From an uncultured candidatus Porisulfidus sp. (GTDB lineage: Bacteria > Pseudomonadota > Gammaproteobacteria > Poriferisulfidales > Poriferisulfidaceae): a stretch of 64,000 nt of DNA. This document shows positions 1 through 64,000 of the stretch, piece by piece (positions within the stretch are counted from its first letter, which is position 1; each line of letters begins with the position of its first letter). A program made the translations under genes and the position numbers. The DNA is taken from assembly GCA_958431155.1 (NCBI GenBank), contig OY288106.1, forward strand, positions 1,091,161 to 1,155,160. Reading direction: 5' to 3'. The notes beneath the pieces are model-generated. The model was not told the origin of the DNA. It searched no databases and saw nothing but the letters and a program-made list of their open reading frames with translations.

Positions 1-71
1 GATGCCGCGACTCCAGCCAACGCCGTAAGCCCCACCAGCCACCCGGCTTCCCGGTACCACGCCTTGTTCAT
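1..71 (-). CDS. Partial N-terminus of a predicted membrane protein
   Basis: Only the first 23 codons lie in the window; the gene continues off the left edge. Translation begins MNKAWYREAGWL and enters a small-residue hydrophobic stretch, which fits an N-terminal membrane anchor. The ATG overlaps the TGA of the upstream gene (ATGA), and a GGAGGA ribosome binding site sits five to six bases before it, so the two genes are translationally coupled. Too little is visible to name a family. Confidence 0.55.
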   Translation of the reverse strand, partial: MNKAWYREAGWLVGLTALAGVAA

Positions 72-718
72 TGTTCCTCCAAGATAAGTTGCGTCATGCC
101 GTCGCTGATATGTAATTTCCGATCATTGCGGTCAATGGCATTGATTCTCCAGCCGAGCCGAGAGTCTCCCTGCCGTGCTGGCAAAATCCGTCCTTGGTGC
201 TCAAGCAACGCATACGCCTGCCCATGCCAGACCTCGATTCCCCGAAAAATGAACGCCGGCTGCATGGACACCTGAACCGCCTCGTCTTCAAGGGAAGTTA
301 GTAATCGGTTCATGCCACGCTCGAGCGAGTGCAGTTTCTGTTCCACGCCTTGCAGCCTTGAGAATTGTGTTTCGATCTTCTCGTCAAGCCCTTTCCTCCA
401 TTCTCTGAGTGTTCGCATCTGAGCCAACAAGTTTTTTTCGAATGCTTCGAGGTTGCGTCGATCCCATTCGTCAAGACGGTTGCCCAAAGCCTGCGCCAAA
501 GACTCCGACAACAGCTTTATATCAATTTCGGGAATTGAACTTGCCGCTGATGGAAGCCCTGTTGGATGGAGTGGCTGAACACCTGGGTCGGAAAACGAAA
601 ACGTCTCGTTCGAGCCGCGCAGCATTTCGTGGACAAACGCAGCCAGCAATAATAGAGAGAAGACTCCGCCTGCCAACCACACCCGCCAACGTGTCCGAGA
701 TGATTTTTGGAGATTCAT
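68..718 (-). CDS. Membrane-anchored coiled-coil protein, possibly pilus/secretion-assembly related
   Basis: 216 aa protein. Residues about 12-32 form one hydrophobic N-terminal segment after a basic start, giving an N-in/C-out single-pass topology. Residues about 60-145 are charged and heptad-like, suggesting a coiled coil. The last 60 residues (VWHGQAYALLEHQGRILPAR onward) look like a small beta-rich domain, loosely recalling PilP-type C-terminal domains of pilus systems. The start is set by a GGGAGG ribosome binding site six bases upstream. It overlaps the next gene by four bases. I do not recognise a family with certainty; the pilus idea is inference from architecture only. Confidence 0.6.
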   Translation of the reverse strand: MNLQKSSRTRWRVWLAGGVFSLLLLAAFVHEMLRGSNETFSFSDPGVQPLHPTGLPSAASSIPEIDIKLLSESLAQALGNRLDEWDRRNLEAFEKNLLAQMRTLREWRKGLDEKIETQFSRLQGVEQKLHSLERGMNRLLTSLEDEAVQVSMQPAFIFRGIEVWHGQAYALLEHQGRILPARQGDSRLGWRINAIDRNDRKLHISDGMTQLILEEQ

Positions 719-781
719 CCATGCCTCCCAGAGAAATTTGCAAAGAACTTGGTTCTACCGCAAAGTTTCCGAGAAGTAAAC

Positions 782-813
782 AAAAAATGGTCAGATTTTT
801 TTGACCATTTTTT
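782..813. terminator. Bidirectional hairpin terminator
   Basis: A perfect 12-bp inverted repeat (arms 782-793 and 802-813, AAAAAATGGTCA and its complement) is followed by T-rich sequence on the plus strand and preceded by A-rich sequence, so both strands end in a U-run. It sits between the end of pgeF and the start of the upstream membrane-protein operon, and most likely terminates rluD-pgeF transcription on the minus strand. Confidence 0.7.
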
Positions 814-916
814 TCTTTTTTAAATCAATTACTTATATCTAGACATCTTGGCTGGATTAGGCTATGAAGATCTTCATGCCATCCTATCCAACCCACGAGT
901 TTGATTTTGGCTGGAA

Positions 917-1657
917 TTAATGCTTTTCCATCCAGATCAACGTCGTCATGCGTCCAGTTATCCGATCTCGGCGGTGCGAATAAAAACGGCGGTCGTCCTG
1001 AAAAGTACATTCTTTGCCACCGTAACGGCGCTCGACACCGGCCCGCTCTAACTGCCATGCGGCGGCAGACGTCAGATCCAATAACCAGTGCCCAACTCGC
1101 CCAGACGGATGCAATGCCACCGAAGCGAGTTCCTCGCCCAAGGCCGCCCGCACCGGATCATCCACTTCATAGAATTCCGTACTGATTGCCGGGCCAAGCC
1201 AAACTAAAAGATCCTCCGACGACCCTGGATAGGCATGGATTGTCGCTTGCAGGACATTCGCGGCAATGCCCCTCCAACCGGCATGTGCTGCAGCCACCCA
1301 ATCGCCTCTGCGCGAGCACAGCAAAACCGGTAGGCAGTCTGCCGTCTGCACGGCACATATTGGCCCTGCGCAGGCGGTGTGGCTCGCATCTGCCTTTGCC
1401 GATTCCGGTGTAATCCGTGCTTCCCGAACCACGGCGCCATGCTGCTGGTCCAGCCAATACGGCTCGCCCGGCAGTTGAAGGGTTCGCGCCAAAATCTCCC
1501 GGTTCTGCACTACATCCTCGGGCCGATCGCCCACATGCGCGGCAAGGTTGAACCCTGCATAAGCGTTCCGACTGACACCTCCAATCCGAGTGCTTGTCGC
1601 CGCTCGCACGTGGCCAGGGACGGACCAATCGGGATAGATAAATTCCGGCTCAGCCAT
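917..1657 (-). CDS. pgeF: YfiH/PgeF family peptidoglycan editing factor (laccase-domain protein)
   Basis: 246 aa, the usual length for the YfiH/DUF152 family. These cytosolic zinc proteins act on nucleosides or edit mis-built peptidoglycan precursors; older annotations call them polyphenol oxidase. The metal-site residues are visible: His73 in LDQQHG, Cys108 in TADCLPVL and His125 in AAHAGWRG. I chose the ATG at 1657 because homologues begin near this FIYPDW motif; a longer frame exists but adds unrelated sequence. The start overlaps the end of rluD by eight bases, so the pair is one operon, the same order as E. coli rluD-yfiH. Confidence 0.9.
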   Translation of the reverse strand: MAEPEFIYPDWSVPGHVRAATSTRIGGVSRNAYAGFNLAAHVGDRPEDVVQNREILARTLQLPGEPYWLDQQHGAVVREARITPESAKADASHTACAGPICAVQTADCLPVLLCSRRGDWVAAAHAGWRGIAANVLQATIHAYPGSSEDLLVWLGPAISTEFYEVDDPVRAALGEELASVALHPSGRVGHWLLDLTSAAAWQLERAGVERRYGGKECTFQDDRRFYSHRRDRITGRMTTLIWMEKH

Positions 1658-2630
1658 GGTCGCCTTCCAGTTGCGCCAGCAAACTCCGAAAATCTTCCGG
1701 CAAGCCTGCATTCCAGTCGAGCAGGGCCCCTCCCGTCGGATGCCGGAGTTGTAGGGAGCAGGCATGCAGTGCCTGTCGCCCAAATCCTCGCACTGCGTCA
1801 CGTACGGCAGCGGATACGTCTGCTGGACTTCTTGCGCGTCCACCGTACACCGGATCTCCGACTACTGGATGGCCCAGATGTGCCAGATGCACCCGGATCT
1901 GATGCGTGCGTCCGGTCTCAAGACGGATATCGAGCAGGGTCAGGCCGTGGAATTTTTGCCGAAGCCGATAATGCGTCATGGCCTCCCGACCACCCTCACG
2001 TACGCACATGCGTTGCCGCTGCCTCGGGTGCCGCCCTATCGGGGCCTCGATCGTCCCTCCTGCAACCAGTTCACCCTGGACCAGAGCCTGATACCGCCTT
2101 TGAATCTCGCGCACCTGGAGTTGCCTGGTCAGCGCCGTGCAGGATTCAAGATTATGCGCCACCGCGACGAGCCCGGTTGTGTCGCGATCCAGCCGGTGCA
2201 CGATTCCTGCCCGTGGCACTTTGGCGGTCGCCGGGAAGTGGAACAAGAGGGCGTTCTGGATCGTCCCGCCCGGATGTCCCGGGGCCGGATGCATGACCTG
2301 TCCGGCCGCCTTGTTCAAAACAATCAAGTCATCGTCGGCAAATACGACGTCCAAGGGCAGATCCTGCGGCTCGCACCGAGAGGATGCGGCAGCCTGCGGC
2401 CAGATCTCGACCCGCTCGCAGCCCTCCACCGGATCCCGGGGGCGGGCCATTTCTCCTTCCACCAGCACGCGCCCCGCCCGAATCCAGTCCTGCAACTGCC
2501 GCCGGGAAAACTGGCTAAGCATCTGTGCCAGCGCGACGTCGAGGCGCTTCCCCGCCAGATCTTCCGGCACTTCCCGTACCAGAGGCAAACCGTCCAATTG
2601 CCCACTCCAGCCAACTGCGAAAGGCTTCAT
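1650..2630 (-). CDS. rluD: 23S rRNA pseudouridine(1911/1915/1917) synthase RluD
   Basis: 326 aa, the same length as E. coli RluD, which makes pseudouridines in helix 69 of 23S rRNA. An S4 RNA-binding domain covers residues about 20-80 (RLDVALAQML ... DWIRAGRVLVEG). The catalytic domain follows, with Asp148 in HRLDRDTTG and the late RTHQIRVHLAHLGHP motif. The chosen ATG is preceded by GGTGAT seven to eight bases upstream; the open frame extends further but the extra 56 codons do not look like the family. It is divergent from bamD across about 46 bp and overlaps pgeF at its end. Confidence 0.93.
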   Translation of the reverse strand: MKPFAVGWSGQLDGLPLVREVPEDLAGKRLDVALAQMLSQFSRRQLQDWIRAGRVLVEGEMARPRDPVEGCERVEIWPQAAASSRCEPQDLPLDVVFADDDLIVLNKAAGQVMHPAPGHPGGTIQNALLFHFPATAKVPRAGIVHRLDRDTTGLVAVAHNLESCTALTRQLQVREIQRRYQALVQGELVAGGTIEAPIGRHPRQRQRMCVREGGREAMTHYRLRQKFHGLTLLDIRLETGRTHQIRVHLAHLGHPVVGDPVYGGRARSPADVSAAVRDAVRGFGRQALHACSLQLRHPTGGALLDWNAGLPEDFRSLLAQLEGDHG

Positions 2631-2639
2631 CGTATCACC

Positions 2640-2656
2640 GCGTATATAATTTCGTG
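2640..2656 (+). promoter_or_regulatory. Probable -10 element of the bamD promoter
   Basis: TATAAT at 2645-2650 lies between the divergent rluD and bamD starts, about 27 bases before the bamD ATG. No good -35 hexamer is visible at 17 bp. The inverse strand also reads ATTATATA here and may serve rluD. Called from the hexamer and its position only. Confidence 0.4.
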
Positions 2657-2676
2657 GCTCGGCCCGATCCCCTGTG

Positions 2677-3837
2677 ATGCGCCTTTTCCCCGCCGTTCTT
2701 TCTTTCATGTCGTTGTTGACAATGACCGGTTGCGGCCTGTTGCCGGACGCGCCGGAAACCGAATACGAAGGCAAATCTGCAGCACAGTTGTATGCCATGG
2801 GCCTTGCCTATCGTCGAGGGGGCGATTTCGTCCAGGCGATCGAGACCTTTGAATACCTAGAGTCCGGGTATCCGTTTGATCCCTATGCGCAGCAAGGCCT
2901 GCTGGAGATGGCGTATTCCTTTTACCGGCAAGAGGAATATACCGAAGCGATTGTCGTGCTCAATCGCTTCACCGAGCAAAATCCACTACACACGCATATC
3001 GCATATGCGAACTACATGCGCGGCGTCGCCTACTTGGATTACGGCCGAACCCTGCTGCACTATGTCCTGCCCTACATCCGACACAACAAAGACCCGACCC
3101 CGTGGCTGTATGCGTTCCAGAACTTCTCTCTGGTCGTGACGAAATATCCGGAATCGAGGTATGCGGCGGACTCTCGCCAGCACACCATCTTCCTGCGCAA
3201 CCTGCTAGCACGTTATGAACTGCATGTCACGGATTTCTATTTGCGCCGCAAAGCCTACGTCGCAGTTGTCAACCGAAGCAAATACGCGCTGAGCCGCTAC
3301 CACGGCGCACCGAATATGGACGATATGCTGTGGTATCTTGAACAAGGTTACCGCCACCTGGAAATGCACCAGCTCGCGGATGACACGCGGAGCGTCCGGG
3401 ACCTCAACTTCCCGAATTATGAGGCCCTGAAGGAAGCTGAAAAGGAAGAGCCGACCTGGCTGTCAAACACGGGCGAGTGGATCAGCGACACGGTCGACAG
3501 CGCGGCCATCATGGTCGGGTTCGACATCGAGGAATTCCCACCGCCCGAGTTCAGCGGCAAGTATCAGAGAGTGGTGCTCAATCTCGGCGAAGCCGAGGAA
3601 TTCGTCGCTGCGCACGAACCGGACAAGGTTGTGGTCAGCGAGGTCCCAAGCGGCCATATCCCGACGTCCGATATCGACTCTCAGGATCTTTGGTACCAGT
3701 TGAGAAAACTGCTAAGCCTGTCCGACGATGAAGATCTCCCGAGTGCCCCGGAGGACATCCCCGAGCCCACTGTGACCTCGGAAACCCCCGACACACCGGC
3801 AGAAGACAGTACGCCGGACCCGGCGCCGTCGAACTGA
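2677..3837 (+). CDS. bamD: Outer membrane assembly lipoprotein BamD with C-terminal extension
   Basis: BamD (YfiO/ComL) is the essential lipoprotein of the BAM complex that folds outer membrane beta-barrels. A short signal peptide ends in a lipobox TMTGC with the lipidated Cys near residue 19. TPR-like repeats follow, with family motifs such as YPFDPYAQQG, HIAYANYMRG and YPESRYAADS. The BamD fold ends near residue 250, but this protein runs to 386 residues. The extra segment has an ordered-looking stretch and an acidic, proline-rich tail. GTG at 2674 is an alternative start; no clear ribosome binding site decides. It converges with nadE, leaving only 11 bases between them. Confidence 0.92.
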   Translation: MRLFPAVLSFMSLLTMTGCGLLPDAPETEYEGKSAAQLYAMGLAYRRGGDFVQAIETFEYLESGYPFDPYAQQGLLEMAYSFYRQEEYTEAIVVLNRFTEQNPLHTHIAYANYMRGVAYLDYGRTLLHYVLPYIRHNKDPTPWLYAFQNFSLVVTKYPESRYAADSRQHTIFLRNLLARYELHVTDFYLRRKAYVAVVNRSKYALSRYHGAPNMDDMLWYLEQGYRHLEMHQLADDTRSVRDLNFPNYEALKEAEKEEPTWLSNTGEWISDTVDSAAIMVGFDIEEFPPPEFSGKYQRVVLNLGEAEEFVAAHEPDKVVVSEVPSGHIPTSDIDSQDLWYQLRKLLSLSDDEDLPSAPEDIPEPTVTSETPDTPAEDSTPDPAPSN

Positions 3838-3848
3838 ATCCAGCCTAT

Positions 3849-5447
3849 TCAGGCCTTGTATCCGGACGTGATCGGGTAACGCCGATCCCGTCCAAATGCC
3901 CGTTCCGTCGTTTTCACTCCTGGCGGCGCCTGTCTGCGTTTATGCTCGCTTCCGAGCACCCGGGCGACCACATCATGGACCAGATCGGCATCAAACCCTT
4001 GTGCCACGATTTCCGAAAGCGAACAGTCTTCCTCGATGAACAGGCGCAGAATGGCGTCCAGTACTGCGTAATCCGGCAATGAATCGGAGTCTTTCTGGTC
4101 CGCTTTCAATTCCGCCGATGGTGGGCGGTCCAGGATCCTCTCCGGAATGATTTCCCTGTCGCGGTTGCGGTAGCGGGCCAACTGGTACACGCGGGTCTTG
4201 AAAATGTCCTTGAGCGGCGCAAACCCTCCCGCCATATCACCGTACAGGGTCGCGTAACCGACTGCCAACTCACTCTTGTTGCCGGTCGTCAGAAGCAGTT
4301 TTCCACTGTGGTTCGAACGTGCCATCAACAGCAGGCCACGGATGCGCGCCTGCAGGTTCTGGCAAACCAAATCATCCTGTTCGCCCTCCGGGCCCAAGGT
4401 CTCCAGCAAGGCCTGGAAGGCTGGCTCGATCGACAATTCCAGAGAGGAAACGCCCAAGCGTTCACACAGCAGCGCGGCATCCTCCACGCTGGCCTGCGAC
4501 GTGTATCTAGAAGGCATCAGCACTGCCTCCAGCCGCTCGGGCCCCAGGGCATCCGCCGCGATGACCAGCGTCAGGGCCGAATCGATGCCGCCAGACAAAC
4601 CCACCAACGCGCCGGAGGCACGGTGTTTGTTCACGTAGTCGCGCACTCCCAGCACCAATGCTTGGTATAAGGTCGCGTCCTCGTCCAGGTCCTCGATATC
4701 TTGCCGGGAACCGCTCCAGCCCGAACCTTCCGGAATCAATTCCGCTTCAGCTTCAATGAAAGAAGGCAGTTGCGCCGTTCGCTGCCCGGAAGCGTCCAGC
4801 ACGAAACTCGCCCCGTCAAAAACCAGTTCGTCCTGCCCGCCGACCTGATTGACATACCAAACCGGGCAGCCGGTTTCCGCCGCGCGTGCACGCGCGATCT
4901 CCAGGCGCCTGGATGCCTTGTGGAGATCGAACGGAGAGGCGTTCAGGCAGACCAGGACTTCAGCCCCGGCCGCCGCCAAGTCCGCAGCCGGCTCCGGCTG
5001 CCACAAGTCCTCGCAAATCAGCAGTCCCAGCCGTCGCCCGGCTTCGACGATGAAAGGTTCCGAGCCGGGAGAGAAATAGCGCCGCTCATCGAAAACGTCA
5101 TAGTGCGGCAGAAGCCTCTTGCAGGCAAAACCGACCCGTTGGCCCTGATGCAGTACGCAGGCGGCATTGAACAGGGAACCATTCTCGCGCAGCGGAGCTC
5201 CGACGATCACCCAGTGCTCTGCGCTTCGGTGCGCCAATTCCTCCAGGGCCCTGTCGACACGACCGATGAAATCATCACGCAACAGAAGGTCTTCCGGAGG
5301 ATAGCCACACAATGCAAGTTCCGGAAACACCCAGATCGAAGGTTGATCCTGACCTTCCAGCCGCGCCTCGATGCGGGCACGGTTGCCGTCGATGTCGCCG
5401 ACCAGTGGATTGAACTGGACGAGTCGGGCAGGTAGAAGATCAGTCAT
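3849..5447 (-). CDS. nadE: Glutamine-dependent NAD+ synthetase
   Basis: 532 aa, two-domain enzyme that amidates nicotinic acid adenine dinucleotide to NAD+ using glutamine. The N-terminal nitrilase-type glutaminase has the catalytic triad Glu43 (FPELALCGYP), Lys110 (ACKRLLPHYD) and Cys145 (LLICEDLWQP). The synthetase domain begins around residue 260 and carries the PP-loop LSGGIDS (residues 284-290), then TGNKSELAVGY and DRPPSAELKADQ. All key residues are present. It looks monocistronic. The downstream neighbour on this strand, the sugar dehydrogenase, is upstream in transcription by 93 bases and could share a transcript. Confidence 0.96.
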   Translation of the reverse strand: MTDLLPARLVQFNPLVGDIDGNRARIEARLEGQDQPSIWVFPELALCGYPPEDLLLRDDFIGRVDRALEELAHRSAEHWVIVGAPLRENGSLFNAACVLHQGQRVGFACKRLLPHYDVFDERRYFSPGSEPFIVEAGRRLGLLICEDLWQPEPAADLAAAGAEVLVCLNASPFDLHKASRRLEIARARAAETGCPVWYVNQVGGQDELVFDGASFVLDASGQRTAQLPSFIEAEAELIPEGSGWSGSRQDIEDLDEDATLYQALVLGVRDYVNKHRASGALVGLSGGIDSALTLVIAADALGPERLEAVLMPSRYTSQASVEDAALLCERLGVSSLELSIEPAFQALLETLGPEGEQDDLVCQNLQARIRGLLLMARSNHSGKLLLTTGNKSELAVGYATLYGDMAGGFAPLKDIFKTRVYQLARYRNRDREIIPERILDRPPSAELKADQKDSDSLPDYAVLDAILRLFIEEDCSLSEIVAQGFDADLVHDVVARVLGSEHKRRQAPPGVKTTERAFGRDRRYPITSGYKA

Positions 5448-5540
5448 AAAATTAAATAGCAGGCGTGGATGATGTAGATGGCCTACTAATTATGGAGGAT
5501 TATGCAGAAAGTTCATTTTTAAAATCTTCCCGAAATCGGC

Positions 5541-6677
5541 TTAATTGTTGGGAACCAGTCGCAGCAACTGTCCGTCCGAATCGTCCGTCAGCAAGTAAAT
5601 CAAGCCGTCCGTCAATACCCTCACGTCGCGGATGCGGTGTTCCTTGGGTTCCGGCAAAACTTGCTCATGCACCCCTCCCTCGGCCTGCAACTGCACCCGG
5701 TACACGCTTCGGAACTTCAGTGCACCTACCAGGAAGTGTCCGCGCCATTCAGAGAAAGAGTCCCCGTCGTAGACTGCAAATCCCGACGGGGCGATTGACG
5801 GCGTCCAGTGTTGCACGGGCGGCTCCATGCCCGGCGCATGCGTCTGCTCGCTGATGATCCCGCCGGTGTATTCGCGTCCATGCGTCACCCGCGGCCAGCC
5901 GTAATTGGCTCCCGCGCGAATCCGGTTCAGTTCGTCCCCACCTTTCGGGCCGTGCTCGTGCAACCAGAGCTTTTCATCGAAAGGATTCCACGCGAGTCCC
6001 TGCGGGTTTCGGTGACCGTAGGAATACACCTCCGGCAAGGCACCAGGATCCCCGGTAAACGGATTGTCCGCCGGAATTCGTCCGTCCGCATGCAGACGAA
6101 TCAGTTTGCCCCAGTGGCTGTCCAGCTTCTGCGCATTCTCGCGCTCACCCCGATCCCCTACGGTCAGAAAAAGGTACCCATTCACATCGAATGCCAGCCG
6201 TCCCCCGAAATGCCAGGTCAATCCTCCGCACGGACGGGCCTCGAATAGCAACTGCCCATTCTCAAGTCGATTACCCTGCAGACGGTAGCGGCTCAGCGCC
6301 GTTGTGAATCCTGCGGAACAAGACTTGCTATAGCTGAGGTAGACCCAGCGGTTGTCCGCCTGCCCGTATTCCGGATGCAGAACCACATCCAAAAGACCTC
6401 CCTGCCCGACCCCAGCCAGCTCCGGCACTCCTTCGACGAGGTCGCGGCCGGCGAAATCGGCATCCAGGCGGAGTAGGCGCCCGGGTTTTTCTGTAATCAG
6501 CAGGGAACCGTCCGGTAGTTGCACCAGGCTCCAAGGGTATTCCAATCCTTCCTCCAAGGTTTCAATCCGGTACGCCGGACCCTCCGACTCTGCCATCAAA
6601 ACCTTCGGTGCGAATATCCCCGCCGCAAGCAGGATCATCACGACACAAAACAACTGTAAGAACAAGCCTGGGGCCAT
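5541..6677 (-). CDS. PQQ-dependent aldose sugar dehydrogenase (YliI/GdhB-like), exported
   Basis: 378 aa from the chosen ATG. A signal peptide (MAPGLFLQLFCVVMILLAAG) leads into a six-bladed beta-propeller of the glucose/sorbosone dehydrogenase family, which uses PQQ and calcium in the periplasm. Family signatures are YPWSLVQLPDGS, LTVGDRGERENAQ, YSYGHRNPQGLAWNP and LHEHGPKGGDELN. The frame is open further upstream to a TTG at 6764, but the extra residues are basic and would block export. No ribosome binding site is convincing. No PQQ biosynthesis genes are visible here, so the cofactor source is unknown. E. coli YliI is the nearest named relative. Confidence 0.85.
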   Translation of the reverse strand: MAPGLFLQLFCVVMILLAAGIFAPKVLMAESEGPAYRIETLEEGLEYPWSLVQLPDGSLLITEKPGRLLRLDADFAGRDLVEGVPELAGVGQGGLLDVVLHPEYGQADNRWVYLSYSKSCSAGFTTALSRYRLQGNRLENGQLLFEARPCGGLTWHFGGRLAFDVNGYLFLTVGDRGERENAQKLDSHWGKLIRLHADGRIPADNPFTGDPGALPEVYSYGHRNPQGLAWNPFDEKLWLHEHGPKGGDELNRIRAGANYGWPRVTHGREYTGGIISEQTHAPGMEPPVQHWTPSIAPSGFAVYDGDSFSEWRGHFLVGALKFRSVYRVQLQAEGGVHEQVLPEPKEHRIRDVRVLTDGLIYLLTDDSDGQLLRLVPNN

Positions 6678-6817
6678 TGATCCGCGAGGGCTGGTTTCCC
6701 TCGCGAAGGCTTCGCGTGGCCGTCGGTACGGCAAATCCACTGCCCTACTCCCCTCTTGGAGCAATCATGCTTCTCACAATCCCCCTACAATAACACCACA
6801 AGCCCTCGGTCACATCG

Positions 6818-7612
6818 ATGCCACACTCCGAGATATTCTGGCTCTGTACCGCATTTTTGGTCGGGACTGCCGTGGGCAGTCTTCTGAACGTGGTGGTGTT
6901 CCGGCTCCCTGTCATGGTACGTGGAGAAAATCCTGAATTGACCCTGTGGTCTCCACGCTCGCGCTGTCCCCATTGCCACCGGACGATCCGCCTACTCCAT
7001 CTGATCCCGATCTTCGGATACCTCACCCTGCGAGGCCGTTGCGCTTTTTGCAACGTCCCCATTTCGTTGCAATACCCTCTCCTGGAACTGACGGCAGGAT
7101 TGCTTGCGGTCGGTGCAGCCGCAAGCGCGGACAGCCTCCCACAAGCGGGCGCCTATGCCATTCTGGGCTGGGGGCTTCTGGCGCTTGCCTTGATCGACTG
7201 GCAGACACAATTGCTGCCGGATTTGCTCGTCTACCCGCTTCTGTGGCTGGGGCTGCTGGTGAACACGTATGAACTGTTTGCGCCGTTACATGAAGCGGTC
7301 ATCGGGGCCGTAGCGGGCTACCTGTCGCTGTGGTTGCTGAATCACCTGTTCTATTCTTTCAGGAAAGAGGCCGGCATGGGCTACGGCGATTTCAAGATGT
7401 TCGCCGTGTGCGGGGCCTGGCTGGGCTGGATGATACTGCCTTGGGTAGCCTTGGGCGCTTCGATCCTGACCCTCCTGCTGTGGCTGAGCCGGCGGGCATG
7501 GGGCCGTGCCCAACGTACGCTGCCCTTTGGTCCGGCTTTGGCGCTGTCGCTGTTCGGCTTCCTGATCTGGCGAGATTCCGCCCGGTCACTGGTCGGCTGG
7601 CCTGGACTTTGA
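6818..7612 (+). CDS. pilD: Type IV prepilin leader peptidase/N-methyltransferase
   Basis: 264 aa polytopic inner membrane enzyme that cleaves prepilin leaders and methylates the new N-terminus. The N-terminal domain has GSLLNVVVFRLP and the zinc-type tetracysteine set Cys50/Cys53 and Cys75/Cys78. The two catalytic aspartates of the A24 peptidase family are Asp127 (ALIDWQTQLLPD) and Asp191 (GYGDFKMF). Hydrophobic helices fill the rest. It stands directly before coaE and zapD as in many Gammaproteobacteria, but the usual pilB and pilC genes are missing upstream; the neighbour is an unrelated divergent gene. Confidence 0.95.
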   Translation: MPHSEIFWLCTAFLVGTAVGSLLNVVVFRLPVMVRGENPELTLWSPRSRCPHCHRTIRLLHLIPIFGYLTLRGRCAFCNVPISLQYPLLELTAGLLAVGAAASADSLPQAGAYAILGWGLLALALIDWQTQLLPDLLVYPLLWLGLLVNTYELFAPLHEAVIGAVAGYLSLWLLNHLFYSFRKEAGMGYGDFKMFAVCGAWLGWMILPWVALGASILTLLLWLSRRAWGRAQRTLPFGPALALSLFGFLIWRDSARSLVGWPGL

Positions 7613-7622
7613 GGGCTGGCGC

Positions 7623-8213
7623 GTGATCAAGATCGGCATGACAGGGGGCATCGCCTGCGGAAAATCGCAGGCCGCCCGATGCTTCGAAGAACGAGGAGTC
7701 CCCATTATCGACGCCGACGACATCGTGCGGGAGTTGACGGCTCCAGACGGCCCGCTTCTAGGAGAAGTGGTCGAACGGGCCGGCCCCACAATACTGGAAA
7801 ACGACGGCAGCCTGAATCGAGCACTGCTACGCACGCGCCTTTTTCGCGATGCGGCGCTGCGCCATGACCTGGAATCCCTGTTGCATCCCCCTGTGCAGAC
7901 CGCCATCCGAACCTGGTTCACACAGCAGGAAAAACCCTATGCGGTCGCGGTGGTCCCCCTGCTGATCGAGGCTGGCTGGCAGGATGACGTGGACCGGATT
8001 CTGGTCGTGAACTGCCCTGAGGCCCTGCAGCGTGCACGGTTGCGGAAGCGTTTCCATAAAATGGATAATAAGCAGGCCGATGCTGTCCTGGCCGCTCAAT
8101 TGTCGGCGGACGAACGTCTGCGATATGCTGACGACGTGATTGAAAATGTGGCGGGCATGGATGCCTTGGACAGGGCCGTGGACAAGTTGCACCAGAAATA
8201 CATGGCGGCATGA
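7623..8213 (+). CDS. coaE: Dephospho-CoA kinase
   Basis: 196 aa kinase for the last step of coenzyme A synthesis, phosphorylating the 3'-hydroxyl of dephospho-CoA. The P-loop GMTGGIACGKS is at residues 5-15. Asp in PIIDADDIVREL and the lid segment RLRKRFHKMD match the family. It starts 11 bases after pilD and overlaps zapD by four bases, so pilD-coaE-zapD is a single operon. Confidence 0.95.
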   Translation: MIKIGMTGGIACGKSQAARCFEERGVPIIDADDIVRELTAPDGPLLGEVVERAGPTILENDGSLNRALLRTRLFRDAALRHDLESLLHPPVQTAIRTWFTQQEKPYAVAVVPLLIEAGWQDDVDRILVVNCPEALQRARLRKRFHKMDNKQADAVLAAQLSADERLRYADDVIENVAGMDALDRAVDKLHQKYMAA

Positions 8214-8992
8214 ACGACACCTCTCCTCCCCCTTTGATCTACGAGCAGGCCGTCAACGAGCGCATGCGCACGTTTCTGCGAATCGACTTTCTGGCACGAC
8301 AATTCGATTATCACTATGCTCAGCCCTCGCTGTGGGGAACCCGCGCCACCGTCGCCACTCTGCTGGAATTCGTCAGCCTAATCAGCCGGCATAACATCAA
8401 GGTCGAACTCATACGCGAGCTGGATCAACGGCTCGCTTGGCTCGAAATGCTGAGTTCATCCGACAACGCGGACCTGGATCTCCTCAAGGAAATCGTCGAA
8501 CTGCATCAGAACCTGCGCGATGACGCGCATAGCCTGCAGTATCCCGTGCACCAGCACCTGACCCGGCACGACATGCTCAACACCGTCAGCCAGCGCATCC
8601 GCATGCCCGGCTGCACCAGTGAAACCGATATTCCGCTGTACCACAATTGGCTGGCCAGTCGGCAGACCGATCATGCGGCCCAACTGCACCAGTGGTACGA
8701 GCCATTCGCACCCATCATCCAGATTGCACGAACCGTGTTGGAGATGGTCCGGAATAGCGCTTCGTTCGCTCCCGAAACCGCGAAAGACGGCTGGTTCGAG
8801 CAGGCGCTGGATCCCGGCCGAATTCATCAGATGATCCGGATTCGCATGCCGACGGACTCGAAATTCTACCCGGAAATCAGCATCGGGAAGCGCTCCTTCA
8901 GCATCGTGTTCCGCGAGGGAAGCGCTCTGGATCAGCGACCCACCCAGACCACTCAAGAAGTCAAGTTCGAATTGGCCTGCTGCCTGTTCTAG
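8210..8992 (+). CDS. zapD: Cell division protein ZapD (YacF), FtsZ bundling factor
   Basis: 260 aa cytoplasmic protein that crosslinks FtsZ protofilaments at the division ring. It shows the family start YEQAVNERMRTFLRIDFL and the characteristic end KFELACCLF, close to E. coli ZapD (ending DFELACC). Other landmarks are IPLYHNWL and FYPEISIGKRSFSI. The ATG overlaps the coaE stop. The small gene yacG, often next in this cluster, is absent; instead the strand switches to recG. Confidence 0.93.
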   Translation: MNDTSPPPLIYEQAVNERMRTFLRIDFLARQFDYHYAQPSLWGTRATVATLLEFVSLISRHNIKVELIRELDQRLAWLEMLSSSDNADLDLLKEIVELHQNLRDDAHSLQYPVHQHLTRHDMLNTVSQRIRMPGCTSETDIPLYHNWLASRQTDHAAQLHQWYEPFAPIIQIARTVLEMVRNSASFAPETAKDGWFEQALDPGRIHQMIRIRMPTDSKFYPEISIGKRSFSIVFREGSALDQRPTQTTQEVKFELACCLF

Positions 8993-9010
8993 GGCCGCAC
9001 ACCTTCGGCC

Positions 9011-11119
9011 TCAAACAGACCCGAGGTTGCGGGAATCCCCGAGCCAGCGTTCCATGATCGATTCCACTGCTTCCGGATCCTTCCGGAGGAAGTCTCGGGC
9101 GATTCGCTGCACCCGCTGCAGCTGTTGCTCGTCCCGCGAAAGATCTGCCACCCGAAACACCATTTCTCCAGCCTGACGAACCCCGAGCAACTGGCCTGGC
9201 CCGCGCAGATGCAGGTCCCGCCGTGCAATCTCGAACCCATCGGTCGTCTCCCGCATGATCTGGATGCGGGTGCGGGCATTTTCCGACAACGGCGACTTGT
9301 ACAGCAGCACGCAACTGCTTTGTTCGGAACTCCGCCCGACCCGGCCGCGAAGCTGATGCAGTTGCGCCAGCCCCAGACGCTCCGCGTTCTCGATCACCAT
9401 CAGCGAGGCATTCGGGACATCGACGCCCACTTCGATGACCGTGGTCGCCACCAAAAGCTGGACCTCCCCATTCTTGAAGCGCTGCATGACCTGATCCTTG
9501 TCCGGCGCTTTCATCCGGCCGTGCACCAGCCCCACCTCAAGTTCGGGCAGCGCCTGGCGAAGCCGGTCCCAGGTGCTTTCCGCCGCCTCACACTGCAACA
9601 CCTCGGACTCTTCCACCAGCGTACATACCCAGTACGCCTGCCGCCCCTCCCGACAGGCCTCCCGGATTCGTTGCATCAGTTCGTCCCGTCGATCCTCCGA
9701 CATGACGGCGGTCTGAACCGGCTTGCGACCCGGAGGCATCTCGTCCAAGATCGAGGCATCCAAATCAGCGTAGAACGTCATGGCTAAACTGCGTGGGATC
9801 GGAGTCGCCGTCATAATCAATTGGTGCGGATATGTTTTTTCGTCTTCGCCTTTGCGCCGCAGGGCCAAACGCTGATGAACCCCGAACCGATGCTGCTCGT
9901 CGATGATCAACAGGCCCAAGCGATCGAAACTCACATCCTCCTGGATCAGGGCATGTGTGCCGATTACGATGCGGGCCTCGTGGCTTCGAATGCGCGCTTT
10001 TTCTTCTTCTCTCTGCTTACGGGTCTGACCGCTCGACAGGAACGCCACCGGGATATTCAACGGAAACAACCATTCCCAGAAACTGCGGTAATGCTGCTCT
10101 GCCAACAGTTCGGTGGGAGCCATCACTGCCACCTGTGCATCCGAAGCGGTGACGCACAACGCGGCGACCAACGCCACGATGGTCTTGCCGGATCCGACGT
10201 CGCCCTGCAGCAGGCGCATCATGGGATGGTTCCGGGTCAGATCCTGCCGGATTTCCTCGATGACCCTCTCCTGCGCCCGGGTCAGCGGAAAAGGCAGGCG
10301 TTCCAGAAACCGGCGAATCAATTCGTCGCCGCCTGAAAACGGATCCGCCTGCCGTTGTTCCGATCGGCTGCGCAAGCGGATGAAGCTTAAGTGGTATGCG
10401 GCCAGTTCCTCCACGATCAGCCGCTGACGGGCCGGGTCGTCTTCCGAAAGCAAACTCTCCACACTCAGTCCCACATCCGGTTCATGGAGGTGGCGCAGCG
10501 CTTCGGTGAAGCCAGGCAGACCCTGGCTCCTGAACAGATCCTCCCAAGCCGGGTGCTCCAGCTGCGCCGGACGGGCTTCGGCCCACTGCAATGCGCGGCG
10601 AATCAACTTGCGCAGGGAAATCTGCGCCAGCCCTTCCGTCGCCGGATATACCGGAGTCAGGCTGGCTGCAGCGCCGGAAGATGAGCCGGGCGCGACCAGT
10701 TCGTATTCCGGGTGAAACATCCGGAAGGTGCGACGCCACAGCTTGACCTCTCCGAAACAGCGCACCCGTGCACCGGGGACCAACTGTTCCTGCTGGAAGG
10801 TGCTGAAGCGCATGAAGCACAACTCCAGCTTGCCAGGAGAATCATCGGCCAGCTGCACCCGCAATCTGCGCCCACCGTAGAACTCCACGCGGGCATCCTG
10901 AACGATGCCCTCGACCATGCAGCGGGTGCTTGGGCGCAGGGCGTCCAGAGACACCAGCCGGGTTCGGTCTTCGTAGGCCCGGGGCAGATGCAGCAGCAGG
11001 TGATCGATCCGGGTAATGCCCAAGCGCGCAAGCTTCTCGCATACCCGGGGGCCGACGCCGGACAATGCCCGAAGCGCCGCTACTGCCGGGTCTGGAGCAG
11101 ATGAATCAGTCCGGGTCAT
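9011..11119 (-). CDS. recG: ATP-dependent DNA helicase RecG
   Basis: 702 aa (E. coli 693). RecG remodels stalled replication forks and Holliday junctions. The N-terminal wedge/OB domain covers about 1-160 (helix-hairpin-helix GVGPRVCEKLARLGITR). Helicase domain 1 has Walker A GDVGSGKT (306-313) and the DEQH box (407-410). Domain 2 contains VGLVHGRMKAPDKD and the QLRGRVGRSSEQS motif VI. The C-terminal TRG region is complete. It follows ridA with only 11 bases between them and is last in the rpoZ-spoT-ridA-recG operon. Confidence 0.97.
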   Translation of the reverse strand: MTRTDSSAPDPAVAALRALSGVGPRVCEKLARLGITRIDHLLLHLPRAYEDRTRLVSLDALRPSTRCMVEGIVQDARVEFYGGRRLRVQLADDSPGKLELCFMRFSTFQQEQLVPGARVRCFGEVKLWRRTFRMFHPEYELVAPGSSSGAAASLTPVYPATEGLAQISLRKLIRRALQWAEARPAQLEHPAWEDLFRSQGLPGFTEALRHLHEPDVGLSVESLLSEDDPARQRLIVEELAAYHLSFIRLRSRSEQRQADPFSGGDELIRRFLERLPFPLTRAQERVIEEIRQDLTRNHPMMRLLQGDVGSGKTIVALVAALCVTASDAQVAVMAPTELLAEQHYRSFWEWLFPLNIPVAFLSSGQTRKQREEEKARIRSHEARIVIGTHALIQEDVSFDRLGLLIIDEQHRFGVHQRLALRRKGEDEKTYPHQLIMTATPIPRSLAMTFYADLDASILDEMPPGRKPVQTAVMSEDRRDELMQRIREACREGRQAYWVCTLVEESEVLQCEAAESTWDRLRQALPELEVGLVHGRMKAPDKDQVMQRFKNGEVQLLVATTVIEVGVDVPNASLMVIENAERLGLAQLHQLRGRVGRSSEQSSCVLLYKSPLSENARTRIQIMRETTDGFEIARRDLHLRGPGQLLGVRQAGEMVFRVADLSRDEQQLQRVQRIARDFLRKDPEAVESIMERWLGDSRNLGSV

Positions 11120-11130
11120 CCGGGCCGGAG

Positions 11131-11517
11131 TCAGGCACCCAAATTCAGAATCGCATCCATCTCGACCGCCGCACCCTTCGGGAGCGCCGCCACGCCTACC
11201 GCCGCGCGCGCCGGATAAGGTTCCGAGAAATATTCCGCCATGACTTCGTTGACCAGCGGAAAGTGACTCAGGTCGGTCAGGTATACCGTCAGTTTGACGC
11301 AGTCCGCCAGACTGCCGCCACTAGCGCTAGCGACCGCAGACAGGTTTTCGAACACCCTCCGGATCTGTGCACGCATATCGCCTTCAATCATTTGCATGGT
11401 TTGAGGGTCCAGGGGAATCTGGCCGGACAGGAAGACCCAGTCTCCGCTTCGGGCTGCCTGGGAATAGGTGCCGATGGCGTCGGGCGCATCGGGTGTGCTG
11501 ATGGGTTCGGTGGCCAT
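11131..11517 (-). CDS. ridA: RidA family reactive enamine/imine deaminase
   Basis: 128 aa, standard length. RidA proteins hydrolyse reactive 2-aminoacrylate and other enamines made by PLP enzymes. Visible signatures are the start [27 protein letters not shown] and, near the end, [20 protein letters not shown], with the active-site Arg in [10 protein letters not shown] chose the internal ATG at 11517 since homologues begin there; the longer frame adds 16 residues with no family match. It takes the place that trmH holds between spoT and recG in E. coli. Confidence 0.93.
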
Positions 11518-11696
11518 TCGCTGAAAAGGCGGCAGATTTGCCGGGATTATACGCAAGAAGCGCAACGCTTCTTTCTTCAGGTTCTCGCAGTTTGATGATC
11601 AAAGCGACAACCACACTCGCGAGGATGATTATCACCAGACCCAACTGCCACCCATCACATTGATTAATGAAATATTTATTTGTATAGTTCTAGAAA

Positions 11697-11726
11697 ATGT
11701 AAAGTTTTTTAACTTATGTAAAGTTT
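11697..11726. repeat. Two direct copies of an 11-bp motif in the spoT-ridA gap
   Basis: ATGTAAAGTTT occurs at 11697-11707 and again at 11716-11726, start to start 19 bp. The stretch between spoT and ridA (11518-11754) is strongly AT-rich compared with its surroundings. The spacing of roughly two helical turns would suit a dimeric regulator, but no partner is known. A weak hairpin AAGTT/AACTT lies within it. Confidence 0.4.
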
Positions 11727-11754
11727 GGGGCCGAAAGAACTCCCTCGACTCACT

Positions 11755-13944
11755 CTAACCCGACAGGCGCACCACCTTGTGTACGTCCGGCAGCCGCCGG
11801 ACCGCCTTGATGATCGCGGCTAGATGAATCCGGTCGCGGACGTTCAAGATGAATCTCATGTTGATATTGGCAGTGCCCTGCGCCTCGTCCAGGTTGACCC
11901 CCGCGATATTGCTCCCTTCCTCGGCAATGGCCGCTGCAACGCGGGCCAGCAACCCCCGTCGGTTCTTCGTGGAGACCCGGATCGAGACTGGGTATTCTCC
12001 ATCCACCTTTTCCGCCCATTCGCAGGGGATCCACTGCTCCGGAGACTTGCGGAACCGTTTAAGGTTCGGACAGTTGCTGCGGTGGATCACCAGTCCTTGT
12101 CCGGCCGAGGCGATGCCGGTGACCGTATCGCCCGGGATTGGCCGGCAGCATTTGGCGAACGTGACCGCCATACCCTCCGTGCCCTGCAACGCAACCGGCT
12201 GATCCTGCTTCCGCCCCAGAATACGGCCTAGCCAGCGGGCCGAACGCCGAGGAGAATCCTCTGATCCCATCAACTGATGTGCCACGATCGGCGCCATCAA
12301 GCGACCCAGCCCGATGTCCCGGAAGAGTTGCTGTGCATTCTCCACCTCCATGGCCTCAAGCGTTTCCGACACCTCCTCTCCGGGCAGTTCCTTGAAGGTC
12401 TTTTCGAAGCGAGACAACGCCTTGTCCAGCAATCGCATGCCCAACTCCTCCGCCTGCTCCTCCTTCAAGCCTTTCAGGTACTGACGAATGGACGAACGGG
12501 CCTTGGCGGTCACGACGAAATCCAGCCAAGCCGGAGAAGGCTTGCCGTGTGAGGCAGTCAGAACCTCGACCGTCTGGCCGCTGCTCAGTTCCGTACTCAG
12601 GGGAGAGGCGATGCGATCAATTTTCACCCCGACGCAGGCGTTGCCGATACCGGAATGGACCGCATACGCGAAATCCAGCGCGGTAGCCCCCTGCGGCAAG
12701 CGCAGGATGTCCCCCGCCGGCGTGAACACATACACCTCGTGAGGAAAGAGGTCCACCTTGACGTGTTCCAGAAACTCTACGGAATCCGGAGCGAGGCGCC
12801 GGATGTCCAGAATACTCTGCATCCAGGTCTTGGCATGCGCCGGCAGGTACAGGTTCGTGCCGGACTTGTAGTTCCAGTGCGCCGCGACCCCGCCCTCGGC
12901 CACCTGTTCCATCTCCTGCGTACGAACCTGGATTTCCAGAGGCACCGCGCCCGGGCCCTGCAACGCGGTATGCAGGGACTGATAACCATTGGCTTTCGGA
13001 ATTGCGATGTAATCCTTGAACTTGCCGGGCAACGGCTTGTACAGGCCATGGACGATCCCCAGCACTCGATAGCACTGGTCCGCCGTATCCACAATCACCC
13101 GGAACCCATAGACATCGAAGACCTCGTTGAACGACAGGCGCTTGTCCCGCATCTTGCAATAGATGCTGTAGACGCTTTTCTCCCGCCCCTCGATCTGCGC
13201 CTTGATGCCTCGTTCCTCGATGCGTTGAGTCAGGTTTTCGCGGATTTTCTCGACCCGGTCGTGTTGTCGGCCGCGATGCGCCTGAATGGCATCCCTGAGA
13301 ACACGGCTGCGCATCGGGTACAGCGCCTTGAAGGCACGCCCTTCCAATTCCAGGCAGAGTGCATTCATGCCCAAGCGCCGCGTGATCGGTACATAGACTT
13401 CAAGGGTTTCGCGCGCGATGCGCTGCTGTTTTTCTTTCGGCAACACATCCAGCGTACGCATGTTGTGCAGGCGGTCGGCCAGCTTGACCAGCATCACCCG
13501 GATATCACGCACCATCGCCAGCAGCATCTTGCTGAAATTGGCCGCCTGCGCCTCGCTTCGCGAGACGCCATCCAAGTGCGTCAGTTTGCTGACCCCGTCA
13601 ACCAAATGGGCGACATCCTCGCCGAATTCCTGCCGGATCTGGTCGCGGGCGGTCGGCGTATCCTCGATTACGTCGTGCAACAGGGCCGCCACGATGGTGT
13701 CCGCATCCAGGTGCAGGTCGGCCAAGGTGCAGGCCACCGACAGCGGATGGGTAATGTAGGGCTCACCAGACAACCGATACTGCTCGGCATGCCGCTCGGC
13801 GCTGAATATATACGCGCGGTAAACCCGCCGGACCTGATCCAGTTCCAGGTATTGGTCGAGCTGATCGCAGAGCGTGTGGAAGCGAACAGGGTTCGGCGAG
13901 GTTTCGTCAACCGGCGTAGGAGCCGATTCTATCGCCGCGGGCAT
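11755..13944 (-). CDS. spoT: Bifunctional (p)ppGpp synthetase/hydrolase SpoT
   Basis: 729 aa RelA/SpoT homologue controlling the stringent response. The HD hydrolase domain is intact: THPLSVA, His90-Asp91 in LLHDVIEDT and KLADRLHNMRTL. The synthetase domain also keeps its motifs: YGFRVIV, FKDYIAIPKANGYQSLHT and EIQVRTQEM. TGS (VYVFTPAGDILRLPQGATAL), helical and ACT domains follow. Both active sites look functional, so one protein probably makes and degrades the alarmone. It starts 19 bases after rpoZ, the common gammaproteobacterial pairing. No separate relA is in the window. Confidence 0.96.
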   Translation of the reverse strand: MPAAIESAPTPVDETSPNPVRFHTLCDQLDQYLELDQVRRVYRAYIFSAERHAEQYRLSGEPYITHPLSVACTLADLHLDADTIVAALLHDVIEDTPTARDQIRQEFGEDVAHLVDGVSKLTHLDGVSRSEAQAANFSKMLLAMVRDIRVMLVKLADRLHNMRTLDVLPKEKQQRIARETLEVYVPITRRLGMNALCLELEGRAFKALYPMRSRVLRDAIQAHRGRQHDRVEKIRENLTQRIEERGIKAQIEGREKSVYSIYCKMRDKRLSFNEVFDVYGFRVIVDTADQCYRVLGIVHGLYKPLPGKFKDYIAIPKANGYQSLHTALQGPGAVPLEIQVRTQEMEQVAEGGVAAHWNYKSGTNLYLPAHAKTWMQSILDIRRLAPDSVEFLEHVKVDLFPHEVYVFTPAGDILRLPQGATALDFAYAVHSGIGNACVGVKIDRIASPLSTELSSGQTVEVLTASHGKPSPAWLDFVVTAKARSSIRQYLKGLKEEQAEELGMRLLDKALSRFEKTFKELPGEEVSETLEAMEVENAQQLFRDIGLGRLMAPIVAHQLMGSEDSPRRSARWLGRILGRKQDQPVALQGTEGMAVTFAKCCRPIPGDTVTGIASAGQGLVIHRSNCPNLKRFRKSPEQWIPCEWAEKVDGEYPVSIRVSTKNRRGLLARVAAAIAEEGSNIAGVNLDEAQGTANINMRFILNVRDRIHLAAIIKAVRRLPDVHKVVRLSG

Positions 13945-13963
13945 GGCTCAAGGAACCAGCAGG

Positions 13964-14410
13964 TCAGGCTCCCTTCGCAGGCTCTTCGCTTGAATCCGGA
14001 TCGCCAAGAGGCTTCGCACCTTCGGCCGCCTCGCCATCCGCCGGTGCGGCATTTGCGGAAAACTCTGCATCCTCCTCGCTCCCGTCGAATTCGTCGTCGA
14101 AATCCTCGTCATCGTCATGCGCTGCAGACACATCCTCGACGACCATTTCCGCCGCCTGTTGATGCATGGCCTCCAGATCCGAAGGGTCGATCTCGTCATC
14201 CGGCACCTGCAACGGCTGGTCCAGAATATCGGGCGTCACCTTCCCTGCAGCGATTTCCCGCAGGGCGAGCACGGCGGGTTTGTCGTTGTCCCAAGGCAAC
14301 AACTCGGAAGCCCCGTTTTTGAGCATATGGGCTCGACGGGCCGCCACCAATACCAGATCAAAGCGGTTGTCGATCCGCTCCAGACAATCTTCTACAGTAA
14401 TGCGTGCCAT
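13964..14410 (-). CDS. rpoZ: RNA polymerase omega subunit with long acidic tail
   Basis: 148 aa; E. coli omega is 91. Residues 1-70 are classical omega: [28 protein letters not shown] and [14 protein letters not shown]. Omega helps fold beta-prime and mediates one ppGpp site on RNA polymerase. From about residue 72 the protein becomes very acidic, with a [16 protein letters not shown] stretch, then an Ala/Gly/Pro-rich end. Such tails vary between species. It leads the operon with spoT; gmk, often upstream, is missing. Confidence 0.93.
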
Positions 14411-14433
14411 TGCTGATCAAACCTGAAAAATGG

Positions 14434-14469
14434 GGTAATAATTATACCTGAGGAGGGAATCTCTCAGAA
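14434..14469 (-). promoter_or_regulatory. Probable rpoZ promoter
   Basis: On the minus strand a perfect TATAAT (complement of 14441-14446) lies about 30 bases before the rpoZ ATG. The hexamer 17 bp further upstream is TTCTGA (complement of 14464-14469), a poor -35. A 7-bp hairpin AAGGAGC/GCTCCTT (14468-14474 with 14483-14489) overlaps the upstream edge. Confidence 0.45.
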
Positions 14470-14609
14470 GGAGCATGGCCGCGCTCCTTTCCTCGTCAGG
14501 CATCTTTCGGGAACAGAGGGCGGGCCTGACGGCGATGATACAATGAGAAGCGGCCAATATCTGGTCAATTATCCGACTTCGGAACAACCCGCCAAACTAG
14601 GAGGCTTCT

Positions 14610-14936
14610 TTGAGCGGCAACATTGTGGCTGTCGGCGATGAGGATTTCGGCAGCGTGGTTCTCTCTGGAGATGAACCTGTACTGGTGGATTTCTGGGCCG
14701 AATGGTGCGGACCCTGCCGGATGGTCGCGCCAATTCTCGACGAACTCGCGGACCTGTACAAGGATCGCCTCAAGGTGGCGAAACTGAACGTGGACGAGAA
14801 CCCACAGACCCCGCCGAAATACGGCATCCGGGGGATTCCGACCTTGATCCTCTTCAAAAACGGGGAGGTGGCCGGCCAGCGGGTCGGCGCCCCGTCAAAA
14901 TCTCAGTTGACCGCGTTCATCGAGGAACATTTGTAG
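14610..14936 (+). CDS. trxA: Thioredoxin 1
   Basis: 108 aa cytoplasmic disulfide reductase. The redox site is WCGPC with Cys33 and Cys36, followed by the cis-proline loop [14 protein letters not shown]. Length matches E. coli TrxA exactly. The start is a TTG, supported by a near-perfect AGGAGG (14599-14604) five bases upstream; no ATG is available nearby. It precedes rho by 257 bp, the order seen in E. coli. A TACAAT at 14539-14544 may be the -10. Confidence 0.96.
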
Positions 14937-15005
14937 GCCTCCAGCTCGCCGCGGAAGGGAGAGCTTGCTATCGACCGGATTCTGGAGGTTTTGACGGTCG
15001 GGCGG

Positions 15006-15041
15006 ATTCGGCGAAAAACGATGCGCCGAATGTGCTAGACT
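15006..15041 (+). promoter_or_regulatory. Hairpin and extended -10 promoter upstream of rho
   Basis: A perfect 8-bp inverted repeat ATTCGGCG/CGCCGAAT (15006-15013 with 15024-15031) is followed by TGCTAGACT, an extended -10 (TAGACT at 15036-15041). The hairpin lacks a U-run, so it is not a clear terminator for trxA. Transcription from here would give rho a leader of about 145 nt. Confidence 0.35.
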
Positions 15042-15131
15042 AGGAGACTTTTCCATGCAGGGCATTCGCCCTGCGATCCATAACAATTCCAGGGAACTTT
15101 GCCGCAAGCGGGGCATTCCCTCTATACCCGA

Positions 15132-15193
15132 TGCAGCGAAGCGCTGCACTTTCCCCCAAACACTTTCCACTTCACTGATCTTTCTATACCGAC
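15132..15193 (+). promoter_or_regulatory. C-rich, G-poor rho leader (possible rut site)
   Basis: A 7-bp stem TGCAGCG/CGCTGCA with an AAG loop (15132-15148) is followed by about 45 bases that are rich in C and T and almost free of G, up to the rho ATG. This composition is what Rho binds. In E. coli, rho is known to be autoregulated by Rho-dependent attenuation in its leader; the same is inferred here. Confidence 0.4.
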
Positions 15194-16450
15194 ATGAACC
15201 TTACGGAACTCAAACGCACCCCCATTACGAAACTGCTAGAAATGGCCGAACAGGCCGGCATTGAAAACGCCTCACGCGCACGCAAGCAAGACCTCATATT
15301 TCAACTGCTGAAATCGCATGCCCGAAACGGGGAAGACATCTTCGGAGAGGGCGTGCTGGAAATCCTGCAGGAAGGATTCGGCTTCCTGCGCTCTCCCGAC
15401 GTGTCGTATCAGGCAGGCGTGGACGACATCTACGTCTCCCCCAACCAGATTCGGCGTTTCGGCCTGCGTTCCGGCGACACGGTGTCGGGAAAAATTCGGC
15501 CCCCCAAGGAAAGCGAGCGTTACTTCGCCCTTCTTAAAGTCTCGGAAATCAACTACGAGCCCCCGGAAAAATCCCGCAACAAGACGCTGTTCGAGAACCT
15601 GACCCCGCTGCACCCGGACAGTTGCCTGAAGCTCGAACGCGGCAACGGCAGCACCGAGGACATCACGGCCCGGATCATCGACCTGACCGCACCGATCGGC
15701 AAGGGTCAGCGCGGCCTGATTGTCTCGCCGCCCAAGGCGGGAAAGACCATCCTGCTGCAGAACATCGCGCAGAGCATCACCGCCAATTCGCCGGAATGTT
15801 ATCTGATCGTGCTGCTGATCGACGAGCGACCGGAAGAGGTCACCGAGATGGAACGAATGGTCCAGGGCGACGTGATCTCAAGCACCTTCGACGAGTCGGC
15901 GAGTCGACATGTCCAAGTGTCGGATATGGTGATCGAGAAGGCGCGCCGCCTGGTGGAGCACCGGCGTGACGTGGTCATCCTGCTGGATTCGATCACGCGC
16001 CTGGCACGCGCTTACAACACGGTAGCACCCTCGTCCGGCAAGGTGCTGACCGGTGGCGTGGACGCCAATGCCCTGCAGCGGCCCAAGCGGTTCTTCGGCG
16101 CTGCCCGCAACATCGAGGAAGGCGGCAGCCTGACCATCATTGCCACCGCCCTGATCGACACGGGCTCGAAGATGGACGAAGTGATCTATGAAGAATTCAA
16201 GGGAACCGGCAACTTGGAAATCCATCTGGATCGACGGATTGCCGAGAAGCGGGTCTATCCGGCCATCAACATCAACCGTTCCGGAACCCGCCGCGAAGAA
16301 CTTTTGATGGAATCGGGCGAGCTGCAGAAGATCTGGGTGCTGCGCAAGTTCGTCCATTCCATGGACGAGATCGCGGCCATGGAATTCCTGCTCGGCAAGC
16401 TGCAGGCCACCAAGACCAACGATGAGTTTTTCGAGGCTATGAAGCGCTAA
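15194..16450 (+). CDS. rho: Transcription termination factor Rho
   Basis: 418 aa, one residue from E. coli Rho (419). This hexameric RNA-dependent ATPase ends untranslated transcripts. It begins [20 protein letters not shown]. The cold-shock-like RNA-binding domain ([11 protein letters not shown]) covers about 50-120. The P-loop region is [12 protein letters not shown], then [10 protein letters not shown], the R-loop/Q-loop area [14 protein letters not shown] and the late FFEAMKR end. All hallmark motifs are intact. It converges with purD. Confidence 0.98.
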
Positions 16451-16471
16451 GGCAGAGAGCCAACCGCCTTC

Positions 16472-17752
16472 TCACGCCGCCAGCGCGGCCGCGCCGATGT
16501 CGCTTCGGCAGAATTTTCCCTCGAACTGAATCTTCTCCACCGTCCGATAGGCTTTTTCCTTGGAGAGGGCCAGCGTATCCCCTTTCGCACAGACGCAAAG
16601 TACCCTGCCGCCGTTCGTCACCGCTTGCCCATTGTCCATCGTGGTTCCCGCGTGGAAGACTTTCACGTCGGCCTCCTCTTCCGCTTTATCGAGGCCAGTG
16701 ATGGGAATGCCCTTGGGGTAGCCCCCCGGATAGTCCCGGATGGCCAGCACTACGCCCAGCGTGGGGCAGGGGTCCCACTTCGGAGCGGTCTCGTTGAGAC
16801 GTCCCTCGGTAGCAGCAAAGCAGAGGTCAAGCAGGTCGGAATCCAGTCGCAGCATGATCGGCTGAGTCTCAGGATCGCCAAAACGACAGTTGTATTCGAG
16901 CACTTTCGGGTTTCTCCCCGAGTCCAGCATAAGCCCGGCATACAGAAAACCTCGGTAACCTGTTCCCTCCGAGGCTAACCCCTGAACCGTGGGCTGAATG
17001 ACTTCCTCAAGAACGCGGCGGTGCAGATCCGGCGTAATCAGCGGCGTTGGAGAATAGGCACCCATGCCGCCTGTGTTGGGGCCGCGATTGCCGTCGTCGC
17101 GCGCCTTATGATCCTGTGACGTGGCCAGCGACACTACGTCGGTCCCGTCCACCAGGCAGATGAAGCTGGCCTCCTGCCCTTCCAGGTACTCCTCGATCAC
17201 GATGGCCCGTCCAGCTTCCTTGAACTGCGCTTCCTGCAGCATTGCCGAGGCCGCTTGCTCAGCTTCGGCGATGGAGGCAGCCACCACGACTCCCTTGCCA
17301 GCCGCAAGGCCGTCAGCCTTGACGACGATCGGGGCCGTCTGCCCGGACAGGTAGCGACAGGCCTGGTCGAAATCGGTAAAGCGCTCATAACACGCGGTGG
17401 GAATGCCGTGACGTGCCATGAAATCCTTGCTGAAACCCTTGGAACTCTCCAGCCGAGCCGCTTCCCTACGGGGTCCGAGCACCCGGCAACCTTCCGCCTC
17501 AAACCGGTCGACCAATCCGGCCGCCAGCGGGTCTTCCGGCCCGACCACGGTCAGGTCGATGCCCTCCGACTTTGCGAACTCCAGCAGGGCCTCGATATCC
17601 GTGGCGGCAATCGGCACATTTCGCATCCCAGCTTCCCGGGCTGTTCCCGCATTGCCGGGTGCAACGAAAACCTGCTCCGCATCCTTCGATTGCGCCAGTT
17701 TCCACGCCAGGGCGTGCTCGCGGCCGCCTCCCCCGATTACCAGCACCCTCAT
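16472..17752 (-). CDS. purD: Phosphoribosylamine-glycine ligase
   Basis: 426 aa ATP-grasp enzyme that joins glycine to phosphoribosylamine in de novo purine synthesis. It starts MRVLVIGGGGREHALAWKLA, the typical N-domain. ATP-grasp motifs include PIVVKADGLAAGKGVVVA and EYLEGQEASF. The GPNTGGMGAYSPTP and CRFGDPETQ signatures are present. It overlaps rlmB by four bases and is the last gene of rnr-rlmB-purD. purH, a frequent partner, is not adjacent. Confidence 0.97.
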   Translation of the reverse strand: MRVLVIGGGGREHALAWKLAQSKDAEQVFVAPGNAGTAREAGMRNVPIAATDIEALLEFAKSEGIDLTVVGPEDPLAAGLVDRFEAEGCRVLGPRREAARLESSKGFSKDFMARHGIPTACYERFTDFDQACRYLSGQTAPIVVKADGLAAGKGVVVAASIAEAEQAASAMLQEAQFKEAGRAIVIEEYLEGQEASFICLVDGTDVVSLATSQDHKARDDGNRGPNTGGMGAYSPTPLITPDLHRRVLEEVIQPTVQGLASEGTGYRGFLYAGLMLDSGRNPKVLEYNCRFGDPETQPIMLRLDSDLLDLCFAATEGRLNETAPKWDPCPTLGVVLAIRDYPGGYPKGIPITGLDKAEEEADVKVFHAGTTMDNGQAVTNGGRVLCVCAKGDTLALSKEKAYRTVEKIQFEGKFCRSDIGAAALAA

Positions 17753-18504
17753 CGTTCTGGCCGCTCCCGGGTTTGCCGATCAGCCTCGAACAGCAGTACG
17801 CTGGAGGCAGTAGCCACATTGAGGCTTTCAACTTCACCCTGCATCGGAATGCCTACAGAAAAATCGCATAAAGCGCGAGTGCGGGCGCGAATGCCGGCTC
17901 CCTCGCCTCCCACGACAATGGCCCAAGGCAGGCGGAACGTCGTCTGCCAAAGATTCTCGCCAGAATCTGCCGCCGCCGCGTAGAGCCAGACTCCGGCCTG
18001 TTTGATCTGCTGCAGGCTGCGTGCCAGATTGGAAACCCGGACCAAGGGAACCCGTTCGGCCGAGCCGGATGCCGATTTGAGGGCACTGCCCGTCAAGCGG
18101 GCTTGATGGTGGGCCGGCACGATGACGGCGCAGACTCCCGCCGCCTCGGCGACGCGCAGGCAGGCCCCCAGGTTGTGTGGATCGGTCACTCCGTCCAACA
18201 CGAGAAAGCGCGAAGTTTCGAGATCATCTTTCAAAAATACGGATAAATCCTGTTCCGGGCCAGGCCCTTGAGACCGAATCCGGGCTACCACGCCCTGATG
18301 CACCGCATCCCGGGTGTGGCGACGTAATGTGGCGGCATTGACGCGTTGGACCGGGATGCGCAATTCCCTAGCGCGGGCCACCAGCGGGTCGGCCAGCGAG
18401 GCACTCTCCTCGTTCTGCAACCAGAGTTCACGAATGTCTCCGGGACGCGCCTGCAGGGCGGCCAGCACGGCATGGCGACCGTAAATAAGTTCCGGCGAAC
18501 TCAC
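17749..18504 (-). CDS. rlmB: 23S rRNA (guanosine(2251)-2'-O)-methyltransferase RlmB
   Basis: 251 aa SpoU/TrmH-family enzyme with a trefoil-knot SAM site. It begins YGRHAVLAALQARP, the substrate-binding L30-like domain. The knot motifs are DGVTDPHNLGACLRVAEAAG, PWAIVVGGEGAGIR and IPMQGEVESLNVATA. E. coli RlmB is 243 aa and also follows rnr, which supports the name. It overlaps rnr and purD by four bases on each side. Confidence 0.95.
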   Translation of the reverse strand: MSSPELIYGRHAVLAALQARPGDIRELWLQNEESASLADPLVARARELRIPVQRVNAATLRRHTRDAVHQGVVARIRSQGPGPEQDLSVFLKDDLETSRFLVLDGVTDPHNLGACLRVAEAAGVCAVIVPAHHQARLTGSALKSASGSAERVPLVRVSNLARSLQQIKQAGVWLYAAAADSGENLWQTTFRLPWAIVVGGEGAGIRARTRALCDFSVGIPMQGEVESLNVATASSVLLFEADRQTRERPER

Positions 18505-20471
18505 GCCCGACCCCGACGATGGCCAGCATACGGCACCAGCACAATCCTGCGCTCCCGCAAACTGACCTCCCGGAGAGTCACCTCGATGCGGTCGCCGGCC
18601 TGCCAGGTCTCGCCGCTGCGTTCCCCTCTCAGCTGCTGCGAATCAGGGTCGTAGTAATAGTAGTCTCTTCCCATCTGCTTGACGTGGAGCAGGCCGTCCG
18701 TATATAAGCCGTCCAGTTCCACGAACAGCCCGAACTGCGTCACCGTGGTAACGGTCCCGCTGAAATGTTCCCCGAGGTGCTTCTCTGCGAGCCGGCACTT
18801 GTAGGCCGCCTCAACGTCCCACACGGCTTCGTCAGCCCGCCTCTCCGCCATGGAGCAGTGCTCTCCAAGAGCGGTCATCTCGTCATGGGACGGTGCAGGA
18901 CCCGACCGCTTGCCCCCTCTCAACGTACGGCGGATGGCCCGGTGCACCGCGAGGTCCGGATAACGACGGATGGGCGAAGTGAAATGTGCGTAGCGCTCCA
19001 AGGCCAAGCCGAAGTGCCCGATGTTGTCGGGCGAGTAGACGGACAGGCTCTGGCAGCGCAGCAAGGCGCGCTCGACCAGCGCCTGGTGCTCGGTGCCTTG
19101 GACTTGCTCGATCAGGTCGGCGCAATCGCTCGGAGTGATGGGATCGTGAAGCGGGAACGTGAGGCCGAGACCTGCCACCAAGGCGCGCAGGGTATCGATT
19201 TTCTCCTGCTGGGGCTGGTCGTGGATGCGATACAGTCCGTGCTGTTTGTGCCGATGCAATTGCTCGGCCGCTGCGACATTGGCCAGGATCATGCACTCCT
19301 CGATCAGCCGGTGGGATTCAAGCCGGGTGACGGGATGAATGCTCTTGACCTGCCCCTGACCGTCGAATTTGAAGCGACATTCGGTACTGTTGAAATCCAG
19401 TGCCCCACGATGCAGGCGCCGGGCGTGAAGGAGTCGGTACAGGGTAACCAGTTTCTCCAGCGCGGGTAGATGTTGCTCAAGGCGCCGGCGTGCACCAGGT
19501 TGGCTTTGAAATACGGCCTGCTCCACCGCCGAATAGGTCAGCCGAGCCCTTGAGCGGATCTGTGCCGGATAGAACTGGGACGACTGCAGCACTCCGCGAG
19601 GGCTGAGTTGCATCTCGCAGACCAACGTCTTGCGTTCCACATCCGGACGTAGGGAACACAGGTCCTCCGACAGATCCGGCGGCAGCATCGGGATGACCCG
19701 GTTCGGGAAATAGACCGAAGTGCCACGCTTGCGCGCCTCGGCATCCAGCGTGCTGCCTGGGCGGACGTAGTGCGCGACATCCGCAATCGCCACCCACAAC
19801 GTCCAGCCGGACTCGCGCGCTCGCGCGCAAACGGCATCGTCGAAATCCTTCGCGTCCGCGCCGTCGATGGTTACGAATGGCAGGTTCGTCAGGTCTCGCC
19901 GCGGCAATTCATCCTCAAGTTCAGACAGGCCGGGCAATTCCTTCCGGACCCGACGCGGCCAAGTGTTCGGCAGGCTGAACGAAACGATGGCGAAATCGAT
20001 ATCCGTGTTCTGATCGACATTGCCGAGCACGCGGCTGACCTCGGCCTTGCCGGGATACCCCTGCTGCGGAAAGTCCGTGATGTCGGCCACCACCAGGTCC
20101 CCGACCTTCACACGCAGATGTTTTGCAGCTTCGAAGGCATGCTGAATCCGCGGGTCCTCTGGAATGATAATCGCCTTCTCGCGTTCGCTGGCCGCCTGAA
20201 ACCGTCCGACTACGGTCTGGTGGCTGCGTTCCAAGATTTCATGAAACATCCCACTGGCCTTCCCCTGCCGGCCGGGCACACCCGGCCAGACCGAAATGTA
20301 ATCGCCGTGCATGGCGGTGTGCATCTGTGCCTGGGGTAGAAAGATGTCCTCTCCCCCGCTGTCCGGCGTCACGAAACCGTAGCCGTCACGATGGGCGGTA
20401 ACGCGCCCGTGGACTGGTTGGGAAGAAGCGGACCGACGGGCGGTCCGCCGGGAAGAACTGCGGCGCGGCAT
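18501..20471 (-). CDS. rnr: Ribonuclease R, short form
   Basis: About 656 aa from the chosen ATG; E. coli RNase R is 813. This 3'-5' exoribonuclease degrades structured RNA. It starts with a basic segment (MPRRSSSRRTARR) and goes straight into cold-shock domain 1 (HGRVTAHRDGYGFVTPDSGG), so the usual N-terminal helix-turn-helix is missing. The RNB domain carries DGADAKDFDDAV. An S1 domain (GTVTTVTQFGLFVELDGLYT) closes the protein, with only a short basic tail. A GTG at 20558 could extend it by 29 residues; neither start has a clear ribosome binding site. Confidence 0.92.
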   Translation of the reverse strand: MPRRSSSRRTARRSASSQPVHGRVTAHRDGYGFVTPDSGGEDIFLPQAQMHTAMHGDYISVWPGVPGRQGKASGMFHEILERSHQTVVGRFQAASEREKAIIIPEDPRIQHAFEAAKHLRVKVGDLVVADITDFPQQGYPGKAEVSRVLGNVDQNTDIDFAIVSFSLPNTWPRRVRKELPGLSELEDELPRRDLTNLPFVTIDGADAKDFDDAVCARARESGWTLWVAIADVAHYVRPGSTLDAEARKRGTSVYFPNRVIPMLPPDLSEDLCSLRPDVERKTLVCEMQLSPRGVLQSSQFYPAQIRSRARLTYSAVEQAVFQSQPGARRRLEQHLPALEKLVTLYRLLHARRLHRGALDFNSTECRFKFDGQGQVKSIHPVTRLESHRLIEECMILANVAAAEQLHRHKQHGLYRIHDQPQQEKIDTLRALVAGLGLTFPLHDPITPSDCADLIEQVQGTEHQALVERALLRCQSLSVYSPDNIGHFGLALERYAHFTSPIRRYPDLAVHRAIRRTLRGGKRSGPAPSHDEMTALGEHCSMAERRADEAVWDVEAAYKCRLAEKHLGEHFSGTVTTVTQFGLFVELDGLYTDGLLHVKQMGRDYYYYDPDSQQLRGERSGETWQAGDRIEVTLREVSLRERRIVLVPYAGHRRGRA

Positions 20472-20596
20472 AAAGGGGATTTTGAGAAGCTGGAAGCCTG
20501 TAAGGGTATCACTCGTGTCAGTTCTTATTTTAACCCCGATTGCATCGGAGGAACGCACGAGGGGTGTTAGGATGGCACAGCCTTGCCAGCGGCCCC

Positions 20597-20929
20597 ATGA
20601 TTCTGAACGTCACCATCAACGAGAACTCTCATCCGATCCGGATTCCGGACGGCATGCCCGAGGAAGCCGTCGACATGTTCGCCCGCATGGATGCCGACAT
20701 GGACCGGGGCTGGCAAATGTCCCGGGTCTGGGTGGATCGTCCGGATACTTTCCAACGCTGTCAGATCGTCGCCAACCGGTTGCTGACGGCCATGGAAAAT
20801 CATAATCAGGAACTGGCCACGATGATGGCCGCCTACATCGTGGCACGGATACCCGACGTCCGGGAGGTCGTGATTGACACCGGCGGAGACATGACGCAGA
20901 CCCGGATCGAGCGCGGCGATCAGCCTTAA
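20597..20929 (+). CDS. Conserved hypothetical protein, 110 aa
   Basis: Small soluble acidic protein beginning MILNVTINENSHPIRIPDGM. It reads as a short beta segment followed by helices (PEEAVDMFARMDADMDRGWQ and a helix rich in Ala/Met ending ATMMAAYIVARIPDVREVVI). No signal peptide, membrane span or cysteine. I do not recognise the family. It is divergent from rnr by 125 bp. The long frame extends upstream to 20540, but the ATG at 20597 gives the more protein-like start. Even codon use across the frame argues it is real. Confidence 0.6.
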   Translation: MILNVTINENSHPIRIPDGMPEEAVDMFARMDADMDRGWQMSRVWVDRPDTFQRCQIVANRLLTAMENHNQELATMMAAYIVARIPDVREVVIDTGGDMTQTRIERGDQP

Positions 20930-21009
20930 AGTCGCAAATTTCTACCTTTCAAGAGTTTTCAGACCAATATATTTATCTGTAATATCATTGATTTATTTTA
21001 TTTTCTCCA

Positions 21010-21033
21010 TTAAGACAAGTCGGCTTGTCTTAA
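21010..21033. terminator. Hairpin between convergent genes
   Basis: A perfect 10-bp inverted repeat TTAAGACAAG/CTTGTCTTAA with a TCGG tetraloop sits between the 110-aa gene and the end of fadD. The surrounding 120 bp is strongly AT-rich. Neither side has a long U-run, but the position suits a bidirectional terminator. Part of the arm (CTTGTCT) recurs at 21044-21050. Confidence 0.5.
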
Positions 21034-21049
21034 TTGAAAAAAGCTTGTC

Positions 21050-22738
21050 TCACTTGTAGAACGCAGAAATGACCTTGTCGTATTTCTCGTGAAGCGCACG
21101 GCGACGCAACTTCAGCGTCGCTGTGAGGAAACCGTTGTGTTCGGTCCATGGCTCGGTTTCGACATGCAGGCGCTTGATATGCGCGTATCCGGGAAAATCG
21201 TGCAACAGGCCACCGACGGAATCCAGCAGTTGATCTTCGTCCACCGGCTCCTCGACCACGACCACCGCCGACAGGAATGGCCGTCCTTCTCCAGCAACCC
21301 AGGCTTGACTGACTCGGGGATCGTTGCACAGGGCGCCTTCCAGATCCTCCGGCGGGACTTTTTCCCCGTTGGACAGCACAATGATCTCCTTTGCTCGCCC
21401 GACGATGTAGATATGGTTTTCCTTGATGCGGGCCAGATCGCCCGTATGGAACCACCCTTCAGAATCAATGGCCGCCTGGGTCGCTTCCGGGTCATCCAGA
21501 TAGCCCTGCATGACCCCTCGTCCCCTCACCAGCAGTTCCTGATCTTCGGCCAGCCGCACCTCCACCCCTTCGATCGGAGGGCCGACCGAACGGCGCCGGA
21601 TGTCCTTTTCCCGGTTGACACTGACTACCGGAGAGGTTTCCGTCAAACCATAGCCCTGCAGCACCTTCAGCCCGATGCCGGAAAAAAAGTCCGCCACCCT
21701 GGAATTCGTCGCCGCACCACCGGTAATCGCGATTCGCAGGTGCCCGCCCAGCCCCCTAAGAACCTTCTGTCCAATCAGGCGGCGCGGCAGCAAGCCTAGG
21801 ACTCGCCACAAAGAGAAAGGGCCCGCACGACCTGCCTTTCGGCTCAAGGACACCAGCAACCGTCCGATCGGACTGTTCAACGGCCGCCTTGAGGTCAGGG
21901 CGCGATAGATCTTTTCGTAAACGCGCGGTACCGATACCAGGACGGTAGGCGGCTGCAGGCGGAGATCCTCGCGCAAGGTGGCAACGGAACGGGCGAACGC
22001 CACCGTGGACCCATGCAGCATGGGCGAGTAGTAGCCGACCGTTCGTTCGAACATGTGCGACAGCGGCAGGAAAGACAGTAGCCGATCCTCCGGCACGATC
22101 GGAACTGCAGCGGTCGCCGCGATGGCATTGCTCAAGATGTTGGCATGAGTCAGTTGTACCCCCTTGGGCCGACCCGTGGTCCCCGAGGTGAACACGATGG
22201 TCGCAGTGGAATCGGGATCGTTCTGCGTCACCCGATACGGCGACGAGGCCATGGAGGAAAGCTCCAAAAGAAACGGCCGGACTTCCGTGCCCGGTATTGT
22301 GATGGCGCTGAAGATATGTTCGACGCCGGTCATGCGGGTACGTTCGCCTTCGAGTTCCTGCCACTGTCCGGGCCCTCCGATGAACAGGGCGCGCACGCGG
22401 CTGCGTTCGGCCACGTAGGCGACATTGCCCCCACGATCCCGGTGGTACAGCGGCACGGTCACGATCCCGAGACCGGCCGCGGCCAGATCCAGGGTGACCC
22501 AGTAAGTCCCACCATGCGCCATGATGCCGATCCGGTCGCCGGGCCCAAGGCCCAGGCCCTTGAGCAGCGACTGGGCACGGCCGGCCTGTTGGTGAACCGA
22601 CTCCCAACTGTGCTTGAACCATTTGCCCAGCACGTGGCTGTATTCGATGTACGCCACCGCACCCGGTGTGGCCGCGACTCGCTCTTCGAACAATTGCCCC
22701 AGAGTGTGGTCGTACGAAATCCGCTCCAGGATACTCAT
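21050..22738 (-). CDS. fadD: Long-chain fatty acid-CoA ligase (FadD15/AMP-binding type)
   Basis: 562 aa ANL-superfamily enzyme that activates fatty acids to acyl-CoA through acyl-AMP. The AMP-binding motif is FTSGTTGRPKGVQLTH, with YGLTETSPVVSVN and the hinge WFHTGDLARIKENHIYIVGR. It resembles the long-chain synthetase group with an 'H-T-L-G-QLFEERV' start rather than the classical E. coli FadD. The ATG overlaps the TGA of the fadJ-like gene, so it is the last gene of the beta-oxidation operon. Confidence 0.9.
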   Translation of the reverse strand: MSILERISYDHTLGQLFEERVAATPGAVAYIEYSHVLGKWFKHSWESVHQQAGRAQSLLKGLGLGPGDRIGIMAHGGTYWVTLDLAAAGLGIVTVPLYHRDRGGNVAYVAERSRVRALFIGGPGQWQELEGERTRMTGVEHIFSAITIPGTEVRPFLLELSSMASSPYRVTQNDPDSTATIVFTSGTTGRPKGVQLTHANILSNAIAATAAVPIVPEDRLLSFLPLSHMFERTVGYYSPMLHGSTVAFARSVATLREDLRLQPPTVLVSVPRVYEKIYRALTSRRPLNSPIGRLLVSLSRKAGRAGPFSLWRVLGLLPRRLIGQKVLRGLGGHLRIAITGGAATNSRVADFFSGIGLKVLQGYGLTETSPVVSVNREKDIRRRSVGPPIEGVEVRLAEDQELLVRGRGVMQGYLDDPEATQAAIDSEGWFHTGDLARIKENHIYIVGRAKEIIVLSNGEKVPPEDLEGALCNDPRVSQAWVAGEGRPFLSAVVVVEEPVDEDQLLDSVGGLLHDFPGYAHIKRLHVETEPWTEHNGFLTATLKLRRRALHEKYDKVISAFYK

Positions 22739-24759
22739 GGCGCCGTCTTGCGCAACTGTTCCGAGTCCCAGCCCGGCCCAGGGGCGAATCTCGGCCCATA
22801 ACGCTTCTCAAGCGTCTCCAGACGGCGACGGACCGTGTCCGTGCCTTTTCGGCGCACCAATTCCAGCGGTCCGCCGGTGAAGGGGGCAAAACCGGTTCCC
22901 AGGATCAGCCCGGCATCAATCCAGTCCGCACGCTCCACCAGGCTCTCATGTAGACAATGCACCGCTTCACGCACCATGCTGAGAACTAGCCGGTCCCCGC
23001 AGTCCCGCGAGGGTTTTCCGACGTGTCGGCGTTTCGCCTCGCCGTTCTTCCAGTGGTAAAAGCCCCGACCGGTCTTGCGCCCCAGATTGCCAGCCTCGAC
23101 CATCTCGGCCAAAGTGCCGGGAATCTCCGCCCCATGGGCTTCGGCGAGGACCGAACCGGCCGCAAGGCAGACATCCAAGCCCACCATATCCGCCAGTTTC
23201 AGCGGGCCCATAGGCATGCCGAATGCCGTCGCCGTGCGGTCGATGGTGGCCACCGACAACCCCTCATCCCGGAGGCGGACCGCCTCCAGAAGGTAAGGCA
23301 TGAGCACCCGGTTGACCAGAAAGCCTGGAGAGGATTTCACCACCAGCGGCACCCGCCGGATGTGCCGGACAAACCCCGCGGCCTGGTTGATCAAGGGCTG
23401 CTGCTCGGAGTCGTGGTAGATGACTTCCACCAGCGGCATCTTGGATACCGGATTGAAGAAATGAATGCCAACCAGCCGGGCGGGCTCGTCCAGGACCTCC
23501 GCGAGCCTTTCGAGAGGCAGGCTCGACGTGTTGGTCGCGAGCAAGGCATCCGAACGCATCCGGGATTGCAGTTGACGGTACAGATCCTGCTTGGCCGCAA
23601 GGTTCTCGGGAATCGCTTCGATCACGAGGTCGGCGGATCCGGCGCCGCGCCCCTCCAGATCCGGAATCAGGCGATCCAGCGTGGCCTGCGTGTCCTCCGG
23701 ACGACGGTCGAGCATCCGGCGGGCACGCCCGATCACCGGAGCGATCCGTTTCGGATCCGTATCCTGCAACGTCACCCGCAGCCCGTTCAGGGCACACCAG
23801 ACGGCAATGTCACCCCCCATCACGCCGGCCCCGACGACATGCACGCTGGATGTCGCCTTGTCGTTAGGGGCATGGCTTTTGAGTTCCTGTCGGAGCAGGA
23901 ATATGCGGGTCATCTGGCGCGCCTGCGGTGATTCGAAAAGGTTTGCCACCGACTGTGCCTCGGACTCGAGCGCCGTAGCGGAATCCTCGCTCAAAGCCTG
24001 CCAGTGCTCGAGCAGGCGGTACGGTGCCGGAAAGTGTTCTTTCGGCGCGGCCGATCTCATGCCGCGAACATAGGCCCAAGTCACCGCGCCGCGCAATGCC
24101 GGCACATGAGGCAGCCGGTCGCGCCACGACGGGCGCTGCGGTGCGGGACGGCGCCGGATCATCTCCCGCGCTGCCGCATACAGTTGCCGCCGCGGCACCA
24201 CCGCATCCACCAATCGCAGCTTCATGGCCTCCGCGCCGGATACGGTTTTGCCGGTCACCATCATCCGCAATGCCTTCAGGTCGCCGACCAGAGCCGGCAA
24301 TCTCACGGAGCCCCCATATCCCGGGTGGATGCCAAGCCGTACTTCGGGCAGCCCGATCTGGACCTGCGGCCCACTCTCCGCAATCCGATAGTCGCAAGCC
24401 AGTGCCAACTCCAGCCCCCCGCCCAGACAGTGTCCCCGGATCGCGGCGACGGTCGGGCATTCCAGATTTGCCCAATCTTCGAACAGCTTCTGCCCTCGGC
24501 GCAGCATCGCCAAGGCCTGCTCGCGGTTTTCCAGTTCCGCGAATTCGGTCACGTCCGCGCCCATCGCGAACGCACGTTCCGGGTCCGAGCCGAGAATGAC
24601 GCCCGGAGGGGCCTCGGTGTACAAGTGCTCGAGCACGTCCTCCAGTTCGTCCAACACCCCGCTGTGCAACACGTTGACCGAGCGGTCATCCACCGCCAGG
24701 AACAACTCCAGGTTTCCTCCTTCACCCGCCGCAAGCCGCCAGTGCCGCCAGTCATTCAT
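22735..24759 (-). CDS. fadJ: Fatty acid oxidation complex alpha subunit (FadJ/FadB-like)
   Basis: 674 aa bifunctional enoyl-CoA hydratase/3-hydroxyacyl-CoA dehydrogenase. The crotonase domain (1-190) has both catalytic glutamates, in RGHCLGGGLELALACDYR and QIGLPEVRLGIHPGYGG. The dehydrogenase has the Rossmann motif VHVVGAGVMGGDIAVW and the catalytic His of GIHFFNPVSKMPLVEV, followed by two C-terminal helical domains (LGTGFAPFTGGPLELV). The ATG overlaps the thiolase stop as ATGA. Size fits FadJ (714) or FadB (729) loosely; the FadI-like partner favours the FadJ name. Confidence 0.88.
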   Translation of the reverse strand: MNDWRHWRLAAGEGGNLELFLAVDDRSVNVLHSGVLDELEDVLEHLYTEAPPGVILGSDPERAFAMGADVTEFAELENREQALAMLRRGQKLFEDWANLECPTVAAIRGHCLGGGLELALACDYRIAESGPQVQIGLPEVRLGIHPGYGGSVRLPALVGDLKALRMMVTGKTVSGAEAMKLRLVDAVVPRRQLYAAAREMIRRRPAPQRPSWRDRLPHVPALRGAVTWAYVRGMRSAAPKEHFPAPYRLLEHWQALSEDSATALESEAQSVANLFESPQARQMTRIFLLRQELKSHAPNDKATSSVHVVGAGVMGGDIAVWCALNGLRVTLQDTDPKRIAPVIGRARRMLDRRPEDTQATLDRLIPDLEGRGAGSADLVIEAIPENLAAKQDLYRQLQSRMRSDALLATNTSSLPLERLAEVLDEPARLVGIHFFNPVSKMPLVEVIYHDSEQQPLINQAAGFVRHIRRVPLVVKSSPGFLVNRVLMPYLLEAVRLRDEGLSVATIDRTATAFGMPMGPLKLADMVGLDVCLAAGSVLAEAHGAEIPGTLAEMVEAGNLGRKTGRGFYHWKNGEAKRRHVGKPSRDCGDRLVLSMVREAVHCLHESLVERADWIDAGLILGTGFAPFTGGPLELVRRKGTDTVRRRLETLEKRYGPRFAPGPGWDSEQLRKTAP

Positions 24760-26057
24760 GACACGTGCTCCAGCAGTGCCGCACCGCCCTGTCCTCCGCC
24801 GATACACAGACTCGCGACTCCGAACCGTCCTTTCATGCGCTGCAGCTGCTTGAGGACATGCAGCACGATCCGCGCCCCGGTCATGCCCACCGGATGGCCG
24901 ATGGCCACCGCGCCCCCATGCGGATTGAGCCGCTCCTTGTCGATCGGCACCAGGCAACCGTCCCGATCCAGTACCTCGCGCATGTAGGTTTCGTCCTGCC
25001 AGGCTTTCAGGCACGCCAGAACCTGCGCCGCGAATGCCTCGTTGATCTCGAAGCAGTCGATTTCGGGAACCGTGACCTCGGTCCGATCGAACAGATCCCG
25101 CATCGCGTGCACCGGGCCCAACCCCATCAACGCCGGGTCCAGCGCCGCCCAACTGATGTGGTGCAGAATGCCGAGGACCGGCAAATGGTGGCGCTCGACC
25201 GCCTCTCCCGAAGCCAGCAGCAACGCGGCCGCGCCATCGCTGATCTGCGCGCTGTTGCCGGCCGTCACATTGCCGCTTGGGTGGTCGAACGCCGGGCGCA
25301 ACCGTCCCAGCTGCTCCAAGGAGGAATCGTGGCGCACGCCATTGTCCTGAGTATAGACTTCACCGGTCAACCCATCGTATAGGGGCGTTATCTCGCCGTC
25401 GAAAACACCCGCGTCCTGCGCCCGTGCGGCCAGTTCGTGGCTTTCCAGTGCAAAGGCATCCATGGCCCGACGGGAGATCTGGAAACGATAAGCCAGTTCC
25501 TCCGCAGTCTGGCCCATGTTGAGGTTTACCACCGGATCGGTCAGACCGCACTTGAGGGCACTGACCGGATGCAGCATCCGGGGCCTGAACTTCGCCAGCC
25601 TGCGCAACCGGGCCCATCTTCCTCTCGCTCGTCTGAAACCCCCAAGCCAGGCCACGGCGTCCAGCCCAAAGAGGACGGGCGCACGGCTCATCGCCTCGAC
25701 CCCTCCGGCGAGAACCAGGTCCGCGGTGCCCTGTGCGATGCGATACGCCGCCGCATCCAGTGCCTGCATTCCGGATGCGCAGTTGCGCTGGACCGTGTGG
25801 GCGGGCACGTCGAGACCGAGCCCCAGGCGGAGGCCGATTATCCGGGAAATGTTGGCTTCGGACTCGCTGGGCATCACGCAGCCCCAGACCACCTCCTGTA
25901 TGTTTTCCCGGGCCTGCGGGTGCCGCAGAAGAAGATCCCGGCTGCAGGCCACCGCCAGATCGCTTGCGGAAAACGGCCCCGGAGAACCGGAGGCCTTGAG
26001 GATCGGCGTACGCCGACCATCAACGACGTAGACCGTGCGCCCGTAACTCAGTTGCAT
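24756..26057 (-). CDS. fadI: Acetyl-CoA C-acyltransferase (FadI-like thiolase)
   Basis: 433 aa thiolase that performs the last step of beta-oxidation. The nucleophilic Cys is in RNCASGMQALDAAAYR. The other catalytic residues are in HGGAVAIGHPVGMTG (His) and CIGGGQGGAALLEH (Cys). E. coli FadI is 436 aa and shows similar DLMPV/LRPAFD-type insertions; FadA is only 387. It begins 57 bp after fadE ends and overlaps the alpha-subunit gene, as expected for a trifunctional complex. Confidence 0.88.
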   Translation of the reverse strand: MQLSYGRTVYVVDGRRTPILKASGSPGPFSASDLAVACSRDLLLRHPQARENIQEVVWGCVMPSESEANISRIIGLRLGLGLDVPAHTVQRNCASGMQALDAAAYRIAQGTADLVLAGGVEAMSRAPVLFGLDAVAWLGGFRRARGRWARLRRLAKFRPRMLHPVSALKCGLTDPVVNLNMGQTAEELAYRFQISRRAMDAFALESHELAARAQDAGVFDGEITPLYDGLTGEVYTQDNGVRHDSSLEQLGRLRPAFDHPSGNVTAGNSAQISDGAAALLLASGEAVERHHLPVLGILHHISWAALDPALMGLGPVHAMRDLFDRTEVTVPEIDCFEINEAFAAQVLACLKAWQDETYMREVLDRDGCLVPIDKERLNPHGGAVAIGHPVGMTGARIVLHVLKQLQRMKGRFGVASLCIGGGQGGAALLEHVS

Positions 26058-26114
26058 GGCTCGCGCCGCTCGATATGCCGCAATGCGGGAAATCCCGATG
26101 CGGTGCCCGGTAGT

Positions 26115-28604
26115 TCACTGCGCTGCACGATCCGGTGGGCCACTCGGCAATACGGGTGCGGCGCGCGCCCAATCCCCCGGCGCAAATGCGTCGACCGCGA
26201 TGATTTCGTCCACCCGGCGGTCGGCTTCGCGCAACTGCTCCGCCCGTTCCGAAGTCACGACTCCAGCCTCCACCGCCTGATCCAGGTCGACCCCGTCTTC
26301 GCCCACTATGACTTTTCCCTCCTGCACCGCACGGCGCAATGCACGCCGGACCGGCTCCAACTCTTCCGCCTCGATCAGGCCCTGCTCCAGCCGGACGACG
26401 GGATCGTCCGGGTCTTCGCCCAGATAAATCCCTTCGCACAAACGGTCGCGTTCCGCGCCTGGCATCGTGATCAAACGAGCCACGGCGCTGTCCCCCTTGT
26501 CGGCCCGAAACTGACCCATACGCCCCAGCGGGAGGGTGGAGACGCGCAGCAAAGCGCGCAGCCAGATGTTGTCCAGGTTGCGAATCAGTCCGTCCAGCGC
26601 CGTGGTGAAGTGCTGTCGACATTCCATCAGGGCCCAATCGCGCAGAGGAATCTCTTCCGGGCGGCTACCCCGCGCCTGAAACCGGCGAATCACGCATACC
26701 GCCATGTACTGGGCCGAAAACATGTCCGCCAAGCGTGCCGACAAGCGTTCGCGGCGTTTGAGCATCCCCCCGTAGCGCAGTAGCAGCATGTCAACGACCC
26801 AGGCAAAGCAGGCGCTCTGCCAGGCCAAGACCCGGTACGGCGCCGGGGGCAGGTCCGACAGGGGGTAACGCCCGCCACTGAGGCCCAGCACGAACGCGCG
26901 GCTGGCGCTGCGGAAAGTGGTGCCTGCATGCCGACCCAAGATTAAATCGAACCGTTCCAGCACCTCACCCTCTTCCTCCATCTGCAGGCACTCCATCTCC
27001 TGCAGCAGGTAGGGGTGGCAACGCACCAGACCCTGCCCAAAAATAATCATGTTGCGGGTCAGCAGGTTGGCGCCTTCCACCGTGATCGCGATCGGCACCG
27101 CCTGGTACAGGCGGGCCACTTGGTTGCGCGGGCCCACGCAGATTCCCGCGCCGGCATTGATATCCATGGCCCCATTGACGACCTGTCGCATGCGCTCGGT
27201 CAACTGCTGCTTGGCGATCGCCGACGCCACGGAAGAACACTCGCCGCAATCTTCCTGGCGCGCAATCTCGGTTCGCACCGCATTCATCAGGTACGTGTTG
27301 CCACCGATCCCGCCCAGCACTTCCTCGACCCCCTCGAACCGGGCGATCGGCAGCGAAAACTGGCGCCGGACGGCGGCATAGGCCCCCGTGCGGCGGGTCG
27401 CCAGTTTGCCCGCGGCCACCGCCAAGGCGGGAAGCGAAATGCCTCGCCCCTCGCCCAGGCATTCCATCAGCATCTGCCAGCCACGCCCGACCCCCTCGCG
27501 CCCGCCGATGACCTGGTCCATGGGGATGAGCACGTCGCGCCCCAGCGTCGGCCCGTTCATGAACGGGACCTGCAGGGGCATGTGCCGTCGCCCGACTTCG
27601 ACCCCCGGCGCGTCCGCCGGGACCAGTGCCAGCGTGATTCCCAAATCCCGCGCGCCGCCCAGAAGGCCGTCCGGATCGTACAGGCGGAAGGCCAGACCGA
27701 TCAATGTCGCCACCGGTGCCAGAGTGATGTAACGCTTCTCCCAGTTGAGGCGAATGCCCAGAATGCTCTCGCCGTCCTCCTCCCATTGGCAGACCACGCC
27801 GGTATCCTGCAGGGAGGCCGCATCCGATCCGGCATGCGGCCCGGTCAAGCCGAAGCAGGGCGTCTCTTCCCCTCGCGCAAGCCTGGGCAGGTAATGGTCC
27901 TTCTGCTCCTGCGTCCCATAGCGCAGCAACAATTTACCCGGGCCGAGTGAGTTGGGCACCATGACCGTGACTGCGGCGGCAACGCTGCGGCTGGCAATCT
28001 TCATGACCACCTCGGAGTGGGCGAGCGCCGAAAATCCCAGGCCACCATACTGTTCCGGCAAGGCCATGCCGAAAAACTTTTCCTCCCGGATCAATTGCCA
28101 GGCCTCCGGCGGAAGGTCGTAGTCGGCCGTCGTGATGCGCCAGTCGTCCAGCAGTGCGCACAGGCGCTCGGCCGGGCCTTGAAGAAACTCCTGCTCCGTC
28201 TCGGTGAGTTCCGCAGGCTGACCGCGCAGGATTTCGTCCCAATCGGGCGCTCCGGTGAACAACGCCTCTTCCCAACCCGCGGCACCCGCCTGCAGCGCCT
28301 CGCGCTCGGTCTCGGACAGGGGCGGCAATGCCTTGCGCAACCGATGCCAGGCGGGCTGGACGATCACGGATTGCCGCCAGCCCGAATGCACCCACATCAG
28401 CACCGGCACCACCCACGCCGCAACCACCAGGAAGGCCCACCAGAACGGCGGCGCGAAAGTCAGCATCCACAGCAGCAGCGCCAGCCCCGCCGCAGCCAAC
28501 CAGACCCAGAAGTTCGCGGCATGAACCGTGATCAACGCCCAGCCCGCAAGCAGCAGGACGAGCCCGGCCAACTGGCAGAAGAGTGCGCCCAGAAAACCGC
28601 CCAT
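26115..28604 (-). CDS. fadE: Acyl-CoA dehydrogenase FadE
   Basis: 829 aa (E. coli 814), the large membrane-associated FAD enzyme for the first oxidation of acyl-CoA. Residues 1-75 form two or three hydrophobic helices, typical of FadE. The dehydrogenase core has the CFGLTGPHAGSDAAS flavin motif, INWEKRYITLAP-like region (LNWEKRYITLAP) and NAGAGICVGPRNQVAR. The C-terminal DUF1974 part follows. Its ATG overlaps the stop of the upstream YiiX-like gene by one base. Confidence 0.95.
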   Translation of the reverse strand: MGGFLGALFCQLAGLVLLLAGWALITVHAANFWVWLAAAGLALLLWMLTFAPPFWWAFLVVAAWVVPVLMWVHSGWRQSVIVQPAWHRLRKALPPLSETEREALQAGAAGWEEALFTGAPDWDEILRGQPAELTETEQEFLQGPAERLCALLDDWRITTADYDLPPEAWQLIREEKFFGMALPEQYGGLGFSALAHSEVVMKIASRSVAAAVTVMVPNSLGPGKLLLRYGTQEQKDHYLPRLARGEETPCFGLTGPHAGSDAASLQDTGVVCQWEEDGESILGIRLNWEKRYITLAPVATLIGLAFRLYDPDGLLGGARDLGITLALVPADAPGVEVGRRHMPLQVPFMNGPTLGRDVLIPMDQVIGGREGVGRGWQMLMECLGEGRGISLPALAVAAGKLATRRTGAYAAVRRQFSLPIARFEGVEEVLGGIGGNTYLMNAVRTEIARQEDCGECSSVASAIAKQQLTERMRQVVNGAMDINAGAGICVGPRNQVARLYQAVPIAITVEGANLLTRNMIIFGQGLVRCHPYLLQEMECLQMEEEGEVLERFDLILGRHAGTTFRSASRAFVLGLSGGRYPLSDLPPAPYRVLAWQSACFAWVVDMLLLRYGGMLKRRERLSARLADMFSAQYMAVCVIRRFQARGSRPEEIPLRDWALMECRQHFTTALDGLIRNLDNIWLRALLRVSTLPLGRMGQFRADKGDSAVARLITMPGAERDRLCEGIYLGEDPDDPVVRLEQGLIEAEELEPVRRALRRAVQEGKVIVGEDGVDLDQAVEAGVVTSERAEQLREADRRVDEIIAVDAFAPGDWARAAPVLPSGPPDRAAQ

Positions 28605-29593
28605 CAGTTCTTCTCCTCGCTATCTTCGAGTTCCGGCTGATCCAGCTTGACATGCATGATATTACAGTCTTCCAGGCTGTCCCGGGCCTCTTCGGCCAGA
28701 CCCTGCTCCGACCACGGCAGCTTCTTGTAGAACCCGATATCGTCCTCGCCGAGCAACGGGTACTTGATGATCGAGAAATACGGAGAGTGGTCGAAATCGC
28801 GCGGCGTGATCAGGCGCGGGTTGCGTTGCAGCATGCGGAATTGCCCTTCGTCCTGGACCACCAGCGGGACCACGGGGAAGCGGACCCGGTTGAACGCATT
28901 GGCGATCATCGTCGAACAGATCAGCCGGGTAGGATCCTGGTAGTTGTGCTCGAACAGGGACGAATGCCAGCGGCGCGGGACCACCGCCCACCAGGGCACA
29001 AGGAAGCGTGCGAGGTCCAGGATCTGCCGGACGTTGTAGCCCGCCCCCAGATGCAGCAGGGCGTAGGTCGAGACTCGGCGTGCATCCGTATAGCTTAGTC
29101 CCTGCGGCCGGCACAGGCGAAGGTGGTAGTCGCGGTAGCGCAGGATCGAGGAGACGATCGTGCCGCAGCCGAGCTCGGACTCTACGATCAGAGGGGCCTC
29201 CAACTCATCCTCCCGGAGGTAGCTGCGCGCAACCGAGCGCAGGGCCGGATCCCGGATCTTGCCCAGGGTGCCGATGACCAGCGCCGAATGCGTCCACACG
29301 CTGTTCGTGATGCCTCGCACCGCATGCGCCACCCGGGTACGCCCTTCGACCAACAGCACGTCGCCCATGCGCACCTCGTCCAGAAGGTGTTCGAAATTGA
29401 TCGGCGACAGCACTTCCCCTTTCTTCTTCTCGACCAACAGCCAAGTGATGGCCCGACGCTCCAGCCAATCCACCGCCCACCTCCAGAATTGCAGCGCACG
29501 CACTGCATAAACCCGGCCTCGGTGTGTCCAGCGGTCTGCGGCGCAACGCCAAACCGCCAGATCTGGGAGACGCAGAGAAGAATTCGTGGGCAT
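28604..29593 (-). CDS. YiiX/YebB-like NlpC/P60-superfamily cysteine hydrolase
   Basis: 329 aa. Residues 85-280 resemble the permuted NlpC/P60 papain-like fold of the YiiX/YebB group. The pattern is GDVLLVEGRTRV, then His in SVWTHSALVIG, and the candidate nucleophile Cys in LICSTMIANAFNRV. Upstream residues hold two amphipathic helices rather than a signal peptide. Members have been proposed to act on lipids or amide bonds; the substrate is not known. Overlap with fadE indicates co-transcription and suggests a link to acyl-lipid turnover, which is inference. Confidence 0.72.
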   Translation of the reverse strand: MPTNSSLRLPDLAVWRCAADRWTHRGRVYAVRALQFWRWAVDWLERRAITWLLVEKKKGEVLSPINFEHLLDEVRMGDVLLVEGRTRVAHAVRGITNSVWTHSALVIGTLGKIRDPALRSVARSYLREDELEAPLIVESELGCGTIVSSILRYRDYHLRLCRPQGLSYTDARRVSTYALLHLGAGYNVRQILDLARFLVPWWAVVPRRWHSSLFEHNYQDPTRLICSTMIANAFNRVRFPVVPLVVQDEGQFRMLQRNPRLITPRDFDHSPYFSIIKYPLLGEDDIGFYKKLPWSEQGLAEEARDSLEDCNIMHVKLDQPELEDSEEKN

Positions 29594-29627
29594 GGCCTCG
29601 ATATTCTAGTCGGCACTCCGTATTCGC

Positions 29628-30212
29628 TTAAGCAAAAACAATCCAGGTGGTCGCCAGGTACTTGACGCCCTGGCGCAGAGTGACGCCCCGGTGCTGATGG
29701 GTCCAGAACGGCGGGAACAGGATCAGCCGGCCGGCCGCCGGCGGTATCTTCGCTTCTTGATGCAGGAATTCGGTCTCCCCGCCTGGCCCCGCCACGTCGT
29801 TGAGGTACCAGATCGCCACCAGCTGCCGGTCCGCCAAGGTCGCACTGTCCGCGTCGACGTGCCAGTGGTAGTACTCGCCCTCGTCGGTGCGCTGCACCAC
29901 ATATCCCTGGTCCTTGAACCGCCCGCGAAAATACGGGTAGTGGTGCTGCAACTCCCGCAACGCGGCGGACAGGGAGGAAAACAGCCAGCGATCGACGTCC
30001 TGCCACTCCGGCCCGACCAGGGCCAAGTCGGTCGACCGTTTGAGTTCGGGCCGCTCGCTCGCGTCGGCGCCAGTGCGTCCAGGCGCCTTGCCCGGATGCG
30101 CCTCGAAGCGCTCGATGATGGCCTGACACTGCGCCAGCGTCAGCACGCCGTCCTGCTGCCAGATGAAACTGCCGGAAAGAACTTCGCGCAGCTCGGACGG
30201 AGACGCGCTCAC
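29628..30212 (-). CDS. 2-oxoglutarate/Fe(II)-dependent dioxygenase (prolyl 4-hydroxylase-like)
   Basis: 194 aa jelly-roll oxygenase. The iron ligands are His118 and Asp120 in WHVDADS and a distal His in FWTHQHRGV (His172 or His174). Lys184 in GVKYLATTW is placed to bind 2-oxoglutarate. The region GGETEFLHQEAKIPPAAGRL is typical of the P4Hc/PiuC-like family. The start overlaps the upstream gene by four bases. The substrate is unknown. Its place ahead of fatty acid genes is unusual. Confidence 0.8.
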   Translation of the reverse strand: MSASPSELREVLSGSFIWQQDGVLTLAQCQAIIERFEAHPGKAPGRTGADASERPELKRSTDLALVGPEWQDVDRWLFSSLSAALRELQHHYPYFRGRFKDQGYVVQRTDEGEYYHWHVDADSATLADRQLVAIWYLNDVAGPGGETEFLHQEAKIPPAAGRLILFPPFWTHQHRGVTLRQGVKYLATTWIVFA

Positions 30213-31246
30213 AGCGCCGCCGCTTCCAGCAGGCTCGTCAACTTCTGCGCGGGAGTCCGGCTCCGGCTGCCGACATGCAGCAGCTGTTTCGCGGTTTTTT
30301 CCCAGTGGGCACGGCCCCGATCGACCGTTTTCGGCAGGATGCTTTCATCGCGCTCGTCCTGCCAGCGGTCGAACGCCTCCACCAGATCCGGGAACAACTG
30401 CCGGCGCATGGCCGTCAGGCTGGCTCGATAGAACAGCAGCGCGGCGCGGTTGCCGTCTTCCAGCAAAGCCGGCAATGTCACCTGGCAGTCTGCCCAGTGG
30501 TCGCGCACCGCGCGCAGACCTAATTCCGCCATCCCGCGGGGCAGAGCATGCAACAGTTCGTGCCAGTCCTCTCCCAACTCCCGGCCGACCTCGATCTCGC
30601 CGATCTCATGCAGGATCAGGGTCCGCGCTTCGCATTCCGTCATCGCATCAAGCGCCGACTCCAGGTCTTCGTCGAACGGATAGCAGCGCAGAGCCTCGCC
30701 CAATGCGTTTTCCTTCTGGTTCCAACGCCATTCCTGCAAGCGCTCCCACAGCATGCGGCGCAAGGACTCCCGACGCACGAAGATGGTCTGGCCCAGAGTC
30801 ATCGCGGGCGGCGCGGCCAGGTCCCGCGCGCACTCTTCCCGGGCCTCATAGATCCGATAGTCTCCCTGACCCTGCTCGCCCAGCAACCGGCCCAGGAAAA
30901 AGTGCGGCACCTTGTGCAGGCCCAGCCCCGCGCTGTACACGTAGCCCTCCGGCAACAGCGCCTCATTGATGCCCTCGGTATCGAACGGGTCGTATTCCCG
31001 CCCCTGGATCGACACCGGGCGGTAAGACTCTTCGCCCAATTCCTCCCAGCGCTCCTCTCGTTCCTGGATCCAGCGCCCCACCGCGTCGTTCGGTAGGCTT
31101 GCCGTGAAATCCAGGCCCATCTCCCAACGGAAGTATTCGCGCATCTTCAGCAGATACACGCATAGGGTCAGGGCGCCCGCATGACGGGCATCGGCGATGT
31201 CGCAGTTGATCTGGACCCGCTCGCATAAAGGTTCGATGGCCTGCAT
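30209..31246 (-). CDS. Conserved hypothetical protein (Sfum_1244-like)
   Basis: 345 aa soluble protein. From memory it resembles the uncharacterised Sfum_1244 family, for example in FNCDIADARHAG-like openings (INCDIADARHAGALTLCVYL), EYDPFDTEGINEALLP and LAAPPAMTLGQTIFVRRESL. A central ILHEIGEIEVG followed by DWHELLHALP gives two His-Glu pairs that might bind a metal. No signal peptide or membrane span. It overlaps the dioxygenase gene by four bases and starts 23 bp after parE. Function unknown. Confidence 0.6.
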   Translation of the reverse strand: MQAIEPLCERVQINCDIADARHAGALTLCVYLLKMREYFRWEMGLDFTASLPNDAVGRWIQEREERWEELGEESYRPVSIQGREYDPFDTEGINEALLPEGYVYSAGLGLHKVPHFFLGRLLGEQGQGDYRIYEAREECARDLAAPPAMTLGQTIFVRRESLRRMLWERLQEWRWNQKENALGEALRCYPFDEDLESALDAMTECEARTLILHEIGEIEVGRELGEDWHELLHALPRGMAELGLRAVRDHWADCQVTLPALLEDGNRAALLFYRASLTAMRRQLFPDLVEAFDRWQDERDESILPKTVDRGRAHWEKTAKQLLHVGSRSRTPAQKLTSLLEAAAL

Positions 31247-31269
31247 GGTGTTGTCCTTCCTACCGTCGT

Positions 31270-31572
31270 CTAAAAATGTCGTGTTGCCAACCTACGATCG
31301 TGCAAAACCCGCATAATCTCGATACTGCAACTTGTCTCTCGATAATAGACGACATGGCGAATAACCGGATATTTGCGGTATCCGGCGCGTATATTGTCGC
31401 ATTGTGTTCCTGCTTTCGGACTGTCGGCCAAAAACTCAAACGCGGCGGTTAAATCGTCAATATAGCGGTCGGTCTGCTCTGCGCCCCACTCGGCGAGTGA
31501 GTAGAGCCAAACAGCCTCCATGTCTTCCCTTGCCCTCGGAGCAAGCCTGTATTCAGCGGCTTTTGCCGGCAT
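31270..31572 (-). CDS. parE: ParE/RelE-family toxin
   Basis: 100 aa, the normal size of a ParE toxin. Motifs match the family: YRLAPRAREDMEAVWLYSLA, AFEFLADSPKAGTQC, RAGYRKYPVIRHVVYY and the end EIMRVLHDRR. ParE toxins generally inhibit DNA gyrase, RelE relatives cut mRNA; the sequence favours ParE. I chose the ATG at 31572, which overlaps the parD end by 20 bases. The local base composition is less GC-rich than in neighbours, consistent with transfer. Confidence 0.88.
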   Translation of the reverse strand: MPAKAAEYRLAPRAREDMEAVWLYSLAEWGAEQTDRYIDDLTAAFEFLADSPKAGTQCDNIRAGYRKYPVIRHVVYYRETSCSIEIMRVLHDRRLATRHF

Positions 31573-31810
31573 GTTTGGCCGCCATTTCTTGCTTGAACCG
31601 ACTACTATCAAACGGCTTCGTGTCGCCGCTTTCCTCGCCCTCGATCAGTGCGGCACGGATCACCTCAATGTCAGCTTGGCTTGCTTGGTCGCGACGAATC
31701 AGATCGCGAACATATTCGCTGTCATTGGTAAACTGTCCGGCGGCTATCTGCGCCTTGATCCAATTGTCTTGTTGATCGGTAATGGTGATTGTTTTGCGTG
31801 TTGTACCCAT
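31553..31810 (-). CDS. parD: ParD-family antitoxin
   Basis: 85 aa. An N-terminal ribbon-helix-helix (KTITITDQQDNWIKAQIAAG ... NDSEYVRDLIRRDQ) binds DNA and the C-terminal half binds toxin. It starts at the ATG at 31810 with TTGGAGG nine to ten bases upstream. Antitoxin-first order and overlap with parE are typical of autoregulated type II modules. Confidence 0.88.
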   Translation of the reverse strand: MGTTRKTITITDQQDNWIKAQIAAGQFTNDSEYVRDLIRRDQASQADIEVIRAALIEGEESGDTKPFDSSRFKQEMAAKHAGKSR

Positions 31811-31912
31811 AAGAACGGCCTCCAAGGAGTGACGAGAAAATCATACTATTGGTGTAGATTAGCACGATTTCGATTTTCCCAAGAGCCTTCCCAATTGCTA
31901 AGTCAACAAATT

Positions 31913-31932
31913 TGCGCATTATTTAAGGCGCA
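31913..31932. promoter_or_regulatory. Short palindrome upstream of parDE
   Basis: TGCGC (31913-31917) and GCGCA (31928-31932) form an interrupted inverted repeat in the AT-rich 150-bp gap between parD and the divergent 186-aa gene. It could be an operator for either, but the arms are only five bases. Confidence 0.25.
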
Positions 31933-31961
31933 CATATTAGAATTCCTGCCAGAGTCCCGCC

Positions 31962-32522
31962 ATGCCCCGCCTTTCCCGACACTGGAACCAGCGTGAAACG
32001 CCGCGCAGCGCGGGCCAGACGGCCAGCGCCCTGTCCGTCAATATCTGGCGGCTCGCCAGCGACGCCCTGCTGGCGCTTGAGAACGAAGGGTTCGAAACCG
32101 CCGACTGGTCGCAGCGGCTGGATGTGATCGGGCATTTCGCGATCTTCGGCGTGCACCTGACCGACCGCGAAACCCAAGCGCGGCTGTCCGACGAGGAACG
32201 AGGCCAGCTGATTCCCTCGCTGGCCAGTCACCTGGCCGCGCTGATGCAGGACAACCGACTGGAGTGCGACGGCCCGGGAGAGCACGCAGCACGCTTTATT
32301 GAACTGCTTAATGTGCGATCCGGAATCTATGCCGACTGCCAGTGGTCCGAAGAGGAGGGGCCGGGATTTGCGCTGTGCCGGGAACTCGGCGATGCGGTAG
32401 CCGACAGCATGGGAGAGAAGGATCAGGAATGGATCGCCACCTACGTCATCGACCGCGAGGCGCCGAAGTTCGCAACCGCATTGCGGCGGGTCCTCCGAAG
32501 CCTGGTTTCAGGCGGAGCGTGA
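31962..32522 (+). CDS. Hypothetical protein, 186 aa
   Basis: Soluble, mainly helical protein with an N-terminal basic stretch and a Trp/Asp-rich middle (NVRSGIYADCQWSEEEGPGF). No signal peptide, membrane helix or motif I can name. Codon use is in line with the chromosome. It faces parDE divergently and ends before a small opposite-strand gene. Conservation in relatives would need a search. Confidence 0.5.
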   Translation: MPRLSRHWNQRETPRSAGQTASALSVNIWRLASDALLALENEGFETADWSQRLDVIGHFAIFGVHLTDRETQARLSDEERGQLIPSLASHLAALMQDNRLECDGPGEHAARFIELLNVRSGIYADCQWSEEEGPGFALCRELGDAVADSMGEKDQEWIATYVIDREAPKFATALRRVLRSLVSGGA

Positions 32523-32526
32523 CTCG

Positions 32527-32542
32527 GCACTTTGAAGTGCCC
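32527..32542. terminator. Weak hairpin after the 186-aa gene
   Basis: GGCACT and AGTGCC (32527-32532 with 32537-32542) form a perfect 6-bp stem with a TTGA loop, four bases after the stop. No U-run follows, so termination would be weak; it lies between two convergent genes. Confidence 0.3.
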
Positions 32543-32593
32543 CGTTTCCTGTTGCAGAAGGCCGATGGGCCGGATGAAACTTGATGGACCCGA

Positions 32594-32785
32594 TTATGTC
32601 CAGTTCTCGAAATTACCGGTTTCCTTTTCCTGGCCGTCCTCAAATCCAGCCTGATAGGCTTCGGTGAGGCGTTGCTCCTCTCGCGTCGGGTGGCCCAGAT
32701 AACCGCCCTGCCAGCCGAGAATGTACTCGGGGTCAACCCCCAATTCCTCCATGCGGGCGACCGTGTCTCGATAGGTTTGATCCAT
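32594..32785 (-). CDS. Small conserved hypothetical protein, 63 aa
   Basis: MDQTYRDTVARMEELGVDPE then YILGWQGGYLGHPTREEQRL and a final GFEDGQEKETGNFENW. Acidic, soluble, helix-rich; I believe similar proteins occur in other Gammaproteobacteria with the same YILGW...GYL pattern, but cannot verify. Its leader holds AAGGAG and a perfect inverted repeat (32798-32802 with 32809-32813), so the ribosome binding site may be partly masked. Confidence 0.55.
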   Translation of the reverse strand: MDQTYRDTVARMEELGVDPEYILGWQGGYLGHPTREEQRLTEAYQAGFEDGQEKETGNFENWT

Positions 32786-32935
32786 TGAGTGCTACCTGCT
32801 CCTTGTAAGGAGCGTCATTTTAACTCATGTCCGCTCCCGGTTCGTGCGGCGATTCGACCCTGAATCGGAAAACCGGCAAACACCGGTGCACTCTGTTCTA
32901 AAATTGTCTCCTCGACAGGTGCCCCCTCCGACCTG

Positions 32936-33259
32936 ATGTCCCGCATTCGCATCCGCATCTCACACTATCTGGCCCAAGTGACTCTGCTGAGCGTGGGGAC
33001 GGCGCTGGCGGCCTTGTACCTGATCCAGTTCAGCGATCCGCCCTATCCCGCGCTGGTGCCCGTCGCATTCTGGTTTTTCTATCTGGCGTACCTCAGCCTG
33101 CTATGGCTTCTGCGGCTTCTGAGCGGCGGGGCCTCGGTCTGGCAGCAGTCCATGGCGATCGGGACGGCCGCGGCACTCACCATCGCCCTCTACCTGGCCG
33201 GACATGTCGGCGAGCAGCAGCGCGACATCGATCTGCAGGAACGCAAACTTAGCGACTGA
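32936..33259 (+). CDS. Small three-helix membrane protein
   Basis: 107 aa. After a basic N-terminus (MSRIRIRISHYLAQ) there are three hydrophobic segments at about 15-30, 40-61 and 70-90, and a charged C-terminal tail (QQRDIDLQERKLSD). No named family. It ends two bases before cysS and is probably co-transcribed. A TAAAAT at 32899-32904 may be its -10. Confidence 0.6.
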   Translation: MSRIRIRISHYLAQVTLLSVGTALAALYLIQFSDPPYPALVPVAFWFFYLAYLSLLWLLRLLSGGASVWQQSMAIGTAAALTIALYLAGHVGEQQRDIDLQERKLSD

Positions 33260-33261
33260 CC

Positions 33262-34635
33262 ATGCTCCGCCTGTACGACACCGCAACCCGCAAGAAGGTT
33301 GCCTTCGCTCCGCTCGACCCCGAGCGCGCCACCCTGTACGTCTGCGGCCCTACCGTCTACGACCACATCCATATCGGCAATGCCCGCCCGCTGGTGGTGT
33401 TCGATGTGCTGGCCCGCGTGCTGCGCCGCCTCTACCCCCAAGTCGTCTATGCGCGCAACCTGACCGACATCGACGACAAGATCCTGGACCGGGCCGAGCA
33501 GGAGAACTGCAGGTACGACGAACTGACCGCCCGCTACATCGGCGCTTTCCATGAAGTCTGCGCCTCTCTCGGAGGGCTCCCGGTGGATCTGGAGCCGCGT
33601 GCGACCGAAACCATCCCGGCCATGCTTGCGATGATCCGTACCCTGCTGGATTCGGGCCATGCCTACCAGGCGGACGGACACATCCTGTTTGCAGTGGACA
33701 GCTTTGACGGTTACGGCGAGTTGTCGGGGCGGCGGGTGGAGGAAATGAACCCCGGGGCCCGGGTGGAAGTGGCCGACTACAAGCGCAATCCGGCGGATTT
33801 CGTCCTGTGGAAGCCCTCGACACCGGAACAGCCGGGTTGGGACAGCCCCTTCGGGCGGGGCCGGCCGGGCTGGCACTTGGAATGCTCGTGCATGATCGCA
33901 CATCATCTGGGCCCGACCATCGACATCCATGGCGGCGGCCAGGACCTGGTGTTTCCCCACCATGAGAACGAACGCGCGCAGAGCCGCTGCGCCCACCCCG
34001 GCGAATCGTTCGTGCGGCTGTGGATGCACAACGGCTACGTCACGGTCGACGGCGAGAAGATGGCCAAATCCATCGGCAACGTCCGCCAGGTCCGGGAACT
34101 GCTCGAGCGGCATCCGGGCGAACTGCTGCGCCTTGCCCTGCTGCATGCGCATTACCGCAAGCCGCTGGACTGGACCGACGACCTGCTCGTCGAGGCCCGC
34201 CAGACCCTGGACCGGCTCTACCGCGCCTGGCAGGACGCAGGGAGTCCGGAAGCCGACGGGGCCGAGCCGGATGCGGAATTCCTGCAGGCCCTGCACGACG
34301 ACCTCAACACCCCGCTGGCCCTGCGGTGCCTGCGGCACGAAGCCGCGGCCCTGGCCCATCTTCAGGGAGCGCAACGGACGGAAGCCGCCCGGCGGCTGTA
34401 CGCCGGCGCCCGGATGCTCGGGCTGCTCGAATCTTCCGCCGAGGAATGGTTCCACGCCGGCACCGCTTCCGACGGTCTGGCTGATGACGAGATCGAGACC
34501 CTGCTGGCCGAGCGGCGATCCGCCCGGCAGAATGGAGACTATGCGGCGGCCGACCGCATCCGCGACCAGTTGCTGGAGGCCGGGATCGCGGTGGAAGACC
34601 TGCCGGACGGCAGTCATTGGCGACGCGTTAAATAG
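33262..34635 (+). CDS. cysS: Cysteine-tRNA ligase
   Basis: 457 aa class I synthetase (E. coli 461). The HIGH motif reads HIGN in YDHIHIGNARP, a usual variant. KMSKS is KMAKSIGN. Zinc ligands are visible in YVCGPTVYD, HLECSCM and FPHHENERAQS. The C-terminal anticodon-binding part is present (ARQNGDYAAADRIRDQLLEA). It follows a small membrane-protein gene. Confidence 0.97.
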   Translation: MLRLYDTATRKKVAFAPLDPERATLYVCGPTVYDHIHIGNARPLVVFDVLARVLRRLYPQVVYARNLTDIDDKILDRAEQENCRYDELTARYIGAFHEVCASLGGLPVDLEPRATETIPAMLAMIRTLLDSGHAYQADGHILFAVDSFDGYGELSGRRVEEMNPGARVEVADYKRNPADFVLWKPSTPEQPGWDSPFGRGRPGWHLECSCMIAHHLGPTIDIHGGGQDLVFPHHENERAQSRCAHPGESFVRLWMHNGYVTVDGEKMAKSIGNVRQVRELLERHPGELLRLALLHAHYRKPLDWTDDLLVEARQTLDRLYRAWQDAGSPEADGAEPDAEFLQALHDDLNTPLALRCLRHEAAALAHLQGAQRTEAARRLYAGARMLGLLESSAEEWFHAGTASDGLADDEIETLLAERRSARQNGDYAAADRIRDQLLEAGIAVEDLPDGSHWRRVK

Positions 34636-34680
34636 GGCGCCTCATGTAGACTGTATAGGTCAAAAGTTTTCCTTTACGAA

Positions 34681-35151
34681 ATGGCTTCATTATTTTCTCC
34701 CCGGGAGAGTGTCGAGCAGGTCGAAGAAGGCGATCAATTGGCCCCGAAGTTCGACGAGAACGGCCTGATTCCTGTGGTCACCACGGATTACGAGTCCGGC
34801 GAGGTGTTGATGGTCGCGTACCAGAATGCCGAGGCGCTGGAGCGAACTATCCGAAGCGGCGAGGCCTGGTATTACAGCCGCAGCCGCCAATGTTTGTGGC
34901 ACAAGGGTGCCACCAGCGGATTGGTACAAAAGGTGCGTGAACTGCGCATCGACGACGACCAGGACACGGTCTGGATGCGCGTGACGGTGGAGGGCTCCGG
35001 CGCCAGTTGTCACGTTGGCTACCGATCCTGCTTCTACCGCAAGGTGCCGACGGGGGATTCGGCCGGGCAGGCGCTGGAGAACCTGGAACGCGAGAAAACT
35101 TTCGACCCTGAGGAAGTCTACGGCGACACTGAGAACCCGACTCGCCTGTAA
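34681..35151 (+). CDS. hisI: Phosphoribosyl-AMP cyclohydrolase with variant metal motif
   Basis: 156 aa enzyme for the third step of histidine synthesis. The family signature is complete in outline: [34 protein letters not shown] and the C-terminal [14 protein letters not shown] with Cys110 and Cys117. The classical DCDxD motif reads D91-D92-D93-Q94-D95, so the zinc-binding Cys is an Asp. I recall similar variants in alphaproteobacteria but cannot check. About 30 extra N-terminal residues precede the domain. There is no fused HisE and no other his gene nearby. Confidence 0.9.
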
Positions 35152-35166
35152 TCCAGACGTCCGCCA

Positions 35167-38100
35167 ATGCCTTCGACTTTCCGTCTGCTGCTGACACGAC
35201 GGCTCGGACCTTTTTTCTTCACCCAACTGACCGGGGCCTACAACGACAACGTCTTCCGTAACGCGCTGGTCGTCCTGATCACCTACCGCATCACCGAGCT
35301 GGCCGGGTTCGGCAGCGAAGAACTGGTCGCCGCTTCCGCGGGCGTATTCCTGCTCCCTTTCCTGCTGTTTTCCGCCCTAGGGGGGAAACTGGCCGATCAC
35401 TTTCCCCGCCACCGGCTGATCCAACACATCAAACTGGCGGAATGCGCCCTGATGGCGCTGACCTGGATCGGTTTCGCCACCGGGTCGGTCGGTTTTCTGT
35501 TCGTGATCCTTTTCCTGACCGGGCTGCAGTCCGCCCTGTTCGGCCCGGTGAAATATGCCATCCTGCCAAACCTGTTGTCTCGAACCGAACTGCTGGCCGG
35601 CAATGCCTGGGTAGCAGTCGGCACGTTCATCTCCATTCTTGCCGGGAGCCTGACCGGGACTCTTCTGATGGGCGTCCCCGACGCCTCTCTCTGGGTGCCC
35701 GGCATCCTGGTGGTCAGTGCCGCTGCAGGCTACCTGGCAAGTTATCGGATCCCGGCGCAGTCTCCCGGCAACGCCGCGCTACAACTCTCTTTTGAGCCAT
35801 TCAGTGAAACCTCGCGGATCCTGCGCGAAGGCCTGAGCCAGCCGCGGCTGGCCTGGCTGATGCTCTCCATCAGTTGGTTCTGGATGATCGGGGTGGGCCT
35901 GCTTATACAGCTGCCGCTGTTCGTCCGTGATGTACTGGCCGGAAACGAGCAGGCGCTGGCCGGGGCGCTCGCGATTTTCACCATCGGGGTCGGTCTTGGC
36001 GCCTTACTTTGCAATCGCTGGCTTGGCGGTGCGGCTCGGGCGACCTGGGCGCCGTTGGCCGCAGCGGCCCTCGGGGCCGGATTCGTGCTGCTCGGCCTCG
36101 TCCCGCCGGCCGAAGTTCCGCTCCGCGGATTCGATGCGCTCCTGAATGACCCGCAGGCTGTGAGCACCCTTGGAATCCTGCTGGCGGTTGCCGTGGCAGG
36201 AGGCTTCTACGTCACGCCCCTGTACACCATGGTCCAGCAGCGCGCACCGGAAGAACGGCGTGCACGGATCATCGCCTGCAACAACATTCTCAACTCCATA
36301 TTCATGGCGCTGGCCTCGGTGCTGTCCATCCTCATCTTCCAGTCCGGCGGCACCATCGTCACCATGTGGCTGGCCATGGCCGCCACCGCAGCCGCGGCGG
36401 CGTTGATCCTGCTACACATCACGCAGGGCAGTTTCCGCCACATCCTGCTTTGGCCGATCGCCTCGATCATGCTGACTTCGGAACCGCCGCCACCCGGCTC
36501 TCTGGTGTTCGTCCGGCGTGGAAGCGCGTGGGTCGCCTGGGCGCTAGCCGCAACCATTCCCGGCAAACTCGAAATCCATGTTGATCCCTCGCTGCTGCGC
36601 CGCCCCAGCCTGCGCCTGCTGGCCTGCTGGGTTCGCCTGAGGCCGCTGGACCCCTCTGCCTTGGACGACCAATGGCCGGGGGGCGAGGATGAGCCTTCGC
36701 ATATCACGCTGATCTTCCCGGCAGCCGGCCCGAAGGGCGAGGCTTCGCTGCTGGAACTGATGCAGATCGCCCGGCAACGCTCGGGTCGCCCCGTTGAAGT
36801 CGCGCACGTCAGTGACCCGGAACTCTACATGCCCCGCTTCCACCCACGCATTCGGGTAGGGTTCGAGAGTTGTCCGTTGCCGCCCCGTGCGGCCGACGAG
36901 CCCGAAACCATCCGCCGCGACGCCTTGAGGATCTACGACCTGCTGTGCGAACTGGAATACCGGATGCACTGCAAGGAGTGTACGACGCTGCAATCCCTGT
37001 ACGGTGCCGTCCAAAGATTCGGAGGCAATCGCTCCATTCTGGCCGATCTGGAGCGGACTTTGACCTATCGCCAACTGCTACGGGCGATCCACGCCGTCGC
37101 CCAACTGCTTGAGCGCGCGTTACCGAAAACGCAGGACACGATCGGCATCCTGCTGCCGAACGCCGCCGCCATGCCGATCACCTTCTTCGCCACGCATGCG
37201 CTGCAGCGCATCCCGGTCATGCTCAACTACACCGCCGGGCCGACCAATCTCGCCAGCGCCTGCCGCACCGCGGGGCTCACCCACATCGTGACTTCGCGCC
37301 GATTCGTCGAAAAGGCCGATCTCGGAGATCTGGCCGACGCTCTCGCCAAAGACTGCGCCGTGGTGTGGCTGGAAGACCTGAGATCGAAACTGAGCCTCGG
37401 CATGAAGCTTGTCGCCGCTTGGCGCGCCCTGCGCATGCCGCGGGGCGGTGATGCCTCGGACCCTGCCGTGGTGCTATTCACTTCCGGATCGGAGGGTGAA
37501 CCCAAGGGCGTGGTGCTGAGCCACCGAAACCTGCAGCGCAACCGCTGCCAGGTACGCGCGGTGCTCGACCTGACCCCCGAGGACCACCTGCTGCTGTGCC
37601 TTCCGACCTTCCATTCGTTCGCCCTGGGCGTTGGCCTGCTGTTGCCACTGATGTCGGGGCTGCGCTGCACCCTGTATCCCAGCCCGCTGCACTACAAGCA
37701 AATCCCCGAACTGATCCGCAAGCTCGGCATTACCGTGTTCTTCTCCACCGACACGTTCCTGAACGGCTACGGACAGGCGGCAGACCGGGAGGATTTGGAA
37801 AGCCTGCGCCTGATCGTGGCGGGTGCCGAACCGCTCAAGCCGAGCACCTGTAAATTCTGGCAGGAACGCTTCGGGCTGACGGTCCACGAGGGCTACGGGG
37901 TGACCGAGACCTCCCCCGCGGTCAGCGCCAACACGTCTGCATGCAACCGACCCGGGTCGGTTGGACGCCTGATGCCGGAGATCGAGGCGCGCCTGGAACC
38001 GCTGGACGATTCCCGGGACAGCACCGGCATTGTCCGCGGCCGGCTGTTCCTGCGTGGCCCGAACGTGATGTCCGGCTACTGGCTGCCGGGGGAGAGCCGG

Positions 38101-38502
38101 CTTCTGACGCCGCCCGAGGACGGCTGGCACGATACCGGCGATGTCGCCGAATTCGACGATGACGGATTCCTGAGCCTGCACGGGCGGGCCAAGCGCTTCG
38201 CCAAGATCGGCGGCGAGATGGTGTCGCTCGCGTACGTGGAGCAGAAGGTCAGCGAGGTCTGGCCGGAGTACCGCCATATCGTCTGCGCGATCGATCACCC
38301 GACCCGCGGCGAACAACTGGTCCTCATTACCGAACATCCGGAACCGGACCGGGGCGGGCTGAGGCAGGCCCTGGGCGAACAGGGAGTGGCGGAATTGGCG
38401 CGTCCCCGGCTGATCCTGCCGGTCGAGGCCCTGCCGCTTCTCGGCAGCGGCAAACCGGACTTGCGGAAGGCGCAGGAACTGGCGTGCTCGGTGCTACACT
38501 AG
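35167..38502 (+). CDS. LplT-PlsC-Aas fusion: lysophospholipid transporter/acyl-ACP synthetase with degenerate acyltransferase
   Basis: 1111 aa. Residues 1-420 are an MFS lysophospholipid flippase like LplT (TQLTGAYNDNVFRNALVVLI), with about 12 helices. Residues 430-600 align with the PlsC acyltransferase of Aas, but its HX4D site is lost (Asn-His to Arg450-Arg451, Asp to Val456) and FPEGR is FPAAG (517-521). Residues 610-1111 are an acyl-ACP synthetase close to E. coli Aas: FTSGSEGEPKGVVLSH, LPTFHSFALGVGLLLPLMSG and GRAKRFAKIGGEMVSL. Intact family members recycle lysophosphatidylethanolamine. It starts 15 bp after hisI. Confidence 0.9.
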   Translation: MPSTFRLLLTRRLGPFFFTQLTGAYNDNVFRNALVVLITYRITELAGFGSEELVAASAGVFLLPFLLFSALGGKLADHFPRHRLIQHIKLAECALMALTWIGFATGSVGFLFVILFLTGLQSALFGPVKYAILPNLLSRTELLAGNAWVAVGTFISILAGSLTGTLLMGVPDASLWVPGILVVSAAAGYLASYRIPAQSPGNAALQLSFEPFSETSRILREGLSQPRLAWLMLSISWFWMIGVGLLIQLPLFVRDVLAGNEQALAGALAIFTIGVGLGALLCNRWLGGAARATWAPLAAAALGAGFVLLGLVPPAEVPLRGFDALLNDPQAVSTLGILLAVAVAGGFYVTPLYTMVQQRAPEERRARIIACNNILNSIFMALASVLSILIFQSGGTIVTMWLAMAATAAAAALILLHITQGSFRHILLWPIASIMLTSEPPPPGSLVFVRRGSAWVAWALAATIPGKLEIHVDPSLLRRPSLRLLACWVRLRPLDPSALDDQWPGGEDEPSHITLIFPAAGPKGEASLLELMQIARQRSGRPVEVAHVSDPELYMPRFHPRIRVGFESCPLPPRAADEPETIRRDALRIYDLLCELEYRMHCKECTTLQSLYGAVQRFGGNRSILADLERTLTYRQLLRAIHAVAQLLERALPKTQDTIGILLPNAAAMPITFFATHALQRIPVMLNYTAGPTNLASACRTAGLTHIVTSRRFVEKADLGDLADALAKDCAVVWLEDLRSKLSLGMKLVAAWRALRMPRGGDASDPAVVLFTSGSEGEPKGVVLSHRNLQRNRCQVRAVLDLTPEDHLLLCLPTFHSFALGVGLLLPLMSGLRCTLYPSPLHYKQIPELIRKLGITVFFSTDTFLNGYGQAADREDLESLRLIVAGAEPLKPSTCKFWQERFGLTVHEGYGVTETSPAVSANTSACNRPGSVGRLMPEIEARLEPLDDSRDSTGIVRGRLFLRGPNVMSGYWLPGESRLLTPPEDGWHDTGDVAEFDDDGFLSLHGRAKRFAKIGGEMVSLAYVEQKVSEVWPEYRHIVCAIDHPTRGEQLVLITEHPEPDRGGLRQALGEQGVAELARPRLILPVEALPLLGSGKPDLRKAQELACSVLH

Positions 38503-38558
38503 TTTTCAAGGCACCACAACGAATACCGACTCCTTGGGAACGTTCACTGGGAGACGCC

Positions 38559-40070
38559 ATGCGAGAAGTCACACCGCTTTCCGTGGATCTGCTGCTAAGC
38601 GCAGTGGACGTGCTGGCCTCGGTTTTGCTGTTTGGCATCGGGGTCCTGATCCTGGTCGCGATGATGCTCTACATCGTCGACGCCACGCAGACCCGCCATG
38701 CGGTGCGCCGCAATTACCCCGTCATCGGGCGCTTCCGGTACTGGTTCGAGCATCTGGGCGAATTCTTCCGCCAGTACTTCTTCGCCATGGACCGCGAAGA
38801 GATGCCGTTCAACCGGGCGCAACGCTCCTGGATCTACCGCGCCAGCAAGAACGTCACCAACACGCTGCCTTTCGGCTCGACCCGCGACCTGACGCGCCCC
38901 GGCACCGTCCTGTTCGTCAATGATCCCTACCCTGGCCTCAGTCAGAAGGATGCCCGGCCTCCCCCTCTGACCATCGGCCCGGACGCATCCGAACCCTACT
39001 CCAGCGAACACTTTTTCCACATCTCGGCCATGAGCTACGGTTCCATTTCGAACGTCGCCGTCCAGGCGCTGTCGCGTGGCGCGGCCAAGGCCGGATGCTG
39101 GCTTAATACCGGCGAGGGAGGGCTGTCGCCCTACCATCTGGAGGGCGGTTGCGACCTGGTCTTCCAGATCGGCACCGCCAAGTACGGCGTGCGCGACGAA
39201 CACGGTAACCTGTCGAAGGCGCGCCTGCGCGAACTGGCCGAAAACCCGCATGTGCGCATGTTTGAGATCAAGCTTTCCCAAGGCGCCAAGCCCGGCATGG
39301 GAGGACTCCTGCCGCGCGTCAAGGTGACGGAGGAAATCGCCTGCATCCGCGGTATCCCGGCAGGCAAGGCATCGCGCAGCCCACGCCGGCATCCTGAGAT
39401 CGGCAACCCTGCGGAACTGCTGGACATGGTCGCCCGGATCCGCGACCTTACGGGTAAACCGGTCGGCTTCAAGGCCGTAATCGGCTCCGAGCAGATGCTG
39501 GATGACTGGGTCGATGAAATCCTGCGACGGGGCCCTGCGTCCGCCCCGGATTTCATCACCGTCGATGGCTGCGACGGCGGCAGCGGCGCCGCCCCCATGC
39601 CGCTGCTCGACGCGGTCGGGCTACCGCTGCGCGAAAGCCTGCCGATGGTGGTCGACCGCCTGGAGCAAGGAGGCCTCCGCGATCGCGTCCGCATCATCGC
39701 GTCCGGCAAACAGGTCAACCCGTCCGATGTCGCTTGGGCGTTGTGCCTGGGGGCGGATTTCATCTGTTCGGCGCGCGCGTTTATGTTCGCGCTCGGCTGC
39801 ATCCAGGCCATGCAGTGCAATCGCAACACCTGTCCCACCGGCGTCACCACGCACAACCCTCGGCTGCAACAGGGCCTGAACCCGACGGACAAGGCCGTCC
39901 GAGTCGCTCACCTGGCCTGCAATATGGAGGCGGAAGTTGCCATGATCGCCCACTCGTGCGGCGTGGCTCACCCACGTGCTCTGAACCGAACCCATGCGCG
40001 CATCGTGCAGCCCAACGGCCTGAGCGCCTCGCTACACGCGCTCTACCCCATGCCCGCCCGAACCGTCTGA
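38559..40070 (+). CDS. FMN-binding glutamate synthase family protein
   Basis: 503 aa single-domain protein related to the synthase half of GltB. A hydrophobic helix near residues 8-32 (DVLASVLLFGIGVLILVAMM) suggests membrane attachment. FMN-barrel signatures are KLSQGAKPGMGGLLP and TVDGCDGGSGAAPMPLLDAV. A cysteine set, GCIQAMQCNRNTCPTGVT (C-x5-C-x4-C), fits the 3Fe-4S cluster of glutamate synthases. There is no glutaminase domain, so the true reaction is open. The ATG at 38559 follows GGGAG; a longer frame overlaps the previous gene. Confidence 0.85.
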   Translation: MREVTPLSVDLLLSAVDVLASVLLFGIGVLILVAMMLYIVDATQTRHAVRRNYPVIGRFRYWFEHLGEFFRQYFFAMDREEMPFNRAQRSWIYRASKNVTNTLPFGSTRDLTRPGTVLFVNDPYPGLSQKDARPPPLTIGPDASEPYSSEHFFHISAMSYGSISNVAVQALSRGAAKAGCWLNTGEGGLSPYHLEGGCDLVFQIGTAKYGVRDEHGNLSKARLRELAENPHVRMFEIKLSQGAKPGMGGLLPRVKVTEEIACIRGIPAGKASRSPRRHPEIGNPAELLDMVARIRDLTGKPVGFKAVIGSEQMLDDWVDEILRRGPASAPDFITVDGCDGGSGAAPMPLLDAVGLPLRESLPMVVDRLEQGGLRDRVRIIASGKQVNPSDVAWALCLGADFICSARAFMFALGCIQAMQCNRNTCPTGVTTHNPRLQQGLNPTDKAVRVAHLACNMEAEVAMIAHSCGVAHPRALNRTHARIVQPNGLSASLHALYPMPARTV

Positions 40071-40077
40071 ATCCGCC

Positions 40078-41322
40078 GTGGATCTGGTTGTCCTGATTTC
40101 GAGTCTCGCGGGCCTGCTACTCCTGGGCCTGGTGCTGAAGCCCCTCTCCAGCCGCCTGAAGTTCCCATTCGAGGCGCTGTTGCTGCTTCTGGGCTTCGTC
40201 TTCAGCAGTTTGATCATCGATGCCGACCAACTGGGCCTCCACAGCGGCGTGCTGCGCGATCTGGTGTTCTACGTGTTCCTGCCGATCCTGATCTTCTCAG
40301 CCGCCTACAGCATGGATTCACCGAGATTCGGACGGAACCTGTTCGGCATCCTCCTGCTGGCGCTGCCGCTGGCACTGATTTCCCTGGTGTTCACCACTGT
40401 ACTGGTCTATTACGGCATGGGTCATCCGGCCGGGTTTCCGTGGATCGCGGCCCTGCTGACCGGCACCATGCTGATCGCCACCCACAGCCAAGCGCTCCAG
40501 CAGGTGTTCAAGCATCTGAATCTACCTCCGGACCTGCGTACGCTGATCAGGGGCGAGGGCCTACTGAACAACGCATTAGGCATCGTGCTGTTCACCCTGC
40601 TGCTGGCGTTCGCTCTGGAGCCCGACTTGAATTTGGGAGCCCAGGAAATTGCGTTGTACATCGTCTGGGAGGTGCTCGGCGGTGCAATCGTCGGGGTCGG
40701 TATCGGCTTCTTCGCCCTGATCTTCCTGCGGGTGCGGAACCCGTCTCCGCATGAGGTGGCGCTGTTCACCCTGGTGACCGCCTACATGGCCTATCTGGTC
40801 GCGGACTACGTGCTCAACGTCTCCGGCGTCCTGTCCGTGCTGGCGACGGCACTGATCATGGGCCGCACCATGCACCAGGATCTGGATGCTCCGCGGGACC
40901 ATTTCGTGGACGAGTTCTGGCGCCTCATGGCCACCCTAGCCGAATCCATGCTATTCCTCATGCTCGGATTGAGCATCTCGATCGACATCTTCTCCGACCG
41001 CTATTTGGCGATCCTGATCGGCATCGGCGCAGTCATCCTGGCCCGCATCGCTGGACTTGCCCTCGTCATGCCGTTGCTGACCCGGACAAACAAGACATTG
41101 AAGGAGCTGCCGGATCACAACATCCTGTACTTCAGCAGCGCCCGCGGTGCCGTCACCATCGGGTTGGCGCTGAGCGTGCCGATCGAGCTTGACTACTGGT
41201 GGACGATTGAATCCATCGGCTTCGGGGTGGTGCTGTTCTCGATGCTGATCCAGGCTCCCCTGCTGGAATTCTGGCGGCAGAAAAAAATGAAAAAGGCCGC
41301 AGACCCTGCTGGTTTGAACTGA
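40078..41322 (+). CDS. CPA1-family cation:proton antiporter-like protein lacking canonical aspartates
   Basis: 414 aa with about 12 hydrophobic helices. GTG start seven bases after the previous stop. The fold is CPA1 (NhaP/YjcE-like), with the late RGAVTIGLALS motif and ESMLFLMLGLS helix conserved. The helix-4 TDP site reads ATHSQAL (His136 for Asp) and the helix-5 ND motif reads RGEGLLNNAL (Asn164-Asn165). Both ion-binding carboxylates of known antiporters are therefore absent, while Glu160 remains. Function is uncertain: a changed transporter, or a transport-dead protein. Confidence 0.85.
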   Translation: MDLVVLISSLAGLLLLGLVLKPLSSRLKFPFEALLLLLGFVFSSLIIDADQLGLHSGVLRDLVFYVFLPILIFSAAYSMDSPRFGRNLFGILLLALPLALISLVFTTVLVYYGMGHPAGFPWIAALLTGTMLIATHSQALQQVFKHLNLPPDLRTLIRGEGLLNNALGIVLFTLLLAFALEPDLNLGAQEIALYIVWEVLGGAIVGVGIGFFALIFLRVRNPSPHEVALFTLVTAYMAYLVADYVLNVSGVLSVLATALIMGRTMHQDLDAPRDHFVDEFWRLMATLAESMLFLMLGLSISIDIFSDRYLAILIGIGAVILARIAGLALVMPLLTRTNKTLKELPDHNILYFSSARGAVTIGLALSVPIELDYWWTIESIGFGVVLFSMLIQAPLLEFWRQKKMKKAADPAGLN

Positions 41323-41519
41323 GTCGAAGACGGTCGAAGCTATTTTGGTCGGTAAGCGTACGACGTGATCCGCCAGGGCCGCCCCTGCGCAAGCCCATCC
41401 CGTAACAGTACGGATAGAGTGAACTTGAAGCCCGACCGTTCCGCTAACAGGTCACAGGTATATAGAACGATTCCAGTTTCGTGGATTTGCCCAATCGATC
41501 TTTTTTCAATTTGTTTGGG

Positions 41520-42632
41520 CTAACCCGCCGGTGCCAGACAATCTTTAAACGATGCTGCCATATTGCGAATAAGTTCGAAGTATGCTCCGGGCCCGCTTTC
41601 GGCAGCAGCCCCTAGAGGGTCGAGAATACCCGCTTTCGCCTGCGTATTTTCGATGATCGTGTCGACGAGGCGCGGCTCGAACTGAACCTCGGCAAATACG
41701 CAGGTTGCGCCGAGTTGACGAACCTTGTCGCGCAGTTCGACGATGCGGCGGACACCCGGCGACTGCTCTGCGCTGACCACAACCGAGCCAACCGCAGTCA
41801 AGCCGAAACGATCCTCGAAATGCCGATAGGCATCGTGGAACACTATAAAAGGCCTGCCGCGCACCGGGGCCACATCCTGGGCGATTTCCATGGTGAGGTC
41901 ATCCAGACGATTGAGAAGTGTCTCGGCATTGGCCGTGTAGGTCTTGGCGTTGGTAGGGTCGGCCTCGGACAGAGTGGTGGCAATCATGCGAACCATCGCC
42001 CCGGCATTCACCGGATCGAGCCAGAAATGCAGGTTGAAAGCAGTATGCTCCTCGTCTTCGTGGGCAACCGCACTTTCGTCTTCGTGGTGTCCATGCTCGT
42101 CATCGGCCTCATGACCGTGGGCCTCCTCCCTTTCCGAGTGTCCTTTTCCTTCGTGATCCGCGTGACCTTCCTCGGCGTCGTGGTCGTGGGCTTCAAAGGC
42201 CCCCCCCTCGCGAAGCGGCCGATGGACGAGGCCGTCTGCTTCGGACAGCGTGACGACGCGGGCGTCGTGCGCAAGCGTACCGATCGCGTTGGCGAGGGAA
42301 GTCTCCATCAATTCGTCAATCAGAAAAACAATGCGGGCGTTCTGGAGAACCCCGGCATCAGAGGGGCGCAGGCTGAAAGTATGTGGCGATGCGGTGCCCC
42401 GCATCATCAGGTGGGGTTCGTCTGTTCCTTCCATGACGGCACTCACCAGCGAGTGCACCGGCTTGATGGAAACAACCACTCCGGCGGTGACATCGGCTGC
42501 CGCCGACCCCGGGATCACGCAGCCCAAAAATGCTGCTGCGGAAAGGGCGGAGAACACGCGGTGGAACGTCGGCGGGAAGCGATTGATGAATGTCATGCGA
42601 ACTGCCGCGACCAAAGATTCCGATTGCACCAT
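41520..42632 (-). CDS. znuA: Zinc ABC transporter substrate-binding protein
   Basis: 370 aa periplasmic zinc receptor. The signal sequence ends near FLGCVIPGSAAADV. Zinc ligands fit GTASPHTFSLRPSD, a histidine- and acid-rich loop (about residues 148-195, HDHDAEEGHADHEG onward) and LHFWLDPVNAG. A C-terminal ECVFAEVQFEP-type helix (CVFAEVQFEPRLVDT) is also typical. I chose the ATG at 42632 because GGGAGG lies seven bases upstream; an alternative at 42596 gives a shorter leader. It is divergent from znuCB across a Zur box. Confidence 0.95.
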   Translation of the reverse strand: MVQSESLVAAVRMTFINRFPPTFHRVFSALSAAAFLGCVIPGSAAADVTAGVVVSIKPVHSLVSAVMEGTDEPHLMMRGTASPHTFSLRPSDAGVLQNARIVFLIDELMETSLANAIGTLAHDARVVTLSEADGLVHRPLREGGAFEAHDHDAEEGHADHEGKGHSEREEAHGHEADDEHGHHEDESAVAHEDEEHTAFNLHFWLDPVNAGAMVRMIATTLSEADPTNAKTYTANAETLLNRLDDLTMEIAQDVAPVRGRPFIVFHDAYRHFEDRFGLTAVGSVVVSAEQSPGVRRIVELRDKVRQLGATCVFAEVQFEPRLVDTIIENTQAKAGILDPLGAAAESGPGAYFELIRNMAASFKDCLAPAG

Positions 42633-42695
42633 ACTTTCCTCCCGTTCAGCGAACTTGCTGCACAGTCTAATGCAACTGAGCCGTGGCAACCACCA

Positions 42696-42718
42696 TAATT
42701 GTTATATTATAACATTAT
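42696..42718. promoter_or_regulatory. Zur box between znuA and znuCB
   Basis: TGTTATATTATAACA at 42700-42714 is a perfect palindrome that matches the core TGTTATANTATAACA known for gammaproteobacterial Zur. It sits in the divergent promoter region, 68 bases from the znuA start and 134 from znuC. Zinc-loaded Zur would repress both genes from here. Confidence 0.85.
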
Positions 42719-42847
42719 GCACAACTAGGCGGCATTATCTCCCGGCATTTTGGCTGTTTCCGTGATTCGGCGAACGTCGGAACAGACAGAATCAGGTTGT
42801 CGTTCATGCCGCAGGGGGTTCCCTGTCACGCCCGTAGAATAGACATT

Positions 42848-43528
42848 ATGGGAGACGACCCGCATACCTGCCCAACACGGCTCGTTGATGCGCGCAATAT
42901 CGGAGTGCGACGCAACAAACGTTGGATCATCCGGCAAGTCGATATCCAGGTGACGCGCGGCGAACTAGTCTACTTGATTGGGGCCAATGGCGCCGGCAAA
43001 TCGACCTGCGTCAAGGCCCTGCTCGGATTAATCCGCATCGATGAAGGAGAGATCGAGCAGGCGCCGGGACTGGAGGTGGGCTATGTCCCGCAGCGGCTAT
43101 CGGTTAGTCCGACACTGCCTCTCAGCCTTCGCCGCCTGGTCACACTGACCGGGCGTTTCTCCGCTCGCGACATTGATGCTGTGCTCGCCGCCGTCGGCCT
43201 GGAGAAACTTGGCGACCCTCCGGTCACGACCCTGTCGGGTGGCGAATTCCAACGGCTGCTGCTCGCACGGGCATTGATCCATCAGCCTGATCTCCTGGTC
43301 CTGGATGAACCGGACCAAGGCGTCGATATCGCCGGTGCTGAAGTGTTCCATGAGTTGATCGAAGAGATTCGCCAAGACCTTGATTGTGGTGTCCTGTTGA
43401 TTTCCCATGACATCAAAATGGTCATGGATGCCGACAGCGATGTGGTGGTCCTGGTGCCCCACGAACATGACCAGCAAAGCCCAGGCGGTGCTGCACAGTC
43501 CGCCGGGCATCACGGCAGCGACGCGTAG
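42848..43528 (+). CDS. znuC: Zinc ABC transporter ATP-binding protein
   Basis: 226 aa ABC ATPase (E. coli 251). Walker A is IGANGAGKST, the signature LSGGEFQRLLLARAL, Walker B LLVLDEPDQG and the H-loop LISHD. A His-rich end (PHEHDQQ and HHGSDA) follows. I chose ATG 42848; frames extend to TTG 42797 without a better ribosome binding site. znuB starts eight bases after its stop. Confidence 0.95.
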   Translation: MGDDPHTCPTRLVDARNIGVRRNKRWIIRQVDIQVTRGELVYLIGANGAGKSTCVKALLGLIRIDEGEIEQAPGLEVGYVPQRLSVSPTLPLSLRRLVTLTGRFSARDIDAVLAAVGLEKLGDPPVTTLSGGEFQRLLLARALIHQPDLLVLDEPDQGVDIAGAEVFHELIEEIRQDLDCGVLLISHDIKMVMDADSDVVVLVPHEHDQQSPGGAAQSAGHHGSDA

Positions 43529-43536
43529 TCAAAGAC

Positions 43537-44343
43537 ATGTTGGACGACTTCTTCGTGCGCGCCTTGCTTGCCGGCATCGGGCTGACGCTCGTCACCGGAC
43601 CGGCGGGATGTTTCGTGGTCTGGCGGCGGTTGGCCTACTTTGGCGAAACGATAGCGCATTCGGCCCTGCTCGGAGTCGCACTTGCCATCCTGATCGACCT
43701 CAATTTGGCGGTAGGCATATTCGCTACCGCCTCCGTGGTCGTGTTGACCATGCTTTACCTTGAACGGCGCGACACGTTGCCGACCGACACCCTGCTCGGC
43801 CTGCTCGCACATGGCGGGCTCGCCCTAGGCCTCGTCATTCTGTCTTTCTTCTCGGATATGAGGATCGACCTGCAGGCACTGCTATTCGGGGACATTCTTG
43901 CCGTATCGCGGGTCGATTTGGCGGTGATCTGGCTGGGTGGCGTAGCCGCACTGGGGGTGTTGTGGTGGATCTGGCGCCCGTTGCTGGCAATGACCGTCAG
44001 CGCCGATCTGGCTACGGTGGCAGGGTTGCGCCCAGAGCGTGCACGTCTGGCGTTCGGGCTTCTCGTGGCGGCAGCCATTGCCGTTTCGATCAAGATCGTC
44101 GGGGTTCTGCTGATCGTCGCGTTGCTGGTAATCCCGGCGGCGACGGTGCGCCGCTTTGCGTCAAGTCCGGAGAAAATGGCGGTCGGTGCCATTTTGGCGG
44201 GCATTGCCGCAGTGGCCGGAGGGTTGTTCGCCTCGGCCGAGTTCGACACGCCGTCAGGTCCCTCTATCGTCGTGACTGCACTGGCACTGTTTGCGGTGAC
44301 TCGCCTACGCCGTCCACGCTCGATCATCAACCGGATACAGTGA
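43537..44343 (+). CDS. znuB: Zinc ABC transporter permease
   Basis: 268 aa, about eight membrane helices; the inner-membrane channel of ZnuABC. Typical motifs are GCFVVWRRLAYFGETIAHSA and VSIKIVGVLLIVALLVIPAA. It ends 17 bases inside the 3' end of the convergent CDF exporter gene, so import and export transcripts overlap. Confidence 0.95.
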   Translation: MLDDFFVRALLAGIGLTLVTGPAGCFVVWRRLAYFGETIAHSALLGVALAILIDLNLAVGIFATASVVVLTMLYLERRDTLPTDTLLGLLAHGGLALGLVILSFFSDMRIDLQALLFGDILAVSRVDLAVIWLGGVAALGVLWWIWRPLLAMTVSADLATVAGLRPERARLAFGLLVAAAIAVSIKIVGVLLIVALLVIPAATVRRFASSPEKMAVGAILAGIAAVAGGLFASAEFDTPSGPSIVVTALALFAVTRLRRPRSIINRIQ

Positions 44344-45247
44344 CAGGATTGTCGGTGCAGTCTTCCAACTCGATTTGCACCGTGACGTGATCGATGTTGA
44401 AGCGCTCGTCCAAGCGGGTTCGAATGGCGGCAATAGTCGAATCCGGGTTGGCTCCCTCGGCAATACGTGCGTGCAGGGTCAACAGTGAATGCTCCTGCGA
44501 CAAGGACCAGGCATGCACATGATGAACATCTTCGATAGTCGGGACGCGCGCGATCAGGTCCGGACCAATCTCTTCTACATTCAATTGCTTGGGGACACCT
44601 TCAAGTAGCACGTGTGCCGATTCTCTCAGCAGGAACCAGGCGCTTCGCAACACCAGCAAGCAGACCAGGGCAGAAAGAATCGGATCGGCCAGCATCCAGC
44701 CGGTCGTCATGATGATCAGCGCCGCACTGACTGCCGCAATTGAACCGAGCATGTCGCTGATTACGTGGAGTAGAGCGCCGCGCACATTCAGGTTGTCGCG
44801 GTTCGCCCCGTGAAACAGCGCGAACGCACCGATATTGACGATTAGGCCGAGTCCCGCCACCACGAGCATGGGGCCGGCGAGCACTTCGGTCGGGTTCATG
44901 AACCGGCCAATCGCTTCGGAAAAGATCCAGCCGACGATAAACACCAGGCTAATGCCGTTGGTGAAGGCGGCGAGAACCGGAAAACGATGATAGCCATAAG
45001 TTTGCATCTTGTCTTCTGGACGGCGGCTCAACCTGAAGGCGATCCAGGCGAACAGCAGGGACACCGTGTCGACCAGCATATGAGCGGCATCTGCCAGCAA
45101 CGCCAGAGAACCCGAAATCACGCCGCCGACGATCTCGGCGATCATGAACCCCCCGATCAGCAGAAAAGCCCAGAAGATGCGGCGGGCGTCATTGTCATGT
45201 CCGCTCCGAGCGCGTTCGGAACCGTGCACGTCGCGATTACCGAACAT
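44327..45247 (-). CDS. zitB: CDF-family zinc/cation exporter (ZitB-like)
   Basis: 306 aa with six membrane helices and a cytoplasmic C-terminal domain (E. coli ZitB 313). Metal-site motifs are in helix 2 (LALLADAAHMLVDTVSL, HxxxD) and helix 5 (ALLHVISDMLGS, HxxxD). The C-terminal VHHVHAWSLSQEHSLLTLHA is the dimer metal site. The ATG at 45247 follows AAAGGAGATC, a strong ribosome binding site; the long open frame upstream is not coding. Exports zinc from the cytoplasm. The name is by similarity; the metal is not proven. Confidence 0.9.
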   Translation of the reverse strand: MFGNRDVHGSERARSGHDNDARRIFWAFLLIGGFMIAEIVGGVISGSLALLADAAHMLVDTVSLLFAWIAFRLSRRPEDKMQTYGYHRFPVLAAFTNGISLVFIVGWIFSEAIGRFMNPTEVLAGPMLVVAGLGLIVNIGAFALFHGANRDNLNVRGALLHVISDMLGSIAAVSAALIIMTTGWMLADPILSALVCLLVLRSAWFLLRESAHVLLEGVPKQLNVEEIGPDLIARVPTIEDVHHVHAWSLSQEHSLLTLHARIAEGANPDSTIAAIRTRLDERFNIDHVTVQIELEDCTDNPVTVSG

Positions 45248-45607
45248 CAGCGGATCTCCTTTGGTCGTCAATCGAATGACACCGCCAGACCGGCGCAAAA
45301 AACTGAGGTCGCCGGACAAGAAACGCTTCGGCGACACGCCGCTGGAGGGTTTTCCCGGGAGGTGAAAAAATAACCTGCATGGCCTCAGTATAGCGACCCC
45401 CACCGCCGGAAGTAGGCCGATACGAGGCCGTTTAACTGGGCTGCCGGAGCGAAACGAAAATGTCGGCGAATATGCCGTCGCGCGCCAACCTCCGGGGCGC
45501 CGGTTTCCGATGCCACCGATTCCCACGCAAGCAGCGGACATCTCGCCTTATATATAATATGCGTTTGCTTTCGCCAATCCAGTCGAAACACGCTCGAAGA
45601 TAGACAC
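45248..45607. other. 360-bp gene-free region between zitB and ctaC
   Basis: No convincing gene. On the minus strand TATACT (complement of 45387-45392) could be the zitB -10, giving a leader of about 133 nt. That leader holds a 7-bp stem GTCGCCG/CGGCGAC (45308-45314 with 45329-45335). On the plus strand TATAAT at 45553-45558 in a TATATATAATATG run precedes ctaC by 50 bases. No -35 hexamer is clear for either. Confidence 0.5.
45553..45558 (+). promoter_or_regulatory. Likely -10 of the cytochrome oxidase operon
   Basis: TATAAT within an alternating TA run, about 50 bases ahead of the ctaC ATG in an otherwise GC-rich area. It is the only good -10 match before the eight-gene oxidase cluster. No matching -35 is seen, so an activator may help. 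Confidence 0.45.
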
Positions 45608-46435
45608 ATGTCGGAAGAAATCCGTCGGATGTTACCGAATTTAAGATCCCTCCTGAATCTCCGCCGCTTCGCTGCGGTGGTGTTCCTGCTATCGTTCGCG
45701 GGCGCCGCGCAGGCCGGCTGGGACACCCTCAACATGCCGGTCGGCGTCACCGAAGTCAGCCGCATCGTTTATGACCTGCACATGCTGATCTTCTGGATTT
45801 GCGTGGCTATCGGCATCATCGTGTTCGGCGCCATGTTCTATTCCATCCTCATGCACCGGAAGTCCCGCGGCGTCACGGCCTCGACCTTCCACGAGAGCAC
45901 GACCGTGGAAGTGATCTGGACGGTCATCCCCTTCATCATTCTGGTCGCCATGGCGGTCCCGGCCACGGCCACCTTGATCAAGATGGAAGACTCCGGCGAA
46001 TCCGAAATGACGATCAAGATCACCGGCTATCAGTGGCTGTGGCGCTACGACTACCTGGATCACGACTTCGGCTTCTACTCTTTCTTGGCAACCTCCCGTG
46101 AAGCAATCCGCGACCAGGCCGAGAAGGATGAGAACTACTTGTTGGAAGTCGATCGCCCCCTGGTCATCCCTACCGGTACGAAAATCCGCATGCTGGTCAC
46201 GGCCAACGACGTGATTCACGCCTGGTGGCTGCCGGATCTGGCCCTCAAGCGGGATGCCGTGCCGGGCTTCATCAACGAATTGTGGACTCTAGTCGAGACC
46301 CCCGGAATCTACCGGGGTCAGTGCGCCGAACTCTGCGGCCGCGATCATGGCTTCATGCCGATCGAGGTCCACGCCGTGCCCCCTGACGCATACCGCGCCT
46401 GGGTGGAAGAGCAAACCGCCAGCGCCACCGAATAA
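45608..46435 (+). CDS. ctaC: Cytochrome c oxidase subunit II
   Basis: 275 aa. A signal peptide (VVFLLSFAGAAQAGW) and two membrane helices anchor a periplasmic cupredoxin domain. The CuA site is complete: VIHAWWLPDL (His) and GQCAELCGRDHGFMPIEV (two Cys, His, Met). It accepts electrons from cytochrome c. The aromatic patch YQWLWRYDY is typical. It opens the ctaCD-small-ctaG-ctaE operon. Confidence 0.97.
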   Translation: MSEEIRRMLPNLRSLLNLRRFAAVVFLLSFAGAAQAGWDTLNMPVGVTEVSRIVYDLHMLIFWICVAIGIIVFGAMFYSILMHRKSRGVTASTFHESTTVEVIWTVIPFIILVAMAVPATATLIKMEDSGESEMTIKITGYQWLWRYDYLDHDFGFYSFLATSREAIRDQAEKDENYLLEVDRPLVIPTGTKIRMLVTANDVIHAWWLPDLALKRDAVPGFINELWTLVETPGIYRGQCAELCGRDHGFMPIEVHAVPPDAYRAWVEEQTASATE

Positions 46436-46449
46436 CCTACGGAGCCGAC

Positions 46450-48030
46450 ATGAGCGAAATCGCTGCCGACGCGCACGACGACCACCACGACTATCACCCC
46501 AGCGGCCTGTGGCGGTGGGTCACCACCACCAACCACAAGGACATCGGCACGCTGTACCTGTGGCTGGCCATGATCATGTTCTTCATCGGTGGCGCGATGG
46601 CACTGGTGATTCGCACCGAACTGTTCTCTCCAGGCCTGCAGTTCGTCGATCCGCAGTTCTTCAACTCGATGACCACGCTGCATGCGCTGGTGATGATCTT
46701 CGGCGTGGTGATGCCCGCCTTTACCGGCCTGGCCAACTGGCAGATCCCCCTGATGGTCGGCGCCACTGACATGGCGCTGCCACGCTTGAACAACTGGAGT
46801 TTCTGGATCCTGCCGTTCGCGTTCACCATGCTGCTGTCGACCCTGTTCATGGACGGCGGCGGACCGGCCGGCGGCTGGACCCTGTATCCCCCGCTCACCC
46901 TGCAGACCGGCGACGCCCTGCCGTTCGTCATTTTCTCTATCCACTTCATGGGCATGTCTTCCATCATGGGCGCGATCAACGTCATCGCCACCATCATCAA
47001 CATGCGCGCGCCGGGCATGCACATGATGAAGATGCCCCTGTTCGTCTGGACTTGGCTCATCACCGCTTTTCTGCTGATTGCCGTGATGCCGGTGCTGGCG
47101 GGCGGCGTCACCATGCTGCTGACCGACAAGTTCTTCGGCACCAGCTTCTTCAATGCGGCCGGCGGCGGCGACCCGGTCATGTTCCAGCACATTTTCTGGT
47201 TCTTCGGCCATCCGGAGGTCTACATCCTGATCCTGCCCTCGTTCGGGGTGGTCTCCAGCATCCTGCCGACCTTCTCCCGCAAGCCGTTGTTCGGCTACAG
47301 CTCGATGGTCTACGCCACCGCCTCGATCGCCTTCCTGTCGTTCGTCGTGTGGGCCCATCACATGTTCACCGTCGGCATGCCGCTGGCCGGCGAATTGTTC
47401 TTCATGTTTGCCACCATGCTGATTGCGGTGCCAACGGGCGTCAAGGTCTTCAACTGGGTTGCCACCATGTGGCGGGGTTCGATGACGTTCGAGACCCCGA
47501 TGCTGTTCGCCATCGGCTTCATCATCATGTTCACCATCGGCGGCTTTTCAGGATTGATGCTGGCAATCGTGCCGGCGGACTTCCAGTACCACGATTCCTA
47601 TTTCGTGGTTGCCCACTTCCACTACGTCTTGGTCCCGGGATCGATTTTCGCGATCATGGCCGCCGTCTACTACTGGCTGCCGAAATGGACCGGCAATCAC
47701 TATCCGGAACGCTTGGGCAAGTGGCACTTCTGGCTATCCACCATCTTCGTCAACCTGACTTTCTTCCCGATGCACTTCGTCGGCCTCGCCGGCATGCCGC
47801 GGCGCATCCCCGACTATGCGCTGCAGTTCGCCGACTACAACATGCTGGCCTCGGTCGGCGCATTCGGCTTCGGCTTCGCGCAGTTGCTGTTCCTGTACAT
47901 CGTGCTGGTGACCATCCGGGGCGGCGAGAAAGCCACGGACCGGGTCTGGGAAGGTGCTGAAGGGCTGGAATGGACCCTACCCTCGCCGCCGCCCTATCAC
48001 AGCTTCACCACACCGCCGGTGATCCGATGA
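46450..48030 (+). CDS. ctaD: Cytochrome c oxidase subunit I, aa3 type
   Basis: 526 aa heme-copper oxidase with 12 helices. It carries the heme a3-CuB centre in WFFGHPEVYILILPSFG (His-Pro-Glu-Val-Tyr crosslink motif), VWAHHMFTVG and the AHFHYVLVPG heme ligands. The N-terminal TTNHKDIGTLYLW is standard. It reduces O2 and pumps protons. A GGAG ribosome binding site precedes the ATG, and the end overlaps the next small gene by four bases. Confidence 0.98.
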   Translation: MSEIAADAHDDHHDYHPSGLWRWVTTTNHKDIGTLYLWLAMIMFFIGGAMALVIRTELFSPGLQFVDPQFFNSMTTLHALVMIFGVVMPAFTGLANWQIPLMVGATDMALPRLNNWSFWILPFAFTMLLSTLFMDGGGPAGGWTLYPPLTLQTGDALPFVIFSIHFMGMSSIMGAINVIATIINMRAPGMHMMKMPLFVWTWLITAFLLIAVMPVLAGGVTMLLTDKFFGTSFFNAAGGGDPVMFQHIFWFFGHPEVYILILPSFGVVSSILPTFSRKPLFGYSSMVYATASIAFLSFVVWAHHMFTVGMPLAGELFFMFATMLIAVPTGVKVFNWVATMWRGSMTFETPMLFAIGFIIMFTIGGFSGLMLAIVPADFQYHDSYFVVAHFHYVLVPGSIFAIMAAVYYWLPKWTGNHYPERLGKWHFWLSTIFVNLTFFPMHFVGLAGMPRRIPDYALQFADYNMLASVGAFGFGFAQLLFLYIVLVTIRGGEKATDRVWEGAEGLEWTLPSPPPYHSFTTPPVIR

Positions 48031-48143
48031 CACAGCCCCAGACGCCCGAGCGCCGTGCCGCGTTGCGAACCGCCTGGATCGTAGGGATCGTCGCCATGGT
48101 GATCTACGTCGGCTTCTACTTCCTGGTGGGAACTGCCGGATGA
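48027..48143 (+). CDS. Small single-helix protein of the cytochrome oxidase cluster, 38 aa
   Basis: A short frame between ctaD and ctaG, below usual ORF-length limits. It begins MTQPQTPERRAALRTAW and continues with one helix, VGIVAMVIYVGFYFLVG. The ATG overlaps the ctaD TGA (ATGA), and its TGA overlaps the ctaG ATG in the same way, which strongly supports translation. Similar tiny 'cytochrome oxidase small assembly' proteins sit here in other proteobacteria. Topology N-in is likely. Confidence 0.8.
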   Translation: MTQPQTPERRAALRTAWIVGIVAMVIYVGFYFLVGTAG

Positions 48144-48688
48144 ACCATCCGCATCGTCGCACGGCGATCCGGCTGGCAGCAGTCTGCGTGCTGATGCTGG
48201 GCTTTTCTTACGCGCTAGTCCCATTGTACGACGCCTTGTGCGACCTCACCGGCCTGTCCGGATCAACCGGTAACCTGACCCAAGCGGCTCCTGCCGCACC
48301 CAAAACCGGAACCGCCATCGAGCGGCAGGTCACCCTGCAGTTCGTCGCAAACGTCGATCGCTCCATGCCTTGGGACATCCGCCCCGACCAGTTCGAGATG
48401 AAGGTCCAGCCCGGACAGACTTATCAGACCGTGTTTCATGCGTACAACCGAACTGCACGGCCCATGACCGGTCAGGCCGTCCCCAGCGTCGCTCCGCAAA
48501 TGGCTGCGCCACACCTGATCAAGCAGGAATGTTTCTGCTTCACCAGCCAGCCGCTCGAGGCCGGTGAGCGTGTTGAAATGCCTTTGATTTTCCGGGTTAG
48601 CGAACGCCTGCCCGAGACCATCGAGACTCTGACCCTGTCGTACACCTTCTTTGACGTCTCCCAGACCTCTGGGACCCAATCAAGTTGA
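48140..48688 (+). CDS. ctaG: Cytochrome c oxidase assembly protein CtaG (Cox11)
   Basis: 182 aa membrane-anchored copper chaperone that delivers CuB to subunit I. One N-terminal helix leads to a periplasmic immunoglobulin-like domain. The copper Cys pair is in KQECFCFTSQPLEAGE. VPLYDALCDLTGLSG and TLSYTFFDV are also family signatures. Translationally coupled to the small upstream gene. Confidence 0.95.
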   Translation: MNHPHRRTAIRLAAVCVLMLGFSYALVPLYDALCDLTGLSGSTGNLTQAAPAAPKTGTAIERQVTLQFVANVDRSMPWDIRPDQFEMKVQPGQTYQTVFHAYNRTARPMTGQAVPSVAPQMAAPHLIKQECFCFTSQPLEAGERVEMPLIFRVSERLPETIETLTLSYTFFDVSQTSGTQSS

Positions 48689-48694
48689 TCTCTC

Positions 48695-49564
48695 ATGTCG
48701 AACCCTACGCTCTACTACATCCCCGAACCCAGTCACTGGCCAATCATCGGTTCCGTCGGCCTGTGCACCGCCCTGGTCGGTGCCGCGCTGATGATGCTGG
48801 GCTCGGCGGCTGGCTCCTGGCTTTTGGCGGCTGGCGTCCTGATCGTGGTGCTCATGATGTTCGGCTGGTTCGGCACCGTAATCAGCGAGAGCGAAAGCGA
48901 AACCTACAACGCACAGGTCGACATGTCGTTTCGTTGGGGGATGTTCTGGTTCATCTTCTCGGAGGTGATGTTCTTCGCCGCCTTCTTCGGTGCCCTCTAC
49001 TACGCCCGCCAGTACTCGCTGCCGTGGCTCGGGGGCGAGGGCCCGGGCATCCTGACCAATACCTACCTGTGGGATGGCTACGAGGCGCTATGGCCCTACA
49101 CCGCGGACGGTCCGGGCGAGATCGGCGGCGGCTTCACCCATATGGCTGCCTGGGGCCTGCCCGCGATCAACACGCTGGTCCTGCTGACCAGCGGCGGCAC
49201 GGTCACCTGGGCGCACCACGCCCTCAAGGCCGGGCACCGGGGACAACTGATCGCCGGGCTGTTTCTGACCGTGGCGCTGGGCTTCCTCTTCATCGGGCTG
49301 CAGGCGATCGAGTACGTGCATGCCTTCACGGAACTCAACCTGACCCTGGGGTCTGGAATCTACGGTTCAACTTTCTTCATGCTGACCGGTTTTCACGGCC
49401 TGCATGTCACGATTGGGGCCCTGATCCTGACCGTCGTGCTGCTTCGCTGCATTTCCGGACATTTCACCCCGAATCGCCACTTCGCCTTCGAAGCGGCCGC
49501 CTGGTACTGGCACTTCGTTGATGTCGTGTGGCTTGGCCTGTTCGTCTTCGTCTACTGGCTGTAA
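48695..49564 (+). CDS. ctaE: Cytochrome c oxidase subunit III
   Basis: 289 aa with seven helices. Motifs are RWGMFWFIFSEVMFFAAFFG, FFMLTGFHGLHVTIG and AAWYWHFVDVVWLGLFVFVY. Subunit III stabilises subunit I and its proton uptake. It starts six bases after ctaG. Confidence 0.97.
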   Translation: MSNPTLYYIPEPSHWPIIGSVGLCTALVGAALMMLGSAAGSWLLAAGVLIVVLMMFGWFGTVISESESETYNAQVDMSFRWGMFWFIFSEVMFFAAFFGALYYARQYSLPWLGGEGPGILTNTYLWDGYEALWPYTADGPGEIGGGFTHMAAWGLPAINTLVLLTSGGTVTWAHHALKAGHRGQLIAGLFLTVALGFLFIGLQAIEYVHAFTELNLTLGSGIYGSTFFMLTGFHGLHVTIGALILTVVLLRCISGHFTPNRHFAFEAAAWYWHFVDVVWLGLFVFVYWL

Positions 49565-49574
49565 CGGTACCGCA

Positions 49575-49784
49575 TCAAGGCCTGGGATGCAGCCCATGCG
49601 GCTCGATCCAGCCCATCCAGCCTGCCAGCAGCAGCAGCAAAAACAGGCCGATCGATAGGCCGATCCGCCAAGTCAGCGCCCGTACGGTGCGGTGGGTCGA
49701 GCCTCGATCCCGCACCAGAAACACCAAGGCCGAGAACAGGCTTGCCAGAATTACCAGCAATAGAATGATCACCAGGAATTTCAT
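49575..49784 (-). CDS. DUF2909 twin-transmembrane protein
   Basis: 69 aa, two hydrophobic helices (FLVIILLLVILASLFSALVF and GLSIGLFLLLLLAGWMGWI) joined by a basic loop RDRGSTHRTVRALTWR. The DUF2909 family often sits near cytochrome oxidase genes. Here it lies on the opposite strand inside the cluster; its start is 21 bp from that of surf1, so the two are divergent. Function unknown. Confidence 0.75.
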   Translation of the reverse strand: MKFLVIILLLVILASLFSALVFLVRDRGSTHRTVRALTWRIGLSIGLFLLLLLAGWMGWIEPHGLHPRP

Positions 49785-49805
49785 TGTGGGCTCCGCCTGA
49801 TCTCC

Positions 49806-50528
49806 ATGCGTCGACTCCGCCCTACACTCCTACTCAGTTTCGCGACCGTCGCGCTGACGGCCATCTTCCTCTCGCTAGGGTTCTGGCAACTGGAACGGGC
49901 CGAACTCCGTCGGGCTCAAGACGAATTGAAACAGGAAAGGGCGCAATTGAGCCCCGTTTATATCACATCCTTTCCCGAGGAATCCCTTGAGGAACTGGCT
50001 GGCCGCCGGATTCGCCTGCGCGGGCACTACCTGCCGTGGCAGTTCCTGCTCGACAACCAGATCCACAACAAACAGCCCGGCTACCACGTGCTCAGTCCTT
50101 TCGAACTCTCCACTTACCAGCAGATCGTGCTGGTCAACCGAGGCTGGGTTCCCGCCAGAGCGGACCGCACCCGATTACCCTCCGTCCCGGTTGATTCTGA
50201 GACCGAGATCCAGCTCGAAGGGATGATCTATCTTCCCCAACCCAACCCGTTCACCGACTTAGAATACCTGCTGGAGGGCCACGGCTGGCCGCAAGTGATT
50301 CAGGGCATTGATTATTCCCGCCTCGCCGAGCGCCTGTCCGAGCTTTCGCTCGTCCCCGCCACGGTTCGGCTCGGCGAGGACCAGCCGCACGGTTATGCGC
50401 GTGCCTGGCCAACCCCTCCGATGAGCGCAGAGAAACATACCGCATACGCCGTTCAATGGTTCGCCATGGCCGGTGCGGTAGTGATTCTGTTTCTGTTGTA
50501 TCTCGTGCGACCGATGCTTCGGGACTAA
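49806..50528 (+). CDS. SURF1 family cytochrome oxidase assembly protein
   Basis: 240 aa. Helices at both ends (LTAIFLSLGFWQLERAE; QWFAMAGAVVILFLLYLVRP) flank a periplasmic domain with the family motifs GRRIRLRGHYLP and LVNRGWVPARADR. SURF1 proteins help place heme A into subunit I. The stop overlaps the next start (TAATG). Confidence 0.92.
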   Translation: MRRLRPTLLLSFATVALTAIFLSLGFWQLERAELRRAQDELKQERAQLSPVYITSFPEESLEELAGRRIRLRGHYLPWQFLLDNQIHNKQPGYHVLSPFELSTYQQIVLVNRGWVPARADRTRLPSVPVDSETEIQLEGMIYLPQPNPFTDLEYLLEGHGWPQVIQGIDYSRLAERLSELSLVPATVRLGEDQPHGYARAWPTPPMSAEKHTAYAVQWFAMAGAVVILFLLYLVRPMLRD

Positions 50529-51115
50529 TGTTTCATCTAGGCGCGCACCCCGAGGCCCGGCGCTTGTTGCGCTCACGTCTCTATCTGCTCGGGCTGGTGC
50601 TGGCGTTCGCCGGCCCCCTGATTGCCTCGGTCGTGCTGTACCACAACCCGCAATTGCGCGGAGACATCGGCGGCAACAACCACGGCTCCCTGATCCTGCC
50701 GCCTCAGCCGCTTGGCCGCAATCTGTTCCGGCTCCCCGATCAGCCTCCACGCTGGACCCTGCTCTATCACGCCCGAGCCGAGGCCTGCAGTCTCGACTGT
50801 GAAGCCACCCTCTTCATGATGCGGCAAGTTCATAAATCCCTGGGGTCCAAACGCAATCGGGCACAAGTCCTGATCCTGCTCGAACACTCGGGACTGCATG
50901 GAAACTATGCACCGATGCTGAGACACTTCAGCCCGGACCAGGTGCGGGTTTCCCCCGAAACCCTCGATCTGAGCGCGCTGGACGACCAACCCGGCGACAC
51001 CCTGTTCATTGTCGATCCTCTGGGCAACCTGCTGATGTACTACGACAACCAGGCCACTTCCAAGGGAATACTGGCTGACCTCAAACGCCTGCTGTCCGCT
51101 TCCCGGATCGGCTGA
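50528..51115 (+). CDS. Sco-like thioredoxin-fold membrane protein
   Basis: 195 aa. One N-terminal helix (LYLLGLVLAFAGPLIASVVL) anchors a thioredoxin-like periplasmic domain. A CSLDC motif (CxxxC) follows WTLLYHARAEA, as in Sco proteins that insert CuA, and FIVDPLGNLLMYY matches their late strand. The copper-binding His that normally precedes that strand is not obvious. It is coupled to surf1 by one overlapping base. Confidence 0.7.
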   Translation: MFHLGAHPEARRLLRSRLYLLGLVLAFAGPLIASVVLYHNPQLRGDIGGNNHGSLILPPQPLGRNLFRLPDQPPRWTLLYHARAEACSLDCEATLFMMRQVHKSLGSKRNRAQVLILLEHSGLHGNYAPMLRHFSPDQVRVSPETLDLSALDDQPGDTLFIVDPLGNLLMYYDNQATSKGILADLKRLLSASRIG

Positions 51116-51120
51116 CTTCG

Positions 51121-52122
51121 ATGTTACTCTGCCGCCTTCTGTCGCTGACCGTGGCACTGACATTCATTGTGGTGGTGGTCGGCGCCTTCGTGAGATTGAC
51201 CGATGCCGGGCTCGGATGCCCGGACTGGCCGGGATGCTACGGGCATCTCGCATCGCTGCCGGAAACCGGGCAGGAAATTGCAGCGGCGCAGGCGCAGGAT
51301 CCGCGCGGAATGTACGATGCAGGCAAAGCTTCCCGCGAGATGCTGCACCGGTACCTGGCCGGCGCGCTCGGCCTGCTGATCCTGGCACTAACCGTCCTGT
51401 GCCGAACCCGGCTGGGCAGCGCCCATCTTGCGCGCGGCACGACGGCACTGCTTGCATTGGTCGTGCTGCAGGCATTGCTCGGCATGTGGACCGTCACCCT
51501 GCAGTTGAAGCCCCTGGTCGTGACCCTGCACCTGCTGGGAGGATTCGCCACCCTGGGCCTGGTGTGGTGGCTTCTTTTGCGCTCCCACGATTGGCCTCGC
51601 CCGACATCCTCGGCTCCGCCGCGTTCTCTCCGATATCTGTATGCCGCCGCGCTGGCCGGACTCGTCGTGCAGATCGCCCTGGGAGGCTGGACCAGTTCCA
51701 ACTACGCCGCCCTTGCCTGTCCCGATTTCCCCACCTGCCGGGAGCAATGGTGGCCTGCCGGCATGGATTTCTCCGAGGCCTTCGTGCTGTGGCGCGGGCT
51801 GGGCATTGACTACGAATACGGGGTGCTGGACAGCCCGGCACGGACGGCGATCCATGTCACACATCGAATCGGGGCTGTTGTTGCCGCCATGCTGATTCTG
51901 GCTCTGGCGGTCGCGTCCATCCGAAGCCGGCTCAGCGCATGGCGCATCAGCGGTTTCATCCTCATTATGCTGCTGACCGTCCAGATCTCCCTAGGCATCG
52001 GCAACGTCGTCCTGCAACTTCCGCTCGCCGTCGCCGTCGCACACAATGCCTTTGCAGCAATCCTGCTGCTGGCGATGCTCACTCAGGGACGGCTCCTGCT
52101 TGATTGCGGGGCCGATCCATGA
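51121..52122 (+). CDS. ctaA: Heme A synthase
   Basis: 333 aa, eight helices, COX15/CtaA family; hydroxylates heme O to heme A. Visible motifs are VGAFVRLTDAGLGCPDWPGCYG, HRYLAGALGL-like (LHRYLAGALGLL), LGGWTSSNYAALACPDFP and HVTHRIGAVVAAM, giving the His heme ligands and the Cys pairs. Overlaps ctaB by four bases. Confidence 0.95.
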   Translation: MLLCRLLSLTVALTFIVVVVGAFVRLTDAGLGCPDWPGCYGHLASLPETGQEIAAAQAQDPRGMYDAGKASREMLHRYLAGALGLLILALTVLCRTRLGSAHLARGTTALLALVVLQALLGMWTVTLQLKPLVVTLHLLGGFATLGLVWWLLLRSHDWPRPTSSAPPRSLRYLYAAALAGLVVQIALGGWTSSNYAALACPDFPTCREQWWPAGMDFSEAFVLWRGLGIDYEYGVLDSPARTAIHVTHRIGAVVAAMLILALAVASIRSRLSAWRISGFILIMLLTVQISLGIGNVVLQLPLAVAVAHNAFAAILLLAMLTQGRLLLDCGADP

Positions 52123-53003
52123 CCCAAGCTCCCTCCTGGCGCGACTACTGGGAGGTTACCAAGCCGCGTGTGGTCGCGTTGATGACGTTCACCGCGCTGA
52201 TCGGCATGGTCCTGGCCGACCCCCTGATGCAGGTGCCGCTGAAAATGCTATACGGTGCGGTCGGCATCACTCTCATGGCGGCGGCGGCGGCGGCCATCAA
52301 CCAGATCGCCGACCAGCACGTCGATGCCCAGATGGACCGCACGCGGGCCCGGCCCCTGCCGCGTGGCTCGCTGCGCACTTCCCAAGTGCTTGGGTTTGCG
52401 GCCCTGCTTGGCATGGGCGGATTCGGGCTGCTGTTCGGGCTGGTCAACATGCTGACGGCCTGGCTGACGCTGGGCTCCCTGATCGGGTATGCGCTGATCT
52501 ACACTCTCTACCTGAAGCGCGCCACTCCCCAGAACATCGTGATCGGAGGAGCCGCCGGCGCTACGCCTCCCCTGCTCGGCTGGACCGCGGTGACCGGCAG
52601 CATCGAAGCCGGTGCTCTGGTCCTGTTTCTGATCATCTTCGTGTGGACGCCGCCGCATTTCTGGGCACTCGCCCTGCACCGCAAGGAGGACTACGCGAAA
52701 GCCGATGTTCCGATGCTTCCGGTGACTCACGGCGACAGTTATACCCGGCTGCAGATCACGCTATATACCCTGCTGCTCACCGCGACGAGCATGCTGCCAT
52801 TCGTCATCCAGTTGTCTAGCTGGGTGTACCTGATCGGCGCCCTCGTCCTGAACGGAATTTTTCTGGCTTATGCGATCCGGATGCAGAAAGAAGCCAGCAA
52901 CCGGCTCGCCATGCCGACCTTCACCTATTCGATCATCTACCTGATGGGGCTGTTCACGCTGTTACTCCTGGATCGGTACCTAGGACTGTTCCAAGTGATC
53001 TGA
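52119..53003 (+). CDS. ctaB: Protoheme IX farnesyltransferase (heme O synthase)
   Basis: 294 aa UbiA-family enzyme with about nine helices. It attaches farnesyl to heme B. The first prenyl-binding motif is INQIADQHVDAQMDRTRARP and the second is LYLKRATPQNIVIGG. The ATG overlaps the ctaA stop. It ends the oxidase cluster. Confidence 0.96.
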   Translation: MTQAPSWRDYWEVTKPRVVALMTFTALIGMVLADPLMQVPLKMLYGAVGITLMAAAAAAINQIADQHVDAQMDRTRARPLPRGSLRTSQVLGFAALLGMGGFGLLFGLVNMLTAWLTLGSLIGYALIYTLYLKRATPQNIVIGGAAGATPPLLGWTAVTGSIEAGALVLFLIIFVWTPPHFWALALHRKEDYAKADVPMLPVTHGDSYTRLQITLYTLLLTATSMLPFVIQLSSWVYLIGALVLNGIFLAYAIRMQKEASNRLAMPTFTYSIIYLMGLFTLLLLDRYLGLFQVI

Positions 53004-53071
53004 AAATTATTCTCGAGTCACCTGTCACCAGAATTTGCTCCTGTTGTTGGAGTCAAATAAACCAAAAGCCC

Positions 53072-53106
53072 TATAATTGTTAAGAGAGGTCATTCCTCGG
53101 AGAAAC
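53072..53106 (+). promoter_or_regulatory. Promoter of def
   Basis: TATAAT at 53072-53077 is 30 bases ahead of the def ATG. TTGGAG (53047-53052) is a possible -35 at 19 bp, a long spacing. The 103-bp gap after ctaB is AT-rich and marks a new transcription unit. Confidence 0.5.
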
Positions 53107-53652
53107 ATGGCAAAACTTGAAGTCCTCTGCTTTCCGGACCCGCGCCTGCGCACGGTAGCCAAGCCCGTTGCCGAAGTAACGGACGAGACCCGGCGCATTG
53201 CCTCCGACATGCTGGAGACCATGTACGACGAATTCGGGATCGGCCTGGCGGCCGTCCAGGTCAACATCCCGCAACGCATCGTGGTGATCGACCTCAGCGA
53301 GGACGGCAGCGAGCCGATGTGCCTGATCAATCCGGAAATCCTCGAGACCGAAGGCACCGAGGAAATGGAAGAGGGCTGCCTGTCGGTCCCGGAATTCCGG
53401 GCACTGGTGCAACGCGCCGAGAAAATCCGTTGCCGCGCCCTGAACGAGAACGGTGAGGAATTCGAGATCGAGGCCGACGGCCTGCTTGCCGTCTGCATCC
53501 AGCACGAAATCGACCATCTCAACGGAAAATTGTTCGTCGACTACCTCTCGCCTTTCAAGCGCGAACGCGTGGCCGAAAAACTACGGAAACTGTCGCGCAC
53601 CGGGCAGCTTCCGAAGCGGACCCAACGTCCGGAGTCCTACATTCACGCCTGA
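53107..53652 (+). CDS. def: Peptide deformylase
   Basis: 181 aa metallo-hydrolase that removes the formyl group from nascent proteins. All three motifs are present: [20 protein letters not shown] and [12 protein letters not shown] (HExxH plus the Cys ligand). The ATG at 53107 starts [20 protein letters not shown]. It precedes fmt by ten bases. Confidence 0.98.
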
Positions 53653-53662
53653 TCCCCATGCC

Positions 53663-54595
53663 GTGGCCCCCCTGCGGCTGATTTTCGCCGGTAGCGGATC
53701 CTTCGGCGCTGTGGCGCTTGAGGGCCTGCAAACTAGCAGCCATACCCTCTGCGCGGTGCTGTCGCGGCCGGACCGGCCAGCCGGCCGGCACCTGAAGTTG
53801 CGCCCCACTCCCGTCTCGGAAATCGCCTTGGGTACCGGCTTGCCGCTGCTGCGGCCGGACACACTGGACGCCTCGGTACGCGACGAACTTGCGTCGCACC
53901 AGGCGGATGCCCTGGTAGTGGCGGATTTCGGACGACTGATTCCCGAATCCTGGCTTCGGCTGTGCCCAGGCGGCAGCCTGAATATCCATGCGTCGTTGCT
54001 GCCGCGATGGCGCGGAGCGGCACCGATAGCGCGTGCTATCGAAGCCGGTGATTCAACAGGCGGCTGCACCATCATGCTCATGGATGCGGGATTGGATACC
54101 GGCGACATCCTGGCTCAGGAATCCATTCCTTTCACTTCTGACCAGACTGCGGCCTCGGCCCGAGTCCGGCTGGCCCCGTTGGGCGTCAATCTACTGTTGC
54201 GGTACCTGTCCGACTTCGATCCGAAGCACCCGGCACGACAAGCACAGGACGAGGCGCTGGCCTGTCACGCGCCTGCCCTCCGCAAGGATCAGGCTCCTAT
54301 CGATTGGAGCAATCCGGCCAGTCGAATCGCCGCCAAGATCCGCGCTTTCAATCCTCATCCGGTCGCTACCACCCGCTGTGGCGACGAAACCCTGCGACTG
54401 TGGCAGGCGCAAGCGCACTCGACGCGAACCGCCGAGCCGGCAGGTAAGGTGTTGCGTTGCGATCGCACCGGCTTGTGGGTCGCGTGCGGTGAGGGACAGG
54501 TTCAGATCGCCGAGTTGCAGCGGGCCGGTGGGCGGCGGATGCCCGCGCAGGACTTCTGCAATGCCCGTCCCCTGACGGGTCTGAAACTTGCGTGA
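53663..54595 (+). CDS. fmt: Methionyl-tRNA formyltransferase
   Basis: 310 aa (E. coli 315). It formylates initiator Met-tRNA using 10-formyl-THF. Motifs are RLIFAGSGSFGAVALEGL, LNIHASLLPRWRGAAPIARA and LMDAGLDTGDILAQ. The start is GTG at 53663, inferred because homologues begin at this point; no strong ribosome binding site is visible. ADFGRLIP replaces the usual AYG..LP. rsmB, often next, is missing. Confidence 0.93.
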   Translation: MAPLRLIFAGSGSFGAVALEGLQTSSHTLCAVLSRPDRPAGRHLKLRPTPVSEIALGTGLPLLRPDTLDASVRDELASHQADALVVADFGRLIPESWLRLCPGGSLNIHASLLPRWRGAAPIARAIEAGDSTGGCTIMLMDAGLDTGDILAQESIPFTSDQTAASARVRLAPLGVNLLLRYLSDFDPKHPARQAQDEALACHAPALRKDQAPIDWSNPASRIAAKIRAFNPHPVATTRCGDETLRLWQAQAHSTRTAEPAGKVLRCDRTGLWVACGEGQVQIAELQRAGGRRMPAQDFCNARPLTGLKLA

Positions 54596-54648
54596 CAGGA
54601 TGCCGAGGTTGCTACACTACGGAATATTTTGGGACACCGAAACCCTCT

Positions 54649-55200
54649 ATGCGCACATTCTGGCTTCCGCTGCTGCTTTTCGGCACACTGCTGTGCATCA
54701 GTCCAGCCTGGGCGGAGTTGGTTCTGGCCTCCGTCACGAGCCATCAGGCCGCGCAGACCGTGCTGCTGGACCTGGAACTGGAAATCGATGATTCCAGATC
54801 CGAGATTCCACGCGCGCTTTTGCGCGGGGAAGTCTGGCTGGAAGTCGAAATCACCCTGGCTCAAAAGCGCCCCCTGTTCGGCCATCAACCGGTCGGCCGC
54901 CTTCATATCCTCCAGCGCCTCTCGTATGATCCCCTGCACAACGTCTACCAGGTCGCCCGCGTCAATCAGCGGGAACAGCAGACTTTCCCGAATCTGGCCG
55001 ATGCCTTGTCCCGGTTTCGGGTGCTGAACGCCATACCGGTCACACGCCTCGACTGGCTACTGCCGGAACTTGAGCAGTACCAGGGTGAAATACAGGCACG
55101 CCTCTACGCCAACCCGATTCCTATGGCTCCCTCGATCGGGTCGGCCCGAAGCCAGCCTCTGGACTGGCAAAGCGGAGCAGTCCGATGGCACCTGCCCTGA
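54649..55200 (+). CDS. DUF4390 periplasmic protein
   Basis: 183 aa. A signal peptide (MRTFWLPLLLFGTLLCISPA) is followed by a small beta-rich domain (LLRGEVWLEVEITLAQKRPL; LSYDPLHNVYQV). DUF4390 genes typically lie between the fmt region and an NtrY-like kinase, as here. It overlaps the kinase start by 16 bases. Function unknown; perhaps a periplasmic partner of the kinase. Confidence 0.8.
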   Translation: MRTFWLPLLLFGTLLCISPAWAELVLASVTSHQAAQTVLLDLELEIDDSRSEIPRALLRGEVWLEVEITLAQKRPLFGHQPVGRLHILQRLSYDPLHNVYQVARVNQREQQTFPNLADALSRFRVLNAIPVTRLDWLLPELEQYQGEIQARLYANPIPMAPSIGSARSQPLDWQSGAVRWHLP

Positions 55201-57395
55201 GATGGTTCCTGACCAGCCCTTGGCTGGTCATCGGCATGTTCCTGCTGCTGGTCGGTTCGCTGGCCATCATGGCCGACGCGACCCAAAGTTCCGGTCATTT
55301 CCACCGTTGGCAATGGTGGGTAGCCAGTTTCAACGGCGTGCTGGCCCTGGCGCTTCTGGCATTGATCGGTCTCAGCCTTTCCCGCTTGATCCAGAGGCTA
55401 CGCCGTCGCGAGGCAGGGTCGCGCTTGTCGCTACGCATGACCATCATGTTCGCCAGCTTCACATTGATTCCGACTGCGATGGTGTTCGGCTTCTCAGTGT
55501 GGCTGATTTTCAGCGGCATCGACAGTTGGTTTGACGTCGGAGTCGACGACACCCTGAACAAGGCGATGGAATTGAGCCGAACTTCAGTCGACATGCAAAT
55601 GCGGGATCGGCGTGCACAGGTGGAACGCCTGCTGCAGGAGCCCACCGATGCCGGTGATCCCGAAGCGATGGTCGTACGCATGCATAACTTGGTGGTTCAA
55701 ACGGGCGCGCTGGAAGCGTCATTGCTGGATTCAAGTAACAAGATCATTGCTTCCCAGGGAGAAGTGCCGGACATTCTGCCGGACCTACCAGGCGAGACCC
55801 AGCTCCAGCTACTGCGGGAAAGCGGCATCTACATGGCTCAGGAAGAACACCCGGAGCATGGCACCATCCTCCGCATCCTGATGCAGGTCCCATCGTTGGA
55901 TCGGGAGCTGCCCCTGACGAATCAGGAACTGCCCCTGACGAATCAGGAACTGCCCCTGACCCTGCAGATCCTGTATCCAGTATCCGAGTACATGCTCGGC
56001 CTGACCGACAGCGTCGAAAAAGCCTCCGTCACTTACCAGTTACTCCTGGAGTTGCGCGACCCCTTGAAGTACAACCTCACCTTTGTGATGTCTCTGGCAC
56101 TCCTGCTGGGGCTCCTGTTCGCGATGTGGGCAGCCTTGTATTCGGCGCAACGAATCCTGTCGCCGATTTCGGAACTTGCACGTGGCATCGAGGCTGTAGC
56201 GGCAGGCGAATACAGCCAGCGCCTTCCGGCCGGGCGGCGCGACGAATTGGGCCAAATGGTGTATTCCTACAACGACATGATCGAACGCCTGGCCAACGCC
56301 CGGTACGTGGCGGAAACCCGCCGCCTGATGATCGAGCAGCAGCATACCTATCTGCACACGGTCCTCGAGCACTTGTCCTCCGGCGTCATCAGCGTCGACG
56401 ACCGCAATGAGGTGATTACCGCCAACCGCGCCGCCGGCTCTATTCTGAACCTGGACATCGAGCGTTACATCAAACAGCCTATTTCCGTCCTGCGCCGGGA
56501 ACACCCCCAACTTGAGCCGCTGTGGAACCTGATGGATCGCCAACAGTACAGCGTCACCGACCTCAGGCGGCAATTGCAGATCAACGACGAGCTCAAGGTG
56601 CTGCATTGTCATGGCGCACAGTTGCCGAAGGGTGCCGGTTACGTGGTGGTATTCGAGGACATCACGGACCTGCAACAGGCGCAGCGCCAAGCTGCTTGGG
56701 GCGAGGTGGCCCGGCGGTTGGCCCACGAGATCAAGAACCCGCTGACCCCCATTCGCCTCTCGGCCGAACGGATGCAACACCGCATTCAACCTCGCCTCGC
56801 CACGGAAGATTCCGAGATCCTGAAACGTGCCACGCAGACCATCGTGCGACAGGTGGAATCGATGAAAACCATGATCGATGAATTCAGCGAATACTCTGCT
56901 GCCCGCTTCACGCCGGAATTGCTGGATCTGAACGCCTTGAGTACGGAAGTACTTGATTTGTACGTGGAGAATCGTTCCAAAATCTCTATTCGTGCTGAGC
57001 TGAGCGCGGCTCCCGCCTGGATCCAAGGAGATCCCGGACGCATACGCCAGTTGCTGCACAACCTCATCAAGAACGCAATGGAAGCCCAGGAAGAGCAAAC
57101 GAAGGGCACCATCATCCTAAGCACCGAGATGCAGGAAGGCACGGTCACTTTGAAAGTACGGGATGCCGGGCCCGGCTTTGCGCCGGAGATCATCGCCCGG
57201 GCCTTCGAGCCTTATGTCACCACCAAACCCAACGGAAACGGCCTGGGGCTTGCCGTGGTGTACCGGATCACGGAGGATCACCAAGGGCGGATTCGCGTAT
57301 ACAATGACCCAACGGGAGGTGGATGCGTGGAAATCGAATTCGACGCATCCCCACAGCCTTCGCAAGAGGTTCAGAGCCAAGTAGCTGTGGCATGA
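55185..57395 (+). CDS. ntrY: NtrY-like membrane sensor histidine kinase
   Basis: 736 aa. Helices at about 8-30, 43-64 and 86-110, then a periplasmic domain and a final helix near residue 295-320 bound a sensor region. HAMP (LYSAQRILSPISELARGIEA), PAS (VISVDDRNEVITANRAAGSI), HisKA with the phospho-His in LAHEIKNPLTPIRLSAERM, and HATPase (LLHNLIKNAMEAQEE, DAGPGFAPEI, GNGLGLAVVYRI) follow in order. The periplasmic part contains the repeat ELPLTNQ. The stop overlaps the regulator start. Confidence 0.92.
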   Translation: MAPALRWFLTSPWLVIGMFLLLVGSLAIMADATQSSGHFHRWQWWVASFNGVLALALLALIGLSLSRLIQRLRRREAGSRLSLRMTIMFASFTLIPTAMVFGFSVWLIFSGIDSWFDVGVDDTLNKAMELSRTSVDMQMRDRRAQVERLLQEPTDAGDPEAMVVRMHNLVVQTGALEASLLDSSNKIIASQGEVPDILPDLPGETQLQLLRESGIYMAQEEHPEHGTILRILMQVPSLDRELPLTNQELPLTNQELPLTLQILYPVSEYMLGLTDSVEKASVTYQLLLELRDPLKYNLTFVMSLALLLGLLFAMWAALYSAQRILSPISELARGIEAVAAGEYSQRLPAGRRDELGQMVYSYNDMIERLANARYVAETRRLMIEQQHTYLHTVLEHLSSGVISVDDRNEVITANRAAGSILNLDIERYIKQPISVLRREHPQLEPLWNLMDRQQYSVTDLRRQLQINDELKVLHCHGAQLPKGAGYVVVFEDITDLQQAQRQAAWGEVARRLAHEIKNPLTPIRLSAERMQHRIQPRLATEDSEILKRATQTIVRQVESMKTMIDEFSEYSAARFTPELLDLNALSTEVLDLYVENRSKISIRAELSAAPAWIQGDPGRIRQLLHNLIKNAMEAQEEQTKGTIILSTEMQEGTVTLKVRDAGPGFAPEIIARAFEPYVTTKPNGNGLGLAVVYRITEDHQGRIRVYNDPTGGGCVEIEFDASPQPSQEVQSQVAVA
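55905..55960 (+). repeat. In-frame 21-bp tandem repeat inside ntrY
   Basis: A 21-bp unit encoding ELPLTNQ occurs 2.7 times (55905-55925, 55926-55946, 55947-55960). Copies 2 and 3 are identical over their shared length; copy 1 differs at one base (gag for gaa). Unit length keeps the frame, so copy number can change without breaking the kinase. Confidence 0.9.
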
Positions 57396-58741
57396 GTCGC
57401 GAAACCATCCTGATTATCGATGACGAGTCCGATATCCGGGCTCAGATCCGGGACATCCTGTCCGATCACGGCTATCGGATCCTACAAGCTGATTCCGCCT
57501 CTGCTGCCCGCAAACTTGTTCGCCAGCAACCGGTAGACTTGGCGCTACTGGACATCTGGATGCCGGGCGAGGACGGGATGAGCCTGCTCAGGTCATGGCG
57601 CCACGAAGACACTTCGGAATTTCCTATTCTCATGATGTCCGGACACGGCAATATCGAAACCGCGCTGGAAGCCACCCGGCTTGGAGCCTGGCATTACCTG
57701 GAAAAGCCTTTCGCCATGGACAAGTTGCTGCTGAGCGTATCGCGGGCATTGGAAACCTATCGCCTGCGCCGGCAAAACCGCATCCTGTCCAAAGATTCGG
57801 CCGCCACCGAGCAGCTGATCGGCGACAGTCCGGAAATCCGCCGCTTGCGGGAGCAGGCGCAAGCGTTCGGCGACGACGGGAACCCGGTCTTGATCCTCGG
57901 CGAACCAGGCTGCGAGTTCCTGGCACTCGCCAACCACATTCACTACAACGGTACCCGCCATCACTGGCAACTTGTCATCGGCAACGGCCAAAACCTGAAC
58001 CAGCGCCTGTTGGAGGAAACCCCGGGCAACGGCACCTGTCTGCTGCTTGAGGCACACGGCGGCACCCTGCTCATGAATCCGTTGGACCAACTGACGGTCA
58101 AAACCCAGAAACGCCTGCTCTCCGTGCTTGAAAATCGCCACCTTTTGCAAGGGAACGGCACTGCCACGCCCATCGACGTGCAGCTCATCGCCACCCTGTA
58201 CCAGAGACCCGAAACGGCATTAGCCTCAAACATCTTGAACCCTGCGCTGTATGCCCGGCTGGCACCTCGCACGCTGGTGCTCCCGCCATTGCGCGAACGA
58301 ACCCGGGACATCCCGGAACTGGTCGAGCACTATGTCACCCGTTATTGTGCACGGGACAATTTGCCCATGCGCAGTTTTCCGCCTAATGTGATGGAGGCAC
58401 TGTGCAAGCACGACTGGCCAGACAACATGTACGAACTGCGTCGCCTTGTCTACCAACTCCTGATCAGCGGTAATGGAACTGAAGTCGGCCTGGCGGAAGT
58501 CGACCGCCTACTGCACCCGGCGCCGCAGAGCGATGCCCTCCCCAGCGGGCTGGAAAACCTGATGGCGCTACCCTATCGGGAGGCCCGAGCCCAGTTCGAG
58601 CAGATGTACTATCAATTTCAAATCGAGCAAAGCGGGGGCAGCATGAAGCGATTGTCCGACAGCACCCACATGGAGCGGACCTACCTTTACAGGAAATTGC
58701 GCGACCTCGGCATCGGACGCCCGCGGGAATCCTCCACTTGA
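57392..58741 (+). CDS. ntrX: NtrX-like response regulator with non-functional AAA+ domain
   Basis: 449 aa. The receiver domain is intact: ILIIDDESDI, phospho-Asp in LALLDIWMPGEDG, and LEKPF Lys. The central region keeps the sigma-54 activator outline (LIGDSPEIRRLREQA, LPPLRERTRDIPEL) but Walker A is GEPGCEFL (170-177), Walker B is GGTLLMNP (223-230) and the GAFTGA segment is missing. Sensor II Arg is also lost (DNMYELRR). A Fis-type helix-turn-helix ends it (HMERTYLYRKLRDLGI). It can probably bind DNA and be phosphorylated, but not hydrolyse ATP or activate sigma-54. Confidence 0.9.
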   Translation: MSRETILIIDDESDIRAQIRDILSDHGYRILQADSASAARKLVRQQPVDLALLDIWMPGEDGMSLLRSWRHEDTSEFPILMMSGHGNIETALEATRLGAWHYLEKPFAMDKLLLSVSRALETYRLRRQNRILSKDSAATEQLIGDSPEIRRLREQAQAFGDDGNPVLILGEPGCEFLALANHIHYNGTRHHWQLVIGNGQNLNQRLLEETPGNGTCLLLEAHGGTLLMNPLDQLTVKTQKRLLSVLENRHLLQGNGTATPIDVQLIATLYQRPETALASNILNPALYARLAPRTLVLPPLRERTRDIPELVEHYVTRYCARDNLPMRSFPPNVMEALCKHDWPDNMYELRRLVYQLLISGNGTEVGLAEVDRLLHPAPQSDALPSGLENLMALPYREARAQFEQMYYQFQIEQSGGSMKRLSDSTHMERTYLYRKLRDLGIGRPRESST

Positions 58742-58767
58742 GCAGGACCCAGGCACTTTTCTGACAC

Positions 58768-60129
58768 ATGAAGATCATCATTCTCGGAGCGGGCCGGATT
58801 GGCAGTTCGCTGGCCATCGGGCTGGCGCAGGAAAACAACGAGATCACGCTGGTCGACCTGGAAGAGCGAAATCTGAGCAACATCGGTAACCGCGTCGATT
58901 TGCGCACCCTATGCGGCAATGGGGCGCACCCCAACATCCTGCAGCAGGCCGGTGCCGAAGACGCCGACATGCTGGTGGCGCTGACCCGGAGCGACGAAGT
59001 CAACATGATCGCCTGCCAGGTCGCTTACAGCCTGTTCAACACGCCCCAACGAATCGCCCGGGTACGGGCCTCGGAATACCTGACGCAGGGCAACCTGTTC
59101 ATGACGGAAGCCCTGCCCATCGACGTCCTGATCAGCCCGGAGCAGATCGCTGCGCGCAGCATTGAGCGATTGATTCGTCGCCCAGGCGCATTACAAGTGC
59201 TTGAGTTTGCGGATGGTTTAATGCAACTCGCCGTGGTTCGCATCTCCCCCGGTGCCCCGGCTGCCGGCCGCAACCTGCTTGACCTTCACCACAGCCTCCC
59301 CGACGTCCCGTTGCACGTGGCCGCCGTCTACCGCGACCAGCAGGCCCTTAAGCCGGAGCCTGAACTGCGTCTCAAGGCGCATGATGAAATCTTCGTGCTC
59401 ACACGAACGGACCAGCTCAATACCGTCGTGGAAAAATTGCGAGCCCAGCTCGGCCGGGGTCGTCATGTCCTGATCGCGGGAGGCGGCAATGTCGGTCACG
59501 GTGTCGCAGCACAGTTGGAATCGGATTGCCACGTCAAGGTCATCGAGCACAGTGAATATCGCGCACGCTACCTGTCGGAGCAGTTGACCCGGGCGACGGT
59601 GCTCCAGGGAGATGCGACCGACGACAAACTGCTGCTGGACGAGAACATCCGGGATATGGACGTCTTCTGTGCGTTGACCAATAACGAGGAGGCCAACATC
59701 CTGTCGGCCATGCAGGCCAAGCGCATGGGAGTGCCCACCACGATCGCCCTGATCAACCGTCCCTCCTACATCGACCTGATCGAACGCTCGATCGACATCG
59801 CGGTCTCCCCGCAGCAGGCCACGCTGAGCGAGCTGTTGACGCACATTCGCCGAGGCGATGTTCTGGCGGTACACTCACTACGGCGCGGACGCGCCGAAGC
59901 ACTGGAAGCCAAAGCCCATCACACGGCGGCCGCGATCGGCCAGCCGATCGGACAACTCAATCTGCCAGCCAGCGTCGACATCGCCGCGCTGGTCCGCGAC
60001 GACGAAATGATTCTGCCAAATGCGCTCACCACGATCAAGCCCGACGACCACGTGATCCTGTTCATCAGCGACAAACGATACCTGAAGGATGTCGAGCGAC
60101 TGTTTCAGGTCAGCGCCACATTCTTCTGA
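58768..60129 (+). CDS. trkA: Trk potassium uptake regulator TrkA
   Basis: 453 aa cytoplasmic NAD(H)-binding subunit with two RCK domains. The two Rossmann motifs are IILGAGRIGSSLAIGL (start) and VLIAGGGNVGHGVAAQLE (near residue 233). It gates the TrkH channel. It starts 26 bases after the ntrX-like gene, so regulator and potassium genes are co-transcribed. Confidence 0.96.
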   Translation: MKIIILGAGRIGSSLAIGLAQENNEITLVDLEERNLSNIGNRVDLRTLCGNGAHPNILQQAGAEDADMLVALTRSDEVNMIACQVAYSLFNTPQRIARVRASEYLTQGNLFMTEALPIDVLISPEQIAARSIERLIRRPGALQVLEFADGLMQLAVVRISPGAPAAGRNLLDLHHSLPDVPLHVAAVYRDQQALKPEPELRLKAHDEIFVLTRTDQLNTVVEKLRAQLGRGRHVLIAGGGNVGHGVAAQLESDCHVKVIEHSEYRARYLSEQLTRATVLQGDATDDKLLLDENIRDMDVFCALTNNEEANILSAMQAKRMGVPTTIALINRPSYIDLIERSIDIAVSPQQATLSELLTHIRRGDVLAVHSLRRGRAEALEAKAHHTAAAIGQPIGQLNLPASVDIAALVRDDEMILPNALTTIKPDDHVILFISDKRYLKDVERLFQVSATFF

Positions 60130-60132
60130 CCC

Positions 60133-61599
60133 ATGCCTATCCAGTACCGGGTCGTCCAGCGCCTGCTCGGCTACCTGCTGACATTTTTCAGCTTCGGCAT
60201 GTTGCCGCCCCTAGCCCTGAGCCTAGTATTGGACGACGGCGAGGCGTTCTCGTTCCTGTATGCATTCTTCTTGCTGTTCCTCCTCGGCACCGCCTTGTGG
60301 GTTCAAGCCGCACACCGCGCGCCCCGCAGGCAACCGCTGCGACTGCGAGACGGGTTTGTGGTCGTTTCATTGTTCTGGATCGGCCTGGGGCTGGCTGGCT
60401 CCATCCCCTTGTACGTCTCACCTTACCTTCAACTCAGCGGAACCGACGCCGTGTTCGAAGCGGTCTCGGGGTTGACCACGACCGGCGCAACCGTGTTGTC
60501 GGGCCTGGACGACATGCCCTCCTCCCTCCTGTTTTACCGCCAGTTCCTGCAGTGGGCCGGCGGCCTCGGCATCATCGTACTGGCGGTGGCAGTCCTGCCC
60601 CTGGTCGGTATGGGCGGCGTGCAGTTGTATCAGGCCGAAGCGCCACACTCCCTGACCGAACGGCGCCTGACTCCGCGCATCGCTGAAACGGCCAAGGTTC
60701 TATGGTACCTATACTTCACCCTGACGGCGGCCTGTGGGCTCGCGTACTGGGGTGCCGGCATGAGTCCGCTGGATGCCATCTGCCATGCGTTTTCCACCGT
60801 GGCTATCGGCGGCTTTTCCACTCATGATGCAAACCTCGGTTATTTTGACAGTGCCCTGATCGAGATGATCGCGATCATTTTCATGATCATGGCGGGAGCG
60901 AATTTCGGACTGCATTACCTCGCCCTGAGCCGGCGCAGCCTGCAACCGTACAGCCGGAACGGGGAATTCCGGACCTATGCCGTGGTGCTGGCTTCGGTGG
61001 GTGCCATCTGCATCAGCTACCTGTGGGCCACTTCTTTCTACAGCGACCCCCTCGAGACCGTGCGCCACGGACTGTTCCAAACCGTGTCGATTGCCACCAC
61101 CACCGGCTTCACCACCACCGGCTACGACCACTGGCCCGCGTTCGTTTCCACGTTGCTTTTGCTTGCCAGTTTCATCGGCGGCTGCGTCGGCTCCACTGGC
61201 GGCGGGATGAAAGTAATCCGCTTTTTGCTGATGGTCAAGCATAGCGGAAAGGAACTGTATCGAATCATCCACCCCACCGTGCAAGTTACGGTTCGGGTCG
61301 GAGACCGCGTGATCACGCAGAGTGCCCTGCAGTCGGTTTGGGGATTTTTCGCCGCCTACATCACCACGTTCACTGTCCTTTTCCTGCTGTTGATGATGAC
61401 CGGCCTGGACCAAGTCAGTGCATTCTCGGCGGTGGGCGCCACTCTCAACAACCTGGGCCCCGGGCTTGGAGAAGTCAGCCAAAACTACGCCTCGGTCAGC
61501 GACTTCGGCAAGTGGCTGTTGTGCGCCAGCATGATATTCGGTCGCCTGGAAGTCTTCACCCTGCTGGTAATCCTGACCCCGGCGTTCTGGCGCCGGTAA
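60133..61599 (+). CDS. trkH: Trk potassium uptake channel TrkH
   Basis: 488 aa, about ten helices and four P-loops. The selectivity segments are visible: SGLTTTGATVL, AIGGFSTHD, TTTGFTTTGYD and TLNNLGPGLG. It follows trkA by three bases. The stop overlaps the methyltransferase start. Confidence 0.96.
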   Translation: MPIQYRVVQRLLGYLLTFFSFGMLPPLALSLVLDDGEAFSFLYAFFLLFLLGTALWVQAAHRAPRRQPLRLRDGFVVVSLFWIGLGLAGSIPLYVSPYLQLSGTDAVFEAVSGLTTTGATVLSGLDDMPSSLLFYRQFLQWAGGLGIIVLAVAVLPLVGMGGVQLYQAEAPHSLTERRLTPRIAETAKVLWYLYFTLTAACGLAYWGAGMSPLDAICHAFSTVAIGGFSTHDANLGYFDSALIEMIAIIFMIMAGANFGLHYLALSRRSLQPYSRNGEFRTYAVVLASVGAICISYLWATSFYSDPLETVRHGLFQTVSIATTTGFTTTGYDHWPAFVSTLLLLASFIGGCVGSTGGGMKVIRFLLMVKHSGKELYRIIHPTVQVTVRVGDRVITQSALQSVWGFFAAYITTFTVLFLLLMMTGLDQVSAFSAVGATLNNLGPGLGEVSQNYASVSDFGKWLLCASMIFGRLEVFTLLVILTPAFWRR

Positions 61600-62132
61600 T
61601 GAGTTCACCGGAACTCTGGGATACTCGCCATCGCGAGGTCCTGAACAAACCCCAAGCCTGCGCGGTCTTGCGGCAGCACTCCGATCACCTGCCGCAGCGG
61701 GGACAGGCGCTGGATCTTGCCTGCGGACGGGGCGGTAACGCGCTATGGCTGGCTCGCCGAGGACTGACCGTCCATGCCTGGGACTACTCCGAGACCGGGA
61801 TCCAATACCTGTGCGCGGAAGCGGAAAAACATCACCTCACCATTCAGGCCGAAGTCCGGGATGTTGTGCTCGAACCACCGGAAGCGGAACAGTTCGACCT
61901 GCTGGTGGTCAGTCACTTTCTGGACCGAAGCCTGATGCCGGTCCTGCTTGCCGCGGTACGCCCGGGCGGGCTGCTGTATTACCAGACCTTCCTGGTCGGC
62001 CACTCGGGACCGGGACCCCGCAATCCCGACTTCCTGCTGCGCCCCGGGGAGTTATCCGGGTATTGCGTAAACTGGGAAATTCTCCACTCTCTCGAACAGG
62101 ACGGACAGGCGCAACTGGTCGCACGCCGGTAG
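61599..62132 (+). CDS. SAM-dependent methyltransferase (TehB-like)
   Basis: 177 aa class I methyltransferase. Motif I is LDLACGRGGNALWLARRG, followed by VHAWDYSETGIQYL and VRPGGLLYYQTFL. It resembles TehB, which handles tellurite, but the substrate cannot be told. The ATG overlaps the trkH stop (TAATG). Convergent with the lipid A gene. Confidence 0.8.
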   Translation: MSSPELWDTRHREVLNKPQACAVLRQHSDHLPQRGQALDLACGRGGNALWLARRGLTVHAWDYSETGIQYLCAEAEKHHLTIQAEVRDVVLEPPEAEQFDLLVVSHFLDRSLMPVLLAAVRPGGLLYYQTFLVGHSGPGPRNPDFLLRPGELSGYCVNWEILHSLEQDGQAQLVARR

Positions 62133-62136
62133 ACGT

Positions 62137-63024
62137 TTACGGATAAAGCGATTCAGGCTGGATCAGCCGCTTGCGAAAGCGCGGATAACTCCACCAGTAC
62201 TGGGCGACGTCCTCGGCGATGGCCGTCTCCACCATGGCATTGATGCCCGCCGCGGCCTCCTCTCGATCATGGGAGTAGACGCGCAGGTCAGCCGCGTGGA
62301 ACGAAATATGGAATCCCCCTCGGCAGCGACGCGACTGAATCAGGAGCACCACGACATTCTGCCTTCGAGCCAGACGGGAAACCAGCACCCCCGTGTTCGC
62401 CGAAACTCCGAAGAATGGCGCCATGACGCCGTCCTCTTTCCGCCGTGGGACGTGGTCCGGAAGAATACCGACTGCGTGACGTTCCTGGAGCGCCCGCAGC
62501 AGCAAACGCACGCCGCTCATGTCTGCAGGAACCAAAGTCGCGCCGGTGTGCTGCCGGCCTTGCCGCACGAAACGGTCGACGACCGGATGCTTCAGCGGCC
62601 GGTACATGCTGTGAATGGAGACGTGCCCGGTCAAATACAGCCCGCTGAACTCCCAACTCCCGAAGTGCGGCGTAACCAAGATGACTCCCTTGCCCTGCGC
62701 CTTCGCCTGCTCCAGCAGATCATATCCCGACACTTGAACCGCCAGAGATTCGATCCTGGCGGGCGACAAGCGCCACAGGCGAGGCATCTCCAGCAAGGTG
62801 CGAGCCTCATGGATCAGGCTCTTGCGGGTCATGTTCTGGCACCAGTATTCCCCCTGTTCCGGATAGCACAGCCTTAGATTGGTCAGGCAAGTCTCGAATC
62901 GGCGGCCCGGTACGTAGCCGGCCCACAATCCCACGCAGCCGCCCAGAAAGCGCAACAGGGGCAGCGGCACCCACGCCAGGAGTTGCAGCAACCACAGGGA
63001 AAGAAGTGAACCGGGTGTGGACAT
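62137..63024 (-). CDS. Lipid A biosynthesis (lauroyl) acyltransferase, LpxL/HtrB family
   Basis: 295 aa from the ATG at 63024, which follows GAGGTTGATGAG. The N-terminal hydrophobic helix anchors it. The HX4E active site is in LVTPHFGSWEFSG. Other motifs are GILPDHVPRRKEDGVMAPFF and the C-terminal QYWWSYPRFRKR. It adds a secondary acyl chain to lipid A. Divergent from pip, 52 bp apart. Confidence 0.88.
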   Translation of the reverse strand: MSTPGSLLSLWLLQLLAWVPLPLLRFLGGCVGLWAGYVPGRRFETCLTNLRLCYPEQGEYWCQNMTRKSLIHEARTLLEMPRLWRLSPARIESLAVQVSGYDLLEQAKAQGKGVILVTPHFGSWEFSGLYLTGHVSIHSMYRPLKHPVVDRFVRQGRQHTGATLVPADMSGVRLLLRALQERHAVGILPDHVPRRKEDGVMAPFFGVSANTGVLVSRLARRQNVVVLLIQSRRCRGGFHISFHAADLRVYSHDREEAAAGINAMVETAIAEDVAQYWWSYPRFRKRLIQPESLYP

Positions 63025-63076
63025 CTCATCAACCTCACGGCGAAGTATAGAATGAAGCAAACTTTTCATCATCCTG

Positions 63077-64000
63077 ATGCTGTATCCCGCCATCCGGCCC
63101 TACACGACCCGCCGCCTGCAGGTCGATGGACGACATGAACTGCACGTGGAGGAATACGGCAGCCCGGAAGGGTTGCCCATAGTATTTTTGCACGGCGGCC
63201 CCGGTGCCGGCTGCGAGGATTATCACCGCCAGTTTTTCGACCCGGAACATTACCGGGTCGTGCTGTTCGACCAGCGCGGTGCCGGACGATCGACACCCCA
63301 TGCAGACTTGACCGACAACACCACCGCCCACTTGGTCGATGATATTGAAAAAATCCGCGAGGAACTGGGCATTGATCAGTGGGTGGTGTTCGGCGGCTCC
63401 TGGGGATCAACTTTGGGGTTGGCTTATGCCGAGGCCCATCCCAAGCGGGTGTTGGGCCTGATCTTGCGTGGCATCTTCCTGTGCCGGCGCCCCGACCTCC
63501 TGTGGTTCTATCAGGAAGGCGCGGACAAGATTTTCCCCGACTACTGGCGAGATTTCTTGGATCCCATCCCGAAGGCGGAACGCGGTGATCTGATGCAGGC
63601 CTACCACAGCCGCCTAACCGGTCCCGACGAACTGATGTGCATGAAGGCAGCCAAGGCCTGGTCCATCTGGGAGGCGCGGTGCTCAAACCTGCAGCACAAC
63701 GCCAAGGTCCTGGAAGCGTTCAGTGACCCACACATGGCGCTTAGCCTGGCACGCATCGAATGCCATTATTTCGTCAATCGGATTTTCCTGCCGGAGAATT
63801 ACCTGTTGGAACAAGTCGGGAAACTGGCCGGAACTCCTGGCATTCTGGTGCATGGTCGATACGACGTTGTCTGTCCCATCGACCAGGCCTTCGCGTTGCA
63901 TCACGCCTGGCCGGATTCACGTCTGGATCTGGTGGCCGAAGCGGGCCACTCGGCACTGGAGCAAGGCATCACCACCGCTTTGGTCGCGGCAACCAAAGAG
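63077..64000 (+). CDS. pip: Proline iminopeptidase (3' end cut by the window)
   Basis: 308 codons are present and the frame is still open at the window edge; family members are about 315-320 aa, so only a few residues are missing. Peptidase S33 alpha/beta hydrolase releasing N-terminal proline. It shows FLHGGPGAGCEDYHRQFFDP, the nucleophile in FGGSWGSTLGLAYA, Asp in VHGRYDVVCP and His in AEAGHSALEQG. Confidence 0.95.
   Translation, partial: MLYPAIRPYTTRRLQVDGRHELHVEEYGSPEGLPIVFLHGGPGAGCEDYHRQFFDPEHYRVVLFDQRGAGRSTPHADLTDNTTAHLVDDIEKIREELGIDQWVVFGGSWGSTLGLAYAEAHPKRVLGLILRGIFLCRRPDLLWFYQEGADKIFPDYWRDFLDPIPKAERGDLMQAYHSRLTGPDELMCMKAAKAWSIWEARCSNLQHNAKVLEAFSDPHMALSLARIECHYFVNRIFLPENYLLEQVGKLAGTPGILVHGRYDVVCPIDQAFALHHAWPDSRLDLVAEAGHSALEQGITTALVAATKE

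Follow-up and report, generated by a model that had tools for sequence, protein, structure and literature searches.

A CPA1-type protein without its ion-binding aspartates as a candidate membrane partner of a co-encoded glutamate-synthase-domain flavoenzyme

Introduction

Exchange by CPA1 antiporters is held to require two aspartates, and the stretch of DNA analysed here (the window, 64,000 nucleotides of contig OY288106.1 from an uncultured candidatus Porisulfidus sp.) encodes a CPA1-type protein in which both have been replaced. The question raised by this locus is whether such a protein may still exchange cations for protons and, if not, what it may do beside the gene that precedes it:

38484 to 40070, forward strand: operon partner with a PF01645 (Glu_synthase) domain and a membrane segment at its N terminus; 7 bases separate its end from the CPA1 start
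40078 to 41322, forward strand: CPA1-type protein without the ion-binding Asp residues (PF00999; GTG start; 414 amino acids)

The CPA1-type protein and its genomic setting

In a Pfam scan, residues 18-397 match PF00999 with 142.3 bits (gathering cut-off, 26.2), and the Glu and Arg of the CPA1 fingerprint (motif positions 5 and 8) are found as Glu160 and Arg323 in all six genomes of the genus. The scores with the NCBIfam models TIGR00831 (a_cpa1; 149.4 bits) and TIGR00840 (b_cpa1; 126 bits) lie under the curated cut-offs of 279.6 and 251.25, respectively, and the nearest relatives of solved structure, by sequence, are SLC9C1 and AtNHX7/SOS1. As a sequence family the protein is assigned to CPA1, with two exchanger features, Asp3 and Asp7, missing. 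Homology along its length supports an NhaA fold with 13 helices. An AlphaFold2 model computed on the six genus proteins only had a mean pLDDT of 37.4 and was unusable, so that the topology used below is a putative one. A scan of viral_contigs for the protein returned no relative.

The genome was searched for PF00999, CitMHS and MnhG. It contains one other PF00999 protein (L001), a CPA2 protein that retains the Gln-Asp pair and that, from its motif, we take to be of the KefB/C type, and one CitMHS-family protein; among these families, no MnhG-type Mrp subunit was found. The most distant genome of the genus, G005, has an additional, ordinary CPA1 protein (L023).

The surrounding genes provided some observations of their own. 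Across 35167-41322, the nearest kin of locus L026 by pairwise identity are L025 and L028 when the acyl-ACP synthetase gene is compared, L028 for the glutamate-synthase-domain gene and the window for the CPA1 gene; since the kinship of L026 differs gene by gene, an exchange of these genes between species is suggested. The Aas-type protein encoded at 35167-38502 has MFS and AMP-binding domains with no acyltransferase domain reported by Pfam between them, and its acyltransferase part may be degenerate. Downstream, at 41520-44343, the window has its zinc uptake genes (ZnuA, ABC ATPase and permease) side by side, whereas ZnuA of L025 and L028 adjoins a cation-efflux gene, and no ATPase or permease match was found in the stretch.

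The partner gene

The partner retains a C-x5-C-x4-C motif, presumably the 3Fe-4S motif of glutamate synthases, and Pfam reports no glutaminase domain in it. The order of the gene pair is kept in all six genus genomes, and a relative of the partner lies in the fetched stretch of at least 48 of the 65 other rows, a lower bound because most of the stretches span about 1.5 kb per side or less. A literature search found no account of a gene pair made of a CPA1 and a glutamate-synthase-domain protein. In six loci (L033, L034, L035, L038, L040 and L051) a DoxX-like gene lies between the two (the product in L033 is DoxX by scan), and in those lineages the set may therefore be a three-part system. The conservation of residues 40-99 of the partner (membrane and juxtamembrane) within the genus exceeds that in most of 268 relative pairs, a weak and exploratory result that was given no weight, as other windows were less conserved.

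The ion site

The residues at issue, with their codons in the window, are:

40297 to 40299, forward strand: Ser74; Glu in 19 of 24 relatives
40483 to 40485, forward strand: His136, replacing the TDP Asp of the unwound helix (position 3 of the CPA motif); His in four, Asn in one and Asp in one of six genomes
40555 to 40557, forward strand: Glu160 (position 5); kept in six of six
40567 to 40572, forward strand: Asn164-Asn165, replacing the ND pair (positions 6-7), whose Asp is the proton carrier of exchangers; both are Asn in six of six
41044 to 41046, forward strand: Arg323, likely position 8; kept in six of six genus genomes and in 24 of 24 relatives
41143 to 41145, forward strand: Arg356, the late Arg (SSARGA) in the second unwound helix; kept
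41209 to 41211, forward strand: Glu378, close to where the last helix begins; genus-specific (six of six), Gln in 24 of 24 relatives

The initial annotation, made from the letters alone, had read His136 in place of the TDP aspartate and Asn164-Asn165 in place of the Asn-Asp pair, with Glu160 and the late Arg motif retained. Alignment with SLC9C1 bears out the first two assignments, with ATDP opposite ATHS and LLND opposite LLNN, and the conservation of Glu160 and Arg356 agrees with the rest. The ion-pair partner of Glu160, on the other hand, should be Arg323 and not the late Arg356, taking into account the alignment and the position of Arg323, 158 residues past Asn165; the CPA1 segment from Asp7 to the ion-pair Arg averages 156 residues (PMC6181914). 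Beside Arg356, the glycines at 353 and 354 have become Ser or Thr and Ser or Asn, respectively, with Gly354 retained in G005. The position of Ser74 is probably that of PaNhaP Glu73, as judged from the sequences.

The relevance of these places is documented for characterized exchangers. In PaNhaP the ion is bound by Glu73, Asp159, Ser155 and the carbonyl of Thr129, with Asp130 contributing via water; transport was abolished when either Asp130 or Asp159 was changed to serine, raised by alanine at Glu73 and not significantly affected by alanine at Ser155 (PMC4381880). For MjNhaP1, a review reports Asp132 and Asp161 as indispensable (PMC9408914). Asp7 was found in 94% of 6537 representative sequences, and the parts of that study drawn on here do not discuss the exceptions (PMC6181914). 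With both carboxylates replaced in the window protein, the site residues give good support to a loss of ordinary Na+/H+ exchange, which is very probable.

Spread of the loss

Within the genus, Asn165 is present in all six genomes searched, while residue 136 is His in G000, G002, G003 and G004, Asn in G001 and Asp in G005, so that in G001 neither place retains an ionisable side chain. Outside the genus both aspartates are kept in 63 of 65 relatives, the exceptions being L012 (Asp7 replaced by Ser) and L051 (Thr-Glu for the ND pair, with Cys at Arg356), both lone and long-branched. Since Asn165 is constant, Asp136 is gone in five of six genomes and nearly all relatives are intact, neither chance nor sequencing error accounts for the loss. 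The change of ND to NN probably came first and that of TDP afterwards, in a stepwise manner, because position 136 varies within the genus while position 165 is Asn throughout.

Independent losses were surveyed in 369 genomes of the class and 398 of the phylum, along with the orders of G028 (5 genomes), G114 (4), G021 (63) and G376 (23); the ion site was read only in those matches that were fetched as loci, which excludes L055, the one other match in the order of G028. In the order of G114 the two other matches, L043 and L044, carry both aspartates. L012 (G028) and L051 (G114) each also adjoin a glutamate-synthase-domain gene.

The genus is nested, in a 41-row tree, within the clade of glutamate-synthase-linked CPA1 proteins; its neighbour there is L009 from family f5 (support, 96/85), and its stem measures 1.3 changes per column. 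Only the nesting is relied on, because several rows are long and some joins weak. The conserved subgroup that the initial annotation had proposed to look for with a family tree does exist, but as a group confined to one genus and not as a wide family. A CPA1 protein without both aspartates was seen here in this one genus, and the literature search found no account of one.

Selection on the gene and its present location

The CPA1-type gene is under strong purifying selection and is not decaying. Its frame is open in all six genomes, pairwise omega among the five closest ranges from 0.08 to 0.19, and tree-wide GY94 omega is 0.088 with five genomes and 0.093 with six (for the partner gene, 0.079 and 0.074, respectively). 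The sister clades with intact sites yielded 0.052 (f5) and 0.079 (f155), with 0.032 and 0.059 for their partners. The ratio of omega to that of the partner (genus, 1.1 and 1.3; sisters, 1.6 and 1.3) is not higher in the genus, so that no relaxation relative to the partner is apparent. Seven of the 32 columns invariant in 24 relatives have been lost by the five closest genomes (D51Q, R55H, D136H/N, P137S, D165N, G353S and Q378E), and in the partner 4 of 108 clade-invariant columns are lost in all genus members.

The distribution of constraint along the protein was assessed with three ion-site segments (128-139, 157-167 and 350-360). They differ at 0.92 times the rate of the remaining protein in the genus with five genomes and at 0.91 times with six, versus 0.44 in f5 and 0.20 in f155; random blocks reach values as low in 47% and 40% of cases in the genus, and in 3.9% and 0.5% in f5 and f155, respectively. 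The special slowness of the ion-site segments, present in the sister clades, is lost in the genus. The best-conserved block in the genus lies elsewhere:

40813 to 40920, forward strand: residues 246-281, comprising helix 9 with the loop that leads to helix 10

In helix 9 (248-266) the five genomes do not differ, and the six differ at 3.5% (f5, 18%; f155, 29%). Between the window and G005 the block is 86% identical, for 60% over the whole protein, whereas in 454 relative pairs of 52-66% overall identity, which are not independent of each other, it averages 49% with a maximum of 76%, the block itself having been picked after looking. For the loop (262-281) the corresponding values are 85% versus a mean of 29% and a maximum of 69%. 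Synonymous changes at identical residues are not reduced in the block (17/28, 0.61, versus 98/201, 0.49, elsewhere), which argues for conservation at the protein level and against recent DNA exchange. By analogy with the topology of MjNhaP1, for which the link between helices 12 and 13 is placed outside (PMC4381896), loop 9-10 should be cytoplasmic, the helix limits being putative as well.

A proposed membrane partner of the flavoenzyme

The explanation that best accommodates these data, to which we assign a little short of an even chance, is that of an antiport-dead CPA1 protein serving as structural or regulatory membrane partner of the co-encoded glutamate-synthase-domain flavoenzyme. It is favoured because the scaffold persists without the site and selection acts on another part of the protein. 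The ancestor would have been an ordinary exchanger of the ATDP/ND type, whose cation/proton site was lost in the ancestor of the genus. As exchange requires a site at which cation and proton compete for a carboxylate, the removal of such a site would have ended it, with the fold preserved by the Glu160/Arg323 scaffold pair and by strong purifying selection. Selection would now be strongest on helix 9 and the following, putatively cytoplasmic, loop, and the protein would be a membrane partner, a pseudo-antiporter, in presumed contact with the membrane-anchored flavoenzyme. A more specific version is proposed tentatively, namely that the exchanger-derived protein is a non-transporting, non-proton-coupled subunit or regulator of the glutamate-synthase-type flavoenzyme, on which selection has moved to a cytoplasmic docking surface formed by helix 9 and loop 9-10. 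Among the roles first suggested from the letters (channel, transporter for another ion or regulatory relative), the evidence thus leans to a regulatory or structural one, because constraint has moved away from the ion path. Some considerations weigh against the partner reading: co-location would be equally expected if the pair works via transport, as is presumably the case in those relatives whose site is intact; the residues now at the site, being polar (Ser, Asn, His and Thr) and not greasy, would suit a solute path too; and the flavoenzyme, having its own membrane segment, may need no anchor.

Alternative explanations

The strongest alternative, although a somewhat unlikely one, is a retooled transporter or channel through which an anion, an uncoupled cation or a neutral solute would now pass, the last being for instance ammonia for use by the enzyme next to it. 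The changes at the site are to polar residues (E74S, D136H/N, P137S/N, D165N, G353S/T and G354S/N, of which D136 and G354 are unchanged in G005), Arg323 and Arg356 are kept, and the gene is under strong purifying selection. The partner may also need free ammonia, as it has a Glu_synthase domain but no glutaminase domain by Pfam. The presence of His, Asn or Asp at position 136, along with site segments that evolve no more slowly than the rest, would however be odd for a new selective path, and Asn136 in G001 indicates that His is not needed.

That exchange persists, with Glu289, Glu378 or Glu160 replacing the lost aspartates, is judged improbable. Replacement acidic residues were sought over all alignment columns, which brought up Glu378, Glu32 and Glu289. 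Glu289 is found in the five genomes without Asp136 and is Gly in G005, where Asp136 stays, a pattern that would fit compensation; it is however common to the sister clade f5, whose proteins combine it with both aspartates, so that it is not a replacement born with the loss. Glu378 is new and fixed in all six genomes, but from the topology it probably sits where the last helix approaches the outer face, and not at the site. Glu32 would be near the start of helix 2, and none of these three would make a good substitute. In PaNhaP, the counterpart of Glu160 forms the salt bridge and takes no part in coordinating the ion (PMC6181914 and PMC4381880). Other residues supplying the carboxylates had been named at the outset as the finding that would overturn the reading of a lost site, and the sole membrane-embedded candidate, Glu289, does not clearly do so, as it is also present in f5 with its intact site.

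A regulatory or sensor relative acting on a target other than the glutamate-synthase-domain enzyme would equally explain a lost site in a kept fold, but is very unlikely, as the gene pair is old and retained. Least likely of all is gene decay as part of genome reduction in a symbiont, an idea prompted by the small host genome (1.59 Mb) and the long branch to the genus and opposed by the six open frames, an omega of 0.09 with no relaxation relative to the partner, and a block 246-281 more conserved than in any of the 454 comparison pairs.

Significance and comparison with known systems

Here a natural lineage has dropped, probably stepwise and under continued purifying selection, both aspartates that exchange is held to need. 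It provides a ready-made comparison of G005 (Asp136, Asn165), G001 (Asn136, Asn165) and the window protein (His136, Asn165) with intact sisters, which would show what the CPA1 fold is capable of without ion coupling, as well as the purpose of the widespread and unexplained pairing of CPA1 proteins with glutamate-synthase-domain enzymes.

Among known systems, the CPA1 proteins of the NhaP-I/NHE type (NhaP, NHE, SOS1/AtNHX7 and SLC9C1) share PF00999, Glu5 and Arg8 with the window protein, which differs from them in lacking Asp3 and Asp7 and, at 414 residues, any regulatory domain. With the archaeal CPA1 proteins PaNhaP and MjNhaP1, both of solved structure, it has in common the Glu/Arg ion pair, the Asn of the ND pair and homology over most of the length, but the PaNhaP ligands Glu73, Asp130, Thr129, Ser155 and Asp159 (PMC4381880) would correspond to Ser74, His136, Thr135, Gly161 and Asn165, respectively, the match of Glu73 being a probable one. 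The KefB/C-type CPA2 protein of the same genome, L001, shares the superfamily and is not a copy of the CPA1-type gene. The closest comparison is with the glutamate-synthase-linked CPA1 proteins of other gammaproteobacteria, with which the operon neighbour, mostly 31-45% identity and one clade of the tree are shared; 63 of the 65 relatives read at the site retain Asp3 and Asp7, whereas no genome of the genus has both.

Follow-up and report, generated by a model that had tools for sequence, protein, structure and literature searches.

NtrX belongs, with its partner NtrY, to a two-gene signalling pair that is common in bacteria, and the gene considered here raises the question of how such a regulator could still act once the catalytic residues of its central ATPase domain are gone. 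The gene (ntrX, 57,392–58,741, 449 aa; all features in this text lie on the forward strand) is located in a 64,000-nucleotide stretch of the genome of an uncultured candidatus Porisulfidus sp., hereafter "the window". Its frame is open, and its start overlaps the stop of the kinase gene ntrY by 4 bp (ATGA), in agreement with the clean, kinase-coupled frame described in a first-pass annotation. The gene is a genuine ntrX and an orthologue of the NtrYX family: its best PDB relative in a sequence search is Brucella NtrX (5m7n, E 2.8e-68), its top NCBIfam model is NAssimRespRegNtrX, with a score of 305.6 bits that falls short of the curated 600-bit cut-off, and it shares 35–44% identity over its whole length with NtrX of other Gammaproteobacteria. 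The protein also displays the family order of receiver, AAA+ domain, and Fis-type helix-turn-helix (HTH), with the receiver, AAA+ core, and lid recognized by Pfam and the HTH by alignment and structural model only.

Gene order in the window is fmt, a DUF4390 gene, ntrY, ntrX, trkA, and trkH. The ntrY product (55,185–57,395) is a membrane sensor kinase with NtrY_N, HAMP, PAS, HisKA, and HATPase_c domains, in which the HEIKNP motif of HisKA and the ATP-binding motifs are intact. Directly 5' of ntrY, as in PlrPSR-type clusters, and overlapping it lies the gene for a plrP-type periplasmic DUF4390 protein (54,649–55,200; Pfam DUF4390, 2.3e-14), which has been proposed as a third component of the NtrYX pair (PMC13001219). 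On the other side of ntrX are two open reading frames, used as synteny queries and read from their sequences as trkA, a potassium uptake regulator (58,768–60,129), and trkH, a potassium channel subunit (60,133–61,599). The placement with the Trk potassium system noted in the first-pass annotation is a common synteny rather than a local feature: of the 71 loci whose flanking sequence sufficed, 48 have trkA directly 3' of ntrX. At the 5' end, rsmB is present in 53 of 62 comparable loci; fmt occupies that place in the window, and a full rsmB was not found in the window genome.

To characterize the protein, we aligned the window NtrX with four same-genus orthologues and 99 other gammaproteobacterial NtrX. 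The receiver (residues 6–115; 57,407–57,736; Pfam Response_reg, 8e-28, 97 bits) retains D10, D11, D54, S83, and K105, all of which are also present in every one of the 99 other sequences, the phospho-acceptor D54 being aligned at 57,551–57,553. For the C-terminal region (58,571–58,714), alignment and three predicted helices (residues 395–413, 418–425, and 429–438) support assignment as a Fis-type HTH, although Pfam HTH_8, which is reached by relatives, is not reached by the window protein. In between, the AAA+ core (residues 142–300; 57,815–58,291) is catalytically dead. The Walker A position, located by alignment and model, reads GEPGCEFLA (57,899–57,925), with Lys replaced by Phe and the next residue (Ser/Thr/Glu) by Leu, while in the alignment the Walker B position reads TLLMNP (LLMNPL; 58,064–58,081), with Asp-Glu replaced by Asn-Pro, the position of the GAFTGA loop, a motif absent family-wide, is taken by LLEETPGNGTCLLLEAHGG (58,007–58,063), and the first arginine finger has changed from FRED to LNPA. 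In the lid (58,292–58,537; Pfam AAA_lid_14, 1.2e-14), the sensor II Arg is a Tyr (residue 347; 58,430–58,432). Hence the conservation of the phospho-acceptor and HTH and the replacement of Walker A, Walker B, GAFTGA, and sensor II Arg, all claimed in the first-pass annotation, were recovered here, with the first arginine finger as a further loss.

That annotation had named a working P-loop or Walker B elsewhere in the protein as a possible refutation. We looked for one in the sequence and in an AlphaFold2 model (mean pLDDT 86) and found none: a hidden P-loop was rejected because no GK dipeptide occurs anywhere in the window NtrX and in the model the degenerate segments themselves occupy the P-loop and Walker B sites (beta 166–169, loop 170–175, helix 176–185; beta 225–228). 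The AAA+ fold itself is predicted to be kept, with a TM of about 0.8–0.86 to solved activator domains and Brucella NtrX as the best structural match. The residues present at these sites suggest that ATP binding has been lost.

The sigma factor with which proteins of this type are associated was also searched for. The window genome is a single contig of 1.59 Mb, 98% complete, and TIGR02395 detected no rpoN there, nor in any of five genomes of the same genus; no sigma-54 activator-interacting domain was found in the window genome either. In several relatives, rpoN lies directly 3' of lptB and before hpf, and in the window genome this slot contains no rpoN but unrelated ankyrin- and EF-hand-type frames over about 3.3 kb, after which hpf, ptsN, rapZ, ptsH, and ptsI follow in order. 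Besides NtrX, the window genome has no NtrC-type AAA+ protein; its remaining Pfam match is weak and to an unrelated AAA. Given the lack of rpoN in genome and genus, the empty slot, and this sole NtrC-type gene, it is nearly certain that the window NtrX is independent of sigma-54, as had been proposed from its sequence. The features of a sigma-54 activator (bacterial enhancer-binding protein), i.e., GAFTGA, the Walker A and B residues, and a genomic sigma-54 gene, are all missing, and without sigma-54 in the cell any regulation by NtrX must act on promoters of other sigma factors. Separately, a draft genome of the same genus (G005, 76% complete, 210 contigs) includes a contig-edge fragment of another activator.

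Next, we compared these losses across the NtrX family. GAFTGA is absent from all 99 other NtrX, including those of rpoN-positive genomes, which suggests that sigma-54 independence is probably an old trait of the family. For the same reason, the DNA-binding switch made from an NtrC-type protein, which the first-pass annotation placed here and which fits the intact receiver, constrained C-terminus, and intact kinase, was probably not newly made in the window genus. Walker erosion is likewise common among NtrX of rpoN-positive genomes: at the Walker A Lys position, 63 of the 99 sequences have Lys, 31 have Arg, and 5 have some other residue, and both Walker B acids are kept in 36. This erosion is specific to NtrX, since 23 of 24 paralogous NtrC-type proteins, taken from the same sampled genomes and aligned the same way, keep GxxGxGK and LDE, nearly all of them with GAFTGA or a one-residue variant. 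The window genus represents the far end of the erosion, and its NtrX is an extreme case of a drift seen several times in the family. The five sequences without Lys or Arg at the Walker A position (L013, L072, L074, L079, and L096) form one clade, while two members of family f92 (L120 and L125), found in a different clade of the tree, lost both Walker motifs independently, with rpoN present, shortened and divergent. A relative from the same order in which rpoN was not found (G007) keeps Walker A, has RD at Walker B, and carries a shortened domain. Finally, in three genomes (G393, G107, and G203) the gene directly after ntrY is a receiver-linker-HTH NtrX from which the whole AAA+ domain is gone; a short receiver-HTH gene in G100 was not counted as NtrX, as it is not next to ntrY.

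Two of the genomes with an excised domain (G107 and G203) have rpoN, so that excision of the AAA+ domain does not require the loss of sigma-54. We therefore rejected a strict rule by which rpoN loss causes AAA+ loss, based on these two genomes, on the common Walker erosion in rpoN-positive genomes, and on G382, in which rpoN was not detected and yet the motifs are intact and another activator is present. The missing rpoN in G382 is probably an assembly gap, and several large rpoN-negative draft genomes were left out as likely gaps of the same kind.

Within the genus, the degenerate form is stable. Four other genomes carry the same degenerate motifs in open frames at 88–93% identity, which excludes chance or sequencing error: across the window NtrX and these four orthologues, Walker A reads GEPGCEFL, Walker B LLMNPL or LFMNPL, the FRED position LNPA or LDPA/LDPS, and the sensor II Arg position Tyr or His. 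Pairwise dN/dS within the genus, at dS near 1, was 0.02–0.03 for the receiver, about 0.05 for the AAA+ core, 0.02–0.03 for the C-terminal region, and 0.07–0.17 for the lid in well-diverged pairs, compared to 0.05 for trkA, 0.07 for trkH, 0.07 for ntrY, 0.16 for plrP, and 0.15–0.18 for fmt in more distant pairs. Every domain of the window NtrX is thus under purifying selection, and the dead AAA+ core is constrained about as much as trkA. The term "erased ATPase" used in the first-pass annotation is apt for catalysis but not for the domain, which is strongly constrained. With five open frames and low dN/dS, a frameshift or pseudogene was rejected. In a maximum-likelihood tree, the stem leading to the genus measures 2.46 changes per site, with almost no change inside the genus; the placement of the genus is uncertain due to long branches, although the contrast between a burst and the ensuing stasis is clear regardless.

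Taken together, we consider it likely that the window NtrX is a phosphorylation-switched DNA-binding protein working with the housekeeping-sigma polymerase, in which the former ATPase serves as a nucleotide-independent scaffold. NtrY, on which the periplasmic DUF4390 protein probably has a modulating effect, would phosphorylate D54. This would alter how NtrX dimerizes or oligomerizes, and NtrX would then repress or activate housekeeping-sigma promoters via its C-terminal Fis-type HTH, needing neither sigma-54 nor ATP hydrolysis. The AAA+ domain, lacking normal ATP binding and hydrolysis, would be kept as a folded scaffold joining the receiver to the DNA-binding domain, a role suggested by its constraint and predicted fold. 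We infer the phosphotransfer, DNA binding, and target promoters of this scheme. The putative recognition helix (ERTYLYRKL) is nearly that of the family (ERTHLYRKL), so that the operator may be the ancestral one. Several observations count against this explanation: Pfam HTH_8 falls short in the predicted HTH, a promoter and terminator scan gave nothing above chance as judged from shuffles, and the analysis turned up neither target promoters nor DNA sites nor expression data.

As a tentative extension, the AAA+ domain may have been rebuilt after sigma-54 loss, becoming a module for assembly or sensing that works independently of nucleotides, with every catalytic residue removed in one burst before the new form was held tightly; we regard this as possible, if somewhat less than probable. 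If true, the window NtrX would represent a transcription factor whose pseudo-ATPase domain has taken on, and keeps, a new function, distinct from both the P-loop-intact NtrX and the AAA+-less beta-proteobacterial NtrX.

The same burst could also be read as the start of decay, with the AAA+ domain drifting after rpoN loss as a relic on its way to excision and only the receiver and DNA-binding ends still mattering. The very long stem branch, the position of the AAA+ core as the most diverged part relative to other NtrX (identity of 28.6%, compared to 52.5% for the receiver), the raised dN/dS of the lid, and the excisions seen in other lineages (G393, G107, and G203) are all consistent with such a decay. 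We consider it unlikely, however, as the frame is open in five genomes, the fold is predicted to be intact with high confidence, and the low dN/dS of the AAA+ core, close to that of trkA, largely refutes it. Strong constraint on a catalytically dead domain would also be expected if the domain had turned into a sensor for another ligand. FleQ and VpsR sense cyclic di-GMP in their old nucleotide pocket, and both are among the structural matches of the window NtrX. However, a cyclic di-GMP pocket was rejected as no GGDEF domain was detected in the window genome, and nothing points to another ligand, which makes a FleQ- or VpsR-like sensor decidedly improbable. That the protein is still a sigma-54 activator or an ATP-dependent remodeller with an unusual active site would fit its match to Pfam Sigma54_activat, which is weak (57 bits, vs 171 for a relative) but still above the cut-off. 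This is barely credible, however, since rpoN was not found in the genus, and GAFTGA, the Walker A Lys, the Walker B Asp-Glu, the sensor II Arg, and the first arginine finger are all gone.

Overall, deletion of the loop, erosion of the Walker motifs, and linkage to Trk occur widely in the family, and an AAA+-less sister group has been published; what is unusual here is a full-length NtrX with every noted catalytic residue gone, in a genome without sigma-54, and under strong purifying selection. Arguments about how a sigma-54 motor turns into an ordinary switch usually draw on isolated examples, and here one orthologous gene provides a series, from P-loop kept and loop lost (most Gammaproteobacteria), through loss of the Walker A Lys (L013 clade) and loss of both Walker A and B (window genus and f92), to excision of the domain (G393, G107, and G203). 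This series represents a natural control set for establishing at which step the regulator becomes independent of ATP and if a dead domain still acts. It also follows that "sigma-54-dependent regulator" is the wrong annotation label for the NtrX family.

Known regulators resemble the window NtrX to different degrees. As precedents for such a switch, PMC10274813 describes the NtrC of Rhodobacter capsulatus and of Caulobacter, along with VspR, as NtrC-type regulators that lack the loop for contact with sigma-54 and act at sigma-70 promoters, and Caulobacter NtrX as lacking GAFTGA too. According to the same paper, VspR works without ATP, while ATP binding is still required by R. capsulatus NtrC despite its lack of GAFTGA, and the Walker A and B residues are required by Caulobacter NtrC. 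Dispensing with ATP is thus not the rule, which counts against the switch-and-scaffold explanation preferred here. Brucella abortus NtrX (5m7n, 5m7o, and 5m7p; 31–33% identity) shares the receiver, AAA+ domain, lid, and Fis-type HTH with the window protein, as well as the absence of the GAFTGA loop, but it keeps GPSGAGKE and LYLDEV, the residues lost in the window NtrX, and according to the PDB entry titles was crystallized with ATP and ADP. The NtrX of the L013 clade (L013, L072, L074, L079, and L096) belong to the same gene family and share the loop deletion and the loss of the Walker A Lys, but they retain one or both Walker B acids along with the sensor II Arg, all of which are missing from the window NtrX. 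The arrangement of a DUF4390 gene, a kinase, and a regulator is that of PlrPSR-type NtrYX systems of beta- and gammaproteobacteria, for which genetic work is taken to indicate that the DUF4390 protein limits the phosphatase activity of the kinase (PMC13001219). The window cluster differs from these in the missing rsmB. Within this group, Bordetella PlrR and other beta-proteobacterial NtrX likewise belong to the NtrYX family, with a DUF4390 gene 5' of the kinase and trkAH 3', and PMC13001219 cites earlier work for the lack of an AAA+ domain in these proteins. The phosphorylated form of PlrR is inferred to be active and essential in Bordetella (PMC13001219). By analogy, the window NtrX may function like PlrR, as a phosphorylated receiver and DNA-binding protein without an AAA+ ATPase, the difference being that here the AAA+ domain is still present, predicted to be folded, constrained, and catalytically dead.

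In the window genome, the slot between lptB and hpf that holds the sigma-54 gene rpoN in several relatives (loci L142 and L170; C1:257500-267500) is occupied by frames of ankyrin and EF-hand type, which span ~3.3 kb and are encoded on the opposite strand. Within the same genus, a fragment of a strong NtrC-type activator was detected at a contig edge in G005, the least complete of the same-genus drafts (G005:C78:4-369), and this fragment could be contamination.

The sister family f2 (G006-G019), which belongs to the same order as the window genus, was included in the comparison. Most of these genomes displayed the reverse of the window genus: rpoN was kept while a full NtrX was not found, and a GSFTGA-type activator was present in those f2 genomes checked.

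Among genomes with altered NtrX, members of family f92 (G108 and G204), in whose NtrX both Walker motifs are lost, encode short and divergent rpoN frames of 386-416 aa (L150 and L151), and a strong activator gene is still present despite this. In G393, whose NtrX lacks the AAA+ domain, rpoN is cleanly missing between lptB and hpf. Although rpoN is gone from this position, G393 still encodes an activator of the NtrC type (L131; G393:C1:768249-769397), which carries GAFPGA and whose Walker motifs are intact.

Around the window ntrX, in-frame direct repeats within ntrY, at about window positions 55907-55960, encode ELPLTNQELPLTNQELPLT; this stretch belongs to the sensor region of the kinase and lies upstream of its HAMP domain. 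By synteny comparison, rsmB lies 5' to plrP in most relatives; it is absent 5' to plrP at window positions 54595-54649, and the sole match of an rsmB model in the window genome was NusB-like.

Finally, G100, another rpoN-less genome, carries a short receiver-HTH gene (L124 / L158) downstream of rpoC, which does not adjoin ntrY and resembles NtrX without its AAA+ domain.
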